Of a stretch of 64,000 nucleotides of DNA, positions 1 through 64,000 are shown in pieces (positions within the stretch are counted from its first letter, which is position 1; every line of letters starts with the position of its first letter). The notes beneath the pieces are model-generated. The model saw nothing but the letters and a program-made list of their open reading frames with translations. It was not told the origin of the DNA and did not search any database. The stretch comes from Prosthecobacter sp. (GTDB taxonomy: Bacteria; Verrucomicrobiota; Verrucomicrobiia; Verrucomicrobiales; Verrucomicrobiaceae), in the NCBI GenBank assembly GCA_019186985.1, contig JABARQ010000001.1, forward strand, positions 62,001 through 126,000, in the 5' to 3' direction. The position numbers and the translations under genes were made by a program.

Positions 1-553
1 GGATGTGGTCGTCGAAGTTTTCCACGCCCAGGCTGAGGCGGGTGACGCCGACCTCGCGGATGCCGGAGAGCTTGACCTCGTTGAGCGTTCCGGGTTCGGC
101 CTCGAAGGCCACCTCGGCGGCGCCCTCCCAGCTCACCAGGTCCTTCATGCGGCTGGTCAGGTCGCGCAGCTGGGGCACGCTGAGGTAGCTGGGCGTGCCG
201 CCGCCGAAATAGACGAAGTGAGCCTTGCGGCCCTGGATGTAGGGCGTGGAGGCATAGCGCTCCATCTCACGCATTCCTGCGTCGATGTAGGCCTTGATCT
301 CCTGGGCGTTCTTGTCGGTGTAGACCTTGAAGTAGCAGAAGTGGCAGCGTTTGCGGCAGAAGGGGATGTGGAAGTAGATGCCCAGCGGCACGTCCTGCGG
401 GGCCGGACGCTGCATCACGGCCTCCACGGCGGGCACCTGCTCCGGCTTCCAGAAGGAGAAGGGGGGATAGTTGGAGACGAAGTAGTTTCCAGCCTCGGTC
501 TTTTCAGGCTGCTTGTTCGTCGCTGGCTGGGGGGCTTCCAGGGTGTTGGACAT
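1..553 (-). CDS. HemN-like radical SAM protein (coproporphyrinogen III oxidase family), 3' end off the window
   Basis: The first 184 codons are present and the frame runs off the left edge without a stop. The start is the ATG at 553 (protein begins MSNTLEAPQP). About residue 70 comes IYFHIPFCRKRCHFCYF, giving the CxxxCxxC cluster that binds the radical-SAM [4Fe-4S] centre. It is followed by VYFGGGTPSYLS, the glycine-rich SAM-binding segment typical of the HemN/HemW group, and by EAEPGTLNE. Family members decarboxylate coproporphyrinogen III or act as haem chaperones, and some are specialised side branches. The N-terminal stretch of about 55 residues before the cluster is longer than in HemW. 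Without the C-terminal half I cannot separate oxidase, HemW and other relatives. It shares its strand with the next three genes but is separated from them by 77 bp. Confidence 0.85.
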   Translation of the reverse strand, partial: MSNTLEAPQPATNKQPEKTEAGNYFVSNYPPFSFWKPEQVPAVEAVMQRPAPQDVPLGIYFHIPFCRKRCHFCYFKVYTDKNAQEIKAYIDAGMREMERYASTPYIQGRKAHFVYFGGGTPSYLSVPQLRDLTSRMKDLVSWEGAAEVAFEAEPGTLNEVKLSGIREVGVTRLSLGVENFDDHI

Positions 554-630
554 GGCGAAAATGGGAACGGTTGCCACAGCCTAGTTCTGCCGCGAAAAAG
601 CGCCAGCGGGGAAAGCTCCGGGACGATCCC

Positions 631-2112
631 TCAGTCGTTCAGCAGCAGCCTTAGGAAATCGCCGTCACGAAACCTGGCGTTGCTGCCAAGGCGGACGATG
701 ACCAGATCCTGAGATGGGATGACGTAAAGCCGCTGATAGCCGCTGCCGATGCAGGCGATGAGGTCGGGCGGAGCGTCCCGACCGATGCAGACGCGGCCCC
801 AGGACTGCCTGTCCCAGTCCAGTTCGAGCTGATCCTCGATGTCAATTTCACGCGGGTGCAGCCTGTCGGCCGCGCGGTTGTTCCAGAAACCGAAGCTGTA
901 GGCGGTGTTGGCATCCGAGCCAGCAAGCAGGGGCTGGAGGGATTCATGCTTCAGCACGGGCGCTCCATCACGCAGCAGGCAGGTTCCGAGCTTCGCCCAT
1001 TGCCCGGCGGTCATGATGAAACCTGCGGCAAGCAGAGGGTTGCCGGCTGCGTCGGGCAGGTACCGCTGAGGGCCGAGGCCAAGGGGCCGAAGCACGCGGC
1101 GTTCAAGGTACCGGGTGGGTGACTCCCCGCGCCTTCCTCCGGACAGCCTCCGCTTCAGCACTTCATGGAAGACCTGGAGCTGGCTGGGGCCGTAGATGAA
1201 GCGTTTGCCGGGCGTGGCGGCCATGGGGCGTTTCAAGGCCATCTGGTTGCGGTCTTCCAGCCCGTCCTCATGGATGGTTAGGCCACGCTCCAGTCCTCCG
1301 GTGAAGTTGAGCAGCTGATGCAGGGTCACCCGGCTGCGCCGTTTGTCCTCACGCCATTCCTTCACGGTGTCGGCGACGGGTTCATCGAGCTTGATGACGC
1401 CGTCCTCCACCGCCGCCATGGCGGCCAGTCCCCAGAAGCCCTTGGTGCCGCTGAAGATGCGGTGTGGCTGGGCGCGTGCCCCGCCCTTGCCATGGTTCTC
1501 ATGGATGATCTTCCCATGCTGCCGGATGAGGAGGGAACTGGTGCGGCGTTCCTCGGCATAGTGGGCCGCAGCCTTCAGGGCGGCGGGTTTCAGAAAGACG
1601 GGTTCGGGCCTGCTGGCACAGGCCGGCAGCGCGAGGCCAGCACCGCCAAGCCCAAGCCATGCCAGCATGCGCCGACGGGTGGCCAGCTTGCCGATGCGTC
1701 CGCGCATGTCACGCTCGGCGTCGTCGCACAGGCTTTTCAGCATGTCGGGGCTGATCCAGCCCGCACCGAAGGCGGTGATGGTTTCACGGACCAGGCCGTC
1801 CGCGGAGGCCACCTGCATGCTGCGCTCCCCGGCGTACCTGGCGACGAGCTTTTCGATCAGGTCATCCGCGGTATGTCCGGCGTCGGCAAAGATGATCTGC
1901 AGGCCCTCGGGTTCACGCTCCTCGGTGACTCTGGCGGTGGTGCCGTCAAAGACCACGACCACCTGCATGCCGCTCATGTCCTGCAGATGCCGCAGGCGCT
2001 GGAGCAGTTCCGTCCTGGCCAGGTGCCTCTTTCCCGCGCTGCGCATGTGCCTGGCAAGCTCCGGCCAGGCATGCATGACATTGTGACCATCCACGAGGAG
2101 GTAGCTGGGCAT
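631..2112 (-). CDS. NYN-domain nuclease (YacP-like) fused in frame to a serine beta-lactamase-like lipoprotein
   Basis: One 493-codon frame carries two unrelated modules. Residues 1-150 begin MPSYLLVDGHNVMHAWPEL and contain VVVFDGT and GHTADDLIEKLV, the acidic metal-binding pattern of YacP-type NYN RNases. The second module starts around the internal ATG at 1707. It shows a twin-arginine-like TRRRMLAWLGLGGAGLALPAC stretch ending in a lipobox, followed by a beta-lactamase/esterase fold with SGTKG (SxxK nucleophile, about residue 221) and a class-C-like layout to the C-terminus. The ATG at 2112 gives the canonical YacP N-terminus; an upstream TTG at 2151 is less likely. An export signal in the middle of a polypeptide is odd, so two proteins made from one frame (second start near 1707) or a sequencing or evolutionary loss of a stop are real alternatives. 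waaA ends 47 bp upstream. Confidence 0.8.
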   Translation of the reverse strand: MPSYLLVDGHNVMHAWPELARHMRSAGKRHLARTELLQRLRHLQDMSGMQVVVVFDGTTARVTEEREPEGLQIIFADAGHTADDLIEKLVARYAGERSMQVASADGLVRETITAFGAGWISPDMLKSLCDDAERDMRGRIGKLATRRRMLAWLGLGGAGLALPACASRPEPVFLKPAALKAAAHYAEERRTSSLLIRQHGKIIHENHGKGGARAQPHRIFSGTKGFWGLAAMAAVEDGVIKLDEPVADTVKEWREDKRRSRVTLHQLLNFTGGLERGLTIHEDGLEDRNQMALKRPMAATPGKRFIYGPSQLQVFHEVLKRRLSGGRRGESPTRYLERRVLRPLGLGPQRYLPDAAGNPLLAAGFIMTAGQWAKLGTCLLRDGAPVLKHESLQPLLAGSDANTAYSFGFWNNRAADRLHPREIDIEDQLELDWDRQSWGRVCIGRDAPPDLIACIGSGYQRLYVIPSQDLVIVRLGSNARFRDGDFLRLLLND

Positions 2113-2159
2113 GGGGAGGGTTCTCGGTTTTCTGACTTGGATCGCCTGCAAAGCCGTGC

Positions 2160-3506
2160 CTATGAAAACAAGGCAAGCAAGGTCTTTTCGGTGGCGCCTT
2201 CGTGGGCTCGCAGGGCGGCGTGGCCGGCTTCACCAAGCTGCCGGCAGCGCATGTCGTCGGCGAGCAGGGATTCGAGCTCGCGTTCCAACGACCCCGCATC
2301 CCGCACCTGGACGGCGCCGTGTTGCTTCAACAGCAGCTCGACAAGGGCCTCGAAGTTTTCCATGTGCGGGCCGAAAAGGACCGGCTTCTTTGCCATGACG
2401 GCCTCGGCGGGATTCTGGCCGCCTTGAGAGAGGAAGCTTTTGCCGACGATGACGATGTCGGCGAGGCACTGCCAGGCGCGCAGCTCGCCCGTGGTGTCGA
2501 CCAGCAGCGTGGGAAGGCCGGAGGCAGGGGATGCCGCCGCGGATGCCACTCCGCTGCGCCTCCGGGCCTCGATGCCGCATTCGCGCAGCTCCTCCAGGAT
2601 GGAGCCGGTGCGTTCGACATGCCGGGGCACGATGAGCAGGGCCAGTTTGCCATGCTTTTGGTTCAGCGGAAGGATGCGCCGGGCGAGCAGCAGCTCCTCG
2701 CCGTTGTGGGTGCTGGCGAGGAGGATCACGCGGTGTTCCTCCCCGATGCCCGCCTGGCGGAGGATCAACCGAAGCTGCTCCACCTGGGCCGGGTCGGCCT
2801 CGGCGCCCTGGGGGTCGAACTTGATGCTGCCGGTGTGCTGGATGCGTTCAGGCAGGACGCCGATGGAAGTGAAGCGTGCGGCGTCGGACGGTTCCTGGAC
2901 AAGCACACGGTCCAGCATCTGGAAGACAGGCTTGATGATGAATCCCAGCCGCCGGAAGCGTCGCTCGGAGCGCGCGGACAGCCGGGCGTTCACCATGGAG
3001 ACGGGGATGCCCTGGCACCGGGCGGCAAAGGCGAGGTTGGGCCAGAGCTCGGCCTCGACGAGGATGATCCGCGAGGGCTGGATGAGATCGAGAAAGCGCA
3101 GGCCGACCCAGGGCAGGTCGACCGGCGAGTACAGCACCACGACCTGCCGGGGATGACGTATGGCGAACTCCTCCACCATGGCGTGGCCGGTGGGCGTGGT
3201 GGTGGTGATGACGATGCCTGAAGCGGGGCGCTGCTTCAGCAGGCGAGTCACCAGCTTGATGGCGATTCCGGCCTCGCCCACGCTGACGGCATGAATCCAC
3301 AGCCGCTCGGCACCTGGGGAAAGGGTGGCGATGGCGGCCTGCTTTTCAGGGGCGGGCGAGCCGAACCTCTCGCTCATGTCCGACCAGCGTCCGCCGCGCG
3401 CCCGCATTTTGCGCAGGGCTCCCGGCAGCATGAAGACCAGGCCGACGGGCAGCAGCAGGTTGTAGAGGATCAGGGTGAGGGGCAGGGACATCAGCGGGGT
3501 TTCCAT
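2160..3506 (-). CDS. waaA: 3-deoxy-D-manno-octulosonic acid (Kdo) transferase
   Basis: The 448-residue protein is the usual size for WaaA/KdtA, the inner-membrane glycosyltransferase that adds Kdo from CMP-Kdo to lipid A precursor in LPS core synthesis. An N-terminal hydrophobic anchor (LTLILYNLLLPVGLVFMLP) is followed by LWIHAVSVGE, the conserved WxHxxSxGE acceptor-site motif. Further motifs are ITTTTPTGHAM, YSPVDLPWVG, ILVEAELWPNL and NARLSARSERR, all characteristic of the family. The C-terminal half has VGKSFLSQGGQNPAEA and PVLFGPHMENF, the CMP-Kdo-binding region. The ATG at 3506 was chosen because the longer frame begins with TTG; an ATG at 3491 is also possible. It follows rsmD by 28 bp and probably shares a transcript. 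It implies a Gram-negative envelope. Confidence 0.93.
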   Translation of the reverse strand: METPLMSLPLTLILYNLLLPVGLVFMLPGALRKMRARGGRWSDMSERFGSPAPEKQAAIATLSPGAERLWIHAVSVGEAGIAIKLVTRLLKQRPASGIVITTTTPTGHAMVEEFAIRHPRQVVVLYSPVDLPWVGLRFLDLIQPSRIILVEAELWPNLAFAARCQGIPVSMVNARLSARSERRFRRLGFIIKPVFQMLDRVLVQEPSDAARFTSIGVLPERIQHTGSIKFDPQGAEADPAQVEQLRLILRQAGIGEEHRVILLASTHNGEELLLARRILPLNQKHGKLALLIVPRHVERTGSILEELRECGIEARRRSGVASAAASPASGLPTLLVDTTGELRAWQCLADIVIVGKSFLSQGGQNPAEAVMAKKPVLFGPHMENFEALVELLLKQHGAVQVRDAGSLERELESLLADDMRCRQLGEAGHAALRAHEGATEKTLLALFS

Positions 3507-3534
3507 GCCACTGCCCGCGCGCTGAGGCAAGCCG

Positions 3535-4122
3535 TCAGCAGGAGGTGCCTCCGCCCGCGCGTTTTCTCAGCCAGACGATGCGCGTCGATCCATAATCACG
3601 TTCGCGCACCCGCTCCCAGACATCCCCGTAGCTGGCGTTGTTGCGCGTGGCCAGGCTTTCAAGAACGACGCTGGCTCCGGCGGGAAACAGGGCCTGGAAG
3701 TGTTCATCGGCCGCCAGCCGGGCGCTGAGGTCGATGTCGCCTGGCCTGTGGGCATAGGGAGGATCGGCAAAGGCCAGGTCAAAGGTCGCGCCGCTCGCAG
3801 CGAGCCGGGCCACGGCCTTGAAGACGTCGCCCTGCCGGATGGTGGCTCCCTCGAGCCGGGTTTTGGCGAGATTTCTTTGGATGACTTCGCAGGCCCCGCG
3901 ATCCTGATCAACAAGGAGTGCGCTGACGGCCCCGCGGCTCAGGCATTCAAGGCCGAGTGCGCCGGAGCCGGCAAAGAGGTCGAGCACCCGGGCGTCCGGG
4001 ACGAGCTCGCCCAGCATGTTGAAGACCGCCTGGCGCACACGATCCTGAGTGGGGCGTGTGACGGACTTGGGAACTTCCAGCGGGATGCCACCCGCGCTGC
4101 CGGAGATGAGGCGCATGCCCAC
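3535..4122 (-). CDS. rsmD: 16S rRNA (guanine966-N2)-methyltransferase RsmD
   Basis: The 195-residue cytoplasmic protein matches RsmD, which methylates G966 of 16S rRNA in the assembled 30S subunit using S-adenosylmethionine. The N-terminus has MRLISGSAGGIPL and the RPTQDRVRQAVFNML signature. The SAM-binding motif is DLFAGSGALGLE (about residues 48-59), and the catalytic ADPPY motif is at 119-123. The length is typical. A second ATG two codons in (4116) could be the start. It lies first of the minus-strand rsmD-waaA-NYN group, with waaA starting 28 bp after its stop. Confidence 0.93.
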   Translation of the reverse strand: MGMRLISGSAGGIPLEVPKSVTRPTQDRVRQAVFNMLGELVPDARVLDLFAGSGALGLECLSRGAVSALLVDQDRGACEVIQRNLAKTRLEGATIRQGDVFKAVARLAASGATFDLAFADPPYAHRPGDIDLSARLAADEHFQALFPAGASVVLESLATRNNASYGDVWERVRERDYGSTRIVWLRKRAGGGTSC

Positions 4123-4162
4123 CGCTACGAAGAGTCGGTGCGGCGGTCAACGATGGATGCGA

Positions 4163-4196
4163 CAAAGCCCGCGCCGCCGATGCAGCACGGGCTTTG
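4163..4196 (-). terminator. Hairpin after the peroxidase gene
   Basis: CAAAGCCCG at 4163-4171 pairs exactly with CGGGCTTTG at 4188-4196 around a 16-nt GC-rich loop. It lies 20 bp past the peroxidase stop and before rsmD, so it could end the peroxidase transcript. There is no clear T-run, so intrinsic termination is uncertain. Confidence 0.4.
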
Positions 4197-4216
4197 CAAG
4201 GCGGTGGCCGCAGGCT

Positions 4217-6013
4217 TCAGCGGGCGGTGTTCCGGCGTGGGGCCGGGGCGATGAAGACGTTGCGTCCGACCTCGGATCCGATCTCCGTGTTGCGGTGGAT
4301 GATGACACCCAGGGTCTGCGCGTTGATCATGCGCACCATCTCGGCGGACAGCAGCCTTTCATACCAGAAGCGGTCGCCGTCACGAAGCCTCGTGAACTGG
4401 TCCACGAGGATGCGGTGGAAGGTTTCACCCACCATGGAACCCGGCCGGTCGGCTTCGGCGAGGCCGCCGATCCAGAGGTCGATGTCAGCCGGGCTGTCGT
4501 ACGCGGCGTCCAGCTCGGCCGCCACCTGGCGGTCCGGGTTCACGTCCTGGAATCGCCTGACCGGTCGCAGGCCGAGGGCGCTGCGCATCTGGGAGAAGCC
4601 GGGCAGGCCATGGTCGCGCCCGCGCTGGATGTTCAGGGAGGCCAGGTCGAAGCCGCCGGCGCCCGGTGCGCCGAACAAGAAGTTGCGCACGTCATTGATG
4701 AGCCATTCGTCCAGCTCCTGGGCCCTGCCTGTCGCAAGGCCGCGCAGGATCGGGTCGATGCCATGGTCCGTGACCTGCTGGGGCTGGAAGAAGGAGTTCG
4801 CGAGCGAGAGGCTGCCGGCCTCGATTTCCTGGCCGTCGGCGCCAAGGCGCAGGAGGGTGGGGGAGAGCAGGCTGTGACCCAGGCGGTAGGCCGCCGTGGC
4901 GAACTCGTTTGAGATCGTCGGGTCCACCTCCGCCTTGTAACCGCGATACGGCCTGACGGCTCCCGGGCCCAGCAGCACGGGCAGGAACTCGCGATAGGTG
5001 ACGGCCTGCATTTCTGCACCCACGATCATGCGTGCGAACTGGTAGGTTTCCTCGTCCGTGGATTCGGGGTTGGCGCTGCGATAAAGGCCGGCCCAGAAGT
5101 TGTGCTCGCGCAGGAACAGGGTGTGGATGGCGATCAGGCCGACCTGTTCGTTCACCCGCACATCACCGGCGACAAAGAAGCCGGGCACGGGCGGCAGTGC
5201 GGCGAGGAGGTCCGAATGCATGGGCAGCAGGTCGCCGTGTCCGCTCTCGGTGACACGAAGCCTGCCCGTGCCGTCGTTGGCACGCAGCGCGGCCGCACGC
5301 GCGGCGTCGGAGCCGTAGACCTGGGAGGCGTCGATCCAGGCCGTGATGGCGTTTTTCTGCTGCCGCACTCCGCCGACGACCTCGTAGGCGCTGCGATTGA
5401 GGCCGATGGTCACGGTGCCGCTGCCTGTGGGGTCAAATTCAGGGTCGCCTGCCGGCACCGGGATCGGGAAGGCCTCGGCGGGGTCGGCCGTCGGGGTTTC
5501 ATCCAGGTCATGGTCGAGGAACTGGCCCCACTGCCACAGAAAGTCGCTGGCACCACGTCGGTTGGGCCGCAGGTTCTGCTGCTTCGCCACGGCGTTGCTC
5601 ACCACCCTGGCGCTCGGACGTGCGTCGCCTGCGGGAGCCGAAACACCATCGGCATAAGCAGCGGGGACGAGGCGGCGGAAGGGTCTGCCAGGAGTTCCAA
5701 GGCCGGGGCTGGCGATGTTGTTGCCGCCGCCGTCGACGGAGCGGAACTCCGAAGGCAGGATGAAGGATGACGGCAGGCCGGGGGGCAGGGGTTCTCCGGC
5801 GGGCGGCTGCTGGGACCGCGCCCCGGCTGCGGGTTTTGCCGGCTGCAACGGCGGCTGCACCTGGGGCGGCTGCCTGGAGGGATCCATGCGCGGGACGGGG
5901 GCCGCGCCGTTGGGCGACTGGTTAGGCGTGGCAGCAAGGGCGCTGCTGCCGATGAAGATCAGGCCTGCGGCGGAGAGCACGCGGCCGTTTCTGGGATGAC
6001 GGATGGTTTTCAT
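4217..6013 (-). CDS. Secreted animal-type haem peroxidase
   Basis: The 598-residue protein belongs to the animal haem peroxidase superfamily (An_peroxidase), whose bacterial members oxidise small molecules or halides with hydrogen peroxide. A signal peptide (hydrophobic to about residue 27, SSALAA) and a proline-rich linker (about 37-80) precede the catalytic domain. WQWGQFLDHDLDETP holds the distal haem histidine at about residue 168. REHNFWAGLY, YRLGHSLL (probable proximal histidine) and LASLNIQRGRDHGLPGF are conserved family blocks further on. The C-terminus ends shortly after the fold, with no anchor domain visible. It stands alone between hairpins and is not obviously in an operon. The precise substrate cannot be read from the sequence. 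Confidence 0.9.
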   Translation of the reverse strand: MKTIRHPRNGRVLSAAGLIFIGSSALAATPNQSPNGAAPVPRMDPSRQPPQVQPPLQPAKPAAGARSQQPPAGEPLPPGLPSSFILPSEFRSVDGGGNNIASPGLGTPGRPFRRLVPAAYADGVSAPAGDARPSARVVSNAVAKQQNLRPNRRGASDFLWQWGQFLDHDLDETPTADPAEAFPIPVPAGDPEFDPTGSGTVTIGLNRSAYEVVGGVRQQKNAITAWIDASQVYGSDAARAAALRANDGTGRLRVTESGHGDLLPMHSDLLAALPPVPGFFVAGDVRVNEQVGLIAIHTLFLREHNFWAGLYRSANPESTDEETYQFARMIVGAEMQAVTYREFLPVLLGPGAVRPYRGYKAEVDPTISNEFATAAYRLGHSLLSPTLLRLGADGQEIEAGSLSLANSFFQPQQVTDHGIDPILRGLATGRAQELDEWLINDVRNFLFGAPGAGGFDLASLNIQRGRDHGLPGFSQMRSALGLRPVRRFQDVNPDRQVAAELDAAYDSPADIDLWIGGLAEADRPGSMVGETFHRILVDQFTRLRDGDRFWYERLLSAEMVRMINAQTLGVIIHRNTEIGSEVGRNVFIAPAPRRNTAR

Positions 6014-6154
6014 GGTCTTTGCGGGGTTGAACTGCCTGATGGCGGCCGGGAACGGCCGTCGATTTCACCCCGAACAGACCACCGGCTTGTTAAGCGAATG
6101 TGTCAGGTGGCCCGCAGATTTGTGAAGGCTTGGTAAAAGGGCGCGTGCTCACCC

Positions 6155-6170
6155 GCTGACATGTGTCAGC
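6155..6170. promoter_or_regulatory. Perfect 16-bp palindrome between peroxidase and esterase genes
   Basis: GCTGACATGTGTCAGC is fully self-complementary. It lies 34 bp beyond the esterase stop and about 140 bp upstream of the peroxidase start; the half-site TGTCAG recurs near 6100. It could be an operator for a dimeric regulator of the peroxidase gene or a short hairpin ending the esterase transcript. Nothing ties it to a specific protein. Confidence 0.35.
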
Positions 6171-6203
6171 CACGGCCATGACCAGGACGGACCCGGTGGC
6201 CGC

Positions 6204-7076
6204 CTACAGCAGCCCGAGTCTTTTCAGGAAGGCGTCGGTCTTCTGGAAGGTGTCCTGAAGCAGCGCTTCCTCGCGCATCAGGTAGCCGTGGACGCCGCCT
6301 TCATGGACGTCGAGCACGGACGTGTTGCCCGCCTTGAGCATGGCTTCATGAAAAGCCTTGGCCCCGGCAAAGGGCGTGACCGTGTCTCCGGTTCCATGAA
6401 AGGTGATCGTCGGCGGCAGGCCGGGCCGGACGTGATGCACCGGGGACAGCTCCCGCCAGGTGTCGCCGATCTTGGCCTGCCCATAGCCTTCCTTGGAGGT
6501 GTCGATGACCGGGAACAGCAGCACCAGGGCGTTGGGCGTGGTGGAGACCGCCGGATCCTCGCCCTGTTCGTTGACCTTGTCAAAAAGGGCGGTCGAAGCC
6601 GCGAGGTGGCCGCCGGCGGAACCTCCGCTGACGATGATCTTCTGCGGGTCGATGCCAAGCTCGGCGGCGTGGCTGCGAAGATGGCGCACGGCAGAGCGTG
6701 CATCCTTGACGCAGTCATAAACACTGACTCCCGACTTGGCGCTGTGAAGGCGGTACTGCAGGCTGACGGACACCAGACCCAGCCCGGCATAATGCGCGGC
6801 AAAGGGATACATGCGCTGAGGCGTGCCGCCCGTCCAGCCGCCGCCGTGAATGACCATGTAGCAGCCACGCTTGTCGGAAGCCTCCCAGCCCTGGGGGCGG
6901 AAGACATGCATCTGCAGATCGCGGTCACCCACCTTCTTGTAAATCCTGATCTCATCCGGCTTCAGGCTTGAGGCCCTGCGGTCAACCGCGTCCGGGGCCT
7001 TGGGCTGGGCGGGCGTCTGGGCCAGGCAGCCTGACATGGGGGCGAAAAGCAGGGCGGCGATGAGGGGGCGTGTCAT
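6204..7076 (-). CDS. Exported alpha/beta-hydrolase, carbohydrate or short-chain esterase type
   Basis: The 290-residue protein has a lipoprotein-like leader (MTRPLIAALLFAPMSGC) and an alpha/beta-hydrolase fold. MVIHGGGWTGG provides the HGGG oxyanion-hole motif of the hormone-sensitive-lipase/BD-FAE group. VSGGSAGGHLA carries the GxSxG nucleophile, HGTGDTVTP the probable acid residue, and HEGGVHGYLM the catalytic histidine near the C-terminus. Such enzymes in Verrucomicrobiota and Planctomycetota often deacetylate polysaccharides, but the substrate here is unknown. It sits alone on the minus strand, divergent from the PQQ-type propeller gene that starts 130 bp away. Confidence 0.85.
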   Translation of the reverse strand: MTRPLIAALLFAPMSGCLAQTPAQPKAPDAVDRRASSLKPDEIRIYKKVGDRDLQMHVFRPQGWEASDKRGCYMVIHGGGWTGGTPQRMYPFAAHYAGLGLVSVSLQYRLHSAKSGVSVYDCVKDARSAVRHLRSHAAELGIDPQKIIVSGGSAGGHLAASTALFDKVNEQGEDPAVSTTPNALVLLFPVIDTSKEGYGQAKIGDTWRELSPVHHVRPGLPPTITFHGTGDTVTPFAGAKAFHEAMLKAGNTSVLDVHEGGVHGYLMREEALLQDTFQKTDAFLKRLGLL

Positions 7077-7206
7077 GATGGATGGGCGGCGATGGATAAC
7101 GTGCGTTCGAGGTTCGGGTTATCGGTGAACCGGGCTGCGTTTCTCGAAGTGGATGACGGCGGTTTTTGAAGAAGCCGCAAGATTGGGGCGTTGGTTAGGT
7201 CCTCTC

Positions 7207-10182
7207 ATGCGTCCGCTCATTTTCCTCGCCATCGCCTCATCGCTTTCCGCCGCCGACTGGCCCACGTATCGTGCGGATGCCGCGCGAAGCGGCTGGACGA
7301 GCGAGACGATTCCGAACCAGCTCCGCCAGCGCTGGTCGTTCCGTCTGCCCGCCGCTCCGCGCACGGCCTGGCCAAACTCGGAACGCATGGAGTTTGATCG
7401 CGGGTTTCAGCCGATCATCGTCGGCGACCTGGTGCTTTTCGGCAGCTCTGCGGACGACCAGGTGTATGCGCTGGAGGCCGGGTCGGGACGTGTGAAATGG
7501 CGGTTTTTCACCGGCGGCCCCGTGCGCTTCGCCCCGGCGGCGTGGAAGGATCGTTTGTTCGTCACGAGCGACGACGGCCATCTCTACGCGCTCTCGCTGG
7601 CCGATGGCACTGTTCTTTGGAAGCATCGCGCCGGGCCTGCCGGGCGGCAGGTTCTCGGCAATGAGCGCATGATCTCTCACTGGCCCGCCCGCGGCGGCCC
7701 GGTGGTGATGGATGACATCGTTTACTACGCCGGCGGCATCTGGCCAAGCGATGGCGTTTATCTGCATGCGCTGAAGGCGGACACCGGCGCACCGGTCTGG
7801 CAGAATGGCGACACCGGCTCGATCTACATGCCCCAGCCGCATGGTGGCGCGGAGGCTGCGAGCGGGGTTGCGCCGCAGGGTTATCTGCTCGCCAGCGGCG
7901 GGTCGTTGATCGTGCCCACGGGCCGTGCGGTGCCTGCGGTGTTTGAGCGGGCTGACGGGAAGCTGCGCTATTACCACCTGCAAAAGAACCAGCAGCGTGG
8001 CGGCACGCGTGTGCTGGTCACCGAGTCGAACTTTCTCAATGCGGGCACGCTGTTCGACATCGCCACCGGCGAGTTCTCCGGCGCTTTCGGCACCGGCCCC
8101 AGCGTCGCGATCAACGGCGGCGTGGTGCGCGCGGAAGGTCGCTCGCTCGCCACCTATCGCTGGAAGGATGTGGAGAAGGTTGACCGCAAGGGCAAGGCGT
8201 ACAAGGCCCGTGTCCTGGAGCAGGACAAGGTGGCGCCGGTTGAACGTGAAGTGCTGGAGTTCATCATCACGGGTTCTGAGGCAGTCGTGGGTTCCGACGG
8301 CCTGATCAGCGCCATCGACTACGCCGGCCAGCGCACCGAATGGTGGAAGCACAAGGTCGAAGGCCGCGTGCTCGGCCTCGCCGCGGGCAACGGACTCCTC
8401 GTCGCCACGACCGATGCGGGCATCGTGTATCTGTTTGATGGCGATCCCGCACCGCTGCCGGTAATGCAGGCACCGGAGGCCGAAAAGCCGCTCGATGCAG
8501 CCGTTGCCGCTGAAACGAAGGCCATCCTCGACGCCGTGAAGCTCAAGGACGGGTATGCCGTGGTGCTTGGGGCGGCGCACGCCGACTTTGCGCTCGCCCT
8601 GGCGCGTCAGTCGAATCTCCAAATCATCGCGATGGAGGCCGATGAAGCAGTGGCTGAAGCCGCGCGGCATCGAATCGCCGCCGCAGGCATCTACGGCACG
8701 CGCGTGAGCGTCCACAGCGGCTCGCTGGAGGCCACTGCGTATCCCAAAGGCTTCGCGAACCTCGTCATCGCGCCGAAGGACATCACGCCCGCGATTCAAG
8801 AAGAGCTCGAGCGCCTGCGACGTCCCTACGGCGGCATCATCTGCCACCGTGGCAGCCTGAAGATCGAGCGCGCCGCTGCGCTCGCCGGCGCGGGTGACTG
8901 GACGCATCAGAACGGCAGCGCGGCAAACATGCTCTGCTCCGATGACGAGGTGGTGAAGGGCAGGCTCTCGATGTTCTGGTTCCGCGACGTCGAGTTCGAG
9001 GTCGCGAATCGACACGGTCAAGGTCCCGCGCCGCTCATTGCGCATGGATACATGGTTGTTGGAGGCGTGCACGGCCTCTGCTGCCTTGATGCCTGCAACG
9101 GCCGCAAGCTGTGGGACTACAAGATCGAAAACCTCCTCATCGACTATGACGGCATCCATCACGATGTAGGGATCGGCGACACCGGCAGCCCCTTCTGCCT
9201 CGGCGGCGACTCCATTTACGTCAAAAACGGACCGCGCTGCCTGCGCATCGACCTCGCCACCGGCAGTCTCGTGCGCGAGATCGCCGCGCCGGTGCCCGCC
9301 GATGCAAAGAACCGCAACTGGGGCTACCTCGCCTTTGAAAACGGTCTTCTTTTTGGTTCGGTGGAAAACGCCGCGCACAACGTCAGCCCGCGCTATCAGC
9401 TCACCAATCTGCGCACCGAGTCCGTGCTCTTCTTCGCCGTCGATCCCGCCACCGGCGCAGTGAAGTGGCGCTATCAGCCGAAGGGCAGCATCCGGCACAA
9501 CGCTGTCGCCATTGCCGGTGACCGGGTCTATTTGATCGACCGCCCCATCGTTGAAGCGGATCGCGTCACGAATCCGCGTCGCGATGGAAAATCCGCGCCG
9601 AAGCTCTCGCACAGCCAGATGCCGCCCGGCACCCTGCTCGCCATCGAGGCCGCCACCGGCAAAGTGTTGTGGGAAAACCGCGACGACGTGTGGGGAACGC
9701 AGCTCGCCGTCAGCGCGAGGCACGGCGTGCTGCTCATGAACTTCAAGGCCGTGCGTCACAACTTCTTCGAGCTGCCCTCCGAGGTCGGCGGGCGCCTCGC
9801 GGGCTTCGACATCAGTTCGGGCAAACGCTTGTGGGACCAGGACGCGAAGTATCAGACGCGTCCGCTCATCAATGACCGCACCATCTACGCGCAGGGCGGA
9901 GCCTGGGATCTCAAGACCGGTTCGCCCGTCGAGTGGGATCTGAAGCGCTCCTATGGCTGCGGGCAGATCGCCGCGAGCAAGAACCTGATGCTCTTCCGCA
10001 GCGCCACGCTCGGCTATGTTGACCTTACCCGCGGAGCTGGCACCGAGAACTACGGCGGCATCCGCCCCAGTTGCTGGATTAACGCCATCCCCGCCTCAGG
10101 GCTTGTTCTTGTGCCTGACGGCTCCTCCAAATGCCACTGCAGCTACCAGATGCAGGCCTGGTTTGCGTTGCAGGGGGAGTGA
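7207..10182 (+). CDS. Secreted PQQ-type beta-propeller with an internal methyltransferase-like segment
   Basis: The 991-residue protein starts at ATG 7207, which gives a clear signal peptide (MRPLIFLAIASSLSAA); the longer frame from 7153 hides it. After DWPTYRADAARSG, many blades of the GxxxWxY/ALDxxTGxxxW kind follow (for example YALEAGSGRVKWRF, HALKADTGAPVW, LDACNGRKLWDY, AIEAATGKVLWEN), as in PQQ-like WD40 quinoprotein families. About residues 430-560 are different: KLKDGYAVVLGAAHADFALAL, IIAMEADEAVAEAARHRI and a TAYPKGFANLVIAP segment resemble a class I SAM methyltransferase fold placed between propeller halves. No cytochrome motif is seen. The role is unknown; the family is common in secretomes of this phylum. 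A lactonase-type propeller follows after a 235-bp gap. Confidence 0.82.
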   Translation: MRPLIFLAIASSLSAADWPTYRADAARSGWTSETIPNQLRQRWSFRLPAAPRTAWPNSERMEFDRGFQPIIVGDLVLFGSSADDQVYALEAGSGRVKWRFFTGGPVRFAPAAWKDRLFVTSDDGHLYALSLADGTVLWKHRAGPAGRQVLGNERMISHWPARGGPVVMDDIVYYAGGIWPSDGVYLHALKADTGAPVWQNGDTGSIYMPQPHGGAEAASGVAPQGYLLASGGSLIVPTGRAVPAVFERADGKLRYYHLQKNQQRGGTRVLVTESNFLNAGTLFDIATGEFSGAFGTGPSVAINGGVVRAEGRSLATYRWKDVEKVDRKGKAYKARVLEQDKVAPVEREVLEFIITGSEAVVGSDGLISAIDYAGQRTEWWKHKVEGRVLGLAAGNGLLVATTDAGIVYLFDGDPAPLPVMQAPEAEKPLDAAVAAETKAILDAVKLKDGYAVVLGAAHADFALALARQSNLQIIAMEADEAVAEAARHRIAAAGIYGTRVSVHSGSLEATAYPKGFANLVIAPKDITPAIQEELERLRRPYGGIICHRGSLKIERAAALAGAGDWTHQNGSAANMLCSDDEVVKGRLSMFWFRDVEFEVANRHGQGPAPLIAHGYMVVGGVHGLCCLDACNGRKLWDYKIENLLIDYDGIHHDVGIGDTGSPFCLGGDSIYVKNGPRCLRIDLATGSLVREIAAPVPADAKNRNWGYLAFENGLLFGSVENAAHNVSPRYQLTNLRTESVLFFAVDPATGAVKWRYQPKGSIRHNAVAIAGDRVYLIDRPIVEADRVTNPRRDGKSAPKLSHSQMPPGTLLAIEAATGKVLWENRDDVWGTQLAVSARHGVLLMNFKAVRHNFFELPSEVGGRLAGFDISSGKRLWDQDAKYQTRPLINDRTIYAQGGAWDLKTGSPVEWDLKRSYGCGQIAASKNLMLFRSATLGYVDLTRGAGTENYGGIRPSCWINAIPASGLVLVPDGSSKCHCSYQMQAWFALQGE

Positions 10183-10188
10183 GTGATC

Positions 10189-10353
10189 ACATGTGCTGCG
10201 GCAGCCCTGCCGCCGGAGGAGTCTCTTGGCGTACGAGATAACAGTGCAGCCGCGCAATGGCGGCAGGCGCCCGAGCTTCGAACATCCTCTGGACGCTCGA
10301 CGGCCAGCAGGCTGGCCTCCCCAAAGCGGCAGCATGGCCGCCGCAGTCCACGC
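10189..10353. repeat. MITE-like dispersed repeat, copy 1
   Basis: The 235-bp gap between the two propeller genes holds a GC-rich segment bounded by CTGCGGCAGCC (10196-10206) and the near-inverse GGCCGCCGCAG (10336-10346, followed by TCCA). The same ends bracket 51184-51367, where they are perfect inverse repeats. Both copies share CACATG before the left end and GCAGTCCA at the right end, while the interiors have diverged. No open frame is supported inside. Confidence 0.5.
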
Positions 10354-10417
10354 CAAACACTTGTCTTTCAGGTCACGAGTTCGCGTAAAACCTGTCTTCC
10401 TTGTCCGTTTGGATCTC

Positions 10418-11521
10418 ATGCGCTCCTTTTTCCTCGCGTTGCTCGCCGTGCCTGTTCTTGCCGCTGAACCGCTTGTTTTCGTCTCTGCCTTTGCTTCGGG
10501 TGAAAAGGCCGGGATTCATGTGTTTGGCTTCGACAGCGAAAATGGCGCGCTGAAGCCGCTGAAGCGCGCCACGGGCGTGCAGAGCCCGTTTTTCATCGCA
10601 CTCTCGCCGGACAAGCGGTTCTTGTATTCAATCGATGAGTTCGGTGGAAAGGACAATTACGTAGCTGCTTTTGTGATTGAAGGTCGTGCTGGGGATTTGC
10701 GCCTGCTGAACCGCCAAAATACTCAAGGGACGGCGTCGTGCTTTGTGGAGGTGGACCCGACGGGAAAGTCGGTGCTCATCGCGAACTACAGCAGCGGCAA
10801 CGTGAGCTCTTTTCCCGTGAAGGGCGATGGCTCGCTCGGCGAGTCGGTGTCGTTTTTCCAGCACAGCGGCTCCAGCGCCGACCCGGAGCGCCAGAAGGGG
10901 CCCAACGCCCATTGCTTCGTTATCAGTCCCGACGCCAAACATGCCCTCGCCTGCGATCTTGGCATCGACAAGGTCATGATCTACACGCTTGATGCCGCCT
11001 CCGCGAAACTCGCGCCGAACGCCGCACAGCCCTTTGCCAAGCTCACGCCCGGCAGCGGCCCGCGTCATCTGACCTTCCATCCGAACGGCAGGCTCGTCTA
11101 TGTCATCAACGAACTCGCCAACACCATCACCGCCTTTGACTGGAACGCCGCCGAAGGCACGCTGAAGGAGAAGCAAACCATCGCCACCCTGCCGAAGGAC
11201 TTTGCCGGCAAGAGCTACACCGCCGACCTGAAGATCACGCCCGACGGCCGGCACCTCTACGGCACCAACCGCGGCCACGACAGCCTCGCCAGCTATCGCA
11301 TCGACGACGACGGCACGCTGACGCTGCTCGCCATCCAGCCCAGTGGCGGCAAAGGCCCGCAAAACCTGCTCATCACACCCGACGGGCGCTGGCTCCTCTG
11401 CGCCAACATGCCCGGCGGCAACGTCGTTGTCTTCCAGATCGACGCGAAGAGCGGCGGCATCACGCCGAAGGGCCAGCCCGTCGGGGTGCCGATGGCCTCA
11501 TGCATCCGCTGGATGGAGTGA
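10418..11521 (+). CDS. Exported lactonase-family seven-bladed propeller (6-phosphogluconolactonase-like)
   Basis: The 367-residue protein starts at ATG 10418, giving the signal peptide MRSFFLALLAVPVLAAEP; longer in-frame starts lie in a repeat element. The body matches the lactonase (Pfam PF10282, YbhE/Pgl) propeller: IALSPDKRFLYSIDE, FVEVDPTGKSVLIANYSSGNV, GPNAHCFVISPDAKHALA, GSGPRHLTFHPNGRLVYVINE and LLITPDGRWLLCANM. Cytosolic Pgl hydrolyses 6-phosphogluconolactone, but an exported form cannot easily serve the pentose phosphate pathway. It more likely acts on another lactone or only keeps the fold. The two-component regulator gene begins 38 bp downstream. Confidence 0.87.
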   Translation: MRSFFLALLAVPVLAAEPLVFVSAFASGEKAGIHVFGFDSENGALKPLKRATGVQSPFFIALSPDKRFLYSIDEFGGKDNYVAAFVIEGRAGDLRLLNRQNTQGTASCFVEVDPTGKSVLIANYSSGNVSSFPVKGDGSLGESVSFFQHSGSSADPERQKGPNAHCFVISPDAKHALACDLGIDKVMIYTLDAASAKLAPNAAQPFAKLTPGSGPRHLTFHPNGRLVYVINELANTITAFDWNAAEGTLKEKQTIATLPKDFAGKSYTADLKITPDGRHLYGTNRGHDSLASYRIDDDGTLTLLAIQPSGGKGPQNLLITPDGRWLLCANMPGGNVVVFQIDAKSGGITPKGQPVGVPMASCIRWME

Positions 11522-11559
11522 GGCTTGCCAGGGCGTCACGGAGTTCATAGAATGTCGGC

Positions 11560-12243
11560 ATGCGCCTTTTGATCGTGGAGGATGAGCCGAAGGTGGCCCG
11601 CTTTGTCGAGCGTGGGCTGCGTGAGGAGGGATATGCCGTGGACGTGGCCGTGAACGGCGAGGCGGGGCTCGACCTGGCGCTCGTGCATGACCATGACCTC
11701 GTCATCCTGGATGTCATGCTGCCGAAAATGGACGGCTTTGAGGTGCTGGAGGCGCTGCGGGCGGCGAAGCGGCCGTGCAAGGTGCTGATGCTTACGGCGC
11801 GAGATTCGGTGAAGGACCGGGTGCGGGGGCTGGATGGCGGCGCTGATGATTACCTGGTGAAGCCTTTTGCGTTTGCTGAGCTTCTGGCCCGCGTGCGCGC
11901 CCTGCTCAGGCGCTCAGGGGGCACCGAGATGGAGCCCGCCGCGCTGAGCCTTGCAGACCTTGTCCTGGATGTGAAATCGCGCAAGGTGACCCGTGCCGGG
12001 CGGCCTGTGGCGCTGAGTGCGCGGGAGTTCTCAGTTCTCGAGCACCTGCTGCGGCACCAGGGTGAGGTGATCTCCCGTACGCGGCTGTCCGAACAGGTGT
12101 GGGACCAGCACTTTGACTCGATGACGAATGTGATCGACGTGACGCTCTACCATCTGCGAGAGAAGGTGGACCGCGGCTTCTCCACGCCGCTCATTCATAC
12201 CGTCCGGGGCGTGGGGTATGTCCTGAAGAACCCCGCCGCATGA
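11560..12243 (+). CDS. OmpR/PhoB-family response regulator (CusR-like)
   Basis: The 227-residue protein has a receiver domain followed by a winged-helix DNA-binding domain. MRLLIVEDEP supplies the acidic pocket, Asp51 in LVILDVMLPKMDG is the phosphorylation site, LMLTARD has the switch threonine and DDYLVKPF the conserved lysine. The C-terminal part (VALSAREFSVLEHLLRH to HTVRGVGYVL) is the Trans_reg_C effector domain. Sequence character is closest to the heavy-metal-type regulators (CusR/CzcR), but the signal is unknown. Its last four bases overlap the kinase start (ATGA), so the pair is translationally coupled. Direct repeats at 13708-13735 fit the binding-site style of this family. Confidence 0.93.
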   Translation: MRLLIVEDEPKVARFVERGLREEGYAVDVAVNGEAGLDLALVHDHDLVILDVMLPKMDGFEVLEALRAAKRPCKVLMLTARDSVKDRVRGLDGGADDYLVKPFAFAELLARVRALLRRSGGTEMEPAALSLADLVLDVKSRKVTRAGRPVALSAREFSVLEHLLRHQGEVISRTRLSEQVWDQHFDSMTNVIDVTLYHLREKVDRGFSTPLIHTVRGVGYVLKNPAA

Positions 12244-13640
12244 AATCCTTCCGCATCAGAATCGTCCTTGGGTTCACCCTGCTGACCGCGTTGCTTTCGG
12301 CGCTTGTGGCGGCATGGGTTTATCAGTCGTCCGCCGAGTTGCTGCGGGATGACACGGACCGTCTGCTGCGGGATCGTGCCTATGTGCTTTCGAAATCGGT
12401 GACGCCGATGGCGATGCGGCTGCAGCCCTGGATGGAGGCCTTCCTGGAGACGGACAAGACGGGGCTGCGTGTGCAGGTGGTCGATCCCGAAGGCGCGGTG
12501 CTCACTCAGTCGGCCAACCTGACGGAAGCGCTGCCGCTTTCCCAGCAGGCGCGCGATGCCGCCACCACCAACATGTCGTCGTTTACGGAGACCCTGAGGC
12601 TGAAGGACGGAACGATGATGCGGGTCACCAGCGTGCCGGTGTCGACCTACCGTGACAGCAAGAGCGCTGTGATCGGCTTCGCCCAGGTGGCATTGCCCGA
12701 GTCGGTCCGCCATGCCAGGCTTGACTCACTGATGGCACGGCTCCTGGGGGTTGTGATGGCGTCGGCGGTGGTGGCCTGGTTGCTGGCAAACGTTCTGTCA
12801 AAGGCCTGGCTGCGATCCGTGGACGCGGCGGCGGAGTCCGCGCATCGCATCGGTTTGGGCGGGACGTTGCGGGAGCGTTTGTTCGTGCCGAAGGACGAGG
12901 ATGAGGTCGCGCGGCTTGCGCGTGCCTTCAATGAGCTGCTCGACAAGCTTGAGTCGGCCCATGGCACTCAGCAGCGCTTCCTGGCGGACGCCTCGCACGA
13001 GCTGCGCACACCGCTCACCGTGCTTCGCGGGGAGATCGAGGTCGCGCTGCGCCGAGAGCGGCCTGCGGAGGAGTATCGCGAGGTGCTGGAGAGCAGCCGC
13101 GAGGAGATCGAACGTCTTGCGCGGCTCACGGAGAACCTGCTGTCGCTGGCACGTTCGGACGCCGGAGAAGGTCTGGTGACGAGTGAGTCCGTGGATCTCG
13201 CGGAGCTGTGTGGTCGCGTGTGCGATTCGACGAGTGCCGCGGCGCTTGAAAAGCGCATTCATCTTGTCGTGGACGCCCCTGAACCGGTGTTTGTGAATGG
13301 TGATGCCTGTGCGTTGGAGCGTGTCTGCCTGAACCTCGTCGAGAACGCCATCCGCTATTCGCCTGCGGGTGAAAGCGTGACGCTGAGAGCCGTGACCGAA
13401 GATGACGAGGCGGTGCTGAGCGTGAGCGACACCGGGCCAGGCATCGGCCCGGAGCATCTGCCGCATCTGTTTGAGCGATTCTACCGCGTGGACAAGGCAC
13501 GTTCCCGCGAACATGGCGGAGCGGGGCTCGGCCTCGCCATCGTCGAGGCGCTGGTGAAGGCGCATGGCGGCTCGGTGGCCGTTTCGAGCATCGTCGGCCG
13601 CGGGACGACATTCACCGTGCGATTGCCGTTGAGGGCTTGA
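12240..13640 (+). CDS. Membrane sensor histidine kinase
   Basis: The 466-residue kinase has one transmembrane helix at about residues 8-27, a periplasmic sensor segment of about 135 residues and a second helix near 164-183. A HAMP linker follows. His253 in ADASHELRTPLT is the phospho-acceptor, with the N box in NLVENAIRYSPAG and G boxes in SDTGPGIGPEHL and GGAGLGLAIVEAL. The layout matches the CusS/heavy-metal-type subgroup that partners CusR-like regulators, but the periplasmic segment gives no recognisable ligand motif. It is encoded directly with the response regulator. The operon seems to end at 13640, before an intergenic stretch rich in TTTCAT repeats. Confidence 0.93.
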   Translation: MKSFRIRIVLGFTLLTALLSALVAAWVYQSSAELLRDDTDRLLRDRAYVLSKSVTPMAMRLQPWMEAFLETDKTGLRVQVVDPEGAVLTQSANLTEALPLSQQARDAATTNMSSFTETLRLKDGTMMRVTSVPVSTYRDSKSAVIGFAQVALPESVRHARLDSLMARLLGVVMASAVVAWLLANVLSKAWLRSVDAAAESAHRIGLGGTLRERLFVPKDEDEVARLARAFNELLDKLESAHGTQQRFLADASHELRTPLTVLRGEIEVALRRERPAEEYREVLESSREEIERLARLTENLLSLARSDAGEGLVTSESVDLAELCGRVCDSTSAAALEKRIHLVVDAPEPVFVNGDACALERVCLNLVENAIRYSPAGESVTLRAVTEDDEAVLSVSDTGPGIGPEHLPHLFERFYRVDKARSREHGGAGLGLAIVEALVKAHGGSVAVSSIVGRGTTFTVRLPLRA

Positions 13641-13691
13641 TCATCGTTTGTTCGCCGACAAAGGCGCCTTGCCTGGCTGATCCGGCGATAC

Positions 13692-13736
13692 ACAAAGATG
13701 AAAGCCTTTTCATCTGCCTTTCATCTTTGTTTCATG
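13692..13736. promoter_or_regulatory. Candidate operator: three TTTCAT direct repeats at 11-bp spacing inside an inverted repeat
   Basis: TTTCATC starts at 13708 and 13719, and TTTCATG at 13730, exactly 11 bp apart, the geometry used by OmpR/PhoB-family regulators binding in tandem. CAAAGATGAAAG (13692-13703) and CTTTCATCTTTG (13718-13729) are also perfect inverse copies. The stretch is AT-richer than its surroundings and lies 23 bp before the TIGR03067 gene. The neighbouring response regulator is the obvious candidate ligand. A terminator of the kinase operon is less likely because no T-run follows. Confidence 0.6.
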
Positions 13737-13758
13737 CGCCGGAGGCGAGCCTTGGGGC

Positions 13759-14211
13759 ATGATGAAACCCAATCTTTCTCCTGCCGGGCTGCGGCTTCTT
13801 TGCGCAGTGATCCTTTCGACAGTCAGCCTCGCTCATGCGGATGACGCCGCCTGGCGAAAGCTGCTGCTCGGGACCTGGGAGGGGGCGGTGGTGGGTGATG
13901 AACACACAGGCGCGCGCCGTGCGACGATCCGCGAGCTGACGATCACCCTGGACAGGATCAGCGCCACCGATGGTGATGGGCGGAGCCTGGGGGAGGGAAG
14001 CTACAGGCTTGCCGAAGAGGGCGGCCTGCTGACGATTGACGCCACTGGAGTGAGCGGGCCGGCGATGGGGCAGACGATGCTGGGCATCTGGAAGCTGGAG
14101 GGCGACACCCTGCGCTGGTGCAGCGCGAACGCAGGCAAGCCGAGGCCGGGCGACTTCAAGACACGTTCTTCCGGGCCTTACCTCATGGTCCTGACACGCA
14201 GGAAGGACTGA
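13759..14211 (+). CDS. Exported TIGR03067-family protein
   Basis: The 150-residue protein has a signal peptide (LLCAVILSTVSLAHA, cleavage about residue 27). A lipocalin-like pattern follows: KLLLGTWEGA near the start, LLTIDATG in the middle, then GIWKLEGDTLRWCSA, GKPRPGDFKT and a final MVLTRRK. This order matches TIGR03067, a family known mainly from Planctomycetota and Verrucomicrobiota and without an assigned function; the beta-barrel idea is inferred. ATG 13759 and 13762 are both possible starts, with GGAGG at 13741. It lies directly behind the direct-repeat operator and may be a target of the upstream two-component system. The ECF sigma gene starts 25 bp later. Confidence 0.72.
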   Translation: MMKPNLSPAGLRLLCAVILSTVSLAHADDAAWRKLLLGTWEGAVVGDEHTGARRATIRELTITLDRISATDGDGRSLGEGSYRLAEEGGLLTIDATGVSGPAMGQTMLGIWKLEGDTLRWCSANAGKPRPGDFKTRSSGPYLMVLTRRKD

Positions 14212-14236
14212 GCGGCAAACATCCAGACGGAAGGCC

Positions 14237-14761
14237 ATGTTCAACGATCCAGTCATCGCGATTCAGTGCTGGCTCAGCCACCGTGATCAAAACGCGGCGG
14301 CCTGGCTGGTGAATGAACACCGCCCGCAGGTGATTCGCGCCGCCCGCTCCTGGGGCGCTCCGGCGTGGATGGAGGAGGACGTGGTGCAGGAGGTCTTTCT
14401 CCGGGTGTTTCGCTCGCTGCCTCGTTTTGAACCGCGCATGCCTTTTACGCACTGGCTGGCGGTGATCGCCAGGAACACCTGTGCAAAGATGCGCCGGCGC
14501 TGGTGCCGTCGTCACAGGCTCAGCGCCGGTTTTGAAGGCGGCGCCCGGGAGCTGGACGACGAAGCCGCCGGGCCTCAGGAGGCCCCGGATCAGCAGCTCG
14601 TTCACAAGGAGCAGATGGCCCTGCTCAGACACGCGCTGAGCCGGCTTTCCGAGCGGGACCGCCTGCTGCTCGAAGGCGGTCCGACGGCCTTGACCGCAGC
14701 TCAGCGAGTGGCGCTGCACCGCGCTCGTGCACGTCTTCGCCAGCATTTCCCCCAAACCTGA
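14237..14761 (+). CDS. ECF-type RNA polymerase sigma factor with a shortened region 4
   Basis: The 174-residue protein has a clear sigma region 2: WLVNEHRPQVIRAARSWGA, then EEDVVQEVFLRVFRSLPRFEP and FTHWLAVIARNTCAKMRRRW, which bind the -10 element and core polymerase. Region 4 is unusual. It begins normally (LRHALSRLSERDRLLLEGG), but the helix that usually reads GLSYEEIA is missing, and the chain goes almost at once to AAQRVALHRARARLRQHF. The -35-recognition helix-turn-helix may therefore be defective or altered. It ends 7 bp before the secreted glycosidase gene, so coupling is likely. No anti-sigma gene is visible nearby. Confidence 0.8.
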   Translation: MFNDPVIAIQCWLSHRDQNAAAWLVNEHRPQVIRAARSWGAPAWMEEDVVQEVFLRVFRSLPRFEPRMPFTHWLAVIARNTCAKMRRRWCRRHRLSAGFEGGARELDDEAAGPQEAPDQQLVHKEQMALLRHALSRLSERDRLLLEGGPTALTAAQRVALHRARARLRQHFPQT

Positions 14762-14768
14762 CTGCCTC

Positions 14769-17510
14769 ATGAAAACATCCGTCTTCACCCTCCTTCTTGC
14801 GCTTGCGGCGTTGTCGCGGGCTGAAACCGTCATTCATGTCGATGACACGGTGCTGCGCACGAACACAGCTCGTTTTGGCATCTGCCTGGCGCAGCACAAC
14901 TACTACGACTCCCATCAGATGATGAAGGAGCTGCTCTTTCGCAACCCTGGCTTCGAAGGGCTCTTGTATCAATCCATCGTCCGCCTAGGCCCCGGCGGCA
15001 CCGCCAGCAGCGCCATTGAGGATCAGGCGCTCGGTCAATGGCCCACGGGCTTCTGGGCCGGGGCGCAGTATGAGGTCATCTGGTCGGCGTCGGGCGCCCA
15101 AGGACGCACGGGGACGGTGGCGAACAGCATCGCACCGAACCGTCCGAACCCGCCCAACGATCCAGGCGGCAGCACACAGGGCACGATGTATCTTTTCGAT
15201 CCACCCGCAGGCGCGGTGCCGGCGAGCGGCGATTACCTGCTGCTGAGGCAGGTGATCACCGGCAGCGGTGGCGGCGCGGCCACGGGGAGCTGGGACGTCA
15301 GCACGCAGGGCGGCGGCGCCATCACGAGCGAGACCGCCGACCTGCCGCCCGGGACCGAAGGCCGGCAGTGCGTGCGTCTGACGGCCCTCTCAAGCGGTCA
15401 GCAGGCGACGATCAGCGGCCGCTTTGACACGCTTCAGGGCTTTGTGCGGCTGAACGGGCAGTTCAGGCTCGCCTTCAAGGCCAAGGGCGCGGGCGGCGCG
15501 AACCGCGCCTTCGTCACCGTGCGTCGTGGCAGCAGTCCGCATCTCAGCCAGACAGTCCAGCTCACCGGCGACTGGGCGGACTATGTGCTGACCTTTTCAG
15601 CCGCGGAGGCGGAGACGGTCTCCGGCACGGTGTCCGTGGAGTTTTCACCCACCGGCCAGAGCGCCATGCTGCTTGACGACGTGAGCCTGCGCCAAACCAA
15701 CAGTGATGCAGGCAATCCCACCGAGTTCCGCGACGGAGTCGTCGCTGCGTTGCGCGAGCTGAAGCCAGGCATCCTTCGCTATCCGAACTGGCAGATGCTC
15801 GGCAATTCGCTCGACAACGACCTGGCGCCCGTCTTTGCGCGCAAACGCTCCGGCTACTCCGCCTATGGCACGGGTGAAAACAACATGCTGCCCGGCCTGC
15901 ATGAGTTTCTGGTGCTCTGCAAGCACATCGGCGCCGATCCGTGGATGTCGGTGCCCGCCACCTCCTCGCCGCAGGAGATGACGAACCTCATGGAATACCT
16001 GGGCGGCGCCACGAGCACGCCTTACGGCCAGCTGCGTGCCGCCCGCGGTCAGGCGACGCCGTGGACCCATGTCTTCAGCCGCATTCATCTGGAATTTGGC
16101 AACGAGCACTGGAACAACACCGCTTTCCGCGGAGGCGTCATCTCGGCGCCGGCAGCCTGTGGCGCCCGTGCTGACGAGCTGTTCGCCGCGATCAAGGCCT
16201 CGCCCCATTACGATTCCACGCAGGTGAACTGCATTCTTGGCGGCCAGTCCGGCAATCCCGGCGCCGCGATCCAGTTCCACAATGCCTCATCGCTGCATGA
16301 CACCTTCACGCTCGCCCCCTACATGAGCGGGCGGGTGGACTCTTTCGCGACGACGGAGGAGCTGTTCGGCCCGTTGTTTGCCGAGCCGGAATGGTGGAGC
16401 TTCAATCCCTCCGCCAGCAGCGGCCTCATGCGTTACGCCCATGACCAGGTGCAGGCCTCCAGCCGTCCGGTGCCCCTCAGCATTTATGAGGTGAACCTGC
16501 ACACGACAAACGGCGGCATCAGCCAGGCCGCGCTCGACAGCTACACACCGTCCGTCGGTGCGGCGGTGGCCGTGGCGGACCACATGCTTGTCATGCTTCG
16601 GGAGCTGGGCGCCCGCGACCAGTGCATGATGTCACTCGCCGGACATCGCTACACCTGGCCGGATGGCTCGGGCAAAACCGCGGCGTTGTGGGGCGTCACG
16701 CTCGACATGGACAAGACCCACCGCCGCCGCCCCGCCTTTCACGCCCTGAGCATGCTGAATGAAGCCCTGGGTGGCGAGATGCTGCGCACCACGCACAGCG
16801 GTGACAATCCCACCTGGAACGTCAGCAGCATGAACCGTGTCACCTTCACCGGAGCACATCACCTGCAGAGCTTTGCCTTCAAAAACGGTGCGCAGCGCGG
16901 ACTCATCCTCTTCAACCTCCATCGCACGGACGCGCTTGATGTTCGATTCACCGGTCCGAACGCCCCTGCTGGCGCGCTCAGCCTTCGCCGCCTCACGTCC
17001 GCCGGCATCACCGACAACAACGAGGCCGCCGTTGTTGTTGCGCCGACCACCGAGGTGCTTGCCAGCCTTGATCCTGCTCAGCCGCTTTCACTGCCGCCCT
17101 TCTCGATGACCTTGCTTCAATGGACTCCGCCTGCACGACAGGCGTGGCGCTACCTGCATTTTGGCACCGTTGCCGGAACGGCCGCCGCCGCCGATGACGC
17201 CGATCCTGATGGGGACGGCCTGGCGAACCTTCTTGAATATGCCCTGGGCACCCTGCCCACGCAGACATCGCCTCCGCCCTGGACCCTCAGCAACCTCGGA
17301 GGTTGTCTTGGCGTCACCGTCACCAAGGACACGAATGCCTCCGGCCTAACCTGGAGCGCGGAGTCGAGCGATGACCTGCTCACCTGGCATCCGGATCAAA
17401 CCGTGACCCTCATTGACAACGGCACCACGTTCAGCGCCCGCGACAGCGTGCCCCTGGGGACGGCCGCACGGCGTTTTCTCCGGCTGCGTGTCTCGGCGGC
17501 GCAGCAATAG
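14769..17510 (+). CDS. Secreted GH51-like glycoside hydrolase (alpha-L-arabinofuranosidase type)
   Basis: The 913-residue protein starts at ATG 14769 with a signal peptide (TLLLALAALSRA). Residues from about 120 to 300 look like a carbohydrate-binding insert (FVRLNGQFRLAFKAKG, MLLDDVSLRQT). Catalytic features of a clan-A (beta/alpha)8 glycosidase are visible: LRYPNWQ, LEFGNEHWNN with the probable acid/base Glu446, and PLSIYEVNLHT with the probable nucleophile Glu574. The C-terminus has a beta-sandwich (FAFKNGAQRGLILFNLHR) and then DADPDGDGLANLLEYALG (about 810-827), a calcium-binding-like tail repeated in many proteins of this phylum. The GH51/arabinofuranosidase assignment is by overall pattern and is not certain. 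The sigma gene lies just upstream and a sialidase-like gene follows. Confidence 0.68.
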   Translation: MKTSVFTLLLALAALSRAETVIHVDDTVLRTNTARFGICLAQHNYYDSHQMMKELLFRNPGFEGLLYQSIVRLGPGGTASSAIEDQALGQWPTGFWAGAQYEVIWSASGAQGRTGTVANSIAPNRPNPPNDPGGSTQGTMYLFDPPAGAVPASGDYLLLRQVITGSGGGAATGSWDVSTQGGGAITSETADLPPGTEGRQCVRLTALSSGQQATISGRFDTLQGFVRLNGQFRLAFKAKGAGGANRAFVTVRRGSSPHLSQTVQLTGDWADYVLTFSAAEAETVSGTVSVEFSPTGQSAMLLDDVSLRQTNSDAGNPTEFRDGVVAALRELKPGILRYPNWQMLGNSLDNDLAPVFARKRSGYSAYGTGENNMLPGLHEFLVLCKHIGADPWMSVPATSSPQEMTNLMEYLGGATSTPYGQLRAARGQATPWTHVFSRIHLEFGNEHWNNTAFRGGVISAPAACGARADELFAAIKASPHYDSTQVNCILGGQSGNPGAAIQFHNASSLHDTFTLAPYMSGRVDSFATTEELFGPLFAEPEWWSFNPSASSGLMRYAHDQVQASSRPVPLSIYEVNLHTTNGGISQAALDSYTPSVGAAVAVADHMLVMLRELGARDQCMMSLAGHRYTWPDGSGKTAALWGVTLDMDKTHRRRPAFHALSMLNEALGGEMLRTTHSGDNPTWNVSSMNRVTFTGAHHLQSFAFKNGAQRGLILFNLHRTDALDVRFTGPNAPAGALSLRRLTSAGITDNNEAAVVVAPTTEVLASLDPAQPLSLPPFSMTLLQWTPPARQAWRYLHFGTVAGTAAAADDADPDGDGLANLLEYALGTLPTQTSPPPWTLSNLGGCLGVTVTKDTNASGLTWSAESSDDLLTWHPDQTVTLIDNGTTFSARDSVPLGTAARRFLRLRVSAAQQ

Positions 17511-17537
17511 ATCCAGGGTCGGTGCCGTAAGGGACTC

Positions 17538-18731
17538 ATGCGCCGTCTTTATCCGTCCGCCTTCCTCCTTGTTGCCTGTTTCGCAGGCTCGCTTCAGGCC
17601 GTCGAGCCCGTGGATTTCACGGTGAAGCTTGAAGCCGTGATGAAGCACGATGACGGCAGGTTCCTGTGGTTTCATCCCCGGGCGGCCCCGGTGCCCGGAG
17701 GGGTGGTCATGACGATCCAGAAGCATCTCAAGGTTTCCGACTATTATTCAGGCCTGCATTTCATGCGGCGTGAGGGCGTGGACGGTCCATGGACCGGGCC
17801 GGTGCTGCCGCCAGAGACCGACTGGCTGCCGCAGTCGGATGGGGTGACGCTCAGTGTGGCGGATGTGACACCGGGCTGGCATGAAAAGACGGGCAGGCTC
17901 ATCGCCATCGGCTGCCGTGTGCGCTACAGCCCGAAGGGCAGGCAGCTCGATGACGTGAAGCGTGCTCATCAGACGGTTTATGCGATCCTGGATCCGAAGA
18001 CGTCGAAGTGGACGCCCTGGCAGGTGCTGGAGCTGCCCGGGGACGAGCAGTTCAACTTTGCCCGCAACGCCTGCGCCCAGTGGCTGGTGAAGGAGGACGG
18101 CAGGCTGCTCGTGCCGCTCTACATCGGCAAAAGCGCCAAGGACCGGTTCAGCACGACGGTGGCCGAATGCCGATTCGACGGCGAGAAGCTGGTGTTTGAG
18201 AGGAATGGCGACGTACTGCGCCTCGATGAGGCGCGCGGCCTTTACGAGCCTTCCCTGATCGCCTTCGGAGGACGTTATTACCTCACGCTTCGAAACGACA
18301 TTCGTGGTTATGTCAGTGTGAGCGATGACGGTCTGGCCTTCGGCAAGCCGAAGACCTGGACCTTTGACGACGGCGCGGAGCTTGGCAGCTACAACACTCA
18401 GCAGCACTGGCTGGCGCATCGCGACGGGCTGTTCCTCGTCTACACAAGGCGTGGGGCTGACAATGATCACATCGTCCGTCATCGCGCACCGCTCTTCATG
18501 GCGCGTGTGGATCCGCAGAAGCTTCAGGTTCTCCGCGCGAGTGAAAAGGTCGTGGTTCCCGAACGCGGGGCCGAGCTTGGCAACTTCGGCTGCGCCCGCA
18601 TCAACGACCACGAGTCCTGGGTGACCGTGTCCGAGGGCATGTTCATGAAGGACTCGAAGGCGCGGGGCGCGGAGGGGGCGACTTTTGTGGCGCGGATCCT
18701 GTGGTCGAAACCGAATTCACCAAGCCCATGA
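17538..18731 (+). CDS. Secreted sialidase-like (BNR/Asp-box) six-bladed propeller
   Basis: The 397-residue protein has a signal peptide (SAFLLVACFAGSLQA). Its body shows sialidase-superfamily features: LWFHPRAAPVPGG near the start, GWHEKTGRLIAIG, and an Asp box in VSVSDDGLAFGKPKTW. The phrase GLYEPSLIAFGGRYYLTLR lies at the equivalent of the conserved substrate-facing strand. True exo-alpha-sialidases need an arginine triad, which I cannot place confidently, so another glycan specificity is possible. The last four bases (ATGA) overlap the aminotransferase start, so the two are translationally coupled. It may work with the neighbouring glycosidase on host or algal glycans (inference). Confidence 0.72.
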   Translation: MRRLYPSAFLLVACFAGSLQAVEPVDFTVKLEAVMKHDDGRFLWFHPRAAPVPGGVVMTIQKHLKVSDYYSGLHFMRREGVDGPWTGPVLPPETDWLPQSDGVTLSVADVTPGWHEKTGRLIAIGCRVRYSPKGRQLDDVKRAHQTVYAILDPKTSKWTPWQVLELPGDEQFNFARNACAQWLVKEDGRLLVPLYIGKSAKDRFSTTVAECRFDGEKLVFERNGDVLRLDEARGLYEPSLIAFGGRYYLTLRNDIRGYVSVSDDGLAFGKPKTWTFDDGAELGSYNTQQHWLAHRDGLFLVYTRRGADNDHIVRHRAPLFMARVDPQKLQVLRASEKVVVPERGAELGNFGCARINDHESWVTVSEGMFMKDSKARGAEGATFVARILWSKPNSPSP

Positions 18732-19642
18732 GCGAACCCCTTGTCTTCCTGAACGACCGTTTCCTGCCCGCCTCCCAGGCGAAGCTGAACATCTATGACC
18801 TGGGCATCGTGCTTGGGGCGACGCTGACGGAGATGACGCGCACATTCCGGCACCGGCCGTTCCGGGCGGAGGATCACGTGGCCAGGCTGTACCGTTCGCT
18901 GAAGTTCTCCGGCATCACGGTGCCGCTTTCTCCGGAGGAGATGCTGGCGCGGACAAACGAACTGGCCGAGGCAAACTGCCGGTTGATCGGGCCTGGGGAG
19001 GATCTTGGCATCGTGCATTTTGTGACACCGGGTGAAAACGCGCTTTATGCCGGCAGCGCAGGTGCGGCAGGACCGCTGAAGCCGACGATCTGCATTCACA
19101 GCTTCCCGCTGCGCTTTGAGATGTGGCGGCATCTGTTCACCGAAGGAGCGCATGTGGTCACGCCCTCCGTCAGGCACATCCCCCCGCAATGCATCGATCC
19201 GAAGATGAAAAACCGCAGCCGCCTGCACTGGTGGCTGGCGGACCGGCAGTCGCAGGTGGTGGATCCGCGTGCCATCAGCCTGCTGCTCGACTTGGACGGC
19301 AATGTCACTGAATGCGCGGGATCCAATTTTGTCATCGTGAAGGGCGGGACGATCATCTCCCCCACGCCCCGCAACATCCTTCAGGGCATCAGCCTTCAGA
19401 CCATCCATGAGCTGGCTGGTGACATCGGCATGGAGTTCGTTGAGCGTGACTTTCAGCCTTATGATGTGGTGAATGCCGACGAGGCCTGGCTCACCACCAC
19501 GCCCTACTGCATGGCACCATGCACCCGAATCAACGGCATTCCTGTCGGGGATGGCAGGCCGGGGCCCTGGTTCAGGAAGATGCTTTCAGCCTGGAGCAGC
19601 CTTGCCGGGCTGGACATTGAGGCTCAGGTGATAGGCGGCTGA
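18728..19642 (+). CDS. Class IV pyridoxal-phosphate aminotransferase
   Basis: The 304-residue enzyme begins at ATG 18728, inside the end of the preceding gene; the longer frame upstream is its shadow. The fold type IV pattern is present: FLNDRFLPASQAKLNIYDLGIVLG, HVARLYRSLKFSGI, a PLP-lysine segment in DPKMKNRSRLHWWLADRQ, LLLDLDGNVTECAGSNFVIV and TPRNILQGISLQTI. Members are branched-chain aminotransferases, D-amino-acid transaminases or aminodeoxychorismate lyases. The residues distinguishing these are not decisive here, so no symbol is given. Coupling to a sialidase-like gene is unexpected. It ends 8 bp from the convergent PQQ-type gene. Confidence 0.85.
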   Translation: MSEPLVFLNDRFLPASQAKLNIYDLGIVLGATLTEMTRTFRHRPFRAEDHVARLYRSLKFSGITVPLSPEEMLARTNELAEANCRLIGPGEDLGIVHFVTPGENALYAGSAGAAGPLKPTICIHSFPLRFEMWRHLFTEGAHVVTPSVRHIPPQCIDPKMKNRSRLHWWLADRQSQVVDPRAISLLLDLDGNVTECAGSNFVIVKGGTIISPTPRNILQGISLQTIHELAGDIGMEFVERDFQPYDVVNADEAWLTTTPYCMAPCTRINGIPVGDGRPGPWFRKMLSAWSSLAGLDIEAQVIGG

Positions 19643-19650
19643 TGCTGCTT

Positions 19651-22374
19651 TCATCGCGCCTCCCAGGCCGGGGGCAGATCCTTGGATTCCGGGCCATAGG
19701 TCTGGGAGACGACGAAGCCGCTGGCCTGTGAGGTGTAGAAGATGCGACCGTTGCTGACCACGGCGCCGAGGCATTCCCGGGAGTCGATGGCGGGACCGGT
19801 GGAGACGAGTCTGCCGTTCTGGGAGAGGTCGATCATGTCCATGTTGGCACCGAGGACATACGGTTCGCTCAGGGTGAAGCGGCAGCAGGCGTAGTTGGTC
19901 TGGATGCTGTAGACGACCTTGCCGGTGGCGCTGTCGAAGACGTTGCCCTTGCCGCGCAGGGCGTTGGAGAACATGAAGCGCTCGCCGACGCTGACCACGT
20001 TCAGCGCGGAGGTCACGGCGTCGCTTTTCCAGACCAGTTTTCCCGTGCTGGCGTCGAGGCACCAGACAAAGCGGTCGTCGGTGCCGGCGTTCGCCTTGTT
20101 GTAGCCGCCGATGTAGAGGCGTCCGTCCCGGGCGCTGAGCGTGCACTTGGAGGTGACGTAATATTGGTTCGTCTGCCAGAGGATGTCGCCGGTCTTCGGA
20201 TCGATGCAGCAGGTGAGGCCGTTGTTCTCCACCGGCAGGCCGCGGCGGCGTTTGGTCTCGGCGTCATAGCCGAAGAAGACGCTGTAGTAGAGCCTGCCAT
20301 CGAGCACGCAGATGCCGCAGTCATTGCCGCCGCGACCCTGTTCGAAGAAGTCCTTCTCCCAGACGACCCTGCCTGTCTCCAGGTCCCAGGCCCAGATGCG
20401 CGGGTGATGGTTTTTGGGATAGTAGGGGTTGTCGTTGGAGTAGATGAAGCTCATCACCTCGGAGCCGTCTGCGGGAACCACGGGCGCGCCGCCAAAGGTG
20501 TAGGGCTTCTCGCTGCCCTGCGGGGCATAGTCGCCGCTGCCACTGGCGTAGATGGCCACCTTGCCGGCGACCACGGGCGGGAACTGGCGGCTCCAGCTCG
20601 GGCTGCCGGTGAAGGGCGCCTCCCAGAGCAGGTCGCCAGTGGCGGCGTCGAGGCAGCGGACGAAGGATTTTTTCATGCCCGCCTGAGGCACGAGCAGTCT
20701 GCCGTCGATGTAAAGCGGGGAGGTGAAGCTCAGATAGACATCGGGCCACCAGCGGCGCCAGAGCAGGCGTCCCGTGTCCTGCTCGCAGGCGATGACCTGG
20801 CCCTCGGCCGTGTGGGTGTAGAGACGGCCTCCGCCGCAGACGGGCAGGTGCTTCACCGTGCCTTCAAGGCGGCGGGCCCAGCGCATGCGCAGCGGCGGCT
20901 TGAGATCCTGGTTGTTGGAGTTCTGGCCGGCGAAATTGCCGTAGTTGGTGTACCAGTCGAACTTGGCGTCAGCACGCGGGCCGGTGAGAGGTGAGCGGAT
21001 TTTGAAGGTGTTTTGGGAGTCCGACGCCACGGGCTTAGCGGGCGGATGGCTGCCAAACACCAGCAGGTCGCCTCCTTCGGTCGTGACATAGATGCGCTGA
21101 TCGGCGACCGCCACCGGGGCGGTGATGGGGTGTCTGGAGGACTTTTTACCAGCGTTGCCGGCGAGGACTTTCGAGCTGCCGTCTTTGAGCGAGACGACAT
21201 GAAGGCTGCCGTTCAGGTCACCAAACAGGACATGCTGTTGGGTCAGCACGGGAGGAGCGATGGCCCCGGCTTCGCTCAGCGTCTGGAGCTTCTTGGTGCT
21301 CATGTCATGCCGGATCAATCCGCGTCCTGTCTCCGGCTTGACGCGAAACACCTCGTTCCCACGAATCGCCACGGGCGAGAAGCTCAGCAGGCCGTCCATG
21401 CGGATGTTGGTGTCGGTGCCTGGCACGAAGTCGCCGGTCTTCAGCGTGCCTCCTTCCAGCCGCATGATGTCCACGCGGCCCGCGTTGTCGCGGCGGTGCC
21501 ACTGCACATAGACATTGCCGTCGTCATCGGCGCTCTGGCCGAAGGTGGCGGGGAACTCCCTGCCGGACCACTCGGGGATTTCGCCCGTGGCCTTGAGCTT
21601 GGGCGCATCACCGGTGTCTTCGAGGAAAAGCGTGCGTCCGCCGGCGGGGATGACCACGATGCGATCCTTGATGAGGCAGATGTCGCGGGAGCAGACAAAG
21701 TGATCCTTCCAGGTCACGCGTCCGTCGCTGGAGGTCGGCTGGGTGCCGGGCTTCAAGGAGGCGAGCATGCGTTTTTCACAGAAGGCGGCCCAGGATTCAC
21801 CGCTCCAGCGGTTGCCATCGAAGCCGACCACCTCTTTGACAAAATCCCATTTCCAGACGGGTTTGCCTTCAAAGGTCAGCGCCAGCACCTGGGCGCCGAG
21901 AGTGGCGACATAGACGCGGTCCCTGGCCACGACCGGAGTGCTGAAGATGGGTTCGCCGCAGTCGATCTCCGCCACCACCCTGCCGTTGCTGCGGTCGAGC
22001 ACATAATGGAAACCTGAAGAGGTGCCGAAGTGGACATGGTTTCCCGCGATGGCGGGGGAGGAGACGTTGTTGACGTTCTGTCCGCCGCCCTTGCTTTGAA
22101 AGCGCCAGACCTCCTGCAATGTCGTGGTGTCAAAGCAGGCCGCGCATCCCGAGCCATCAACGACATAGACCCTGCCGTCGGCGACAACGGGCGAAGAGTA
22201 GATGCCGTCGGTCATGGCGACAGAAGCCTGAAGGCCAAGGCTGCCGGCATCGAGTTCGACGGAGGCGGCGTTGCCGCTGTGAGCGGCGTTGAACATGAAC
22301 TGGGGCCAGTCCTCGGAGAGTGCCGGCATGGCGGAGGCAAGGAGCAGGGTGGCGGGAAGGAGCAGGCGCTGCAT
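19651..22374 (-). CDS. Secreted PQQ-type beta-propeller protein
   Basis: The 907-residue protein has a signal peptide (LLLPATLLLASAMPALSE) followed by DWPQFMFNAAHSGNA. Repeated blades include YVVDGSGCAACFDTTTLQEVWRF, YVLDRSNGRVVAEI, ACEQDTGRLLWRRWW, RCLDAATGDLLWEAPF, WAWDLETGRVVWEKDF and CLDASTGKLVWKSD, the quinoprotein-type W-motif pattern. The length suggests two propellers in tandem. No CxxCH haem motif or dehydrogenase active site was found, so it may not bind PQQ. A paired cysteine segment (YACCRFTLSE) resembles a short CC motif in the 7.2-kb propeller. It is divergent from the Tat-exported propeller gene, with 75 bp between. Confidence 0.83.
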   Translation of the reverse strand: MQRLLLPATLLLASAMPALSEDWPQFMFNAAHSGNAASVELDAGSLGLQASVAMTDGIYSSPVVADGRVYVVDGSGCAACFDTTTLQEVWRFQSKGGGQNVNNVSSPAIAGNHVHFGTSSGFHYVLDRSNGRVVAEIDCGEPIFSTPVVARDRVYVATLGAQVLALTFEGKPVWKWDFVKEVVGFDGNRWSGESWAAFCEKRMLASLKPGTQPTSSDGRVTWKDHFVCSRDICLIKDRIVVIPAGGRTLFLEDTGDAPKLKATGEIPEWSGREFPATFGQSADDDGNVYVQWHRRDNAGRVDIMRLEGGTLKTGDFVPGTDTNIRMDGLLSFSPVAIRGNEVFRVKPETGRGLIRHDMSTKKLQTLSEAGAIAPPVLTQQHVLFGDLNGSLHVVSLKDGSSKVLAGNAGKKSSRHPITAPVAVADQRIYVTTEGGDLLVFGSHPPAKPVASDSQNTFKIRSPLTGPRADAKFDWYTNYGNFAGQNSNNQDLKPPLRMRWARRLEGTVKHLPVCGGGRLYTHTAEGQVIACEQDTGRLLWRRWWPDVYLSFTSPLYIDGRLLVPQAGMKKSFVRCLDAATGDLLWEAPFTGSPSWSRQFPPVVAGKVAIYASGSGDYAPQGSEKPYTFGGAPVVPADGSEVMSFIYSNDNPYYPKNHHPRIWAWDLETGRVVWEKDFFEQGRGGNDCGICVLDGRLYYSVFFGYDAETKRRRGLPVENNGLTCCIDPKTGDILWQTNQYYVTSKCTLSARDGRLYIGGYNKANAGTDDRFVWCLDASTGKLVWKSDAVTSALNVVSVGERFMFSNALRGKGNVFDSATGKVVYSIQTNYACCRFTLSEPYVLGANMDMIDLSQNGRLVSTGPAIDSRECLGAVVSNGRIFYTSQASGFVVSQTYGPESKDLPPAWEAR

Positions 22375-22449
22375 GACAACTCATACGAAGTTGGCCGGAC
22401 GAAATCTCAGGATGAACGATCTTCCTCCAAGGATCCGTTTTCCTCTCCC

Positions 22450-23685
22450 ATGACCAGCCGCAGACGCTTTCTCTCGACCCTCGCCCTTTCGCCCCTTGCC
22501 GTCCGAGGCCAGGAGGGGCCGAAGTTTCCGCCGACCCGCATCATCACGAAGGGGCCGGGCTATCACTGGTTCGCCTATTACGACAAGCTGCAGTTCTCGC
22601 CGGACAACCGTTTTGTGCTCAGTCACAAGGTGTCCTTCGAGCATCGTTCACCGACGGGTGATGACGTGATTGAAGTCGGCATGGTGGACATTCAGGACGG
22701 GGACAAATGGATCCCGCTCGGCAGGTCGAAGGCCTGGTGCTGGCAGCAGGGCTGCATGCTGCAGTGGATTCCAGGCACCGGGTCGAAGGTGATCTGGAAC
22801 GACCGTGAGAAGGATCGTTTTGTCAGCCACATCCTCGATGTGAAGACGATGGAGAAGCAGACGCTGCCGTTTCCCGTCTATGCGCTTTCACCCAACGGCA
22901 GGGAAGGGGTGAGCTGTGACTTTGCGCGTGTGGCCGACTGCCGTCCCGGCTATGGTTATGCAGGCATCCGGGACCGGTTTTTTGATGACATGGCGCCCGA
23001 GGGCAGCGGTGTGACGCATGTGAACCTGGAGACGGGCGTCGAGAAGCTGATTGTGAGCCACAAGACCCTGGCGGCGACCGGCGAGGTCATGGAGAACCAC
23101 CCGGACTCCAAGCATCACGCCTACCATCTTCTGGTGGGGCCGGATGGAAAGCGCTTCATCATGCTGCACCGCTGGACGCAGCCGAAGGGCGGGCACCTCA
23201 CGCGCCTGATCACGGCGAACATGGACGGCAGCGACCTGCGCATCGTCATTCCAAACGGTTATGCCTCGCATTTCATCTGGAGGGACGCCACGCACATCCT
23301 TTCCCAGGCGAAGGGCTGGCTGGGGAACAACGACTGGGGTGACTTCCTGTTTGAGGACAAGGACAGCGGCATCGTCGAGGAGGTCGGCCATGGCGTCCTC
23401 GACAAGTCGGGGCATCTCACCTACCTGCGCAACAACGAGTGGATTCTCAACGACACTTATCCGCAGGGCTTGAGGCGCATCCAGACACCGCACCTGTATC
23501 ATATTGCATCCAGGAAGCGCATCGATCTGGGGCATTTTGTCCAGCCGCCGGAATACAAGGGCGAGTGGCGTGTGGACTGCCATCCGCGCAGCAGCCGTGA
23601 CGAGCGCTGGGTCTGCGTCGACGCACCGGACGGAGCCAACGGCCGTCAGCTACACCTCATCGACATCCAGGGACTGATGGGGTGA
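22450..23685 (+). CDS. Tat-exported WD40/TolB-like propeller of unknown function
   Basis: The 411-residue protein starts at ATG 22450 with a twin-arginine signal (TSRRRFLSTLALSPLAVRG). The mature part reads like a six- or seven-bladed propeller: KLQFSPDNRFVLSHKVSF, KVIWNDREKDRFVSHILDV, YALSPNGREGVSCDFAR, LLVGPDGKRFIMLHRW and HPRSSRDERWVCVDAP. Oligogalacturonate lyase and TolB-type repeats have similar spacing, and a HAYHLLVGP/WTQPKGGHL region could hold a metal site, but no catalytic assignment is safe. It is probably periplasmic and co-regulated with the divergent PQQ-type gene. Its stop lies 23 bp from the convergent delta-60 gene. Confidence 0.75.
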   Translation: MTSRRRFLSTLALSPLAVRGQEGPKFPPTRIITKGPGYHWFAYYDKLQFSPDNRFVLSHKVSFEHRSPTGDDVIEVGMVDIQDGDKWIPLGRSKAWCWQQGCMLQWIPGTGSKVIWNDREKDRFVSHILDVKTMEKQTLPFPVYALSPNGREGVSCDFARVADCRPGYGYAGIRDRFFDDMAPEGSGVTHVNLETGVEKLIVSHKTLAATGEVMENHPDSKHHAYHLLVGPDGKRFIMLHRWTQPKGGHLTRLITANMDGSDLRIVIPNGYASHFIWRDATHILSQAKGWLGNNDWGDFLFEDKDSGIVEEVGHGVLDKSGHLTYLRNNEWILNDTYPQGLRRIQTPHLYHIASRKRIDLGHFVQPPEYKGEWRVDCHPRSSRDERWVCVDAPDGANGRQLHLIDIQGLMG

Positions 23686-23708
23686 GGCCGGGCTGGCCAA
23701 AAGTTCGG

Positions 23709-26700
23709 TCAATCATCGGCGCGGTTGCGCGACATGAGCACCGTGCCTGAAATCCAGCGCGGCGGCTTTCCGGGCTCTGGCAGCGCGTGGATGAGCAGAT
23801 GGCCGTAAACGCTGATGGATGAGTCTGGAACGGCGATGCCGTGGATGAAGCCGGCGCGCTGATGAAATTTGCGCGGGTTCACGGGGTCCTGCTGGCGGAA
23901 GAAGATGCTGCCCTGGATCAGGCCGGTGCTTCCGGAAGGATACAGCATCAGGCGCATGCCGGAGAAGACCATGTCGGCGCTGTCGGGGCCGGTGAACCGG
24001 ACGGGGATGCGCATTTCTTCCGCGTCCTCAAGCTGGATGGTGAGGTCGGCGTTGGAGTCGCCGGCGGCGGCCTGTCGCAGGTTCATGTAGGTCCGCCTCC
24101 TGGTCGGGGGCGTGTAGTTCATGCCGGTGAACTGCATCTGGGTGATGAAACCCTGGGGATAGCTGGCGTCGGACTTTCGGGCAGGCTTGTTCCAGACCGC
24201 GTAGCCTCCCACGGGTTTTTCGGAGGCAGACTCAAGGTTCGCCGGCCAGTCAAGGACGCCTCCCAAGCTTCCGGTGTTTTGATACAGCGCGCTGTAAAGA
24301 TAGAGGCGCGGCTGATCCAGCCCGAGAACCGGGCTGCTGCCGGTCAGGCTTTGTCCGTCGGGCAGGCGGCAAGACCATGCGGCCGTGCCACTGCGGCTGA
24401 CGACAACGCTCAGAGTGCCGTGTCCGAGGGGCAGGGGAAAGAGCTCGGTTCCCAAAGGGCTCGTTTGAACGGCCATGTTGTAGCGTCCCTGGATGGCCTG
24501 CCTTCTCTCGGCCGGCCATTCAGCGATGGATGAACGGGCAAAGGTGATGAAGTGCGTGGGTTCGCTGTCGATCAGGATTCCTGGATGCAGGGTGCCTGTC
24601 CCCGAATGCCCCGAGGTTGGCAACTCAAGCTTCAAGGTGCTGGCTGGCAGGCCTGCCTGGGCGGGCAGAGGAAAGGAGAGGGTGGCCCCTCTCCTCATCA
24701 CCGTGCCTTTGAAGCTGCGCCTGATGCCACCTTGAAGGAGCGCACCGCTGATCTTTCCCTCGTCCGTGATGGTGAACTGCAGCAGACACGAGTTTTGCTG
24801 AGCGGTGTGTGCCTCCATCGTGTACGTGCTGGCCAGCCCCTGACAGCTGCCTCCCAAGGTGGTTTTGACCATGTTGATCACAAAGGTGAAGGTGTTGTAT
24901 CCGGCTGGGCTGAAGACACCGATGGTCACGGGATAGGAACTGCCCGGCGCCTCCTCCTCGGTGGTGGTGCCCGAAATGATGAGGGAAGTCGGGCCGCTGC
25001 TGGAAACCTCAAGTCCTGGGGGAAGTCCTGTCACATCATACCTCGTCGGTCGGTTTTGGATGTTCAGCTTCAACATCACGTCGGTGAGGGTGATGTTGCT
25101 GCTGGGTTCCAGGTCATAGCTGGACTGAGTGCTGAAGATCTGGGGAGGCCCAAGCACGTCGAGGTAGGTCTGAAACGTCCCTGAGGCCAGCAGGAGGCCG
25201 TTCGAATCCTTCCAACTGGTCGTGCAAAGATAGATGCCTTTCAGGTCGGAGGAGGCGGCGCGGATTCCCAGAGTGGTGCTGTTGACACCGGTGTAGGCGC
25301 CTTCCTGCAGGGGAACGCTGGGGATGTTCGTGGCGTTCAGCCAGGCACAATTCAAGGTGGTGCCGGCGGGAAGCCTGGCCTCCATGGGAAGCGTCGCCGG
25401 ATTTCCCTGGTAGGCATAGACGGTCTGGGTGCCGCCCTGTGCTATGACGGAGTCCGCGCTGTGCCGCAATACCGCAACCCTTGCTGGTTTGGAGGTGACG
25501 CCGCCCTTGCTGGTGGTGATGATGACTGTGTAGACACCTGCGGCGCTGTTCCGGTGAAGGTTCAGCTGCGAACGGGTTTCCTGAGGAATGTCGGCCCCGT
25601 CGAGTTGCCATTGGTAACTTTGGGGCAGGGAGAGGCTGTTGGTGGCGGTTACGGACAGGCTGCCCAGCGTGCTTGAGCCCTGGTAGGCATTGGGCTTGTC
25701 GACGATCATCAGCGACCTGGGCTGCTGTGCGATCACCGGAAGACCCGGAGTTCCCAGGGCGGCCCTCAGCCGCAGTTCAAAAGGCAGGCCGGGCTCCGTG
25801 GTGCTGGTGATTCGCAGAACGCCCTCATGGCCGCCGAGGGTGCTGCTGGAGAAGGTGATGTCGAGGTCACGGCTCTCCCCGGCGCTGAGCGTCCAGGGAC
25901 TGCCCGATTCCTGGCTCATGCCGAACGCGGCGTCGTCCTGGAGGATGCCGGCCTGAACGCCCGCCAGGCTGGTCGTGCCTGTGTTTTTCAGGGTTACACG
26001 AAGAGTGCTGACGCCCGAGCCTTCGTTGACCAGGCCAAAGTCGAGCACGGAGGCAAGGCCGGGATAAAGTCCGACGCCCTTGTGCAGCACCTGAAGCTGG
26101 CCGGGGCTGGCGGGCGTGTGCTCCAGCCTCATCAGCGCGGCACGCTGGGCGCCGCCGATGAAGCTGTAGCCGGCGATGACCACTTTGGCATCAGGCTGCT
26201 GCAGCATCACGGCAGGCGCCTGGGAGAGGCCGCCGAAGGAATGGGAGACAAAGCCTGTTCCCTGGAAACCGAGATCAGGAGCGCCGTTCGCAAGCCTGCG
26301 GGAAAGGATGATGCTTCCATTGTTGCCCTCCTGGTAGCTGGCGCAGATCAGCAGCCGCCCGTCCGGCAGCCTTTTGAAGTCGTGCGCCCAGTTCGTCAAC
26401 GGCCCGAAATCCATGATCGCCGTGCCCTGGCTGCCCATGTCCGTGTCCAGTAGGCCGTCGGTCTTGAAGCGGGAAATGAAGACCTTGTAGGCCGTCGGGA
26501 CGTTGCCGCCGTTGATGGTGCCCAGGGCCAGCACGGTGTTGCTGACAGGGTCGAACTCGATCACGTCGTAGGAGTCGTAGTAGGTGGTGCTGACGTTGTT
26601 TTCGACCAGGCCGCCCGTGCCGAAGTCGCTGTCCAGCCTGCCCTCGGACGTGAGCCTGGCGATGGTGCCCCGGCTGTTTCCGCCGATGTGTCTTGCGCCG

Positions 26701-27368
26701 CCCACCAACAGGCTTCCGTCAGGCCCGTGAGCGAAGCAGCCCTTGGCCGTGCTGGCGTTGATGCCGGTCACCGCCACACCGCTGGATCCATAGCTGGAGT
26801 CCCAGAGGCCGTATTTGTCGTACTTCATCACCGCCCCGCTGTTGCCGCCCAGGTAAAAGCCGTTGTCGGCCGCCGCCAGGAGCGTGGAGCCGAACTGTCC
26901 CGACATCCGGTAGGCATCGAGCCTGCCGCCGATGCCAAAGCTGCTGTCGAGGCTGCCGTCTGCGTTGACTCGCACGATGACAGGAGTGGGCTGCCCAAAC
27001 TGAAACTTGAAACCGGCCGCCAGGATCAGGTTGTTGTCGAGGATGAGAAGGCTGTTCAGCCAGTCGCCGGTCGTGCCAAAGTCGACGGTCACCACTCCAT
27101 TGCTGCCAAAGGTGCTGTCAAGCTGGCCGGCACTCGTGAAGCGCATCAGGCAGCCGTCGCGGCCCGCCGCTCCCCCCGATTGAACATAGCCCGCCGCGAC
27201 CAGCCTGCCGTCGGACTGGCGAGCCAGGGCGGTGACGGTGCAGCCGGAGTCCTGGGCGACGGAGGTGACACCGGCAGTCCCGAAAGTGGCATCAAGATCA
27301 CCGTCCGTGCCCAAGGTGAGATCCGGGGCCCAAAGCAGGGCGGTGGCAAGGAGCGGGCGCAGAAGCAT
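23709..27368 (-). CDS. Giant secreted delta-60-repeat protein with Ig-like modules
   Basis: The 1219-residue protein starts at ATG 27368, giving a short hydrophobic leader (LLRPLLATALLWAPDLTLG); the longer frame begins with an unlikely start. About residues 20-430 carry delta-60 (TIGR02608-type) repeats such as GDLDATFGTAGVTSV, GRLVAAGYVQSG, GQLDSTFGSNGVVTVDFG, GRLDSDFGTGGL and GLLDTDMGSQGTAIMDFG. Next comes a CHU/ASPM-like beta-sandwich (LDFGLVNEGSGVSTLRVTLKNTG), then Ig-like modules (QQPRSLMIV, YQWQLDGADI) and a C-terminal region of uncertain fold repeated about three times around GSLGGVLDW-like strands. Such proteins are surface or secreted and of unknown role. No sorting motif is visible at the C-terminus. 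Confidence 0.83.
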   Translation of the reverse strand: MLLRPLLATALLWAPDLTLGTDGDLDATFGTAGVTSVAQDSGCTVTALARQSDGRLVAAGYVQSGGAAGRDGCLMRFTSAGQLDSTFGSNGVVTVDFGTTGDWLNSLLILDNNLILAAGFKFQFGQPTPVIVRVNADGSLDSSFGIGGRLDAYRMSGQFGSTLLAAADNGFYLGGNSGAVMKYDKYGLWDSSYGSSGVAVTGINASTAKGCFAHGPDGSLLVGGARHIGGNSRGTIARLTSEGRLDSDFGTGGLVENNVSTTYYDSYDVIEFDPVSNTVLALGTINGGNVPTAYKVFISRFKTDGLLDTDMGSQGTAIMDFGPLTNWAHDFKRLPDGRLLICASYQEGNNGSIILSRRLANGAPDLGFQGTGFVSHSFGGLSQAPAVMLQQPDAKVVIAGYSFIGGAQRAALMRLEHTPASPGQLQVLHKGVGLYPGLASVLDFGLVNEGSGVSTLRVTLKNTGTTSLAGVQAGILQDDAAFGMSQESGSPWTLSAGESRDLDITFSSSTLGGHEGVLRITSTTEPGLPFELRLRAALGTPGLPVIAQQPRSLMIVDKPNAYQGSSTLGSLSVTATNSLSLPQSYQWQLDGADIPQETRSQLNLHRNSAAGVYTVIITTSKGGVTSKPARVAVLRHSADSVIAQGGTQTVYAYQGNPATLPMEARLPAGTTLNCAWLNATNIPSVPLQEGAYTGVNSTTLGIRAASSDLKGIYLCTTSWKDSNGLLLASGTFQTYLDVLGPPQIFSTQSSYDLEPSSNITLTDVMLKLNIQNRPTRYDVTGLPPGLEVSSSGPTSLIISGTTTEEEAPGSSYPVTIGVFSPAGYNTFTFVINMVKTTLGGSCQGLASTYTMEAHTAQQNSCLLQFTITDEGKISGALLQGGIRRSFKGTVMRRGATLSFPLPAQAGLPASTLKLELPTSGHSGTGTLHPGILIDSEPTHFITFARSSIAEWPAERRQAIQGRYNMAVQTSPLGTELFPLPLGHGTLSVVVSRSGTAAWSCRLPDGQSLTGSSPVLGLDQPRLYLYSALYQNTGSLGGVLDWPANLESASEKPVGGYAVWNKPARKSDASYPQGFITQMQFTGMNYTPPTRRRTYMNLRQAAAGDSNADLTIQLEDAEEMRIPVRFTGPDSADMVFSGMRLMLYPSGSTGLIQGSIFFRQQDPVNPRKFHQRAGFIHGIAVPDSSISVYGHLLIHALPEPGKPPRWISGTVLMSRNRADD

Positions 27369-27541
27369 CGGCTCCGTTATTAACAAATGATCCGGCAACT
27401 GTCTTGAATGAAAAGCAGGGCATGGTCCCCGGGAGATTTTCGCCTGCCTGACTGACGGGTCATTTTTAAGCGGAAAAAGACACAAATCCTTGTCTCCTGG
27501 ACGCGTATGTCTGAGAGTCCAAGCCTTCCTGCCAACGCCTC

Positions 27542-28792
27542 ATGCGCGACTACTTCATCCGCCGTTTTCTGCTCATCATCCCGACGATCATCGGGGCCAC
27601 CATGGCGGTGTTTCTGATCACGCGGGTGACCCCGGGCGGTCCGATGGAGCGGGCGATGCAGCAGGCCATGATGAACGAGCGCGGCGGCAGGGACGCCGGA
27701 TCCTCGCTGACGGAGGAAAAGCTGGCGGAACTGGCGGCCTACTACGGCTTCGACAAGCCCTTCCTGCCCGCCTACGGCATCTGGCTGGGTGTCTGGCCGC
27801 GTGAGGAGACGCCGCAGTTTGTGAAGTTTGAGAAGGATGTGAAGGAACTGCCCGTGACGCTGAAAGTGCTGCTGCCAAAGGCCGAGTGGAAGCCGAACAA
27901 CGCCTACCGTGTCTCATCGGCAAGGCTCACGCGGGAAGGCAGGCTGACCAGCGAGGACCCGCGGGCGCTCGTCGGCTGGAAAACCAGGGTGGAGCCGGAC
28001 AAGGAGCGTGTGGTCCTCTACCGTCCCGCCTTCAAAGGCGTGCTCCAGGGCTACTTCCACCTCTCCTCGATCTACAACCAGCCGGTGCTGGAGATGATGA
28101 TCTCCAAGATGCCCGTCTCCATCTTCTACGGGCTGTGCAGCTTCATCCTGACCTACATCGTCTGCATCCCGCTCGGCGTGCTCAAGGCCATCAAGCACCG
28201 CACGGTGGTGGACAACGTCACCTCGGTCCTCATCTTCATCGGATATGCCATCCCCGGCTTCCTGCTGGGCAGCCTGCTGGTGGTGTACCTGGCGGCAAGG
28301 CATGGCTGGTTCCCGACCGAGGGCTTCACCGGGGAAAACTTCGACTCGCTCAGCCTCGCTGGCAAGGTCTGGGACATCACCCATCACGCCGTCCTGCCGC
28401 TGGTCTGCTACATGATCGGCAGCTTCGCCTTCATGACCATGCTCATGAAGAACAACCTGATGGACAACCTTGCCGCCGATTATGTGCGCACCGCGATCGC
28501 CAAGGGCGCCAGCTTCAGGCGGGCCGTCATCGGTCATGCGATGCGCAACTCGCTGATCCCCATCGCCACCACCCTGGGCGGCATCACCACCATCTTCGTC
28601 GCCGGCTCCATGCTGATCGAGCGCATCTTCCAGATCGACGGCTTCGGCCTGCTGATGATCCAGAGCATCACCGACCGCGACTACCCGCTCGTGCTGGGCA
28701 TCCTCACCGTGGATGTCTTCCTCATCATGCTCGGCAACATCCTGTCCGACTATTTCGTCGCGCTCACCGACCCCCGGGTGAGGTTTGAATAA
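27542..28792 (+). CDS. Peptide ABC transporter permease, YejB/OppB type
   Basis: The 416-residue inner-membrane protein is the first permease of a five-gene importer operon. It begins with the family-typical helix YFIRRFLLIIPTIIGATMAVFLITRVTPGGP. A periplasmic loop of about 150 residues follows, much longer than in OppB but normal for YejB. The remaining helices surround the EAA-type cytoplasmic loop DYVRTAIAKGASFRRAVIGHAMRNSLIPI, which contacts the ATPases. The C-terminus is DYFVALTDPRVRFE, also typical. YejABEF takes up oligopeptides, including microcin C in Escherichia coli; the peptide specificity here is inferred only from the family. The second permease starts 3 bp after its stop. Confidence 0.9.
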   Translation: MRDYFIRRFLLIIPTIIGATMAVFLITRVTPGGPMERAMQQAMMNERGGRDAGSSLTEEKLAELAAYYGFDKPFLPAYGIWLGVWPREETPQFVKFEKDVKELPVTLKVLLPKAEWKPNNAYRVSSARLTREGRLTSEDPRALVGWKTRVEPDKERVVLYRPAFKGVLQGYFHLSSIYNQPVLEMMISKMPVSIFYGLCSFILTYIVCIPLGVLKAIKHRTVVDNVTSVLIFIGYAIPGFLLGSLLVVYLAARHGWFPTEGFTGENFDSLSLAGKVWDITHHAVLPLVCYMIGSFAFMTMLMKNNLMDNLAADYVRTAIAKGASFRRAVIGHAMRNSLIPIATTLGGITTIFVAGSMLIERIFQIDGFGLLMIQSITDRDYPLVLGILTVDVFLIMLGNILSDYFVALTDPRVRFE

Positions 28793-28795
28793 GCC

Positions 28796-30310
28796 ATGTC
28801 CCCCCGCACCACCGGCCTTGCCCTCACCACATTCGCGGTCCTCGCGGGCGCCTTTCACGCCCTTGGCCTGATGGTGCCGGTGTTCAAGGTTCCCTTCATT
28901 GGCGGACGCTGGACGGGCCTCGTGCTGCTCCTGCTCATGCTGGCCTCCGGCCTTCGCCTCCTGCTGCGAGGGCGCCGCGACTGGCAGTTCAGCCCGCTGA
29001 CGCTGAAGCAGCTCAGGCGCTTTCGATCCCTGAGGCGGGGTTATGTCTCCTTCCTCATCCTGATTTGCCTCGCGGGCGTGGCATCGCTGGACAACCTGCT
29101 GGTCGGCAAGCGCGCCCTGTTGGTGAGTTATGGCGGGCGGCTCTACCTTCCCTTTGTGCGCGGTGACTTCATCCCGGGCAAGGCCTTCGGCTTCGAATCG
29201 GAGGCGGAGACGGATTATCGTGAGCTGCAGGCACGCTGCCGGGCCGAAAGGAGGGGCGACTGGGTGATCATGCCTCCCGTGCCCTATGCGACCAAGCTCG
29301 ACGCTCCGGCCATCGTTGAATCCCTGGAGATGCGGGACGGCGTCCTTCATCGTGCCGGCGCCAGGGACGGGTTCGACGGCATCGCCTATTCGGTGTTCAT
29401 GACACGGCCTGAACAGAAACGTCAGGAGTTCCAGTTCCGCAAAGGCCTTCGTCATGGGGATTTCCGAGGCTGGAATGAAGCGGGTGAGCAGGTGGAGAAG
29501 GGGCGTTATGAAAACGGCCGGCGTGTCTCCTACACGGACTACACCGACGGCCGCGCCGCCGCGCTTGAACCCATGGCGCATGCGGTCTGGAAACGCCTGG
29601 TCTTCCCGCCTTCGGGGCCGTCCGTCACGCACCGTCACTTTCTCGGAACCAACACGACGGGGCAGGACGTGCTGGCGATGCTTTTCGGAGGCCTGCAGCA
29701 GGTGCTGGTCGCCTCGGTTCTCTTTGTCGCGATCGTGTTTGGCATTGGCATCCTGGCCGGCGGCCTGCTCGGTTACTTCGGCGGCAGGGTGGACATGCTG
29801 GGGCAGCGGCTGATCGAAATCTGGTCGGTGCTGCCCTTCCTGTTTGTCGTCGCGATCATCAGCTCGCTCATAACCCCGACCCTGACGGTGCTGGTCACCG
29901 TGGTGGCGGCGTTTGGATGGATGAAGACCACCAGCTACCTGCGCACGGCGGTTTTCAAGGAGAAGGCCCGCGATTATGTGGCCGCCGCGCGCCTGCTGGG
30001 AGCCAGCACGCCGCGCATCATCTTCCGCCAGGTGCTGCCCAACGTCATCGCCATCCTGGTGACGCTGGCGCCGTTTGAAGTGGCGAATGTCATCACCTCG
30101 CTGGCGGCGCTCGACTTCCTCAGCTTCGGCCTGCCTCCGGATGAGCCCAGCTGGGGGCGTCTGCTGCATGAGGGGGTCGACAACTTCAGCTATCCCTGGA
30201 TCGTCAGCAGCGCCTTTGCCGCCATGGCCTTCGTCCTGGTCCTTGTCACCTTCGTCGGCGAGGCCGTGCGCGAGGCCTTTGATCCGAAAAAATTCACCGT
30301 CTATCGTTGA
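28796..30310 (+). CDS. Peptide ABC transporter permease, YejE type, with a MORN-like insert
   Basis: The 504-residue protein is the partner permease. After two N-terminal helices there is an extended periplasmic region. About residues 208-250 of it (FRKGLRHGDFRGWNEAG, then EKGRYENGRRVS) match the MORN_2/YwqK repeat, which is unusual for a permease. HRHFLGTNTTGQDVLAMLFGG marks the start of the conserved core, as in the OppC/YejE family, and DYVAAARLLGASTPRIIFRQVLP is the EAA loop. Length is well above YejE (about 340 residues), and the insert accounts for most of the difference. The stop overlaps the next start by one base (TGATG), so translation is coupled. Confidence 0.88.
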   Translation: MSPRTTGLALTTFAVLAGAFHALGLMVPVFKVPFIGGRWTGLVLLLLMLASGLRLLLRGRRDWQFSPLTLKQLRRFRSLRRGYVSFLILICLAGVASLDNLLVGKRALLVSYGGRLYLPFVRGDFIPGKAFGFESEAETDYRELQARCRAERRGDWVIMPPVPYATKLDAPAIVESLEMRDGVLHRAGARDGFDGIAYSVFMTRPEQKRQEFQFRKGLRHGDFRGWNEAGEQVEKGRYENGRRVSYTDYTDGRAAALEPMAHAVWKRLVFPPSGPSVTHRHFLGTNTTGQDVLAMLFGGLQQVLVASVLFVAIVFGIGILAGGLLGYFGGRVDMLGQRLIEIWSVLPFLFVVAIISSLITPTLTVLVTVVAAFGWMKTTSYLRTAVFKEKARDYVAAARLLGASTPRIIFRQVLPNVIAILVTLAPFEVANVITSLAALDFLSFGLPPDEPSWGRLLHEGVDNFSYPWIVSSAFAAMAFVLVLVTFVGEAVREAFDPKKFTVYR

Positions 30311-32250
30311 TGAGCCCCCGTAACCTTCCCCTCCAGGCGGCGGTGCTCCTGACCTTCGCCACGTCCCTTCTTCCCGACCTCCGGGCGGACGACCGCTTTC
30401 CTCCGTATGACAACACTGCGGAGGTTGAGGCGGAGTGGAAGTCCAAGCCTGAGTTTTACCAGTTCAAGACAGCCGCCGACCTGCCGTCAGGCCTGGTGTG
30501 GGAAAAGGGTCTTGATCAGCCTGAAATGGGCGACCCCAGGGCCAGGAAGGGAGGCACCTTCAACTTTGACCAGCCCAACTTCCCGCCGACCCTGCGCTTT
30601 GTCGGGCCGGATGGAGGCAACACCTTCCGCGGCCAGCATTACGACAACATCGAGATCGACCTGCTGGAGAAGCATCTCGACACCTTCGCCTGGATCCCCG
30701 GCGTCGCGAACGAGTGGGCGTTGAGCGCCGACCGCAGGACCGCCTTTTACCGCCTCGACCCCGAGGCCAGGTACTCCGACGGCGTGAAGGTGAGCGTGGA
30801 GGACTTTTTCATGGCCTTCTACATCTCGCGTTCCAAGCATGCCCAGGACCCCTACCGGGCCGACTACATGGAGCGCGAGTTTTCCGCGATCACCAAGTAC
30901 GACGACCGCACGCTGTCCATCACCATGACGAAGGTGAATCCGGACCCTTTCTACGTGGCGAACGTGAACCCGTTCCCCCGGCATTTTTTCCGTGAGTTCG
31001 GAGATGACTTCCCGGCGCGCTACCAGTGGCGGAAGATGCCGACCACGGGCGCCTACACCATCCTGCCGGAGGATGTGAAGTTCGGCCGCAGCATCACGCT
31101 GACGCGTGTGAAGGACTGGTGGGCCCGGGACCGGAAGTACTACCGGCACCGCTTCAACGCCGACCGGATCGTCTACCGCCTCGTGGCGACGATGGACAAG
31201 TCCTTCGAGATGTTCCGGCAGGGGAAGATCGATCTTTTCTCCAGCAGCGCCCAGCTGCTGCCTGCGGCGTACTGGAATGATCGTGCGGACATCCCTGAGA
31301 TCCTCAACGGCAACATCGAGCGCTATTCCTTCTACAACCAGTTCCCCCGCATTCCGCGCTGCGTTTACATCAATCAGAGCCGTCCCCTGCTAGATCAGCT
31401 GGATGTCCGAATCGGACTTCATCACGCCTTCGACATGGAGAAGGTCATCTCCGTGGTGCTGAGGGATGATGCCAAGCGCATGCAAACCGCCACCGCAGGC
31501 TTCGGACGTTTCACGAGCCCGAACCTGAAGGCGCGCGCCTATGACCCCGCCCAGGCCCGCGAAGCCTTCGCCCGGGCCGGCTTCACCCAGCCTGACAAGG
31601 ACGGTGTGCTGCGCAACGCCGAGGGGCGGCGCCTCAGCTTCACCCTGACCGTCGGCAACCTGCCGATTTACACCCAGGCGGGGCTCATCTGGAAGGAGGG
31701 TGCGCTCAAGGCCGGCGTGGACCTGCAGATCGAGGTGATGGACATCACCCAGCTCTTCAAAAAGGCGAAGGAAAAGAAGCACGACCTGGTCGTCGCCGGG
31801 TTTGGCGCCGAGCCGCCCTATCCGGAGTTCTGGCAGTTTTATCACAGCGACAACGCCTATGAAAAGCAGCCGGACGGCAGCCGGAAAGTGAAGAACAACA
31901 CCAACAACATCACCATGACGGCCGATCCTGAGCTGGACAAGCTGATCGACCAGCATCGTGCCGCGCCCAATGAGGACGAGCTTCAGCGGCTGTCCTGGCT
32001 GATCGAGGAGCGGGCCCAGGTGCTGGCCACGGAGATCCCCATGTGGGAGGTGCCTCTCTACCGCTACCTGCACTGGCGCTGGCTGTGCTGGCCCAGGGAC
32101 GGCAACTGCAAGTTCACCCGCGAGGCCACGGACTCCTACGTCTGGTGGATTGATGAGGACATCAAGGCGGAGACGCTTCAGGCCATGCGCGAGGGGCGCG
32201 GCTTCGGGGAGGTCAGCCGCGTCTTTGACCAGCACCAGGACAAACCATGA
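30310..32250 (+). CDS. Peptide ABC transporter substrate-binding protein, YejA type
   Basis: The 646-residue periplasmic protein belongs to solute-binding family 5. The ATG at 30310 was chosen over the TTG one codon earlier. It has a signal peptide ([19 protein letters not shown]) and YejA features: [59 protein letters not shown], then [27 protein letters not shown] and DAFDMEKV-like lobes. The C-terminus contains [12 protein letters not shown]-like aromatic residues common to YejA-group proteins. It captures peptides and delivers them to the two permeases. The ATG of the first ATPase overlaps its stop (ATGA at 32247-32250). Confidence 0.9.
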
Positions 32251-33941
32251 GCGACGTCATTCTCCAGGTTGAAAACCTCGTCACCGCGTTTGACACGGAC
32301 GCCGGTCGCATGACCGCCGTGGACGGCGTGGGCTTTGAGGTGCGGCGTGGAAGGACCCTGGGCATCGTCGGCGAGTCCGGCTGCGGCAAGAGCGTCACCG
32401 CCTTCTCCATCACGCGCCTGCTGCCCCAGCCTCACGGCCGGATCCTGGGCGGCCGCATCCTTTTCGAGGGGCGTGACCTCGTCACGCTGCCCCTGGAGGA
32501 GATGCAGAAGATCCGCGGGAGCCAGATCAGCATGATCTTTCAGGAGCCGATGACTGCGCTGAACCCCGTGCAGACGGTGGGCCGCCAGCTGGCTGAGGCC
32601 ATCCTGCTGCACGAGAACTGCCCGAAGGCCGAGGTGCTGGCGCGCAGCATCGACATGATGAAGAGGGTGCGCATCCCGGCGCCTGAACAGCGTCTGAACG
32701 AGTACCCGCACCAGCTCAGCGGCGGCATGAGGCAGCGTGTGATGATCGCCATGGCGCTGATCAACCGGCCGAGGCTGCTCATCGCCGACGAGCCGACCAC
32801 GGCCCTCGACGTGACCGTGCAGGCGCAGATCCTGGAGCTGATCGCGGACCTGCAGAAGGAGATGGGCATGAGCGTCATTTTGATCACCCATGACCTGGGG
32901 GTCATCGCCGAGGTCTGTGATGAGGTCGCCGTGATGTATGCCGGGCGCATCGTTGAGAAGGCGGGTGTGTTTGAGCTTTTTGATCGTCCGCGTCACGCCT
33001 ACACCCAGGGGCTGCTCGACAGCATTCCGCGTCTGGACAGCACGCCCAAGACCAGGCTGAAGGCCATTCCGGGCAACGTGCCCGGCATCGGCGACTTCCG
33101 CCCCGGTTGCCGCTTTGCCTCCCGCAGCGGACGCGATCACTCTGAAAGCCATCTCAGCACCCGCGCCGCGTTTGTCGAAATCACCCCCGGGCACTGGGTG
33201 GAAAACTGTCCGATCTGCACCGAAAACCCAGTTGTCAGCCCTGCGGAGGGCGGTCATCATTCATCCAACCCCCATGAAAACGATCAAGAGTCCCGCCGAA
33301 CAACTGCGCAAGATTCGTGGCAGTCAGCGCTTGATGAGCTTGGACGAAGTCCGTGCCCAGACGGCCCGCCACAAAGCCGCGCGGCTCGCCGGAAAGAACG
33401 CCGGCGGCAGCTCGGACTCCTCCGCGCGTGGGCTGTCCGAACTGGCAGGATGATCCGCCCGGAAACGCTGGGAGAAGTGCAGGACGAGGCTTCCGAACAT
33501 CGCGTTTATTACAATCCCGCCGCCGGGGCCGCCATCAAGACCACCCACCCGGGCCGTTGTGGAAACGCCTTTCCTGAAGGTGGCTTTGACGGGGCTCTGC
33601 CTGAGGAATACTGCCGGAGATGGCTGGCATATAACCAGCTGTTTGGTGATGATGTCGGCCTTCTGGGGGTTGTCGGGGATGAAGATGAGATCAGTCTTGT
33701 CATCAGCCAGCGATGGATCGAGGGAAGCCGGCCCGACAAGGACACGATCCACGCCTACATGGATTCGCTTGGGTTCAGCCAGGCCCCCAACCTCCGCGAT
33801 TACTACAATGAAGCCGACCAGGTGGCCGTCCTGGATGGACATGAGGATAACTTCATCCTGACTGGACAGGGGGAGCTGGTGCCCATCGATGTTCATGTGG
33901 TGCCCCTTGATGCATCCCTGAAACGTGCCCTCTGCCTTTAA
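32247..33941 (+). CDS. ABC transporter ATPase (OppD/YejF N-half type) reading in frame into a kinase-like domain
   Basis: Residues 1 to about 325 form a complete peptide-importer ATPase: Walker [12 protein letters not shown], signature [12 protein letters not shown], Walker [14 protein letters not shown], the switch histidine in [10 protein letters not shown], and the OppD-type tail [11 protein letters not shown]...[11 protein letters not shown]. The sister ATPase ends at the same point (GHWVQPCPCCT). Here no stop follows, and the frame runs to 33941 for 564 codons, its last 163 matching the polyvalent-kinase-like ORF at 33450. The roughly 75 residues between them look like out-of-frame reading of the nested 59-codon ORF. 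Either a true fusion is made or the ATPase carries a junk tail. Insertion of a two-gene cassette that removed the stop codon is my preferred reading. Confidence 0.82.
33274..33453 (+). CDS. Nested 59-residue protein, first gene of a candidate inserted cassette
   Basis: This ORF lies in a different frame from the ATPase extension that covers it. It begins [18 protein letters not shown] and ends [10 protein letters not shown], is rich in Lys, Arg and Ala and is probably helical, followed by a flexible Gly/Ser segment. Its TGA overlaps the ATG of the kinase-like gene (ATGA, 33450-33453), the usual sign of a coupled pair. I recognise no family. GGAGGG occurs about 25 bp upstream, too far for a normal Shine-Dalgarno site. 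A role as a small partner or antitoxin is speculation from the gene arrangement only. Confidence 0.5.
33450..33941 (+). CDS. Polyvalent-protein-kinase-like domain protein
   Basis: This 163-residue frame can be translated alone from ATG 33450 or as the C-terminus of the upstream ATPase. It resembles the kinase-like domain of phage and mobile-element polyvalent proteins (Kinase-PolyVal). Visible pieces are [19 protein letters not shown] at the N-terminus (nucleotide-site-like beta strands and a lysine), [15 protein letters not shown], then [12 protein letters not shown], and [23 protein letters not shown], equivalent to the HxDNxxxxxxxxxxxID catalytic/metal region. The assignment is from motif memory and not a database search. 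It sits between two ATPase genes of one transporter, a place where no unrelated gene is expected; the second ATPase starts 15 bp downstream. Confidence 0.6.
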
Positions 33942-33956
33942 TCACCTGTTTGCCGC

Positions 33957-34925
33957 ATGAGCCTTTTGACCGTCCAGAACCTCCAGCAGCATTTCCCCGT
34001 CCGGGGAGGCGTGCTGCACCGTGCCGTGGGGGCCTGCAAGGCTGTCGACGGCGTCAGCTTCTCCCTGGCCGGGGGCGAGACGCTCGGCCTCGTCGGCGAG
34101 TCGGGCTGCGGCAAGACCACGCTTGGCAAGGCCATCGTGCGTCTGCTGAAGCCGACGGGCGGGCGGATCGACTTCATGGGGCACGACGTCACCCATGCCG
34201 GCATCCGTGAGATGAGGCCTCTGCGCCGTCACATGCAGATGATCTTTCAGGATCCGGCGGAGTCGCTGAACCCGCGCCACACCGTCCGGGACATTCTGGA
34301 GGAGCCGTTCATCATTCAGAAGATGGGTGGCAAGGAAGAGCGGCGGGCCTGGGTGCTTGACCTGCTCGACAAGGTCGGCCTGCCAGCCAGCGCGGCGGAC
34401 CGCTTCCCCTTTGAATTCAGCGGCGGCCAGCGCCAGCGCATCGGCATCGCCCGGGCGATTGCGCTCAAGCCGAAGCTGATCGTCTGTGACGAGCCGGTGT
34501 CGGCCCTCGATGTCTCCGTGCAGAGCCAGGTGCTGAACCTGCTGCTCGAACTCCAGCGTGACATGGGCCTGAGCTACCTGTTCATCGCCCACGGCCTCGG
34601 CGTGGTGAAGCACATGAGCGACCGCGTGGCGGTCATGTACCTGGGCAAGATCGTCGAGATGGCCCCGGCGGAGGAGCTGTACCGGAATCCGCGCCATGCG
34701 TACACCAGGGCGCTGCTGGACGCGATCCCCGTGCCGGACCCGAAGGGCCGCCGCGAACGAAAATTGCTTCAAGGGGACGTGCCTTCGCCGATCAATCCGC
34801 CGCCCGGCTGCGCCTTCGGCCACCGAATGGGGCATCCGAACTGGGAACAGAGCATTCATGCGGATTTAAGCCTGAGGGAGGTTGCCCATGGCCACTGGGT
34901 CCAGCCCTGCCCCTGCTGCACCTGA
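33957..34925 (+). CDS. Peptide ABC transporter ATPase, OppF/YejF C-half type
   Basis: The 322-residue cytoplasmic ATPase is the second nucleotide-binding subunit. It shows Walker A GESGCGKTTLGKA, the Q loop FQDPAESLNPRHTV, signature FSGGQRQRIGIARA, Walker B LIVCDEPVSALDV and the unusual switch stretch FIAHGLGVVKHMSD (HG where most relatives have HD). The OppD/F-type C-terminal region ends GHWVQPCPCCT. With the first ATPase it would form the heterodimer that powers peptide import; in Escherichia coli both are fused as YejF. It is the last gene of the operon, separated from the others by the kinase-like cassette and followed by a strong hairpin. Confidence 0.92.
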   Translation: MSLLTVQNLQQHFPVRGGVLHRAVGACKAVDGVSFSLAGGETLGLVGESGCGKTTLGKAIVRLLKPTGGRIDFMGHDVTHAGIREMRPLRRHMQMIFQDPAESLNPRHTVRDILEEPFIIQKMGGKEERRAWVLDLLDKVGLPASAADRFPFEFSGGQRQRIGIARAIALKPKLIVCDEPVSALDVSVQSQVLNLLLELQRDMGLSYLFIAHGLGVVKHMSDRVAVMYLGKIVEMAPAEELYRNPRHAYTRALLDAIPVPDPKGRRERKLLQGDVPSPINPPPGCAFGHRMGHPNWEQSIHADLSLREVAHGHWVQPCPCCT

Positions 34926-34930
34926 GCATG

Positions 34931-34959
34931 AAAAAGGGCAGGCCTTGCGGGCCTGCCCT
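34931..34959 (-). terminator. Rho-independent terminator of the DUF1501 gene
   Basis: AGGGCAGGCC (34935-34944) and GGCCTGCCCT (34950-34959) form a perfect 10-bp stem with a 5-nt loop. Read on the minus strand, the stem is followed directly by five T residues, the intrinsic terminator layout, 25 bp after the DUF1501 stop. The plus-strand transporter operon ends just before it and could share the hairpin. Confidence 0.8.
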
Positions 34960-34984
34960 GGTTCTTGAAACCTGTCGCGCAGGC

Positions 34985-36454
34985 TCAGGCAAAGAGCTTG
35001 GTCACCGGCTTCGCCTTCACCAGCTCGCGCGGCTGGTTGAGGTGGTTGTAAACGATGGTCTCGGGGTCGATGCCGACGCTGTGGTAGATCGTGGCGAGCA
35101 GCTCCATCGGATGCACGGGGTCCTCGGCCGGGGCGGAGCCGGTCTTGTCGGACTTGCCGTGGATGTAGCCGCGCTTGATGCCGGCGCCGCCGATGACGGC
35201 GGTGTAGCAGTAGGGCCAGTGGTCGCGGCCGTCGGCGCTGTTGCCGTTTCCGGAGGTGGAAACGCCCTTCTCGGGGCTGCGGCCGAACTCGCCGAGGGCG
35301 ACGACGAGGGTTTCATCCAGGAGTCCGGAGGCGTCCAGGTCTTCAAAAAGGGCGCTGAGGCCCTGGTCGAGCATGGGGCCGCTCTGGTTCTTCATGCGCT
35401 GGGTGAGGCCGACGTGGTGGTCCCAGCTGTGGTTGTCGGAGTTGGCGACCTTGGGCCAGATGAGCTCGACGACGCGGGTTCCGGCCTCAAGCAGGCGGCG
35501 GGCGAGCAGGCAGCTCTGGCCGAAGGTGTTGCGGCCGTAGCGGTCGCGCAGCTTGTCAGGCTCGCGGTCGAGCGCGAAGGCGTCGCGGGCGCGGCCGCTG
35601 GCGATGAGGTTGAGGGCCTGGTTGTAGTAGCTGTCGAGGCTCATGTCCTTCACGGCGGCCTCGATGGTGGGCATCTGGTCGTTGATGGCGTCGCGCAGCC
35701 TGGCCCGGCGCTGAAGGCGAACGCTGAACAGGTCGGGGCGGAGCTGGAGGTCCTCGATCTTGATGCGGTCCATCTTGCCCATGTCCAGGTCGTCGCCGTC
35801 CGGATAGAGGGTGTAGGGGTCGTAGGCCTTGCCAAGGAAACCGGCGGTGCCGCCCTTGCCGACGACGTTGGACTCCTGGAGCGGGCGCGGCAGCATGACG
35901 AAGGGCAGCATGGGCTCCTCCATCGGCTTCAGACGGATGATGTTGCTGCCGAAGTTGGGGAAATCCTTGGCGTTGGGCGGTTCGAGCTGTCCGGACGGGC
36001 TGACCTTGTCGGTCGTGTAGCCGGTCATGATCTGGTAGATGGCGGCGGTGTGGTTGAACAATCCGTTGGGCGTGTAGCTCATCGAGTTGATCATGGTGAA
36101 CTTGTCGTTCACCTTCGCCAGCTGGGGCAGGATCTCGGTGAAATGATGGCCCGGCACCTTGGTGGGGATGGTCTTGAAGGCGGAGCGCACCTTGTCCGGC
36201 ACGTTTTCCTTGGGGTCCCAGAGGTCGAGATGGCTGGGGCCGCCCTGGAGGTAGATCATCAGGACATGCTTGGCCTTGCCCCAGCCCGCACGGCCTGCGG
36301 AGGCGGAACTGGCGGAGGCGGCCTGGGCGCGGAAAAGGCCGTTGAGGGTGAGGCCCATCATGGAGGCCCCGCCGACGCGCAGGATGTCACGGCGTGTCAT
36401 GCCGAGGTCTTTGTCGCAGAGGTCTTTGCCGAGGGCGCCTGGGATGCGAAACAT
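34985..36454 (-). CDS. DUF1501 secreted protein (sulfatase-fold-like)
   Basis: The 489-residue protein starts at ATG 36454, placing a twin-arginine signal early ([21 protein letters not shown]). DUF1501 features follow: [91 protein letters not shown], and [19 protein letters not shown]. The order is that of the alkaline-phosphatase-superfamily-like DUF1501 proteins of Planctomycetota and Verrucomicrobiota. They are usually encoded next to a DUF1553/DUF1800 cytochrome-type protein, which is absent here, so this one is a stand-alone copy. Function is unknown. The gene is monocistronic, with its own terminator and a 253-bp upstream gap. Confidence 0.92.
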
Positions 36455-36487
36455 GGGAGGAGTTGGGATGGAGGGTGAAAGGAGAAC

Positions 36488-36505
36488 CGTTTTGGTGTCA
36501 AAACG
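36488..36505. promoter_or_regulatory. Short inverted repeat upstream of the DUF1501 gene
   Basis: CGTTTTG and CAAAACG flank GTGT, 34 bp upstream of the DUF1501 start. It could be an operator or a leader hairpin; nothing more can be said. Confidence 0.3.
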
Positions 36506-36707
36506 CAATCCTGGAACAAACTCCCGCCATTTACGCCCAGCCGGGGCCGTTCTTGCCTAACCAGGGGTTTTGTCAGGAAATTCCATCCCTCAGGGCAGGA
36601 AAGGCGCGGGCCGGGGCGGGGGAGGACGGCGCTAGAAAAGGCCTGCCAGGCGCGTTTGAACTTTCCCTCCGGCCCTGACGGGAGTAGAGGAAAGACACCG
36701 ACCCCCC

Positions 36708-37871
36708 ATGCTGGAGAAGAAGATCAGGCTCGAACACTCGCACCGCATTTTGTTTACCCGCGAGGTGTTCGCCCCTGCAAACATGACCATCCGGGACCTG
36801 CTGATGCTGGACCGGCCGACCAAGGTGCCGAAGGTGCTTGTTTTTGCAGACGAGCATGTCGTGGCCGCCACCCCGGGCCTTGCTGACGCCCTCCGCGGCT
36901 ACGCCCGGGCTCATGCCGAGGTGATCGACCTGGCCGGTGACCTGGTGGTCCTGCCTGGAGGAGAGCCCTGCAAAAACGACTTCAGCCTCGTGCAGAAGTG
37001 CTGGGAGGCGGTCAATGATGCCATGCTGGACCGTCACAGCTATGTGTTTGTGATTGGAGGCGGGGCGGTGCTGGACCTGGTCTGTTTCGCCGCCTCCACC
37101 GCGCATCGCGGCATCCGCCATGTGCGCTTTCCGACCACGACCCTCAGCCAGGGGGACGGCGGCGTGGGGGTGAAAAACGGCGTGAACTATTTCGGCAAGA
37201 AGAACTGGGTGGGCAGCTTTGCCGTGCCCTATGCGGTTGTGAACGACTTCTCCTTCCTGGAGAGCCTGCCAAGGCGCGAGCGCCGCAACGGCATCATCGA
37301 GGCGATCAAGGTTTCCCTCATCCGCGACCGGGCCTTCTTTGAGGAGATCGAGTCCATGGCGGACAGGCTGGCGCGCCTGGAGCAGCCCGCGCTGGAGCGG
37401 GTGGTGCAGCGCAGCGCGGAACTCCATGTCGAGCACATTGCCACGGGCGGCGATCCTTTCGAGCTTGGCAGCGCCCGTCCGCTGGACTTCGGCCACTGGG
37501 CCGCGCACAAGCTGGAGCAGATCACCCGCTTCGAGGTGACGCATGGCGAGGCCGTGGCGATCGGCATGGCGGTGGACCTGGTCTATTCCGTCCGCAAGGG
37601 CATTCTCGATGAGATCACCGCCCGGCGGGTGATCGCCCTGGTCCGGCGCATCGGTTTTGACATCTTTCATCCAGGGCTGCTGGCCGAAGGACACAGCGGA
37701 GAGCCTGCGATCCTGGAAGGTTTGGAGGAGTTTCGTGAACACCTGGGCGGTGAGTTCACCGTCACCCTGGTGCCCCGGATCGGCCAGAAGCTCGAGGTTC
37801 ACGAAATGGACCGCCACCTGATCCTGGAAGCCATGCATGAACTCCGAGGCCAGGCGCTGGTCGGTGTTTGA
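36708..37871 (+). CDS. Sugar-phosphate cyclase related to 3-dehydroquinate synthase (EboD-like)
   Basis: The 387-residue protein has the dehydroquinate-synthase fold with NAD-binding GGGAVLDLVCFAAST and zinc ligands in NGIIEAIKVS (Glu), DFGHWAAHKLE (His) and THGEAVAIGM (His). Diagnostic positions differ from AroB: canonical SQxDSSVGGKTAVN is here SQGDGGVGVKNGVN, and the C-terminal third is longer. That change is typical of non-shikimate cyclases, including the EboD group of the ebo locus and valiolone-type synthases, which cyclise other sugar phosphates. No other ebo genes are adjacent. It may still replace AroB, so no symbol is assigned. It stands alone, with a 250-bp upstream gap shared with the divergent DUF1501 gene. 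Confidence 0.78.
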   Translation: MLEKKIRLEHSHRILFTREVFAPANMTIRDLLMLDRPTKVPKVLVFADEHVVAATPGLADALRGYARAHAEVIDLAGDLVVLPGGEPCKNDFSLVQKCWEAVNDAMLDRHSYVFVIGGGAVLDLVCFAASTAHRGIRHVRFPTTTLSQGDGGVGVKNGVNYFGKKNWVGSFAVPYAVVNDFSFLESLPRRERRNGIIEAIKVSLIRDRAFFEEIESMADRLARLEQPALERVVQRSAELHVEHIATGGDPFELGSARPLDFGHWAAHKLEQITRFEVTHGEAVAIGMAVDLVYSVRKGILDEITARRVIALVRRIGFDIFHPGLLAEGHSGEPAILEGLEEFREHLGGEFTVTLVPRIGQKLEVHEMDRHLILEAMHELRGQALVGV

Positions 37872-37922
37872 TTGCGTGACGGAGACTGCTTCAGAAAACG
37901 GGGGCGTGCGCCAAGCCAGGCC

Positions 37923-38210
37923 TCACCCGATCAGCAGCATGAGTGTCGCCAGCAGGTGGATCACGCCCAGGGCCAGGATGAACCGACGCAGCCCGGCTGA
38001 CCTGTCCAGAAATGAAGCTTCACGTCCAGGGTGTTTCAGCCAGACCGCAAAACCGAGCCATCCGAACAGAAAGCCGATCAGGACATAGGTCAAAACAGCG
38101 ACAGCCCCGCCGGCATCCGGGGTGGGCGCCAGGGTCATGGCGGACAGTGCCATGGATGCCAGCAGGCTTGTCAGCGCGTTCAGCAGCGCAAGAACGAAGA
38201 GCATTTTCAT
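37923..38210 (-). CDS. Small three-helix membrane protein
   Basis: The 95-residue product from ATG 38210 has three hydrophobic segments: MLFVLALLNALTSLLASMAL, AVLTYVLIGFLFGWLGFAVW and RRFILALGVIHLLATLMLLIG, with a basic loop (KHPGREASFLDRSAGLRR). Longer in-frame starts extend into sequence without membrane character. I recognise no family. It is convergent with the cyclase gene and divergent from the SOUL-type lipoprotein gene. Codon pattern supports a real gene, but support is modest. Confidence 0.5.
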   Translation of the reverse strand: MKMLFVLALLNALTSLLASMALSAMTLAPTPDAGGAVAVLTYVLIGFLFGWLGFAVWLKHPGREASFLDRSAGLRRFILALGVIHLLATLMLLIG

Positions 38211-38346
38211 CCAGGCAGGCTGGCACAGTGCCTCTGCAACGGAAAGGCATGAGATCATGGCCCCGGCTTTCTTGCGCAGGACTTGTTCGCCTGAGCCCCG
38301 GGGATTGATGCAGCCTTCGCAAGGCCAGGATCGTTGTGCCTTTGAA

Positions 38347-38973
38347 ATGAAGGCCAGATCCCTTGTTGCCGCCATCCCCGCTGCGTTTCTGCTTGCCGCA
38401 GTCCTTGCCGCCTGCGCCTTCACACGGGCCGGTTATGAAAGCGCTCCTTTCAAAACCGTTCTCAAGGAGGGGGGCTTTGAGCTGCGTGAGTATCCCGACC
38501 TGCCGCTCGTCTCCACGGAGATGAACGGTGATGACGCGAGCTTCATGAGGCTCTTTGGCTACATCAGCGGCGGCAACCTTGAAAAGCAGAAGGTGGCCAT
38601 GACGACGCCTGTGATCATGAAGCAGGGCCGCATGGCGTTCGTACTTCCTTCAAAGGCCGCTGTACGCGCTCCAGCGCCAGCCTCGGACAAGGTGAAGCTG
38701 GAGAGGCTTCAGGCCGCGACGGTGGCGGTGCTGCGCTTCAGCGGCAGGCGTTCCGTGAAGTCGGAGCAGGAGGCGCTCGGCAGGCTTAGAGCCAAGTTGA
38801 AAGACCGGGGCATTCAGGAGGCGGGCGCACCTTTCATGGCCTACTATGACCCGCCCTGGGTGCCTGGTTTCCTGAGGCGCAATGAGGTGCTGGTGCCTGT
38901 CGTGAAGAGCACCGGAGGCCTGTCAGCCACCCGTGCCGCCGGGGACGCCAAAGCGCCTGCGGATGAATCCTGA
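38347..38973 (+). CDS. SOUL-family haem-binding lipoprotein
   Basis: The 208-residue protein starts at ATG 38347 and has a lipoprotein leader (IPAAFLLAAVLAAC). The mature part shows the SOUL/HBP domain: FELREYPDLPLVSTEM, SFMRLFGYISGGN, KVAMTTPVIM, MAFVLPSKAA and VLRFSGR, ending with APFMAYYDPPWVPGFLRRNEVLV. Bacterial members are secreted or membrane-anchored haem or porphyrin binders of uncertain role. A Pro-Ala insert (VRAPAPASD) replaces the usual loop. The SRPBCC gene follows 20 bp downstream, so a two-gene unit is likely. Confidence 0.88.
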   Translation: MKARSLVAAIPAAFLLAAVLAACAFTRAGYESAPFKTVLKEGGFELREYPDLPLVSTEMNGDDASFMRLFGYISGGNLEKQKVAMTTPVIMKQGRMAFVLPSKAAVRAPAPASDKVKLERLQAATVAVLRFSGRRSVKSEQEALGRLRAKLKDRGIQEAGAPFMAYYDPPWVPGFLRRNEVLVPVVKSTGGLSATRAAGDAKAPADES

Positions 38974-38993
38974 GTTGTTCACGCTTCTGAATC

Positions 38994-39491
38994 ATGGATG
39001 GCACCCTTTGTTTTCATGCCAGCACACGGGTGGCTGCGAGCGCCGGGGAGCTGTTTGAATTTCATGCGGATCCGCACAACCTGCCCAGGGTGATGCCTCC
39101 GACCTTGAAGCTGGTCTCCCTCAAGACGGACGGTCCTGCTCAGGAAGGGCGGTTGATTGAGCTGCATTGCCGTGAGTGGCGGGCGCTGCCCCTTCACCTG
39201 ACCTGCCGGTGGAAGGTGGTGCAGAAGCCTCGTCTGCTGGTGGATGAAATGGTGAAGGGGCCGTTTGCGGTCTTTGTTCATGAACACCGTTTTGACGAGG
39301 ACGGGCTGGATTCATGCATCCTGCATGACACCGTGACTTTTCTTCTCGGGCGCTCCTGGTGGCTTCGGCTGATTTCGGTGGCGATGGTGATGCCCTATCT
39401 TTCGTTGTTGTTTCAATATCGCCATCACCGAACCCGCCAATGGGCGGCCCAAAGGCAGGCCGCTGCGCGATCCGAGACAATGCTGGACTGA
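38994..39491 (+). CDS. SRPBCC-family ligand-binding protein
   Basis: The 165-residue protein has the START-like (Bet v 1) pattern of small bacterial SRPBCC proteins: FHASTRVAASAGELFEFHADPHNLPRVMPP at the N-terminus, then KLVSLKTDG, RLIELHCREW, and GPFAVFVHEHRFDEDG before a final amphipathic helix (WWLRLISVAMVMPYLSLLFQYRHHRTRQW). It is predicted to hold a hydrophobic ligand. It begins 20 bp after the SOUL gene, suggesting a joint role in tetrapyrrole or lipid handling (inference). It is convergent with nasA. Confidence 0.8.
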   Translation: MDGTLCFHASTRVAASAGELFEFHADPHNLPRVMPPTLKLVSLKTDGPAQEGRLIELHCREWRALPLHLTCRWKVVQKPRLLVDEMVKGPFAVFVHEHRFDEDGLDSCILHDTVTFLLGRSWWLRLISVAMVMPYLSLLFQYRHHRTRQWAAQRQAAARSETMLD

Positions 39492-39550
39492 TTGTGCGAG
39501 GCGCCCAGGCCTGGGTTCAGGCTGGCTCGTCAGACGCTTTCGCCGTCGTC

Positions 39551-41761
39551 TCAGGCCTTTTCCACCCTGACCGCCGAATGCTTGTAGCTGGGCTGGCGGC
39601 TGTGGGGGTCAAAGGCGGCGTGGGTGAGCTGGTTCACCCGGCTGTCATGCATCGGCAGGTAGGCCTCGCCCGGCTTCACGCAATGGGTCAGCCTTGCTCT
39701 TGCCGTCAGGCCCGCCCTTTTTGAAACGACCTTCACCAGCTCGCCATCCTGAATGCCGAGGGCGGTTGCGTCCTGCTCGTTCAGATCCAGCACCAGCTCG
39801 CCGGGCATCATTTTGGAGAGGACGGCGGACTTGCCCGTCCGGGTCTCCGTGTGCCACTGGGCGCTGGTGCCGCGTCCCGTCATCAGGATGAGTGGAAATT
39901 CCGGACTTTTTTGTTCGGCAGCCGCCACAGGCTCCTCGAAGCAGAATCTCGCGCGTGCATCGGGTGTGAAGAACCTGCCGTCCTCAAACAGCCGTCTTTC
40001 ACTGAAGCCGGGCGCGGCCTTGAGGCCGGCGGCCTGCTTCCTGTTGAGCGGCCACTGTACTCCCCCGCTCCTGCGGATCATGGCATAACCCTCAATGCCG
40101 GTGATGTCGCAGGGCTGGTCTTCCGTGCAGCGCTGGAGCGTCCTGAAGACGGACTCGGGCGTCTGCCAGCTTCTGAACAGGTCTCCGCAGCCCCAGTAAT
40201 GGGCGATGAGCCGGAAGATGTGAAAGTCGGCCAGGGCCTGGCCGGGCGCCCGGCGCACCTTGGGGGAATGGCCGATCCTGCGCTCCGAGTTGATGAAGCA
40301 GCCCTCCTTCTCCCCCCAGCCCGCCGCCGGCAGCACGAGATGGGCGTGCCGTGCGGTTTCCGTGCTGCAGTACATGTCCTGCACGACGACGAAGTCCAGC
40401 TTGTCGAGAATCCGGTTGAACTGGTTCTGGTCGATCCACGAATGACTTGGGTTGGTGGCGACGAACCACAGGGCCTTCACCGTGCCGTCATCCGCCGCCT
40501 TCAGGATCTGGTCGTAGGCGAGGCTTGGCCTGTCAGGGATGCGCTCCACAGGGATGCCTGCGGCCCGGGCCACCTTTTCACGATGGCGGGGGTTTTTGAA
40601 ATCGTGACCGCCCAGGAGGTTGGTGGTGTTGGAGAACAGACGTGAACCCATCGCGTTGCACTGGCCGGTGATGGAGTTCGCACCGGTTCCCGGCCTGCCG
40701 ATGTTTCCGGTCATGAGGGCCAGGTTGATGACCGCCTGGGCGGTGCGCGTGGCCTGGTGGCCCTGGTTGACCCCCATCGTCCACCAGAAGGAGACGCGCG
40801 GCCTCTGCCGCCCGTTCCCGCATGAGATGGACTGTGCAAAGCCGTGGAGCTGCTCCGCTGGCAGTCCGGTCTCGGCGCAGACACGGTCCGGCGTGAAAGC
40901 GGCAACAAACTTTGCAAACTCCTCAAAGCCCTGCGTGTGGTTCTCGATGAAGCCTGCGTCCGTGCGGTTTTCGCGGATGATCAGATGGGCAAGCCCGTAG
41001 AGAAGCGTCAGGTCGCTCTTCGGCCGGATGGCGTGATGGCGGGTCGCGGCCATGGCCGTCTCCGTGGTGCGTGGATCCACGACGATGATCTCGGGCCTGC
41101 GCGGGTTGCGCAGGACGCGCTGCCACATGATCGGATGGGCGATGCAGGGATTCGCGCCGATGAAGACCAGGACGTCGCTTTCCTCAAAGTCGGCGTAGGT
41201 GAAGGGCGGTGCGTCGAAGCCGAAGCTCTCCTTGTAGGCGGTGACGGCCGTGGCCATGCACTGGCGCGTGTTGCCGTCGCCATGGATCATGCCCATGCCG
41301 AACTTGGCCAGTGCGCCAAGGTAGGCCATCTCCTCAAGCATGATCTGCCCCGTGCTGAGAAAGGCCGCCGACTCCGGGCCATGATGCTGCAGGACCGACT
41401 TCATCTGGTCGCAGAAATATCGCAGCGCCGTGTCCCAGTCGACCTCCTTGCCATGCAGCAGCGGCATGCGGGCCCGATCCGGCGCATCGAGCACGCTGAG
41501 CGCCTCCCAGCCCTTCGGGCAGGCGGTGCCCAGGTTCACGGGATAGTCGGGGTCGGGCGTGAGGTTGATCGCCTCGCCGTCTTTGAGATGGATCTTCAGG
41601 CCGCAACCGGTGGAGCAGAAGCCGCACACCGCCTTCGTCGTCGCATCCGGCAGCAGTCTTGCCGGCACCTGGCCGAGCCCGAACTTCGCAGGCTCCCGGA
41701 CCAGGTCGGCGGTGAGCGGACCGGTCCATTCGCGAAAGGCCATGGCGGGCTTGGTGATCAT
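39551..41761 (-). CDS. nasA: Assimilatory nitrate reductase catalytic subunit (NasA-type molybdoprotein)
   Basis: The 736-residue cytoplasmic enzyme reduces nitrate to nitrite on a bis-MGD molybdenum cofactor. There is no Tat signal. The N-terminal [4Fe-4S] motif is [14 protein letters not shown] with the fourth cysteine in ACPKGW. Molybdopterin-contact segments follow: [80 protein letters not shown] and the C-terminal [17 protein letters not shown]. The length fits NasA lacking the C-terminal [2Fe-2S] module. The start at 41761 lies just behind a sigma-54-type promoter; 41743 is an alternative. It is the last gene of the nitrate cluster, behind a fused FeS/membrane partner. Confidence 0.9.
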
Positions 41762-41793
41762 GACTGGAAAGCGCGTCGGGGTGGTGACACTGG

Positions 41794-41809
41794 GGCCATT
41801 TTCATGCCA
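41794..41809 (-). promoter_or_regulatory. Sigma-54-type promoter of nasA
   Basis: On the minus strand the sequence is TGGCATGAAAATGGCC, matching TGGCAYG-N4-TTGCW with the essential GG and GC pairs at correct spacing. The predicted start is near 41784, giving a leader of about 23 nt before the nasA ATG at 41761. The -12 element has TGGC in place of TTGC, as at the porin promoter. Confidence 0.6.
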
Positions 41810-41819
41810 GGGCGAGGAG

Positions 41820-42144
41820 GGAATGCCCAATGAGCAGGGATCAATAACCAAGGAAGGCCCCAAGGACCGAGTGATCCAACGCGGGAACTGAGTGGCCATG
41901 CGCTGCGCTTTGTCCCTTGGGTCCTGGTATTTGGGAATTCCTTGATCATTGGCGGGCCTGAGCCTTGGTCATTTTCAGGGCGGGTGAGGCGGAATGCCCA
42001 ATGAGCAGGGCCCAATGACCAAGGAAGGCCCCAATGTCCAAACGAGCCAAGGCGGGAACTGTTCGGCCATGCGTTGTGCTTTGGCTCTTGGGCTCTGGCG
42101 ATTGGGTATTCCCTGGTCATTGGCATTTGATCCTTGGTCATTCC
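41820..42144. repeat. Tandem 171-bp heptamer-type repeat, two units, between nasA and the DmsBC gene
   Basis: The phrase ATGCCCAATGAGCAGGG starts at 41823 and 41994, exactly 171 bp apart. Units contain many variants of AATGACCAAGG and its inverse CCTTGGTCATT, with heptamer phasing. The array fills the gap between the DmsBC stop (42145) and the sigma-54 site of nasA, leaving no convincing coding sequence. The same units occur at 45526-45822 and 46330-46825. Confidence 0.85.
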
Positions 42145-43725
42145 TTAGTTCCCCGGCATCTTCGCGCCCGCTGAGGCGGTGAAGAAAAAAAGGCGCTCAA
42201 CAAGCTGGCTGGTGAAGGTGAGAATCAGAGACAGGCCGAGCATCCAGGGTTTGGAAGCTCCTGCCGCGATGATCACAGGAATCACCAGGCCTGTCATGAC
42301 GAGCAGCAGGCTTCGCAGTTCGAGCTGCCTGGACAGATGCTTGTTCAGAATGCGGGCCGACCTGTGCCAGGGGCAGGCTTCATCCTCCAGAGCCTTTCGG
42401 TAGCTCGAAATCTCCCAGAGCGACAGCGCCCATCGGAAGGTGATGGCAAACGCCATGGCCCAGGGCAGCGGCGGGGCTTCGAGGCAGCTCCAGACGATGG
42501 CGCAGAGGCTGGCCCCAAGCAGCGCCGTGGTTCCGATAAACCTGCCTCCGGTCAGCGACATGGACCAGAACGGCCTGCGCGTGTCGACATAGACCATCAC
42601 GGAGCAGGCGACGGCTGCAAGCGCTGCCAGGGCGCTGCCGCTGATGGCGAGCCTGAGGATTTCATGCTCCGCAAACAACCAGGCGGCGGCAATGGCGGCT
42701 GCACCAGCGGGCAGGGCGCCGAAGGCCAGGATCTCGCGCGACAGCCAGGATTTTCTCCAGCCAAGAAAGGCGCGCCAGGCCTTCAAAGGCTGCCCAAGGT
42801 GCAGGACGCTGAGGGCGATGCCGATGAAGCCGAAGCAGAGCGAGGCGGCACTGGTGATGGCTGCCTGATCCGGTGTCAGGGGTGCGAGTGCCGCACCGGC
42901 CAGGCCGCCTGCGGACATCTGGGTAAGCACCAGCATCCAGGCCAGCGGTGGATGTCCGTGATCAAGCGCGAGTCGTCCATCATCGGCGGCGGTGGCGGTT
43001 TCGGGCACCGGCCTGGAGGAAACATAGGACGTGGTGGGCCGGGTGTAGCTGGAATCATGCGCGCCGGGAATCATGGGCCCGTGACCCGGCACCGCATCCT
43101 TCTTCACGACCTTGATCCGGATGGCCTCGTTCGGACAGGCCTGGACGCAGGCCGGCGCCTCACCTTCGGAAAGGCGGCCCTGGCACATGTCGCACTTGCG
43201 GACGATGCCGCGCCGGAGGTTGAACTTCGGCACGTCGTAAGGGCATTTCAGGATGCAGTAGGAGCAGCCGATGCACTGGTCGTCCAGATGGCGGACGATG
43301 CCGGTGGCGGGATCCTTGTCGTAGGCCAGCACGGGGCAGCCGTTTGAGCAGGCTGGATCCACGCAATGGTGGCAGGCCGTGGTGACGGTTTGGAGGTAGG
43401 GCTGCCTGCGAGTGCCGACAAGCAGGCCGATGTCCCGCCAGCTTTCATCCTCGTCGAGGCCGTTGAGGGAATGACAGGCGGCGACACAGGCCTTGCAGCC
43501 CGTGCATGCATCGAGGTTCACCTCAAAGGCGTACTGTCCGCCCGGCTCAGGCCGGGAGAGCGGGATGAGGTGCGTGAAGCGTTCGCGGACGGACCGGGAG
43601 TCGTATTCCTCGGAAAACAGGGCGACGGGCGTTTGAAGCGTTTGTTGTTCGCGCAGGGCGGCTTCAAGGATGCCGACCCTGGAGCCGCCTCCGGTGGATG
43701 TCGAACGCTCCATGTCGCGGACCAT
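42145..43725 (-). CDS. Fused DmsB-like ferredoxin and DmsC-like membrane anchor
   Basis: The 526-residue protein joins two electron-transfer subunits. Residues about 70-215 hold four cysteine clusters for [4Fe-4S] centres: CTGCKACVAAC, CHHCVDPACSNGCP, CIGCSYCILKCP and CDMCQGRLSEGEAPACVQACP. After a linker, residues about 265-520 contain about eight transmembrane helices of the DmsC type (for example AGALPAGAAAIAAAWLF-like segments, WALSLWEISSYRKALEDE). In DMSO reductases, DmsB and DmsC are separate and link quinol to the molybdoenzyme. Here the fusion sits next to nasA and probably passes electrons from quinol to it at the cytoplasmic face (inference). It starts 3 bp after the nirA stop. Confidence 0.88.
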   Translation of the reverse strand: MVRDMERSTSTGGGSRVGILEAALREQQTLQTPVALFSEEYDSRSVRERFTHLIPLSRPEPGGQYAFEVNLDACTGCKACVAACHSLNGLDEDESWRDIGLLVGTRRQPYLQTVTTACHHCVDPACSNGCPVLAYDKDPATGIVRHLDDQCIGCSYCILKCPYDVPKFNLRRGIVRKCDMCQGRLSEGEAPACVQACPNEAIRIKVVKKDAVPGHGPMIPGAHDSSYTRPTTSYVSSRPVPETATAADDGRLALDHGHPPLAWMLVLTQMSAGGLAGAALAPLTPDQAAITSAASLCFGFIGIALSVLHLGQPLKAWRAFLGWRKSWLSREILAFGALPAGAAAIAAAWLFAEHEILRLAISGSALAALAAVACSVMVYVDTRRPFWSMSLTGGRFIGTTALLGASLCAIVWSCLEAPPLPWAMAFAITFRWALSLWEISSYRKALEDEACPWHRSARILNKHLSRQLELRSLLLVMTGLVIPVIIAAGASKPWMLGLSLILTFTSQLVERLFFFTASAGAKMPGN

Positions 43726-43728
43726 GGC

Positions 43729-45471
43729 TCAAAGGCTGAAGATCTCCTGGAGCTGTCCCACGCTGTGCCGGTTGCAGAAGGTGTGGAAGGTTTCATCCCC
43801 CTCACGCCTGTCGAGGTAGCCCCGCAGCATCGCCTCCAGGGTTTCGCCCAGGCTTTCAAAGGGCACGCCGCTGAAGACCTGGCGGCCGATCCTGCGGTTC
43901 TCGCCAAATCCGCCGCCGACGGTGATGTGGTAGCCTTCGCCGCTCTCCGACTTCACCTTGGTGCCAAGCAGGCCGATGTCGCCCATGAAATGCTGGGCGC
44001 AGGAGTGCGGGCAGCCGGTGAAGTGGATGTTCACGGGCCTGTCGAGCTTCACGCGCCTGTCGAGGAAGTCCATCATGGCGATGGCGTGGCCCTTGGTGTC
44101 GCTGGCGGCGTATTTGCAATATTTGTTGCCGGTGCAGGCGACGAAGCCGCTTTTCAAGTTCGACTGCTCGCAGGGAAGGCCGAGCTTTTTCAGCGATTTG
44201 GCCAGCGTGGCGGCAAAGGCCGTCTTGACGTTCGGAATGATGAGGTTCTGCCAGACCGTGAGGCGGACTTCTCCGGTGCCATAGCTGTCGGCGAGGTCGG
44301 CGATGCGCTCCATCTGCTTCGCGGTGAGCTGGCCGACGGGCACGCTGGCGCCGACATAGACAAGGCCCTCCTGCTTCTGCGGGTGGATGCCGACATGCGA
44401 ATGGCCCTGCTGGGAGAATTCGCGTGCCGCCTGGAGCGGGGAGTCCGGGGCAAGGCGGCTGAGCTTGAACTGGAGATGTTTCTCCGCCTCCACGAGCACG
44501 CCGTCGAGGCCCTTGTCCTCCACGACATACTTGAAGCGGGCCTTCTTGCGGTTGGTGCGGTCGCCGAACTGGATGAAGACGCGCAGCAGCGCCAGCATGA
44601 CATCATTGAGCTGCTCCGGCTTCACGATGACGCCCCAGTCGCTGGCGAAGGTCTGATGACCGGTGACGCCGCCGAGGGCGATGCGGAAGTGCACACCTGG
44701 CTCGATGCCCTCGCTGTTTTCGAGGATCCTCACCGCGCTGGCGCCGATGTCATTGGTGTCCTCGACCGAGGAGATGAGGCCTCCTCCGTCATAGGCGATG
44801 TTAAACTTTCTAGGCAGGTCGTAGAACTCCTTGGAGCTGATGATGAGGGTGGCGAGCTCATTGACCAGCGGGCGGACATCGATGAGCTCATGGGGGTCGT
44901 AACCCGCGCAGGGATTCATCGTGATGTTGCGGATGTTGTCCGCGCCGGCGCCCTTGGAGTGCAGGCCGCAGCCCTGGATGCGGCGGAGCACCTCGGGGCA
45001 GTGCTTCGGCTCGATGAGGCGGATCTGGAAGTTGTTACGCGTGGTGATCTGGATGTAGCCGGTGGTGAGCTCGCTTGAGATTGCGGCGAGTTCGCGAAGC
45101 TGGTGGCTCTTCACCACGCCACCCGGGATGCGCAGTCGGCACATGTAGCCGTCCTTGACCGGGTTCAGCCAGAAGAGCCCGTTCCACTTGTAACGAAATG
45201 CGTTCTCAGGTTCCGGCTTCGCATTCCAGCGCGCATCCATGACGAGGTTTTCGATGGCGTCGAAGGGATGCAGCTCGCGCTTGATGCGCTCCTCCTTGGT
45301 GAGGTCGTCCAGGGAAGGCCCGGCGGGAGCTGCCGGCGCGGGGGCGAGATCACCGAAGGTCACGCCACCCGCCGCGATGCCTGCGAAGAAACCTTCCAGA
45401 TAACGTTGCTGTTCCGGAGAGAAGCCTTCGGGCACGGCACTGGCGGGAGGAGGTGTGAGGAGAGCGCTCAT
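43729..45471 (-). CDS. nirA: Assimilatory nitrite reductase (ferredoxin/sirohaem type)
   Basis: The 580-residue protein reduces nitrite to ammonium on a sirohaem coupled to a [4Fe-4S] cluster. It starts at ATG 45471. A short N-terminal extension contains EGFSPEQQRYLEGFFAGIA, which recurs in the diflavin reductase next door. The body shows the two NIR/SIR half-repeats: MCRLRIPGGVVKSHQLREL, YIQITTRNNFQIRLI, NITMNPCAGYD, and then VRLTVWQNLIIPNV. Cluster and sirohaem ligands lie in CTGNKYCKYA (Cx5C) and TGCPHSCAQH (Cx3C), with IHFTGCPHSC typical. Length fits the plant/cyanobacterial NirA group. The gene is separated from the diflavin reductase gene by a 1.35-kb repeat insertion. Confidence 0.93.
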   Translation of the reverse strand: MSALLTPPPASAVPEGFSPEQQRYLEGFFAGIAAGGVTFGDLAPAPAAPAGPSLDDLTKEERIKRELHPFDAIENLVMDARWNAKPEPENAFRYKWNGLFWLNPVKDGYMCRLRIPGGVVKSHQLRELAAISSELTTGYIQITTRNNFQIRLIEPKHCPEVLRRIQGCGLHSKGAGADNIRNITMNPCAGYDPHELIDVRPLVNELATLIISSKEFYDLPRKFNIAYDGGGLISSVEDTNDIGASAVRILENSEGIEPGVHFRIALGGVTGHQTFASDWGVIVKPEQLNDVMLALLRVFIQFGDRTNRKKARFKYVVEDKGLDGVLVEAEKHLQFKLSRLAPDSPLQAAREFSQQGHSHVGIHPQKQEGLVYVGASVPVGQLTAKQMERIADLADSYGTGEVRLTVWQNLIIPNVKTAFAATLAKSLKKLGLPCEQSNLKSGFVACTGNKYCKYAASDTKGHAIAMMDFLDRRVKLDRPVNIHFTGCPHSCAQHFMGDIGLLGTKVKSESGEGYHITVGGGFGENRRIGRQVFSGVPFESLGETLEAMLRGYLDRREGDETFHTFCNRHSVGQLQEIFSL

Positions 45472-45525
45472 AAAAGGGTTCAATGCCCGGGTTCCGAGGG
45501 CCGGGGAAAACTGCGGTTGGTGAAG

Positions 45526-45822
45526 GTCTGGCCTTGGGTGATGGCGGTTGGAAATTCCCTGGTCATTGGCAAGCCTGGTCCTTGGTCATTCTCAGGACAG
45601 GTGAGGGTAAATGCCCAATGAGCCGTGCCCAATGACCAAGGAAGGCCCCAAGGTCCGAATGACCCAAGGCGGGCACTGTGCGGCCGTGCATTGCGCTTTG
45701 GTCCTTGGGCCCTGGCAATTGGGAATTCCCTGGTCATTGGCAAGCCTGGTCCTTGGTCATTCTCAGGACAGGTGAGGGTAAATGCCCAATGAGCAGGGGC
45801 CAAAGACCAAGGAAGGCCCCAT
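45526..45822. repeat. 171-bp heptamer-type repeat array, left of the S23-family gene
   Basis: One partial unit is followed by ATGCCCAATGAGC at 45611 and 45782, exactly 171 bp apart. The second unit stops abruptly near 45822 after CAAGGAAGGCCCCATG. Beyond it, unique sequence containing the S23-family gene begins. The array abuts the nirA start region and may separate nirA from its upstream genes transcriptionally. Confidence 0.85.
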
Positions 45823-45932
45823 GTGGCCAATGGCTCAAAATGACATGTCTGGTCGCGTGAAAACCTTCCGGTGAAAGATGCTGGATGGTGCCATTGAACC
45901 TTCTGAGGGAATGCATTTCTCAACTGAGCAAC

Positions 45933-46319
45933 ATGAAACCCAGTGAACAAATGAAGGCTGCCGAAGAGGGGGGGGCGAAGGAGGTTTTTGACCTTGAGGA
46001 GCGAACCGCCAAATTTGGCGAGCAAGTGATCGAGTTCTGCCGCTCGGTGAAAGAAGACAGCGTTACCAGGCCTCTGATCAGCCAACTTGTGCGAAGCGGG
46101 ACAAGCGTCGGGGCCAACTATGCGGAAGCGGATGAGGCGGTTTCGAAAAAGGAATTCATGAACAAAATTGGCACCTGTAAAAAGGAGGCCAAGGAGTCGA
46201 GGCACTGGGTGAGGATGATTGTGAAAGCTTGTCCGGACAAAAGAACCGCAGCCGTTCCCCTGTGGAAGGAGGCGAATGAGTTGCTGCTGATCTTTGCGGC
46301 CATCTGGCGGAAGAAATGA
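45933..46319 (+). CDS. Four-helix-bundle protein, S23/IVP family (23S rRNA-intervening-sequence type)
   Basis: The 128-residue protein from ATG 45933 (a longer frame starts at 45885) matches the S23/TIGR02436 four-helix-bundle family, related to the Avd accessory proteins of diversity-generating retroelements. Key pattern: KFGEQVIEFCRS, then RPLISQLVRSGTSVGANYAEAD, KKEFMNKIGTCKKEAKESRHWVRMI and a last helix, LWKEANELLLIFAAIWRKK. Members occur inside 23S rRNA intervening sequences and as scattered chromosomal copies of unknown function. This gene is antisense to the nitrate cluster and is bracketed on both sides by the 171-bp repeats. The sequence around it (about 45823-46325) is unique in the window. 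Confidence 0.82.
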   Translation: MKPSEQMKAAEEGGAKEVFDLEERTAKFGEQVIEFCRSVKEDSVTRPLISQLVRSGTSVGANYAEADEAVSKKEFMNKIGTCKKEAKESRHWVRMIVKACPDKRTAAVPLWKEANELLLIFAAIWRKK

Positions 46320-46329
46320 GGAACATTTG

Positions 46330-46825
46330 AGGAATGCCCAATGAGCAGGGGCCAAAGACCAAGGAAGGCCCCAAGGTCCGAATGACCCAAGGCGGGCACT
46401 GTGCGGCCGTGCATTGCGCTTTGTCCCTTGGGCCTTGGTGGTTGGAAATTCCCTGGTCATTGGCAAGCCTGGTCCTTGGTCATTCTCAGGACAGGTGAGG
46501 GTAAATGCCCAATGAGCAGGGCCCAAAGACCAAGGAAGGCCCCAAGGTCCAAATGAGCCAAGGCGGGCACTGTGCGGCCGTGCATTGCGCTTTGTCCCTT
46601 GGGCCTTGGCGGTTGGAAATTCCCTGGTCATTGGCAAGCCTGGTCCTTGGTCATTCTCAGGACAGGTGAGGGTAAATGCCCAATGAGCCGTGCCCAATGA
46701 CCAAGGAAGGCCCCAAGGTCCAAATGAGCCAAGGCGGGCACTGTGCGGCCGTGCATTGCGCTTTGGTCCTTGGGCGCTGGCGGTTGGAAATTCCCTGGTC
46801 ATTGGCATTTGATCCTTGGTCATTC
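46330..46825. repeat. 171-bp heptamer-type repeat array, right of the S23-family gene
   Basis: ATGCCCAATGAGC recurs at 46333, 46504 and 46675, each 171 bp apart, giving nearly three full units of high similarity. The array ends in CCTTGGTCATTC directly against the stop codon of the diflavin reductase gene (TCA at 46826-46828 on the plus strand). An open frame of 449 codons on the minus strand is a by-product of the 57-codon period. Confidence 0.87.
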
Positions 46826-48433
46826 TCAATACACGTCTCTTGCATACCTCCGTGTCTTCTTCATCTCCGCGACATACTGCGCGGCTTCCTCAGCCGACCT
46901 GCCGCCCTGGGACTGGATGATCTGGCGCAGGGCTTCATCGACATCCTTCGCCATGCGCTTGGCATCGCCACAGACGTAGAAATATGCGCCTTCCTCCAGC
47001 CACTGCCAGAGTTCGCTGGCGGCCTGAAGCATGCGGGTCTGGACGTAGATTTTCTCCTCCTGGTCGCGGCTGAAGGCGGTGTCGAGCCGGGTGAGCAGGC
47101 CGGTCTTCAGCCAGCCGGTGATCTGTTCATGATAGAGAAAGTCGCTGGCGCGTTTCTGGTCGCCGAAGAACAGCCAGTTCTTGCCCGTGGCCCTCGTGGC
47201 CTCACGTTCTTCAAGGAAGGCCCGGAAGGGCGCGATGCCGGTGCCTGGGCCGACCATGATGACCGGCCGGGTCAGATCACTGGGCAGGCGGAAATGGGCG
47301 GCGGCATGAAAATAAATGCCGGTGGTTTCGCCGAGAGGCAGGCGGTCGGCGAGGAAGGTGCTGGCCGTGCCCTTGTGAGCGATGCCGTCGCTGGTGTAAC
47401 GTACCGCGCCGACGCAGAGATGCACCTCGTCCGGATGAGCCTTGATGCTTGAGGCGATGGAGTAAAGCCGCGGCTGCAGCTTGCGCAGGCCGTTGAGGAA
47501 GGCTTCGAGGGTCAGGCCGGGCTCGGGTGTCTTGCCAAGAAGATGACGGATCTCGAAATCGGTGAGGAGGGTTTCGCGAAGCGTCCGCGAGCCCACGGGG
47601 GAAGCCGGATCGAATCCATGGGAGGAAAGCACGGCCTCGACGACTTCAGGGCAGTTTCGAACGAAGACGCCCAGGGCGTCCCCGACCTCGTAAGTCAGCC
47701 CGCTGCCTTGGAGCGAGAAGGCGATGTGATGGGTGTCCTTGGCGCTGCCCGGGGCATTGAGGGCCTCATTGGCGACCAAGCGGGCCTGGAAGGGATTCTT
47801 TTTGGACCACGAGCCTTCAGGTGCTGTTGCCGCGTCGGATGTCTCCGCCGGTCCTGAGGCTCCGAGGATGCTGAAGGCGTTTGCAGACCATGTCCTTGCC
47901 TCATCGTCAAAGTCGACGTCGCAGTCCACGCGTTCAGCGATGCGTGTGGCCCCAAGCTCGGCGAGCCTTGCGTCGATTTTTTTCCCCGCGAGACAGAAGG
48001 TGTCGCCGTAATTTTTGTCTCCAAGCGCCAGGACGGAGTAGCTCACGCCGTCGAACCTGGGGCTGCTGCCGTTCTGGTTGATGGTGTTCCAGAAGGAGGC
48101 GGCGTTGTCAGGCATGTCACCCTCGCCCCAGGTGGAGGTGATGAGCAGGACGTTGCGGTCCTTGATGAAGTCGGCGGGTTGCAGCGAATCGAGGCCTGCG
48201 GCTCGCGCCGCAAAGCCCCGACCCGCTGCTTCCCTGGCCAGCCGCTTGGCCAAACTTTCCGCGTTGCCGCTCTGACTGCCGAAGGCGATGAGGAGGGGTC
48301 GTCTTGATTCTGCCTCCATGGATCCACCGGGAGGTGAGCCGCGGTTCAGGACTCCCGCGAGGAAGCCGTTGAGCCAGGCGCGTTGTTCGGCGGAGAAGGG
48401 AGCGTTGTCAGGAATCAGGGGGACGATTTTCAT
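46826..48433 (-). CDS. CysJ-like diflavin reductase, probable electron donor to nitrite reductase
   Basis: The 535-residue flavoprotein has an FMN flavodoxin domain (AFGSQSGNAESLAKRLA, TSTWGEGDMPDNAASFW, LALGDKNYGDTFC), an FAD domain (LQPRLYSIASS, KGTASTFLADRLPLG) and an NADP-binding domain (VIMVGPGTGIAPFRAFLEER, FFGDQKRASDFLYHEQI, YFYVCGDAKRMAKDVDEAL), with a C-terminal aromatic YARDVY that stacks on FAD. CysJ normally serves sulfite reductase, but its place beside nirA suggests it feeds NADPH electrons to NirA. Its N-terminus (APFSAEQRAWLNGFLAGVL) closely resembles that of NirA. The minus-strand porin gene ends 37 bp before its start. Confidence 0.88.
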   Translation of the reverse strand: MKIVPLIPDNAPFSAEQRAWLNGFLAGVLNRGSPPGGSMEAESRRPLLIAFGSQSGNAESLAKRLAREAAGRGFAARAAGLDSLQPADFIKDRNVLLITSTWGEGDMPDNAASFWNTINQNGSSPRFDGVSYSVLALGDKNYGDTFCLAGKKIDARLAELGATRIAERVDCDVDFDDEARTWSANAFSILGASGPAETSDAATAPEGSWSKKNPFQARLVANEALNAPGSAKDTHHIAFSLQGSGLTYEVGDALGVFVRNCPEVVEAVLSSHGFDPASPVGSRTLRETLLTDFEIRHLLGKTPEPGLTLEAFLNGLRKLQPRLYSIASSIKAHPDEVHLCVGAVRYTSDGIAHKGTASTFLADRLPLGETTGIYFHAAAHFRLPSDLTRPVIMVGPGTGIAPFRAFLEEREATRATGKNWLFFGDQKRASDFLYHEQITGWLKTGLLTRLDTAFSRDQEEKIYVQTRMLQAASELWQWLEEGAYFYVCGDAKRMAKDVDEALRQIIQSQGGRSAEEAAQYVAEMKKTRRYARDVY

Positions 48434-48470
48434 CTGTCAGAGCGGCTTGAGAGATGCGGTGGAAAGCGGA

Positions 48471-49871
48471 TCAGAAATCGATCTGCAGCTGCACGTAGGC
48501 GAAGTGGGCGCTGTCATCGCCGCGTGTGGCGGTCTGTGTTTCCGTGAGGTAGTCGCCGGGCAGGAAGTAGCTGTAGCCGGCCTGGAGGGCGACGTGCGGG
48601 TTGAACTTGTAGATGGCGGTGAGGTCGATCTCCTGGCCGCGGAAGGTGCTGGCACCCTTGGCCGCAGCGGCATTGCGAGCCACGGCGGTGACACCGTTCA
48701 CTCGACGCCAGGCGTCGGCGTTATCATCGTTCCAGTAGAGGTGGTAGTCGATCATCACCTTCAGCTTCTTGCTGGGCTGGAAGCTGATGTTCAGCTGCGG
48801 GTTGTGCATGTTGATCCAGCCTGTGGTGTCCATGTAGCCGTAGAACAGATGGTTCGTCGGATAAAGGTTCTGGAAGGTGTTGAGGTCGCCGTCGGTGGCG
48901 TCGCCGTCACCCGGGCTCCAGTTGTACTGAACGCCGATGCGCGGCTTCCAGGGATGGTTGAGCCAGTTGTAACCGACGCCCCAGTGGCCGGCGAAGGCGC
49001 TGAGGTCTCGGCCTGAGACCTCGCCAAACTGGGCGGCCATTTCCATCTCGTAGTCAAAGCCGGCGAGCTTCTTCGGGTCGCCTTTCCAGAGCGTGCCGAT
49101 CGTCCAGAAGTCCGTGTCACCGTTGTCCAAAACGGGCCCGAAGTCTGCGTTGCCCTGGTCCCTCTTGTTGAAGACGTAGAGATCGGTCGTCAGGTTGAAG
49201 GGAATGAACTGGGTGGCGAGATAAGCGCCGCTGAACAATGTCTGCGAGGGCTCATCTGTGTCGAAGTACTGGCTTTTGTTGAACTGCGTGGGGTTGAACA
49301 CCACGGGGCTGGAGGTGAAGAGGTCGAACTGCCACTTGGACGAGGCATAGCGAAGCTTCACGGCGTCGAAGGTGCGGGCCTGGTTAAGCCACTCAAGAGG
49401 GCCGACGAGGCGCTGGTCGCCGTAGCTGAGGAACTGGCGGCCGATGGTGGAGCTGAAGCCCTTCTTGATGTCGCCGACCTGCACATAGGCCTTGAGGATG
49501 TCGAAGTAGTCGTCGCCCTCGGCCCCCAGGACGCCCGGGATGTTGGGCCTGCTGCCGCCGAATTCACGGATGTCCTGGCCCTGGACGTAGATCTTCAGCC
49601 AGTCGGTCATCTGGAGGCCGAGGCCGAGCCGGAAGCGGTTGAGCAGCCAGGTGGCGTCCTGGGGGCCGTTGATGGCGTTGTTGAAGTCGAAGTTGTTCTC
49701 CCTTCCTTCAAAGCGCATCTTTTCCTGCACATCGACGGTGAGCCTGCCGTCGAGGAGGGTGATGGGGGCGTAGCCGGGAGGGGGAAGCGGCGCGGGGGCC
49801 GGTGCGGGTGCCGGAGTTCCGGCGACGGCGAGGGATGCCGTTGCGAGCAGTAGCGGTGTGGTGATTTTCAT
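48471..49871 (-). CDS. Outer-membrane porin of the alginate-export type, probable nitrate channel
   Basis: The 466-residue protein starts at ATG 49871 with a signal peptide (PLLLATASLAVAG) and a short proline-rich segment. The rest alternates beta strands and turns of the Alginate_exp family: LLDGRLTVDVQEKMRFEGREN, LLNRFRLGLGLQMTDWLKIYVQGQD, GDIKKGFSSTIGRQFLSYGDQRLVGPLEW, and ends with AHFAYVQLQIDF, an aromatic terminal strand for BAM recognition. Homologues form 18-stranded barrels for anions or polysaccharides. The link to nitrate is inferred from position and from the sigma-54-type promoter upstream. It is divergent from the cupin gene. Confidence 0.8.
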   Translation of the reverse strand: MKITTPLLLATASLAVAGTPAPAPAPAPLPPPGYAPITLLDGRLTVDVQEKMRFEGRENNFDFNNAINGPQDATWLLNRFRLGLGLQMTDWLKIYVQGQDIREFGGSRPNIPGVLGAEGDDYFDILKAYVQVGDIKKGFSSTIGRQFLSYGDQRLVGPLEWLNQARTFDAVKLRYASSKWQFDLFTSSPVVFNPTQFNKSQYFDTDEPSQTLFSGAYLATQFIPFNLTTDLYVFNKRDQGNADFGPVLDNGDTDFWTIGTLWKGDPKKLAGFDYEMEMAAQFGEVSGRDLSAFAGHWGVGYNWLNHPWKPRIGVQYNWSPGDGDATDGDLNTFQNLYPTNHLFYGYMDTTGWINMHNPQLNISFQPSKKLKVMIDYHLYWNDDNADAWRRVNGVTAVARNAAAAKGASTFRGQEIDLTAIYKFNPHVALQAGYSYFLPGDYLTETQTATRGDDSAHFAYVQLQIDF

Positions 49872-49962
49872 CTCGATGGTGTTGTTGTCGTTGTGGGCTT
49901 TGGCTGCTGCGGCGGCTTGCAGGGAGGGGTGCTGGACCGGTGGGTTCAGCGCCTTTTTGATG

Positions 49963-49978
49963 AGCCATGACCGTGCCA
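49963..49978 (-). promoter_or_regulatory. Sigma-54-type promoter of the porin/diflavin-reductase unit
   Basis: The minus strand reads TGGCACGGTCATGGCT, fitting TGGCACG-N4-TTGCW at every position but one, with GG and GC spaced correctly. The predicted start lies near 49952, leaving a leader of about 80 nt before the ATG at 49871. The 49872-50192 gap otherwise shows only the shared upstream region of the divergent cupin gene. Confidence 0.62.
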
Positions 49979-50192
49979 ACGCCCTTCAGTCGTGGAAGAA
50001 GCAGCTTGAATCCTTTGCGTAGTCAGGATGAAAAAAACTCATGAACGAGGTGTTGTCAGATCATGGGAGGAACGACGGGGCGCATGGCCGCCTTCCGTGT
50101 GCTGGCTGCGGCCGCCCGGGACTCGACCGACAAAAGACCTTCCCTTGCCGCCACAACAATGCCTAATCTTCCCTGAACACTCCTCCGACGCC

Positions 50193-51131
50193 ATGAATGC
50201 GCCCGACTCACCCTCCGCCCCGACCTGCAACTCCGAATGGGAGAAGCACGGTTTGTTTTACGAGTATGGCAGCGCGGCGAATCCGCGGATGCCCAGGATC
50301 GAGATCGATGTGTTTCCGCCAGCTCTGCATCATGTCGCCGAAAGCAGGGTCATCCCGCTGGAGCTGTCGAACAAGCTCGAAACACCCTACCCTGTCACAG
50401 GGCCCAGCCTGGTGGCGAACTTCATTCACATTGCCGCTGGCGAGGAGCTGCCCACCTCCTGCCATGCCAGCAGCCAGGTCTTTTACGTCATCCGCGGCTC
50501 TGGTTTCAGCAGGATCGACGGCAGGAGGCTGGGCTGGAAAACGGGCGATTTGTTTGCGCTGCCGGTGACGGGTGAAATCCGGCATCGGGCGGATGAGGAC
50601 AGCGCCTTTTACTGGGTGAACGACCAGCCGCTGATGGATTACCTGGGGGCCAGGCCCGTCACACCCAGGTTCCGGCCCCTCTATTTCTCGCGTGAGCTCC
50701 TCACGAGCGAGCTGGAAAAGGTGCGGAAGGAAAACGAGGGCAAGGACAAGAACCGCAACGGCATCCTGCTGGCGAATCCCGACTGCCCGCAGACCAAGAC
50801 GCTGACTCACTCGATGTGGTCGCTTTACAACCTGCTGCCCGCGAGGAGCCGGCAGAAGGCCCACCGGCACAACTCGATCGCCCTGGATTTCGCCGTGAAG
50901 GCCTCGGATGGCGTTTACACCATGATCGGCCGCGATCTCGACAGCGATGGCAACATCATCAACCCGGTCCGCGCCAACTGGGTTGCTGGCGGAGCCTTCG
51001 TGACGCCGCCGGGCTGGTGGCACTCCCATCACAACGAGAGCGACGAGGACGCCATCGTCCTGCCCGTGCAGGACGCCGGCCTGCACACCTACCTGCAGAC
51101 CCTCGACATCCAGTTTGCCCGCGGGTATTGA
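50193..51131 (+). CDS. Double-cupin protein, gentisate 1,2-dioxygenase-like
   Basis: The 312-residue protein from ATG 50193 has two cupin halves. The first has LEL...ANFIHIAAGEELPTSCHASSQVFYVIRGSG and SRIDGRRLGWKTGDLFALP; the second has SMWSLYNLLPARSRQKAHRHNSIALDFAVKAS and FVTPPGWWHSHHNESDEDAIVLPVQDAG. The HRHN and HSHHN clusters could bind Fe(II), as in gentisate and salicylate dioxygenases, but the first half has lost most of its histidines. Substrate unknown. It is the only plus-strand gene within the nitrate cluster apart from the S23-type genes and splits the transporter from the reductase genes. Confidence 0.77.
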   Translation: MNAPDSPSAPTCNSEWEKHGLFYEYGSAANPRMPRIEIDVFPPALHHVAESRVIPLELSNKLETPYPVTGPSLVANFIHIAAGEELPTSCHASSQVFYVIRGSGFSRIDGRRLGWKTGDLFALPVTGEIRHRADEDSAFYWVNDQPLMDYLGARPVTPRFRPLYFSRELLTSELEKVRKENEGKDKNRNGILLANPDCPQTKTLTHSMWSLYNLLPARSRQKAHRHNSIALDFAVKASDGVYTMIGRDLDSDGNIINPVRANWVAGGAFVTPPGWWHSHHNESDEDAIVLPVQDAGLHTYLQTLDIQFARGY

Positions 51132-51572
51132 GGGGGGATGGTGAGGGATGCTTGCCTGTTCATGCAGGCTGTGGTTCTCACTCCACATGGGCTGCGGCAG
51201 CCGTGCTGCCGCTTTGCTGAGCCAGCCCTGCTGGCGTGAACGACCCTGGCGTTTCGAGGGCGTCTCAGACCTGCGCCGCGGTGGTTTGGAGACTGGGGTG
51301 GAGCGGAGTCTTGCGCCACCGCAGCAGGGCTGCGGGATGAAGGCGGCAGCAGGGCTGCCGCAGTCCAAGGAGGCTGTTCTGGGCCTCTGAGGTAAACGTC
51401 AGTCGGGACCCGGTGGTTCCCATGAGGCCGAGGCAGAGTAGGCCTCCGGCACTTGGAAAGCGCATTCATCTCACCCGGAAATCGGAGTGATCCCGTGTTC
51501 TGTCAGGTTGCCGCATTCATAGAAACGGAAGGCTTTGGCATGTGCTCACGCGTAGCTGAATCACCAGCGGTC
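51132..51572. other. 441-bp gap with the MITE-like repeat and otherwise no recognisable gene
   Basis: The gap between the cupin and nrtD genes contains the repeat at 51184-51367. The remainder (51368-51572), beyond the repeat, has short ORFs in several frames but no family signature, hairpin-T terminator or promoter I can defend. Confidence 0.7.
51184..51367. repeat. MITE-like dispersed repeat, copy 2
   Basis: CTGCGGCAGCC at 51192-51202 and its exact inverse GGCTGCCGCAG at 51353-51363 delimit the copy. Flanking CACATG and GCAGTCCA match copy 1 at 10189-10353. GCAGGGCTGC-type runs recur inside. No coding potential is evident, so a non-autonomous element is the simplest reading. Confidence 0.55.
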
Positions 51573-52445
51573 TCAGGCTGCGGCGACCATGCCGTGGGAG
51601 GCGAGTTCGGCGGCCATGTCGGCGCTAGGCTGAAACTTCGGCTCGCGGCTGGGACGGATGTGGGAGCGGTCGTTGAGGAAGGTGATCAGGTGCTCGCGCA
51701 GCTCGTAGTAGCGCGGATCCTCCATGATCTCCTTGCGGCTGCGGGGGCGTTCGAAGGGGATGTTGAGGATGTCGCCCACCTCGGCTTCGGGGCCGTCGGT
51801 CATCATGATGACACGGTCGGAGAGGTAGACGGCCTCGTCCACGTCATGGGTGACCATGAGGGTGGTGATGCGGTTGCGGCGCCAGAGCTCGAGCAGGACG
51901 TCCTGCAGCTCGTAGCGGGTGAGGGAGTCAAGCATGCCGAAGGGTTCGTCGAGCAGGAGCATCTTGGGCTGGAGGGCGAAGGCGCGGGCGATGCCGACGC
52001 GCTGGCGCATGCCCTGGGAGAGTTCGCCGGGGCTCTTGTGCATCGCATCGGCGAGACCGACGATGCTCAGGTAGTATTCGGCCATCTGGCGGCGCTCCTC
52101 CTTGCTGGCGGTGAAGTAAACCTGGTTGACGCCGAGCATGACGTTTTCAAAGGCGGTCATCCAGGGCAGCAGGCAGGGGGACTGGAAGACGATGCCGCGG
52201 TCGGGGCCGGGGCCGACGGCCTCCTTGCCGGCGAGGATCATGTTGCCCTTGGAAAGCTCGCTGAGCCCGGCGACCATCATGAGCACGGTGCTTTTGCCGC
52301 ATCCGGAATGGCCGATGAGGGTGGCGAACTCGCCCTCCCTGAGCTTCAGGCTGAAGTCCTTGACGATGGTGGCAGGTCCCTTGGGCGTGTCATAGGTCTT
52401 CCAGAGCCGGTCGAGCTCGAGCATCTTGGGGTTCTTGACGCTCAT
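51573..52445 (-). CDS. nrtD: Nitrate/nitrite ABC transporter ATPase (NrtD-type)
   Basis: The 290-residue ATPase has Walker [18 protein letters not shown] loop [16 protein letters not shown], signature [14 protein letters not shown], Walker [15 protein letters not shown] and switch [14 protein letters not shown]. The [20 protein letters not shown] stretch is typical of the nitrate/taurine/cyanate subgroup. It pairs with the second ATPase encoded upstream, whose stop overlaps its ATG (4 bp). Together with NrtB and NrtA it would form the high-affinity nitrate importer. Its stop precedes the 441-bp repeat-containing gap. Confidence 0.9.
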
Positions 52446-53362
52446 GCCGCCACCTCCACTTCTTCGTTCTTGGATTCATGGCGGCGTTTCGGGCCGCGGC
52501 GGGTGAGGAATTCAATGCTGTTCACTTGGGTCAGGTCCTCGGGAAGGATGTCGGGCAGGTTGAGCTTGAGGCTGGTCTTTGACTTGGTGCGGCCCTTGGC
52601 GTCGAGGAGCGTGTTGATGAGGCGGGCCCGCAGCTTCTTGAAGGCCGGGTCATGGTTGATGGTGCGGCGGTCGCGCGGGCGTTCGAGATTGACCAGGATG
52701 GGCTCGCCAAGGGTGGCCGGAGCGGTGGGCAGGAGCGGGATGACCTTGTCGGCCACCAGGATGGCCTCATCGGGGTCGTTGGTGATCCAGATGACGGTGG
52801 TCTTGTTGCTCTGCCAGATCTCGCTGATCTCGTCCTGAAGCGTGGCTCGGGTGAGCGCGTCGAGGGCGCTGAGCGGTTCGTCCATGAGCAGCACCCTTGG
52901 GTTCATGGCGAGCGTGCGAGCCACGGAGACGCGCTGGCGCATGCCGCCGGAGAGCTCCCGGGGCAGCTTGTGGGCGGCGTGGCTGAGCTTCACCATGGCG
53001 ATGTGCCTGGCGACATGCGCGCGACGTTGTTCGGCGGTCCAGTCCTTGAAGACCTCGTCCACGGCGAGGGCGATGTTTTCCTCCACCGTCAGCCAGGGCA
53101 GCAGGGAGTAGTTCTGGAAGACGAGGCCGCGGTCCGGCCCGGGGCCGGTGATGGTACGGCCCTCGATCAACGCCTCCCCGGAGTCGGGCTTCACGAGCCC
53201 CGAGAGAAGGTTGATTAGCGTGGACTTGCCGGAGCCGGAATAACCAACGATGACGACAAACTCGCCCTCCTCGACGCTGAGGCTGATGTCCTTCAGCACC
53301 TCGGTGCGTGAGCCGTTGTGGCCGTAGCCCTTGCAGGCGTTTCTGATTTCGATGAGAGGCAT
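52442..53362 (-). CDS. Nitrate/nitrite ABC transporter ATPase (NrtC-like, without the sensor domain)
   Basis: The 306-residue ATPase shows [66 protein letters not shown] and [14 protein letters not shown], the NrtC/NrtD pattern with a WITND switch instead of the usual THD. Cyanobacterial NrtC has a C-terminal NrtA-like domain of about 380 residues; this protein ends at a basic tail ([17 protein letters not shown]) and lacks it. Thus the NrtD type, or a shortened NrtC, is equally possible, and no symbol is given. An S23-family insertion separates its start from nrtB. Confidence 0.85.
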
Positions 53363-53370
53363 GCGAAACT

Positions 53371-53806
53371 TATGATTTATGATTTATGACTTATGATTTG
53401 GAATGGCGTTCCTATGACGAACCAAGAGATCAAAGAACGGACCATGGGCTTTGCGGTGCGAGTCCTGACGATGGTGGATGCGCTGCCGAAGACGACTGCC
53501 GGCAATACGGTTGGAAATCAGATCGCGAGAAGTGGAACATCGGTGGCGGCGAATTACAGGGCTGCTTTGAGGGCCAAGTCCGATGCCGACTTCATCAACA
53601 AAATCACCAACGTGCTTGAGGAGGCTGATGAGAGCGGTTTTTGGATCGAACTGGCTGAGAAAGCCAGATGGCTGCCCTCCAGGCGGCTGAAAGCACTTCT
53701 TCAGGAAGCCGAAGAGCTCACGAAAATCTTCAACGCCACGCGAGTGACGGCCAAGCGCCGCACGGCCAGAAATCATCAGTCGTAAATCATCAATCATAAA
53801 TGATTC
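53371..53806. mobile_element. S23-family repeat element with inverted AT-rich heptamer ends
   Basis: The left end 53371-53400 is a run of ATGATTT-type heptamers (TTATGATTTATGATTTATGA and on). The right end, about 53770-53805, is a run of AAATCAT-type heptamers, the inverse. Between them lies an S23-family gene on the plus strand. The right run touches the nrtB stop codon (TCA at 53807-53809). No transposase is present, so mobility is inferred only from structure and from the related element at 54698-54798. Confidence 0.6.
53414..53785 (+). CDS. Four-helix-bundle protein, S23/IVP family, second copy
   Basis: The 123-residue protein from ATG 53414 carries the family core ALPKTTAGNTVGNQIARSG, TSVAANYRAALRAKSDADFINKITNVLEEADESGFWIELA and a basic last helix (SRRLKALLQEAEELTKIFNAT). 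It is clearly homologous in pattern to the copy at 45933 but divergent in sequence, so the two are not a recent duplication. Its stop codon (TAA at 53783-53785) lies inside the right-hand heptamer run. It is antisense to the nrt genes and falls exactly between nrtB and the ATPase gene. Confidence 0.85.
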   Translation: MTNQEIKERTMGFAVRVLTMVDALPKTTAGNTVGNQIARSGTSVAANYRAALRAKSDADFINKITNVLEEADESGFWIELAEKARWLPSRRLKALLQEAEELTKIFNATRVTAKRRTARNHQS

Positions 53807-54694
53807 TCAGGCCGTTTTGAACCGTCCCTCGATGACGCTCATGAGGCGGTCGAGGACGTAGCCGACGACGCCGATGGTGAGGATGCAGAGGATGATGTGG
53901 GCGTAGCTGTTGGCGTTGTACTGCTGCCAGAGGAAGCCGCCGACGCCGGGGCGACCGGTGAGCATCTCCACGGCGACGATGACGAGCCAGGCGATGCCGA
54001 GGCTGAGGCGGAAGCCGGTGAACATGTAGGGCAGGGTGGCGGGCACGAGGACCTTCCAGAGAGTTTTCCAGCGGGAGAGCCGGAGCACACGGGCCACGTT
54101 CAAGTAGTCCACGGGAACGGCGCGCACGCCGACGGCGGTGTTCATCACCGTCGGCCACATGGCGCAGATGGCGATGGTGAAGAGAGCGGCTGCATCCGAG
54201 GCGCCGAAGGTGGTCCGGCCGTCGCCGTTGACGACCTTCACGCCGCTGAAGAGGATCATGCCGAGCGGCAGCCAGGCGAGGGGTGACACGGGCCGGAGCA
54301 CCTGGATGATGGGGTCGAAGGCCTTGGTGAACTGCCTGGACAGGCCGAGCAGAAAGCCGATGGGGGTGCCGATGACCAGGGCGATGAAGTAGCCCTGGGC
54401 GACGAGGACGAGGGACATCCAGGTGAAGCGCAGGATCCCCTGGTCGAGCTCGCCGCGCTTGGCGAAGGGATCCACGATGTAGGGCTTGCTTGCCGTCCAG
54501 GTTTCAGCCGGAGTCGGCAGGTCGGCGGAGAGCCCCTCACGCTTGGTGACCTTGATCTTGTCGCCAAAGTCGTCGGTCTTTTCAGTGATCACGGACTTGC
54601 CGGCGATGACGTACCAAAAGAGGCAGGTGATGAGGATCGCGAGGAGCGGCAGGAAGATGGAGTCGAGCTTGTATTTCTGGATGAGGGGATGCAT
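53807..54694 (-). CDS. nrtB: Nitrate/nitrite ABC transporter permease (NrtB-type)
   Basis: The 295-residue inner-membrane protein has an N-terminal helix (FLPLLAILITCLFWYVIAG), a soluble segment with DKIKVTKREGLSADLPTPAETW, and a core of about five helices. The EAA-type loop is VARVLRLSRWKTLWKVLVPATLPYMFTGFRL, and the WLVIVAVEMLTGRPGVGGFLWQQYN stretch is characteristic of NrtB. It forms the channel for nitrate and couples to the two ATPases. The gene lies between two heptamer-repeat insertions, one on each side. Confidence 0.91.
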   Translation of the reverse strand: MHPLIQKYKLDSIFLPLLAILITCLFWYVIAGKSVITEKTDDFGDKIKVTKREGLSADLPTPAETWTASKPYIVDPFAKRGELDQGILRFTWMSLVLVAQGYFIALVIGTPIGFLLGLSRQFTKAFDPIIQVLRPVSPLAWLPLGMILFSGVKVVNGDGRTTFGASDAAALFTIAICAMWPTVMNTAVGVRAVPVDYLNVARVLRLSRWKTLWKVLVPATLPYMFTGFRLSLGIAWLVIVAVEMLTGRPGVGGFLWQQYNANSYAHIILCILTIGVVGYVLDRLMSVIEGRFKTA

Positions 54695-54697
54695 CGG

Positions 54698-54798
54698 AAT
54701 TGATGATTGATGATTTTTGACTTATGATTTGCCGATTCACGCCGACTTCCGCCGCCGCCCCTTTCGGAGCGGCTTTGGAAATCGTAAATCATAAATCC
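54698..54798. mobile_element. Short gene-less heptamer element between nrtB and nrtA
   Basis: Left end TTGATGA-TTGATGA-TTTTTGA-CTTATGA heptamers (54698-54730) and right end AAATCGTAAATCATAAATCC (54779-54798) are inverse in type to each other. The 48-bp core is GC-rich and without a gene. It looks like an internally deleted relative of the S23 element at 53371-53806, lying in the exact gap between the nrtB start and the nrtA stop. Confidence 0.55.
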
Positions 54799-54803
54799 GG
54801 CGG

Positions 54804-56096
54804 TCAGCCCTTGATTGTCTTCACCGCGAAGGAGGCGGCGTAGGCTTCCAGGTCGCCCTTGGGATCGAAGGTGACGCCGTCGAAGAGGGTTTCGGAACGG
54901 GTGTCGACGCCGCCGTGGGCGTAGCCGATCTCCTTCATGGCCTCCTCGTAGATGTCGGAACGCATGACCTGCTTGGCGACGCCCTCATAATCAGGCGCGC
55001 CTTCAACGAAGCCCCAGCGGCGGAGCTGGGTGAGCCACCATTTGGCGTACTTGGCCTGGGGGTAGTTGCAGTTGCGGTCGCTGAAGGTCATGTAGTTCGG
55101 GTCCTTGAACTTGCGTCCATCGCCCATGAGGTACTTGCCCTGAAGGCGGCCGAGGATGGTTTCGGGCGGACAGTTGATGTAGGTCGCGGCGCTGACGATG
55201 TTCGCCTGCTCCTCGCGGTTCTCCATCTTGTCGAGCCAGAGGCTGGCTTCGTGCAGGGCCTTCAGCACGGCCTTGACGGTCTTTGGATTCTTTTCGGCGA
55301 ACTCCTCGGTGAAGGCGCAGACCTTTTCCGGGTGATCCTTCCAGATGGCCTGGGTGGTGATGGAGGTGAAGCCGATGTCCTCGGCGATGGTTTTTGCGTT
55401 CCAGGGTTCGCCGACGCAGAAGCCGTCCATCTTGCCGACCTTCATGTTCGCCACCATCTGCGGAGGCGGCACGGTGATGAGGGAGATGTCGGCTCCGGCG
55501 CCTGCGGCGTCACCGGGGTTGATGCCGCCAGCGGCGAGATAGTAGCGCATCCACATGGCGTGGGTGCCTGGGGGGAAGGTCATGGCGAAGGTGAGGGGCG
55601 AGCCCTTGGCCTTGGCCTCATCCACGAAGGGCTTCAGCGCCTTGGGATCATCCGTGACCTTGCCCTTGAAGGTGTTGGAGAGGGTGATGGCCTGGCCGTT
55701 GCGGTTGAGCAGCCAGGGGATGATCATCGGTTTTTTCGGTGCGCCGCCGAGGCCCATGGTGGAGGCGATGGGCATGCCGATGAGCATGTGGGTGGCCTGG
55801 ATGTCGCCATTGGAAAGCGAGTCACGGATGGCGGCCCAGCTGGCACCCTTGCTGACCGTGGAGTTGATGCCGTATTTTTTGAAGAGGCCCTTTTCATGGG
55901 CGACGACGATGCTGGAGCAGTCGGTGAGTGCGATGATGCCGAGCTTCACATCGGGAGATTCGGGTGAATCATCGGCATAGGCGGAGCCTGTCCAGCCCTG
56001 GGGAAGGCCGGCGAAGAGCGTGCTGAGGCCGGCGGCGGCCGAACGTTGGAGGACGGAGCGGCGTGTGACGGCTGATGGAGGTGTCATGGGTTTCAT
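54804..56096 (-). CDS. nrtA: Nitrate/nitrite-binding protein of the ABC transporter (NrtA-type)
   Basis: The 430-residue periplasmic protein has a twin-arginine-type leader (VTRRSVLQRSAAAGLSTLFAG) and the NrtA/CmpA family core: LGIIALTDCSSIVVAHEKGLFKKYG, TVSKGASWAAIRDSLSNGDIQATHML, NGQAITLSN, MWMRYYLAAGGINPGDA, NMKVGKMDGFCVGEPWNAKTI and YINCPPETILGRL. It binds nitrate (or nitrite/bicarbonate in relatives) and delivers it to NrtB. Its ATG overlaps the stop of the sensor gene (4 bp), so both are one translational unit. Confidence 0.92.
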   Translation of the reverse strand: MKPMTPPSAVTRRSVLQRSAAAGLSTLFAGLPQGWTGSAYADDSPESPDVKLGIIALTDCSSIVVAHEKGLFKKYGINSTVSKGASWAAIRDSLSNGDIQATHMLIGMPIASTMGLGGAPKKPMIIPWLLNRNGQAITLSNTFKGKVTDDPKALKPFVDEAKAKGSPLTFAMTFPPGTHAMWMRYYLAAGGINPGDAAGAGADISLITVPPPQMVANMKVGKMDGFCVGEPWNAKTIAEDIGFTSITTQAIWKDHPEKVCAFTEEFAEKNPKTVKAVLKALHEASLWLDKMENREEQANIVSAATYINCPPETILGRLQGKYLMGDGRKFKDPNYMTFSDRNCNYPQAKYAKWWLTQLRRWGFVEGAPDYEGVAKQVMRSDIYEEAMKEIGYAHGGVDTRSETLFDGVTFDPKGDLEAYAASFAVKTIKG

Positions 56097-57202
56097 GCGT
56101 GAGTCTTTTCCTGGCGTTTGTTGGGTTTGCGGGTGGACTTGGCGGCGGCTGCTTCGGGAAGGGGGAGGAGGCTGGAGGTCCAGCAGTCGGCCAGGGCGCG
56201 TGCGGCCTCGGCGCGTTCGGCGGGGGTGATGAGTCCGTGGATGACAAACTGCTCCAGCAGCCAGCGGCCACGTTCGCCCGTGGGTTCGTTGGCATCACGC
56301 CGCCTGAAGATGTGGAAACTGGAGGCGTCGGCGCTTCTGCCCGAGCCGAGGTCGAGGGGGCCGCAGAGCGAGCGTTTCAGGATTTCCTCGGAGCTGTTGT
56401 GGAAGAAGCCGCTGCGCATCAGGATGCGGGCGACTTCCTCGCGGTTTTCCCAGGCATCACAAAAGGCGCAGGCCTCACGCAGGGCGGCGACGACGCCGCT
56501 GACCTGCGCCGGATGCTTGTGAACGAAGTCCTCCGTGGTGAGGAGGACCTTCTCCGGGTGATTGGGCGCAAGCTGCTCGCTGGTGGCCGCGATCCATCCG
56601 AGGCCGGAGGCGACGGCGGCGCTGTTGTAGGGTTCCCCGACGCAGCCGCCGTCGATGAGCCCGGCCTTGAGATTGCCGACGATCTGGGTGGGCGGAAGGA
56701 CGACGATGCGCACCTCGCGGTCCACGTCGATGCCGCCTGAGGCGAGCCACTGGCGGAGGAGAAAGTAGTGGGAGGAGTACCTGGAGACCGTGCTGAAGGT
56801 GAAGCGCCTCGTGGGCGAGCTGCGGATGAGCTTCCTGAGCGTCGATGCATCCCGGACGCCGCAGTTCCAAAGATCACGGCTGAGGGTGATGGCGTTGCCG
56901 TGCAGGTTGAAGACGAATGGGGCCACCACCCGGCAGGGAGGGCTGCTCAGGCCGAGGCGCATGGCAAGGGCCAGTCCGGCGATGGCGTGGGCGGCGTCAA
57001 GCTGGCCGTAGAGCAGCTTCTCCCGGATGGTGGCCCACCCGACTTCACAACTTAAATCGACCTGGACGCCATGCCTGCTGAACAGCTCAAGCTCACGGGC
57101 CACCAGGAGCGGGGCGCAGTCTGTCAGCGGCTTGAAGCCGATGCGGACAGGCTGGACGGAGCCGCGGGGTGTGGTTTTGGAGGATGTGGCTGACTTGGGC
57201 AT
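56093..57202 (-). CDS. NasS-like cytoplasmic nitrate sensor (NrtA-related)
   Basis: The 369-residue protein is NrtA-related (VRIGFKPLTDCAPLLVARELELFSRHG, SCEVGWATIREKLLYGQLDAAHA, LKAGLIDGGCVGEPYNSAAVAS) but has no export signal, as in NasS, the soluble sensor that holds the NasT antiterminator in the absence of nitrate. NasT is not encoded in the window. The C-terminus is lysine/arginine-rich (KSTRKPNKRQEKTHA). The start at 57202 has a good Shine-Dalgarno site (AAAGGAG at 57209-57215 on the minus strand); the longer frame begins further upstream. A lipid-anchored or periplasmic role is unlikely. Confidence 0.8.
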   Translation of the reverse strand: MPKSATSSKTTPRGSVQPVRIGFKPLTDCAPLLVARELELFSRHGVQVDLSCEVGWATIREKLLYGQLDAAHAIAGLALAMRLGLSSPPCRVVAPFVFNLHGNAITLSRDLWNCGVRDASTLRKLIRSSPTRRFTFSTVSRYSSHYFLLRQWLASGGIDVDREVRIVVLPPTQIVGNLKAGLIDGGCVGEPYNSAAVASGLGWIAATSEQLAPNHPEKVLLTTEDFVHKHPAQVSGVVAALREACAFCDAWENREEVARILMRSGFFHNSSEEILKRSLCGPLDLGSGRSADASSFHIFRRRDANEPTGERGRWLLEQFVIHGLITPAERAEAARALADCWTSSLLPLPEAAAAKSTRKPNKRQEKTHA

Positions 57203-57208
57203 GACACT

Positions 57209-57234
57209 CCTTTGGAAAAGCATCCGCGATGCCA
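57209..57234 (-). promoter_or_regulatory. RBS and weaker sigma-54-like site of the sensor/nrt operon
   Basis: AAAGGAG lies 7 bases before ATG 57202. Just upstream the minus strand reads TGGCATCGCGGATGCT (57219-57234), which fits the -24/-12 spacing with ATGC in place of TTGC. A start 12 bases downstream would leave a very short leader that excludes most of the RBS, so the promoter call is weaker than those at 41794 and 49963. Confidence 0.4.
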
Positions 57235-57283
57235 TCGGCTGAAAATCTCAGATCAATGAACCAGCAACTTTTTCACTGGCCCC

Positions 57284-57298
57284 ATGAATCGGATTCAT
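57284..57298. promoter_or_regulatory. LysR-type operator (T-N11-A palindrome) in the divergent promoter region
   Basis: ATGAATCGGATTCAT is a perfect inverted repeat with one central base, containing the T-N11-A motif (T 57285, A 57297) that LysR-type regulators prefer. It lies 12 bp before the LysR gene and 82 bp upstream of the sensor gene start, so it could control both. Confidence 0.6.
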
Positions 57299-57310
57299 CC
57301 ATGAGTCGGC

Positions 57311-58219
57311 ATGCAGCACGCCCTGGACACACGTCAGCTCCGCGCCTTTGTCAGCCTCGCCCGCAGCGGCAGCTTCACGCAGGCCGGGCGTGAGCTGCAC
57401 CTGACGCAGAGCGCCATCAGTCATGCGATCAAGGCGCTGGAGACGGACCTGGGCTGCCAGCTTTTCCACCGGCAGGGCAAGAGCGTCCACCTCACCCATG
57501 CGGGGAGGGAACTGCTGCCGAACGCCGAGCAGATCCTGCAGCTGATGAGCCAGGCGCGGTCGGCGCTGGGAACCCTGGACCAGACGCCGCGCGGCAAGCT
57601 GCGCATCGGCTGCACGACGGCCGCCGCCCAGTTCATCCTGCCGACGGTGTTCCGTGAGTTCAAGGAGAGCTTCCCTCTGTATGAGATCAAGGTGGTGTGT
57701 GGAGAGACGCCGGACACGATCGAAAGGCTGATGAAGGGTGACATCGACCTGGCGGTCAGCCTGCGGCCGGGCGATGTTTCCAGGCTCGACTGCCATCCGA
57801 TCTTTGATGATGAGCTGGAGTTCCTGGTGTCACCCCTGCATCGGTGGGCCTCCAAGCCGCCCCGGGCGAAGGACGCGGGGGACGAGACCTACATCGTGGC
57901 GACTCGCAACAGCCTGAACTTCACGCTCATCCAGGAGTTTTTCATCAAGCAGGGTGTGAGGCTGAGCCACTTCATCGAGCTGGGCAGCTCGGAGGCGACG
58001 AAGGAGCTGGCCAAGCTGGGCATCGGCGTGGCGATTGCGGCGCGCTGGATCGCCCGGCAGGAGATCGAGGCCGGGCAGCTGGTGCCCGTGCCGATGCCGA
58101 AGGGCAAGCTGAAGCGCCGCTGGGTGACCTCGAGCCTGAAGGGCCGGGCGCTGAACCTGCCGGAGCGCACCTTTGTCGGGCTCTGCGAGGAGGTTGGCAG
58201 AAGGATGAACGACCATTGA
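57311..58219 (+). CDS. LysR-family transcriptional regulator, divergent from the nitrate operon
   Basis: The 302-residue protein has the LysR helix-turn-helix at about residues 5-65 (LRAFVSLARSGSFTQAGREL, TQSAISHAIKALETDLGCQLF) and a C-terminal effector domain (GKLRIGCTTAAAQFILPTVFREF, GDIDLAVSLRPGDVS, ELGSSEATKELAKLGIGVAI). Its position next to the nasS/nrt genes, with a palindrome between, suggests it regulates nitrogen genes as Cbl/Nac or NtcB-type proteins do, but the ligand is unknown. Typical length and no truncation. Confidence 0.9.
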   Translation: MQHALDTRQLRAFVSLARSGSFTQAGRELHLTQSAISHAIKALETDLGCQLFHRQGKSVHLTHAGRELLPNAEQILQLMSQARSALGTLDQTPRGKLRIGCTTAAAQFILPTVFREFKESFPLYEIKVVCGETPDTIERLMKGDIDLAVSLRPGDVSRLDCHPIFDDELEFLVSPLHRWASKPPRAKDAGDETYIVATRNSLNFTLIQEFFIKQGVRLSHFIELGSSEATKELAKLGIGVAIAARWIARQEIEAGQLVPVPMPKGKLKRRWVTSSLKGRALNLPERTFVGLCEEVGRRMNDH

Positions 58220-58254
58220 TCCGCAGATGACGCGGATGGCTCAGGCAGGGGCTG

Positions 58255-58770
58255 TCATTTCCTTCGCAGAGGTTGTTCGTAGTATCCCGGGCTGAAACGC
58301 AGGGAGGTGGAAGCTGCGCCGTCCTTCACGCGCAGCAGGTGCTCCTGGTCCTTGAACATCTCGACAAGAAGGTCGTGGCGCAGGCTGCATGGGGAGGATG
58401 CATCTGGAAGCAGGACTTCAAAATAAAGCGTGGCCTCCGGGGCGGCTGTTTTCTGGCTTGCGGCCGGGGCTTCGTGGCCAAGCCATTTGATGGGAGGCCT
58501 GACGCCTCCGGCAGCGTGGACGATGAAGTGTTCGGTGATGTAGGTCTTGAGAGCTTTGTCGATTTCAGCGGCAGGTGTTGTTTCGAAACGCAGAAGACGC
58601 TCCGTGCGGCGCATGAGGGCAAGCTCAAGGTCATCGGCAAACAAGGTCAGGCTGACCTCGATCCGCAGAGGGCCGTCCTTGAACTCCGCCTCGCCGGTGG
58701 AGGTGTGAAGGTCATGTGCCGAAGCCAGTCCGGTCGTGGCGAGCAGGAGGATGAGACTACTTTTTCGCAT
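58255..58770 (-). CDS. DUF6702-like exported protein paired with an M1 peptidase
   Basis: The 171-residue protein has a signal peptide (ILLLATTGLASA) then HDLHTSTGEAEFK, LRIEVSLTLFADDLELAL and YITEHFIVHA, a pattern resembling DUF6702 proteins, which are often found beside M1 aminopeptidases in Bacteroidota. The assignment is from memory of the family and its gene pairing. The function is unknown. Its start overlaps the end of the peptidase gene by 14 bp. Confidence 0.6.
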   Translation of the reverse strand: MRKSSLILLLATTGLASAHDLHTSTGEAEFKDGPLRIEVSLTLFADDLELALMRRTERLLRFETTPAAEIDKALKTYITEHFIVHAAGGVRPPIKWLGHEAPAASQKTAAPEATLYFEVLLPDASSPCSLRHDLLVEMFKDQEHLLRVKDGAASTSLRFSPGYYEQPLRRK

Positions 58771-61135
58771 CGTCTTTGCTGGTGTCCTTGTCCGGCTTCG
58801 TCAGCTCGCGCATCGGGTTGGGGGCCTTTTCATCCTTGTAGAGCTGGAACCGGCTCTTCACCGGGCGGCGTGGCCAGAAGTTGTTTTCCACATCGGTGTC
58901 GGTGAGCTCCTGGCGCGGGTCGAAGGTGACGGCCTTCAGCTCCTTTTTGGTAAACAGCAGCTTGGTGGTTTTCCCAGGGCTGAAGCGCCAGGCCTCCGCA
59001 GGGAGCTTCATTTCCTCGCTGGAGCCGTCGGTGTAGTCGAGCTTGAGGATGACGGGTGTCGCGAGGCCGCCAGGGTTGCTCATCTCGATGGCGTAGAAGT
59101 TGTGCCTGGTCTGAAGCAGCGCAGGGTCAATCTCCTCCTCCTTCAATTCCTTGAGGAGGGATTCGAACTTCTTCTTCTCACTCGGCAGCACGGTGGCCTC
59201 GTCGAAGGTGTCGTAGAAGTCCTTCAGCTCCGGATAGCGGTCCACGCGCTTGGACAGCTCATAGTTGCGTTCGCGGGTGAGTGTTTTGGGAAGCTCGTCC
59301 TCCTCCTTCTTTTTCCGCGGCTTTTCGACGGCGGGGTCGCGTGAATCGAGCTGGAGCCACTTCACCTCGTCGATGGAGACGTCGACATGGTCGGTGCTGA
59401 AGAACCAGCCGCGCCAGAACCAGTCGAGGTCCACGCCGCTGGCGTCCTCGAGGGTGCGGAAGAAGTCGGAGGGCGTGGGGCGCTTGAACATCCAGCGGCG
59501 GGCGTAAGTTTTGAAGGCGTGGTCGAAGGCGTCGCGGCCGAGGATGTGCTCGCGGAGGATGTTGAGGGCCACGGTCGGCTGGCCGTAGGCATTGGGTCCG
59601 AGGTCGGCGATGGACTCGCTGTTGGTCATCACCGGCACGCGGTCGCGGGTCCGCATGTAGTCCACCATGCCGCGTTCGTTGCGGCGGTGTTTCCAGTCGT
59701 TCTCCCATTCCTCCTCGGCGAGGTATTCGACAAAGGAGTTCAGGCCCTCGTCCATCCAGGTCCACTGGCGTTCGTCGCTGTTGACGATCATGGGGAACCA
59801 GTTGTGGCCGACCTCATGGATGATGACGCCGATGAGGGCGTATTTGGTTCGCTCGGGATAGGTGCCGTCCTTCTCCGGACGAGGGCCGTTGAAGCTGATC
59901 ATGGGGTATTCCATGCCGCCGACCGGCCCGTTGACGGACCAGGCGACGGGGTAGGGGTAGTCGAAGGTGAAGCGGGAGTAGGTCTGGACGGTGTGGGCGA
60001 CGGCGTGTGTCGAATACTTGTCCCAGAGCGGCATGCCCTCCTTGGGATACATGGACATCGCCATCACGGGCGGGCGTGCCATGCGGTCCGTGGCTCCGCC
60101 CGGGCGTTTCGGCGTGGGCGGATGCGTGTGGCCTTCGACGGCCATGGCGTCCCAGATGAACTTGCGGGAGGTGGCGAAGGCGAAGTCGCGCACGTTGTCG
60201 GCCTGGAAGACCCAGGTTTTTTTGTCCTTCGTCCTGTTCTTTTCGGCCGCCTTCGCCTCCTCGGGAGTGACGATGAAGACGGGCTTGCGGAATTCCGTCT
60301 GCGCCTTCTTCAGCCTCTCGCGCTGGACGGGGGTGAGCACCTGCTCGGCGTTGACGAGGGATCCCGTGGCGGCGACCTGATGGTCGTCGGGCACGGTCAG
60401 GCTGACCTTGTAGCTGCCGAACTCGAGCGTGAACTCGCCGGTGCCGAGAAATTGTTTGTTAATCCATCCGCCATAGTCCGTGTAGGCGCACATCCGGGGG
60501 AACCACTGGGCGATGGTGTAGATGCAGTTGCCGTCCTCCTTGAAGAGCTCGTAGCCGGTGCGGGCGCTGATGCGCTCGCAGTCGTTGACGGGATAGCTCC
60601 AGGCGATGCTGAAGGTGAAGTCGGCGCCCGGGGCCAGGGGGTCCGCCAGGTCGATGCGCAGCATGGTCTTGACGATGCTGTGCGGCAGGGGCGCGCCGGA
60701 GGCGTCGGTGAGGCGGCTGATCTTCATCTCACCGTCGTACTCCTCGTAGGCCAGCAGGCGGTCGAGGGCCGAGTAGCTGATCCTGGAGGGATCGACGCCA
60801 CGCTTGGAGTTAGGCACGGCGCGGGAGTCGGCGTTGTGGGAGAGGTAGTTCTGGTCGAGCTGGACCCACAGGTGCTCCAGGGAGTCGGGGGAGGCGTTGT
60901 GGTAGGTCACCCGTGCCTCGGCCGAGAGGCTGCGCTTCACGTCGTCCAGCTCCACCTGGATGTCGTAGTCGGCCCGGTTCTGCCAGTAGGCCCTGCCGGG
61001 CGCGCCGGAGGCCAGCCGTTGGGGTGAAGGCGGCGGCACGGGAGAATCGAGCTGCTGGAACTTCTGGACGGAGGACGGCGGGTCGATGGCGTGGGCGGAC
61101 AGGATGGCGATCAGGAACGGCAGGAGGCGCTTCAT
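58757..61135 (-). CDS. Secreted M1-family zinc metallopeptidase (aminopeptidase N-like)
   Basis: The 792-residue protein has a signal peptide (LLPFLIAILSAHA). The zinc site is HEVGHNWF with His440 as the first ligand and the third ligand in WMDEGLNSFVEYL; GGMEYPM upstream is the exopeptidase-recognition variant (GxMEN-type). The N-terminal beta domain (QVELDDVKRSLSAEARVTYHN) and C-terminal extension (lysine-rich PSEKKKFESLLKELKEEE) are longer than in small relatives. It likely degrades peptides in the periplasm. A DUF6702-like gene overlaps its end; metY is divergent. Confidence 0.92.
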   Translation of the reverse strand: MKRLLPFLIAILSAHAIDPPSSVQKFQQLDSPVPPPSPQRLASGAPGRAYWQNRADYDIQVELDDVKRSLSAEARVTYHNASPDSLEHLWVQLDQNYLSHNADSRAVPNSKRGVDPSRISYSALDRLLAYEEYDGEMKISRLTDASGAPLPHSIVKTMLRIDLADPLAPGADFTFSIAWSYPVNDCERISARTGYELFKEDGNCIYTIAQWFPRMCAYTDYGGWINKQFLGTGEFTLEFGSYKVSLTVPDDHQVAATGSLVNAEQVLTPVQRERLKKAQTEFRKPVFIVTPEEAKAAEKNRTKDKKTWVFQADNVRDFAFATSRKFIWDAMAVEGHTHPPTPKRPGGATDRMARPPVMAMSMYPKEGMPLWDKYSTHAVAHTVQTYSRFTFDYPYPVAWSVNGPVGGMEYPMISFNGPRPEKDGTYPERTKYALIGVIIHEVGHNWFPMIVNSDERQWTWMDEGLNSFVEYLAEEEWENDWKHRRNERGMVDYMRTRDRVPVMTNSESIADLGPNAYGQPTVALNILREHILGRDAFDHAFKTYARRWMFKRPTPSDFFRTLEDASGVDLDWFWRGWFFSTDHVDVSIDEVKWLQLDSRDPAVEKPRKKKEEDELPKTLTRERNYELSKRVDRYPELKDFYDTFDEATVLPSEKKKFESLLKELKEEEIDPALLQTRHNFYAIEMSNPGGLATPVILKLDYTDGSSEEMKLPAEAWRFSPGKTTKLLFTKKELKAVTFDPRQELTDTDVENNFWPRRPVKSRFQLYKDEKAPNPMRELTKPDKDTSKDDAKK

Positions 61136-61287
61136 CGGGGCGGAGTTTCCAGGAATTGTTTCCCAAAGGCAAGCGCAGGCTGGTGAGGCGGAAGCTGATC
61201 CGCCTCAAACCGCGCAAGATCGGCGTTGCCCTTCGTGCGGGGAATTTCTAGTGTCACCGCCTCAACAACACCCATCTCCTTTGAATC

Positions 61288-62577
61288 ATGAAACTTGAGA
61301 CCCTCTGCCTGCATGGCGGCCAGCAGCCTGATCCGACCACCCTGTCCCGTGCCGTGCCGGTCTACCGGACCGCCAGCTATGTGTTCCGCGACACCGAGCA
61401 TGCGGCGAACCTGTTTGCACTGAAGGAGCTGGGCAACATCTACACGCGTCTGATGAATCCGACGACCGACGTGCTGGAGAAGCGCGTGGCCCTGCTGGAG
61501 GGGGCGCATGAGATGGCGGGCCTGGCCCTGGCCAGCGGCACCAGCGCCGTTTTTTATTCGATCATCAACCTGGCCCAGGCCGGGGACAACATCGTCTCCG
61601 CCCGCAACCTCTACGGCGGCACCTACACCCAGTTCAACGACATCCTGCCGGCGCTGGGCATCACGGTGAAGTTTGTCGACAGCAATGATCCGGAGAACTT
61701 CCGCCGTGCGATCGACGACAAGACCCGCGCGGTGTTCTGCGAGACCGTTTCGAACCCGGCCCTGGAGGTCGCGGACCTGGAGGCCATCGCGGGTGTCGCG
61801 CATGACAACGGGCTGCCGTTCATCGTCGACAGCACCTTCAGCACGCCCTACCTGACGAAGCCGGTCGAGCATGGCGCGGACATCGTCGTGCATTCGCTGA
61901 CGAAGTGGTTCGGCGGACACGGGGCGGGCATCGGCGGCATCGTGGTGGACAGCGGCCGGTTCAACTGGGCGGGCGGACGTCATCCGCTCTTCACCACGCC
62001 GGACAACAGCTACCACGGGCTGCGCTGGGGCATCGACCTTCCGGCCCCCCTGGCTCCGCTGGCCTACATCCTGAGGATGCGGACGGTGCCGCTGCGCAAC
62101 CTCGGCGCCTGCATTGCGCCGGACAACTCCTGGTTCCTGCTGCAGGGCATCGAGACCCTGCCGCTGCGCATGGAGCGCCATTGTGAGAACGCCCTGGCCG
62201 TCGCCAGGCACCTGCAGAAGCATCCGGGCGTTGGCTGGGTGCGCTTCCCGGGCCTGCCGGGCGACCCGCAGGAGGCGGCGAACCAAAAGTATCTGCGCGG
62301 CAAGGGCGGCAGCATGGTGGTCTTCGGCATCAAGGGCGGCATGGAGGCCGGCAAGAAGTTCATCAACAACCTGAAGCTCTTCAGCCACCTCGCCAACGTG
62401 GGCGACGCCAAGTCGCTGGCCATCCACAGCGCCAGCACCACGCACAGCCAGCTTGATGAAGCCGCGCAGGCCGCCGGCGGGATCACGCCCGACCTGGTGC
62501 GCCTGAGCATCGGCATCGAGCACATCGACGACATCCTGGCCGACCTGGACCAGGCGCTGGCGAAGGCTGCGGCGTGA
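61288..62577 (+). CDS. metY: O-acetylhomoserine (thiol)-lyase/cysteine synthase
   Basis: The 429-residue PLP enzyme belongs to the Cys/Met metabolism family and makes homocysteine from O-acetylhomoserine and sulfide. PLP-site landmarks: YTRLMNPTTDVLEKRVALLEGA, LASGTSAVFYSIINLAQAGD, and the Schiff-base lysine Lys206 in HSLTKWFGGHG. LNNLKLFSHLANVGDAKSLAIHSASTTHSQL is the MetY-type end region. The 152-bp upstream gap shows no S-adenosylmethionine-riboswitch fold that I can identify. Length is typical of MetY. Confidence 0.92.
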   Translation: MKLETLCLHGGQQPDPTTLSRAVPVYRTASYVFRDTEHAANLFALKELGNIYTRLMNPTTDVLEKRVALLEGAHEMAGLALASGTSAVFYSIINLAQAGDNIVSARNLYGGTYTQFNDILPALGITVKFVDSNDPENFRRAIDDKTRAVFCETVSNPALEVADLEAIAGVAHDNGLPFIVDSTFSTPYLTKPVEHGADIVVHSLTKWFGGHGAGIGGIVVDSGRFNWAGGRHPLFTTPDNSYHGLRWGIDLPAPLAPLAYILRMRTVPLRNLGACIAPDNSWFLLQGIETLPLRMERHCENALAVARHLQKHPGVGWVRFPGLPGDPQEAANQKYLRGKGGSMVVFGIKGGMEAGKKFINNLKLFSHLANVGDAKSLAIHSASTTHSQLDEAAQAAGGITPDLVRLSIGIEHIDDILADLDQALAKAAA

Positions 62578-62625
62578 CAAGTTGCCGGTTGGCAGCCGGC
62601 GGATTGCAGGGGATGGTTGGCGGTG

Positions 62626-63882
62626 ATGAATGTCGCCGCCGACATGCCCCAGCCCCAGACCCGACTGAACCGGATGATCATCTGGTGCTGCGGCACCGTC
62701 TTCGGGCTCATGGCGTCCGATGCGGTGATCGGCAGCTACAATGCCGGGCTGTCGCCGTTGAAGCCCATTTTGTTCACGCTGGCGGGCGTGACGGCGAGCA
62801 TCGGCCTGTCCCTGCTGAACCGGCCGCGCCTGGCTCCGGCGGCGCTGCTGGTGCTGCTGCTGCCGCTGGTGCGGGTGTTTGATGCCGTCGTTCTGCAAAG
62901 GGCCACGGTCACCTTCGCCGGACAGACGGGCATGGACCTGATGCGCATGCTGCTGGTGCTGGTCGCAATGCTGGCGGTGCTGGCCACGGACCAGGGGCTG
63001 AGGGCCGTGCGCTGGGCCGCGGTGCTGGCGATCCTGCTGACGGTGGGCTCCGAGCTGGCCGAGGTGCTGGGGCTGGCGAAGTTTTCCAGCATTCCCGGGC
63101 GCTATGCCGGCTTCAACAGTCATCCGAACTTCCCGCCGGTGCTGCTTTGCGAGATGCTGGGCATCTGCTTTGCGCTGGTGCCGAGCTTCAGGGTGAACCT
63201 GATGCTGGTCGCCCTCTCGTATGTCGGGGTGGCGCTGACCTACGGCCGCAGCGGCTTCGTGGTGCTGACGCTGATGTCGGCCGCCTATGTGCTTTTGAAC
63301 GCGAGGAGGAACCTGGGATTCCTGCTGGTCTGCGCCGCAATCGCCGTTCCGCTGGCGGGAGCCGGCGTCGCCATCCTGCAAAGCCAGACGGAGAAGGGCA
63401 TCACGAAGGACAAGAACACGGCGGGCCGTCTGGAGGCGATCCTGAGCCTGGACCTTGACAAGCTGAAGTCGCCCGAGCGTGCGAAGGACCTGGCGGACGG
63501 CTGGGAGGCGGTGTTGCAGAAGCCTTTGTTCGGCCATGGCACGGGCATGTCGGGGTCGCGCTGGGTGCCGCACAACGAATACGTCTCGATCTGGCTGGAG
63601 ATGGGGATCCCGGGCCTGGTGCTGTTTGTCGGAACGCTGGGGGCGATGGTGCTGCGCAGCGTGATGACCGGCGGGCGCGCAGGATACCTTCTGTTTGCCA
63701 TCCTGGCCTTCACGCCTGCGGGGCAGGGGAGGATTGAGATGCCGCACTTCTGCCTGGCGATGAGCACGGCGGCGATGATCCTCTGGCCGCGGCGCTACCG
63801 TCTGGCCCTGAGCCTGCGGACGCCGGCGGCGGCAATGACGGCCAGCAGCACGACCAGCGCCGCCGGGCTGCGGGAGCGCTGA
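62626..63882 (+). CDS. O-antigen ligase (Wzy_C) family membrane protein
   Basis: The 418-residue protein has about ten transmembrane helices. The Wzy_C region shows HPNFPPVLLCEMLGICF, VALTYGRSGFVVLTLMSAAYVLL, then a periplasmic loop with FGHGTGMSGSRWVPHNEYVSIWLEMGIPGLVLF, where the HNEY stretch is the usual ligase/polymerase signature. It attaches or polymerises surface glycan (LPS O-antigen or exopolysaccharide). Starts at 62626 (ATG) and 62623 (GTG) are both possible. Its C-terminus overlaps an opposing small ORF. Confidence 0.85.
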   Translation: MNVAADMPQPQTRLNRMIIWCCGTVFGLMASDAVIGSYNAGLSPLKPILFTLAGVTASIGLSLLNRPRLAPAALLVLLLPLVRVFDAVVLQRATVTFAGQTGMDLMRMLLVLVAMLAVLATDQGLRAVRWAAVLAILLTVGSELAEVLGLAKFSSIPGRYAGFNSHPNFPPVLLCEMLGICFALVPSFRVNLMLVALSYVGVALTYGRSGFVVLTLMSAAYVLLNARRNLGFLLVCAAIAVPLAGAGVAILQSQTEKGITKDKNTAGRLEAILSLDLDKLKSPERAKDLADGWEAVLQKPLFGHGTGMSGSRWVPHNEYVSIWLEMGIPGLVLFVGTLGAMVLRSVMTGGRAGYLLFAILAFTPAGQGRIEMPHFCLAMSTAAMILWPRRYRLALSLRTPAAAMTASSTTSAAGLRER

Positions 63883-63992
63883 GCTCCTTCTGAGGCGGGT
63901 GCTGGTGAGGCGGGCCTGGGCCTGCCTGCGGGAATGGCCACGGGCCTGCTGCTTTCGCCGGCGAACAGCACCTGGACCTTCGGCTCGGTCAT
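63795..63992 (-). CDS. Possible small membrane-tail ORF at the right edge
   Basis: The frame from ATG 63992 gives 65 residues: a Pro/Ala/Ser-rich segment and then a hydrophobic stretch (PAALVVLLAVIAAAGV) with a basic end RRLRARR. That tail resembles a C-terminal membrane anchor, and the frame continues upstream of 63992 to the window edge, so it may be the end of a larger gene. It overlaps the last 88 bp of the ligase gene tail to tail, so either may be wrongly extended. Confidence 0.3.
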   Translation of the reverse strand: MTEPKVQVLFAGESSRPVAIPAGRPRPASPAPASEGAQRSRSPAALVVLLAVIAAAGVRRLRARR

Positions 63993-64000
63993 GCCCGGGG

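Follow-up and report, generated by a model that had tools for sequence, protein, structure and literature searches.

Inverted short-unit arrays around S23 genes: a candidate class of single-gene mobile elements in Prosthecobacter and beyond

A small gene of the S23 family in a Prosthecobacter sp. genome lies between two runs of a seven-base unit, ATGATTT on its left and the inverted form AAATCAT on its right. The initial annotation of this DNA held that the gene and its ends form one unit and are not chance neighbours, on the grounds that the stop codon of the gene falls inside the right run. We asked whether this is so, and what kind of unit it would be. The window analysed is a stretch of 64,000 nucleotides (C14:62001-126000) of a 5.9 Mb genome in 55 contigs, and comparisons covered the genus, the host family and loci from other phyla.

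An S23 gene between inverted heptamer arrays

The features of the locus are as follows, in window positions.

52442..53362, minus strand: ABC ATPase gene of the host operon (PF00005, 118 bits)
53370..53400, plus strand: left heptamer array of ATGATTT type, about four units, upstream in the sense of the S23 gene (TRF and pattern search)
53414..53785, plus strand: S23 gene, 123 codons and a stop (PF05635, TIGR02436)
53770..53805, minus strand: right heptamer array, inverted (AAATCAT), about four to five units, downstream (TRF)
53807..54694, minus strand: ABC permease gene of the host operon (PF00528, 96 bits)
54699..54799, no strand: S23-less inverted pair of the ATGATTT unit (mini-element), between the permease and binding-protein genes

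TRF delimited two period-7 arrays, at 53370-53399 (4.3 copies) and 53770-53801 (4.6 copies), and a search for ATGATTTATGATTT with at most one mismatch gave six matches in the window and none in 100 shuffles. The open reading frame 53393-53785 (plus strand) scored 55 bits against PF05635 (cut-off 33.8) and the segment from 53414 scored 79.7 bits against TIGR02436 (cut-off 24), so that by the curated cut-offs of both profiles the protein belongs to the S23 / 23S_rRNA_IVP family. TRF, pattern search and PF05635 together confirm the inverted runs around one S23 gene, and the stop codon (TAA, 53783-53785) does lie within the right array. Upstream, the frame stays open to an ATG within the left array (53393). 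Translation probably starts at the methionine at 53414, just outside that array, because an in-frame stop precedes this methionine in 6 of the 12 other copies compared.

The element occupies the gap from the start codon of the ATPase gene to the stop codon of the permease gene and is antisense to this operon; a Pfam scan of the S23 protein and its three neighbours identified all three neighbours as ABC transporter proteins. No gene other than S23 was found between the arms. The annotation was correct that the element contains no recombinase, and it codes for no enzyme of DNA cutting or joining. In the predicted RNA fold, the two arrays pair into an extended stem that closes a loop containing the gene (-157.7 kcal/mol, z -3.04), and none of 100 shuffles was as stable.

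The second inverted pair, about 900 bases from the S23 element (arms 54699-54731 and 54778-54799), also has a stable predicted RNA fold (z -4.57). It encloses a short GC-rich hairpin. Across the whole genome, a 22-base pattern allowing up to three mismatches matched only these two window places and one array on contig C13.

The window holds one other S23 gene, of a different type (45990-46301, locus L004), which lies among 171-bp tandem repeats. The repeats near it (46333-46828) are rich in short units resembling CCAAGGA or CCAATGA, and a similar 171-bp array is found at 41797-42124. By the arm score defined below, the flanks of this gene reach 30 inverted and 107 direct.

On balance, we lean towards reading the window element as a complete member of a widespread but little-noticed group of small single-gene mobile elements, with one S23 gene flanked by inverted arrays that mostly have some four short units apiece, in which the protein would recognise its own arms and host enzymes would handle the DNA.

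Inverted arms at S23 genes and the coupling of unit and protein

We scored arms by local alignment of the 230 bases upstream of an S23 match with the reverse complement of the 260 bases downstream, with a threshold of 30. The family set comprised 88 loci of the host family, taken as the best matches of the search list and therefore not a random sample. Rows dropped from it were L007, L008, L011 and L012, which overlap L003; L016, L033 and L080, with short flanks; the duplicate L046; and the short S23 domains of L014, L037, L079 and L096, of which L037 and L096 were retained with a longer domain. L006, L009 and L010 have no S23 profile match. The cross-phylum set comprised 80 named loci spread over some twenty groups of phylum rank (assigned by title, with many MAGs), of which 79 were measurable, L173 being dropped for a short flank.

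Inverted arms reached the threshold in 74/88 family loci, and direct repeats in 13/88; the controls gave 40/871 for arms taken from different loci and 7/1916 for windows of the same size elsewhere in the loci. The arms at the window's junction, measured in locus L003, aligned with a score of 46. The cross-phylum set behaved similarly, with inverted arms in 61/79, direct repeats in 8/79 and control windows in 4/2124. Thus 135 of 167 S23 genes have inverted arrays on both sides, and the unit proposed for the window extends to S23 genes generally. The alternative outcome, that such tracts are equally common at unrelated genes and are not inherited together with S23, was not what we found: other genes in the same loci reached the score in 2/184 cases, and co-inheritance is described below.

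The arms have a characteristic structure. Seven was the best period in 49/57 cross-phylum arms and in 40/72 family arms, the remaining family arms having periods of 10 (16), 8 (14) and 11 (2). In the cross-phylum set, self-match of the upstream arm was 0.70, 0.70 and 0.68 at lags 7, 14 and 21, against 0.26-0.35 at other lags, and G exceeded C in the upstream arm in 59/61 cross-phylum and 65/74 family loci. The 16 family arms of period 10 (GTTTGCAGTG and GTTGACGGTT types) form a sub-lineage with another unit length. A test of single arms by lag-7 self-match proved undiscriminating: even the controls had a high 99% quantile (0.905 and 0.762), and not many of the S23 loci exceeded it (12/79, and 23/90 in a set that included misplaced flanks).

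We compared arm units among the 135 loci with arms. Similarity of units was correlated with identity of the S23 proteins (Mantel r 0.435; maximum of 999 permutations 0.07). Counting units as similar at a 5-mer cosine above 0.3, similar units were found in 26/29 pairs at S23 identities of at least 90%, 64/79 at 75-90%, 92/176 at 65-75%, 63/635 at 55-65%, and 0-2.5% of pairs below 55%. Judged from these sequence comparisons, the arm unit follows the S23 protein. The two arms of one locus had a median unit cosine of 0.70, partly by construction as loci were chosen for scores of at least 30, and arms of other loci whose S23 proteins are 50-75% identical had a cosine of 0.023, a comparison unaffected by selection for matching arms. 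Since arms are alike within a locus and unlike between loci, the unit turns over fast, with both arms changing. This test and the other association tests reported here ignore phylogeny.

A second gene family shows the same arrangement with another period. At the window's permease-ATPase junction, one congener (genome G060, locus L108) carries a 716-base insert of another kind. It holds a GxxExxY gene (884-1267 of L108; TIGR04256 137 bits, PF13366 133 bits) between inverted arrays of the CGCAAAGG type with a nine-base period. PF13366 is present in 56 of 59 family genomes. Among the 30 matches listed, inverted arms were found in 20 and direct repeats also reached the score in 12; control windows gave 0/392. 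The best period was 9 in 14/19 GxxExxY arms and 7 in none, against period 9 in 0/72 S23 arrays of the host family (p 1e-12). The period therefore goes with the protein family, 7 being commonest for S23 and 9 for GxxExxY. G exceeded C in the upstream arm in only 14/20 GxxExxY loci. GxxExxY is mentioned once, beside a CRISPR-type reverse transcriptase, in PMC8934634.

These data bear on a passive origin, in which polymerase slippage would make the arrays, template switching would pair them in inverted orientation, and S23 would hitch-hike in array-rich gaps. Two points count for this explanation: template switching is known to keep two arms alike, and arrays lacking S23 are abundant. Slippage has also been proposed for the abundance of heptamers (cited in PMC4692102 and PMC4679880). 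We nevertheless consider a passive origin quite improbable, because slippage alone predicts neither the enrichment at S23 genes (135/167 against 2/184 for other genes), nor the coupling of the unit to the S23 protein, nor a period specific to each gene family.

Among 107 tandem contexts, S23 lay on the same strand as the genes on either side in 97, the window copy being an exception. Tandem context as such was not enriched for S23 (107/141, compared with 485/688 adjacent gene pairs in a background that includes S23 genes; p 0.22), so that only the shared strand stands out.

Occupied junctions, empty junctions and arms without S23

Of 48 genomes of the genus, 30 (the window's own among them) have the permease gene, and its junction with the ATPase gene could be read in 29. 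Locus L114, which has no ATPase gene, and a second gap of L126, which was unusable, were left out. S23 and both runs were jointly present in 9 of the 29 genomes (the window's own included) and jointly absent in 19, the remaining genome carrying the GxxExxY insert. The gap measured 444-458 bases when occupied and 11-28 when empty. In 5 of the 19 empty junctions (L127-L131) the permeases are only about 45% identical, and orthology of these junctions is accordingly less sure. Between the occupied G029 and the empty G050, the sequences flanking the junction share 96% identity along 2317 bases on one side and 87% along 1048 bases on the other.

The neighbouring junction, which in the window holds the short S23-less pair, holds such a pair also in G039, G048 and G054, a full S23 element in G021, and a pair of a different unit in G060. 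The subfamily formed by the window S23 and proteins 74-92% identical to it numbers 13 copies in 12 of the 48 genomes: nine at the window junction, one at the neighbouring junction and three elsewhere. The three elsewhere (G053, G026 and G028) also bear ATGATTT-type runs and lie upstream of a gene that, by eye, starts alike. Within the subfamily the ends are alike and the arrays variable. Median dN/dS was 0.072 (69 of 78 pairs, saturated pairs being omitted), a value that points to maintenance of the S23 protein. An internal stop codon in S23 despite the presence of arms was seen in L134 (G048, early stop) and in L211 (a Methanophagales bin). A tree of the subfamily intermixed the three kinds of site, with modest support, and we do not take it as proof of transposition.

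Joint presence or joint absence at one junction, together with copies at other sites, supports the reading of gene and ends as a unit. We infer movement of the elements from this presence and absence. Counting against mobility, presence and absence between species could reflect loss, or homologous exchange of the junction, and no insertion event was seen.

These observations also bear on whether the element is a conventional MITE or insertion sequence that carries S23 as a passenger and is mobilised by a transposase from another locus. Its small size, inverted ends, gene-less copies and presence or absence at one site would fit. However, the sequence of the ends is not constant and varies together with S23, and comparison of occupied with empty junctions by eye gave no recognisable target-site duplication, in flanks too diverged for a base-exact insertion point. 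In addition, by eye the interiors of S23-less pairs have no common sequence in the 14 places described below. We regard this explanation as very unlikely.

The annotation tied the heptamer tracts to S23. This tie was borne out, yet the tracts are not exclusive to S23, since S23-less pairs exist, one of them in the window. Inspected by eye, most of 14 S23-less ATGATTT places were inverted pairs with some four units and a short interior. With the element's own arms removed, the median count of ATGATTT arrays was 20 among the 12 subfamily-bearing genomes, against 1 among the other 36 (p 4e-4, phylogeny ignored), and at least seven hits were found in 9/12 and 9/36 genomes, respectively (p 0.004). 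When the element's own arms were counted, the same tests gave p 4e-5 and 4e-6. G029 has seven hits and its near relative G050 none (three and none with own arms removed), a contrast on which we do not rely. The 9 of 36 genomes that lack the subfamily and still hold at least seven hits count against the S23 model. Genomes rich in hits without the subfamily were G025 (47), G036 (45), G060 (30), G064 (26) and five more; the arrays in the four named genomes may reflect loss of the partner, gaps in the assembly, or a different S23 that serves the unit.

Inverted pairs also recur at the atpD-atpC junction. We read 30 loci (L332-L361) of 44 places in 43 genomes, the window's own genome not being among the 30. 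By eye, 23 have an inverted pair, six have an array on one side and one has a remnant; no fewer than five different units occur among them. Arms and interior alike distinguish the G039 insert from those of G040, G060 and G064, even with AtpC proteins 93-95% identical to that of G039. Since the whole cassette differs among close relatives, either cassettes would swap at preferred junctions or the hairpin would be selected. That almost all of the 30 congeners read have a short heptamer insert at one and the same position counts against mobility, as it suggests selection of the hairpin equally.

Such selection is central to an RNA-processing explanation: intercistronic RNA hairpins are selected at operon junctions, as RNase III sites or for stability, S23 binds them, and they spread by ordinary transfer and recombination. 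The 23 pairs and six one-sided arrays of differing units at atpD-atpC agree with this, as do the hairpins predicted at both window sites and the shared strand of S23 and both neighbours in tandem contexts. Such heptamers are, moreover, reported to be mostly transcribed and to favour gaps between aligned ORFs (Rehm et al. 2015, PMC4692102). However, in 19 of 29 genomes the permease-ATPase junction works with no S23 element in it, the window copy runs antisense to its operon, and arms also flank S23 within 23S rRNA. Rehm et al. were also unable to assign the heptamers a role in gene regulation, and their paper (PMC4692102) still calls the role of heptamers open. We therefore judge this explanation unlikely, and continue with the reading of S23 elements as mobile units.

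Relation to known repeats, 23S rRNA and Avd

In Xanthomonas (the genus of locus L237, X. nasturtii by title), an S23 match was found in 32 of 35 genomes, two of them partial or broken (G087 and G088). Among the 30 matches listed (L248-L277), 26 lie, by eye, between accB and accC with heptamers of GGGAATC/GGGATTC type on both sides, and the other four between carA and carB, where the heptamers are GGGGACC or GGGACCC. The pattern (GGGANTC)3 gave 113-410 hits in the 30 genomes with full-strength S23; 14, 36 and 119 in the three without S23; and 19 and 32 in the two with a partial or broken gene. The difference had p 3e-4 for 30 against 5 genomes and 7e-3 for 32 against 3, phylogeny ignored, and the reversed pattern gave no hits in 33 of 35 genomes. 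The GGGAATC-type arms are the dispersed repeats of this genus, as Rehm et al. describe them in PMC4692102. Four units are preferred in these repeats, and inverted pairs are frequent (70 in Xcc).

Plasmids carry such loci as well. Of 31 plasmid records with an S23 match, nine were examined, and inverted arms of at least 30 were found in 6 of the 8 cyanobacterial ones. In one of the plasmid loci (L322, Anabaena sp. 90), S23 with inverted heptamers is flanked by cas6 and cas4 in a CRISPR operon of type I-D. The ninth record, Azospirillum lipoferum 4B, has S23 inside 23S rRNA, with inverted short-unit arms (score 47).

The heptamers of Xanthomonas and Nostoc (GGGAATC, GGGGA(C/T)T; PMC4692102) and of Beggiatoaceae (TAACTGA; PMC4679880), together with the cyanobacterial STRR, are likewise tandem, intergenic and often paired in inverted orientation. 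The unit described here, unlike those, is tied to S23: the term S23 has no occurrence in the main texts of either paper, which name no partner protein. In the literature, judged mostly from listings and with most subscription work outside the search, we recognised no paper linking S23 proteins to heptamer arrays outside rRNA. A four helix bundle gene appears in a phage table (PMC5524665).

The S23-bearing intervening sequence (IVS) of 23S rRNA is among the closest known systems. Like the window element, with its paired arms and fold z of -3.04, it has a single S23 ORF in a stem of complementary ends. In C. burnetii, the IVS is reported to carry GACAGAT heptamers in tandem ahead of its ORF and a 28-bp terminal stem, which RNase III cuts in vitro, and S23-bearing IVS have long been suspected of former mobility (PMC4990558). 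According to PMC4990558, C. burnetii probably does not produce the S23 protein, which counts against S23-driven mobility. In contrast to an IVS, the window element lies outside rRNA, antisense between ABC ATPase and permease genes; elements of its type are many, with different units, and S23-less pairs also exist. Because it lies outside rRNA we do not file it as an IVS, and we treat it as a relative of S23-bearing rRNA IVS that stands on its own.

The organisation also recalls REP/RAYT, in which a protein-coding copy lies between repeats and many dispersed repeat pairs have no gene; S23 elements would work alike. RAYT are Y1 transposases, whereas the sole gene between the window arms is S23 and not a Y1 (HUH) transposase. 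S23, a four-helix protein, has no known catalytic site. S23 loci further differ from MITEs and insertion sequences in that they generally have no fixed terminal inverted repeats and their units vary with the protein. The GxxExxY inserts share the plan of one small gene between inverted short-period arms, and differ in a nuclease-fold protein and a period of 9, not 7.

The AlphaFold model of the window S23 has four helices (mean pLDDT 96.3) and matches the S23 structures 2rld (Z 18.7) and 2gsc (Z 16.9). Avd is the partner of a reverse transcriptase in diversity-generating retroelements. The model resembles Avd (PDB 4dwl and 8ub8; Z 14.0 and 14.4 over 109-110 residues, about 10% identity), where unrelated four-helix bundles score only slightly lower (Z 13.5), and sequence profiles gave no match between S23 and Avd up to E 10. 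The modelled fold may be similar to that of Avd, and for the S23 elements we see no more than a hint of an RNA route.

In the mechanism that we propose for S23 elements as mobile units, a transcript or single-stranded DNA would fold into a hairpin in which the arms pair and the loop contains the gene. The S23 protein, with its predicted Avd-like four-helix fold, would recognise its own arm unit, and host enzymes would copy or insert the hairpin into intergenic gaps, often at operon junctions. By analogy with REP served by RAYT, S23-less arms would be copies served in trans, and the S23-bearing 23S rRNA IVS would be such an element inserted in rRNA. More tentatively, as a possibility that we would not yet bet on, the dispersed heptamers (Xanthomonas, cyanobacterial and ATGATTT) may be offspring of one recombinase-less mobile class, in which an Avd-like S23 uses an RNA intermediate and a borrowed polymerase, with rRNA IVS as its insertions and GxxExxY as a sister class with nine-letter units. 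As each S23 predicts its own arm, a direct test is possible.

If true, this reading would give a partner and a role to two long-standing puzzles, the S23 proteins, whose structures are solved, and the dispersed heptamers, and it would place the S23-bearing rRNA intervening sequence within a general class. If this class moves by means of S23, it would represent a new kind of mobile DNA, beyond a variant of the rRNA element.
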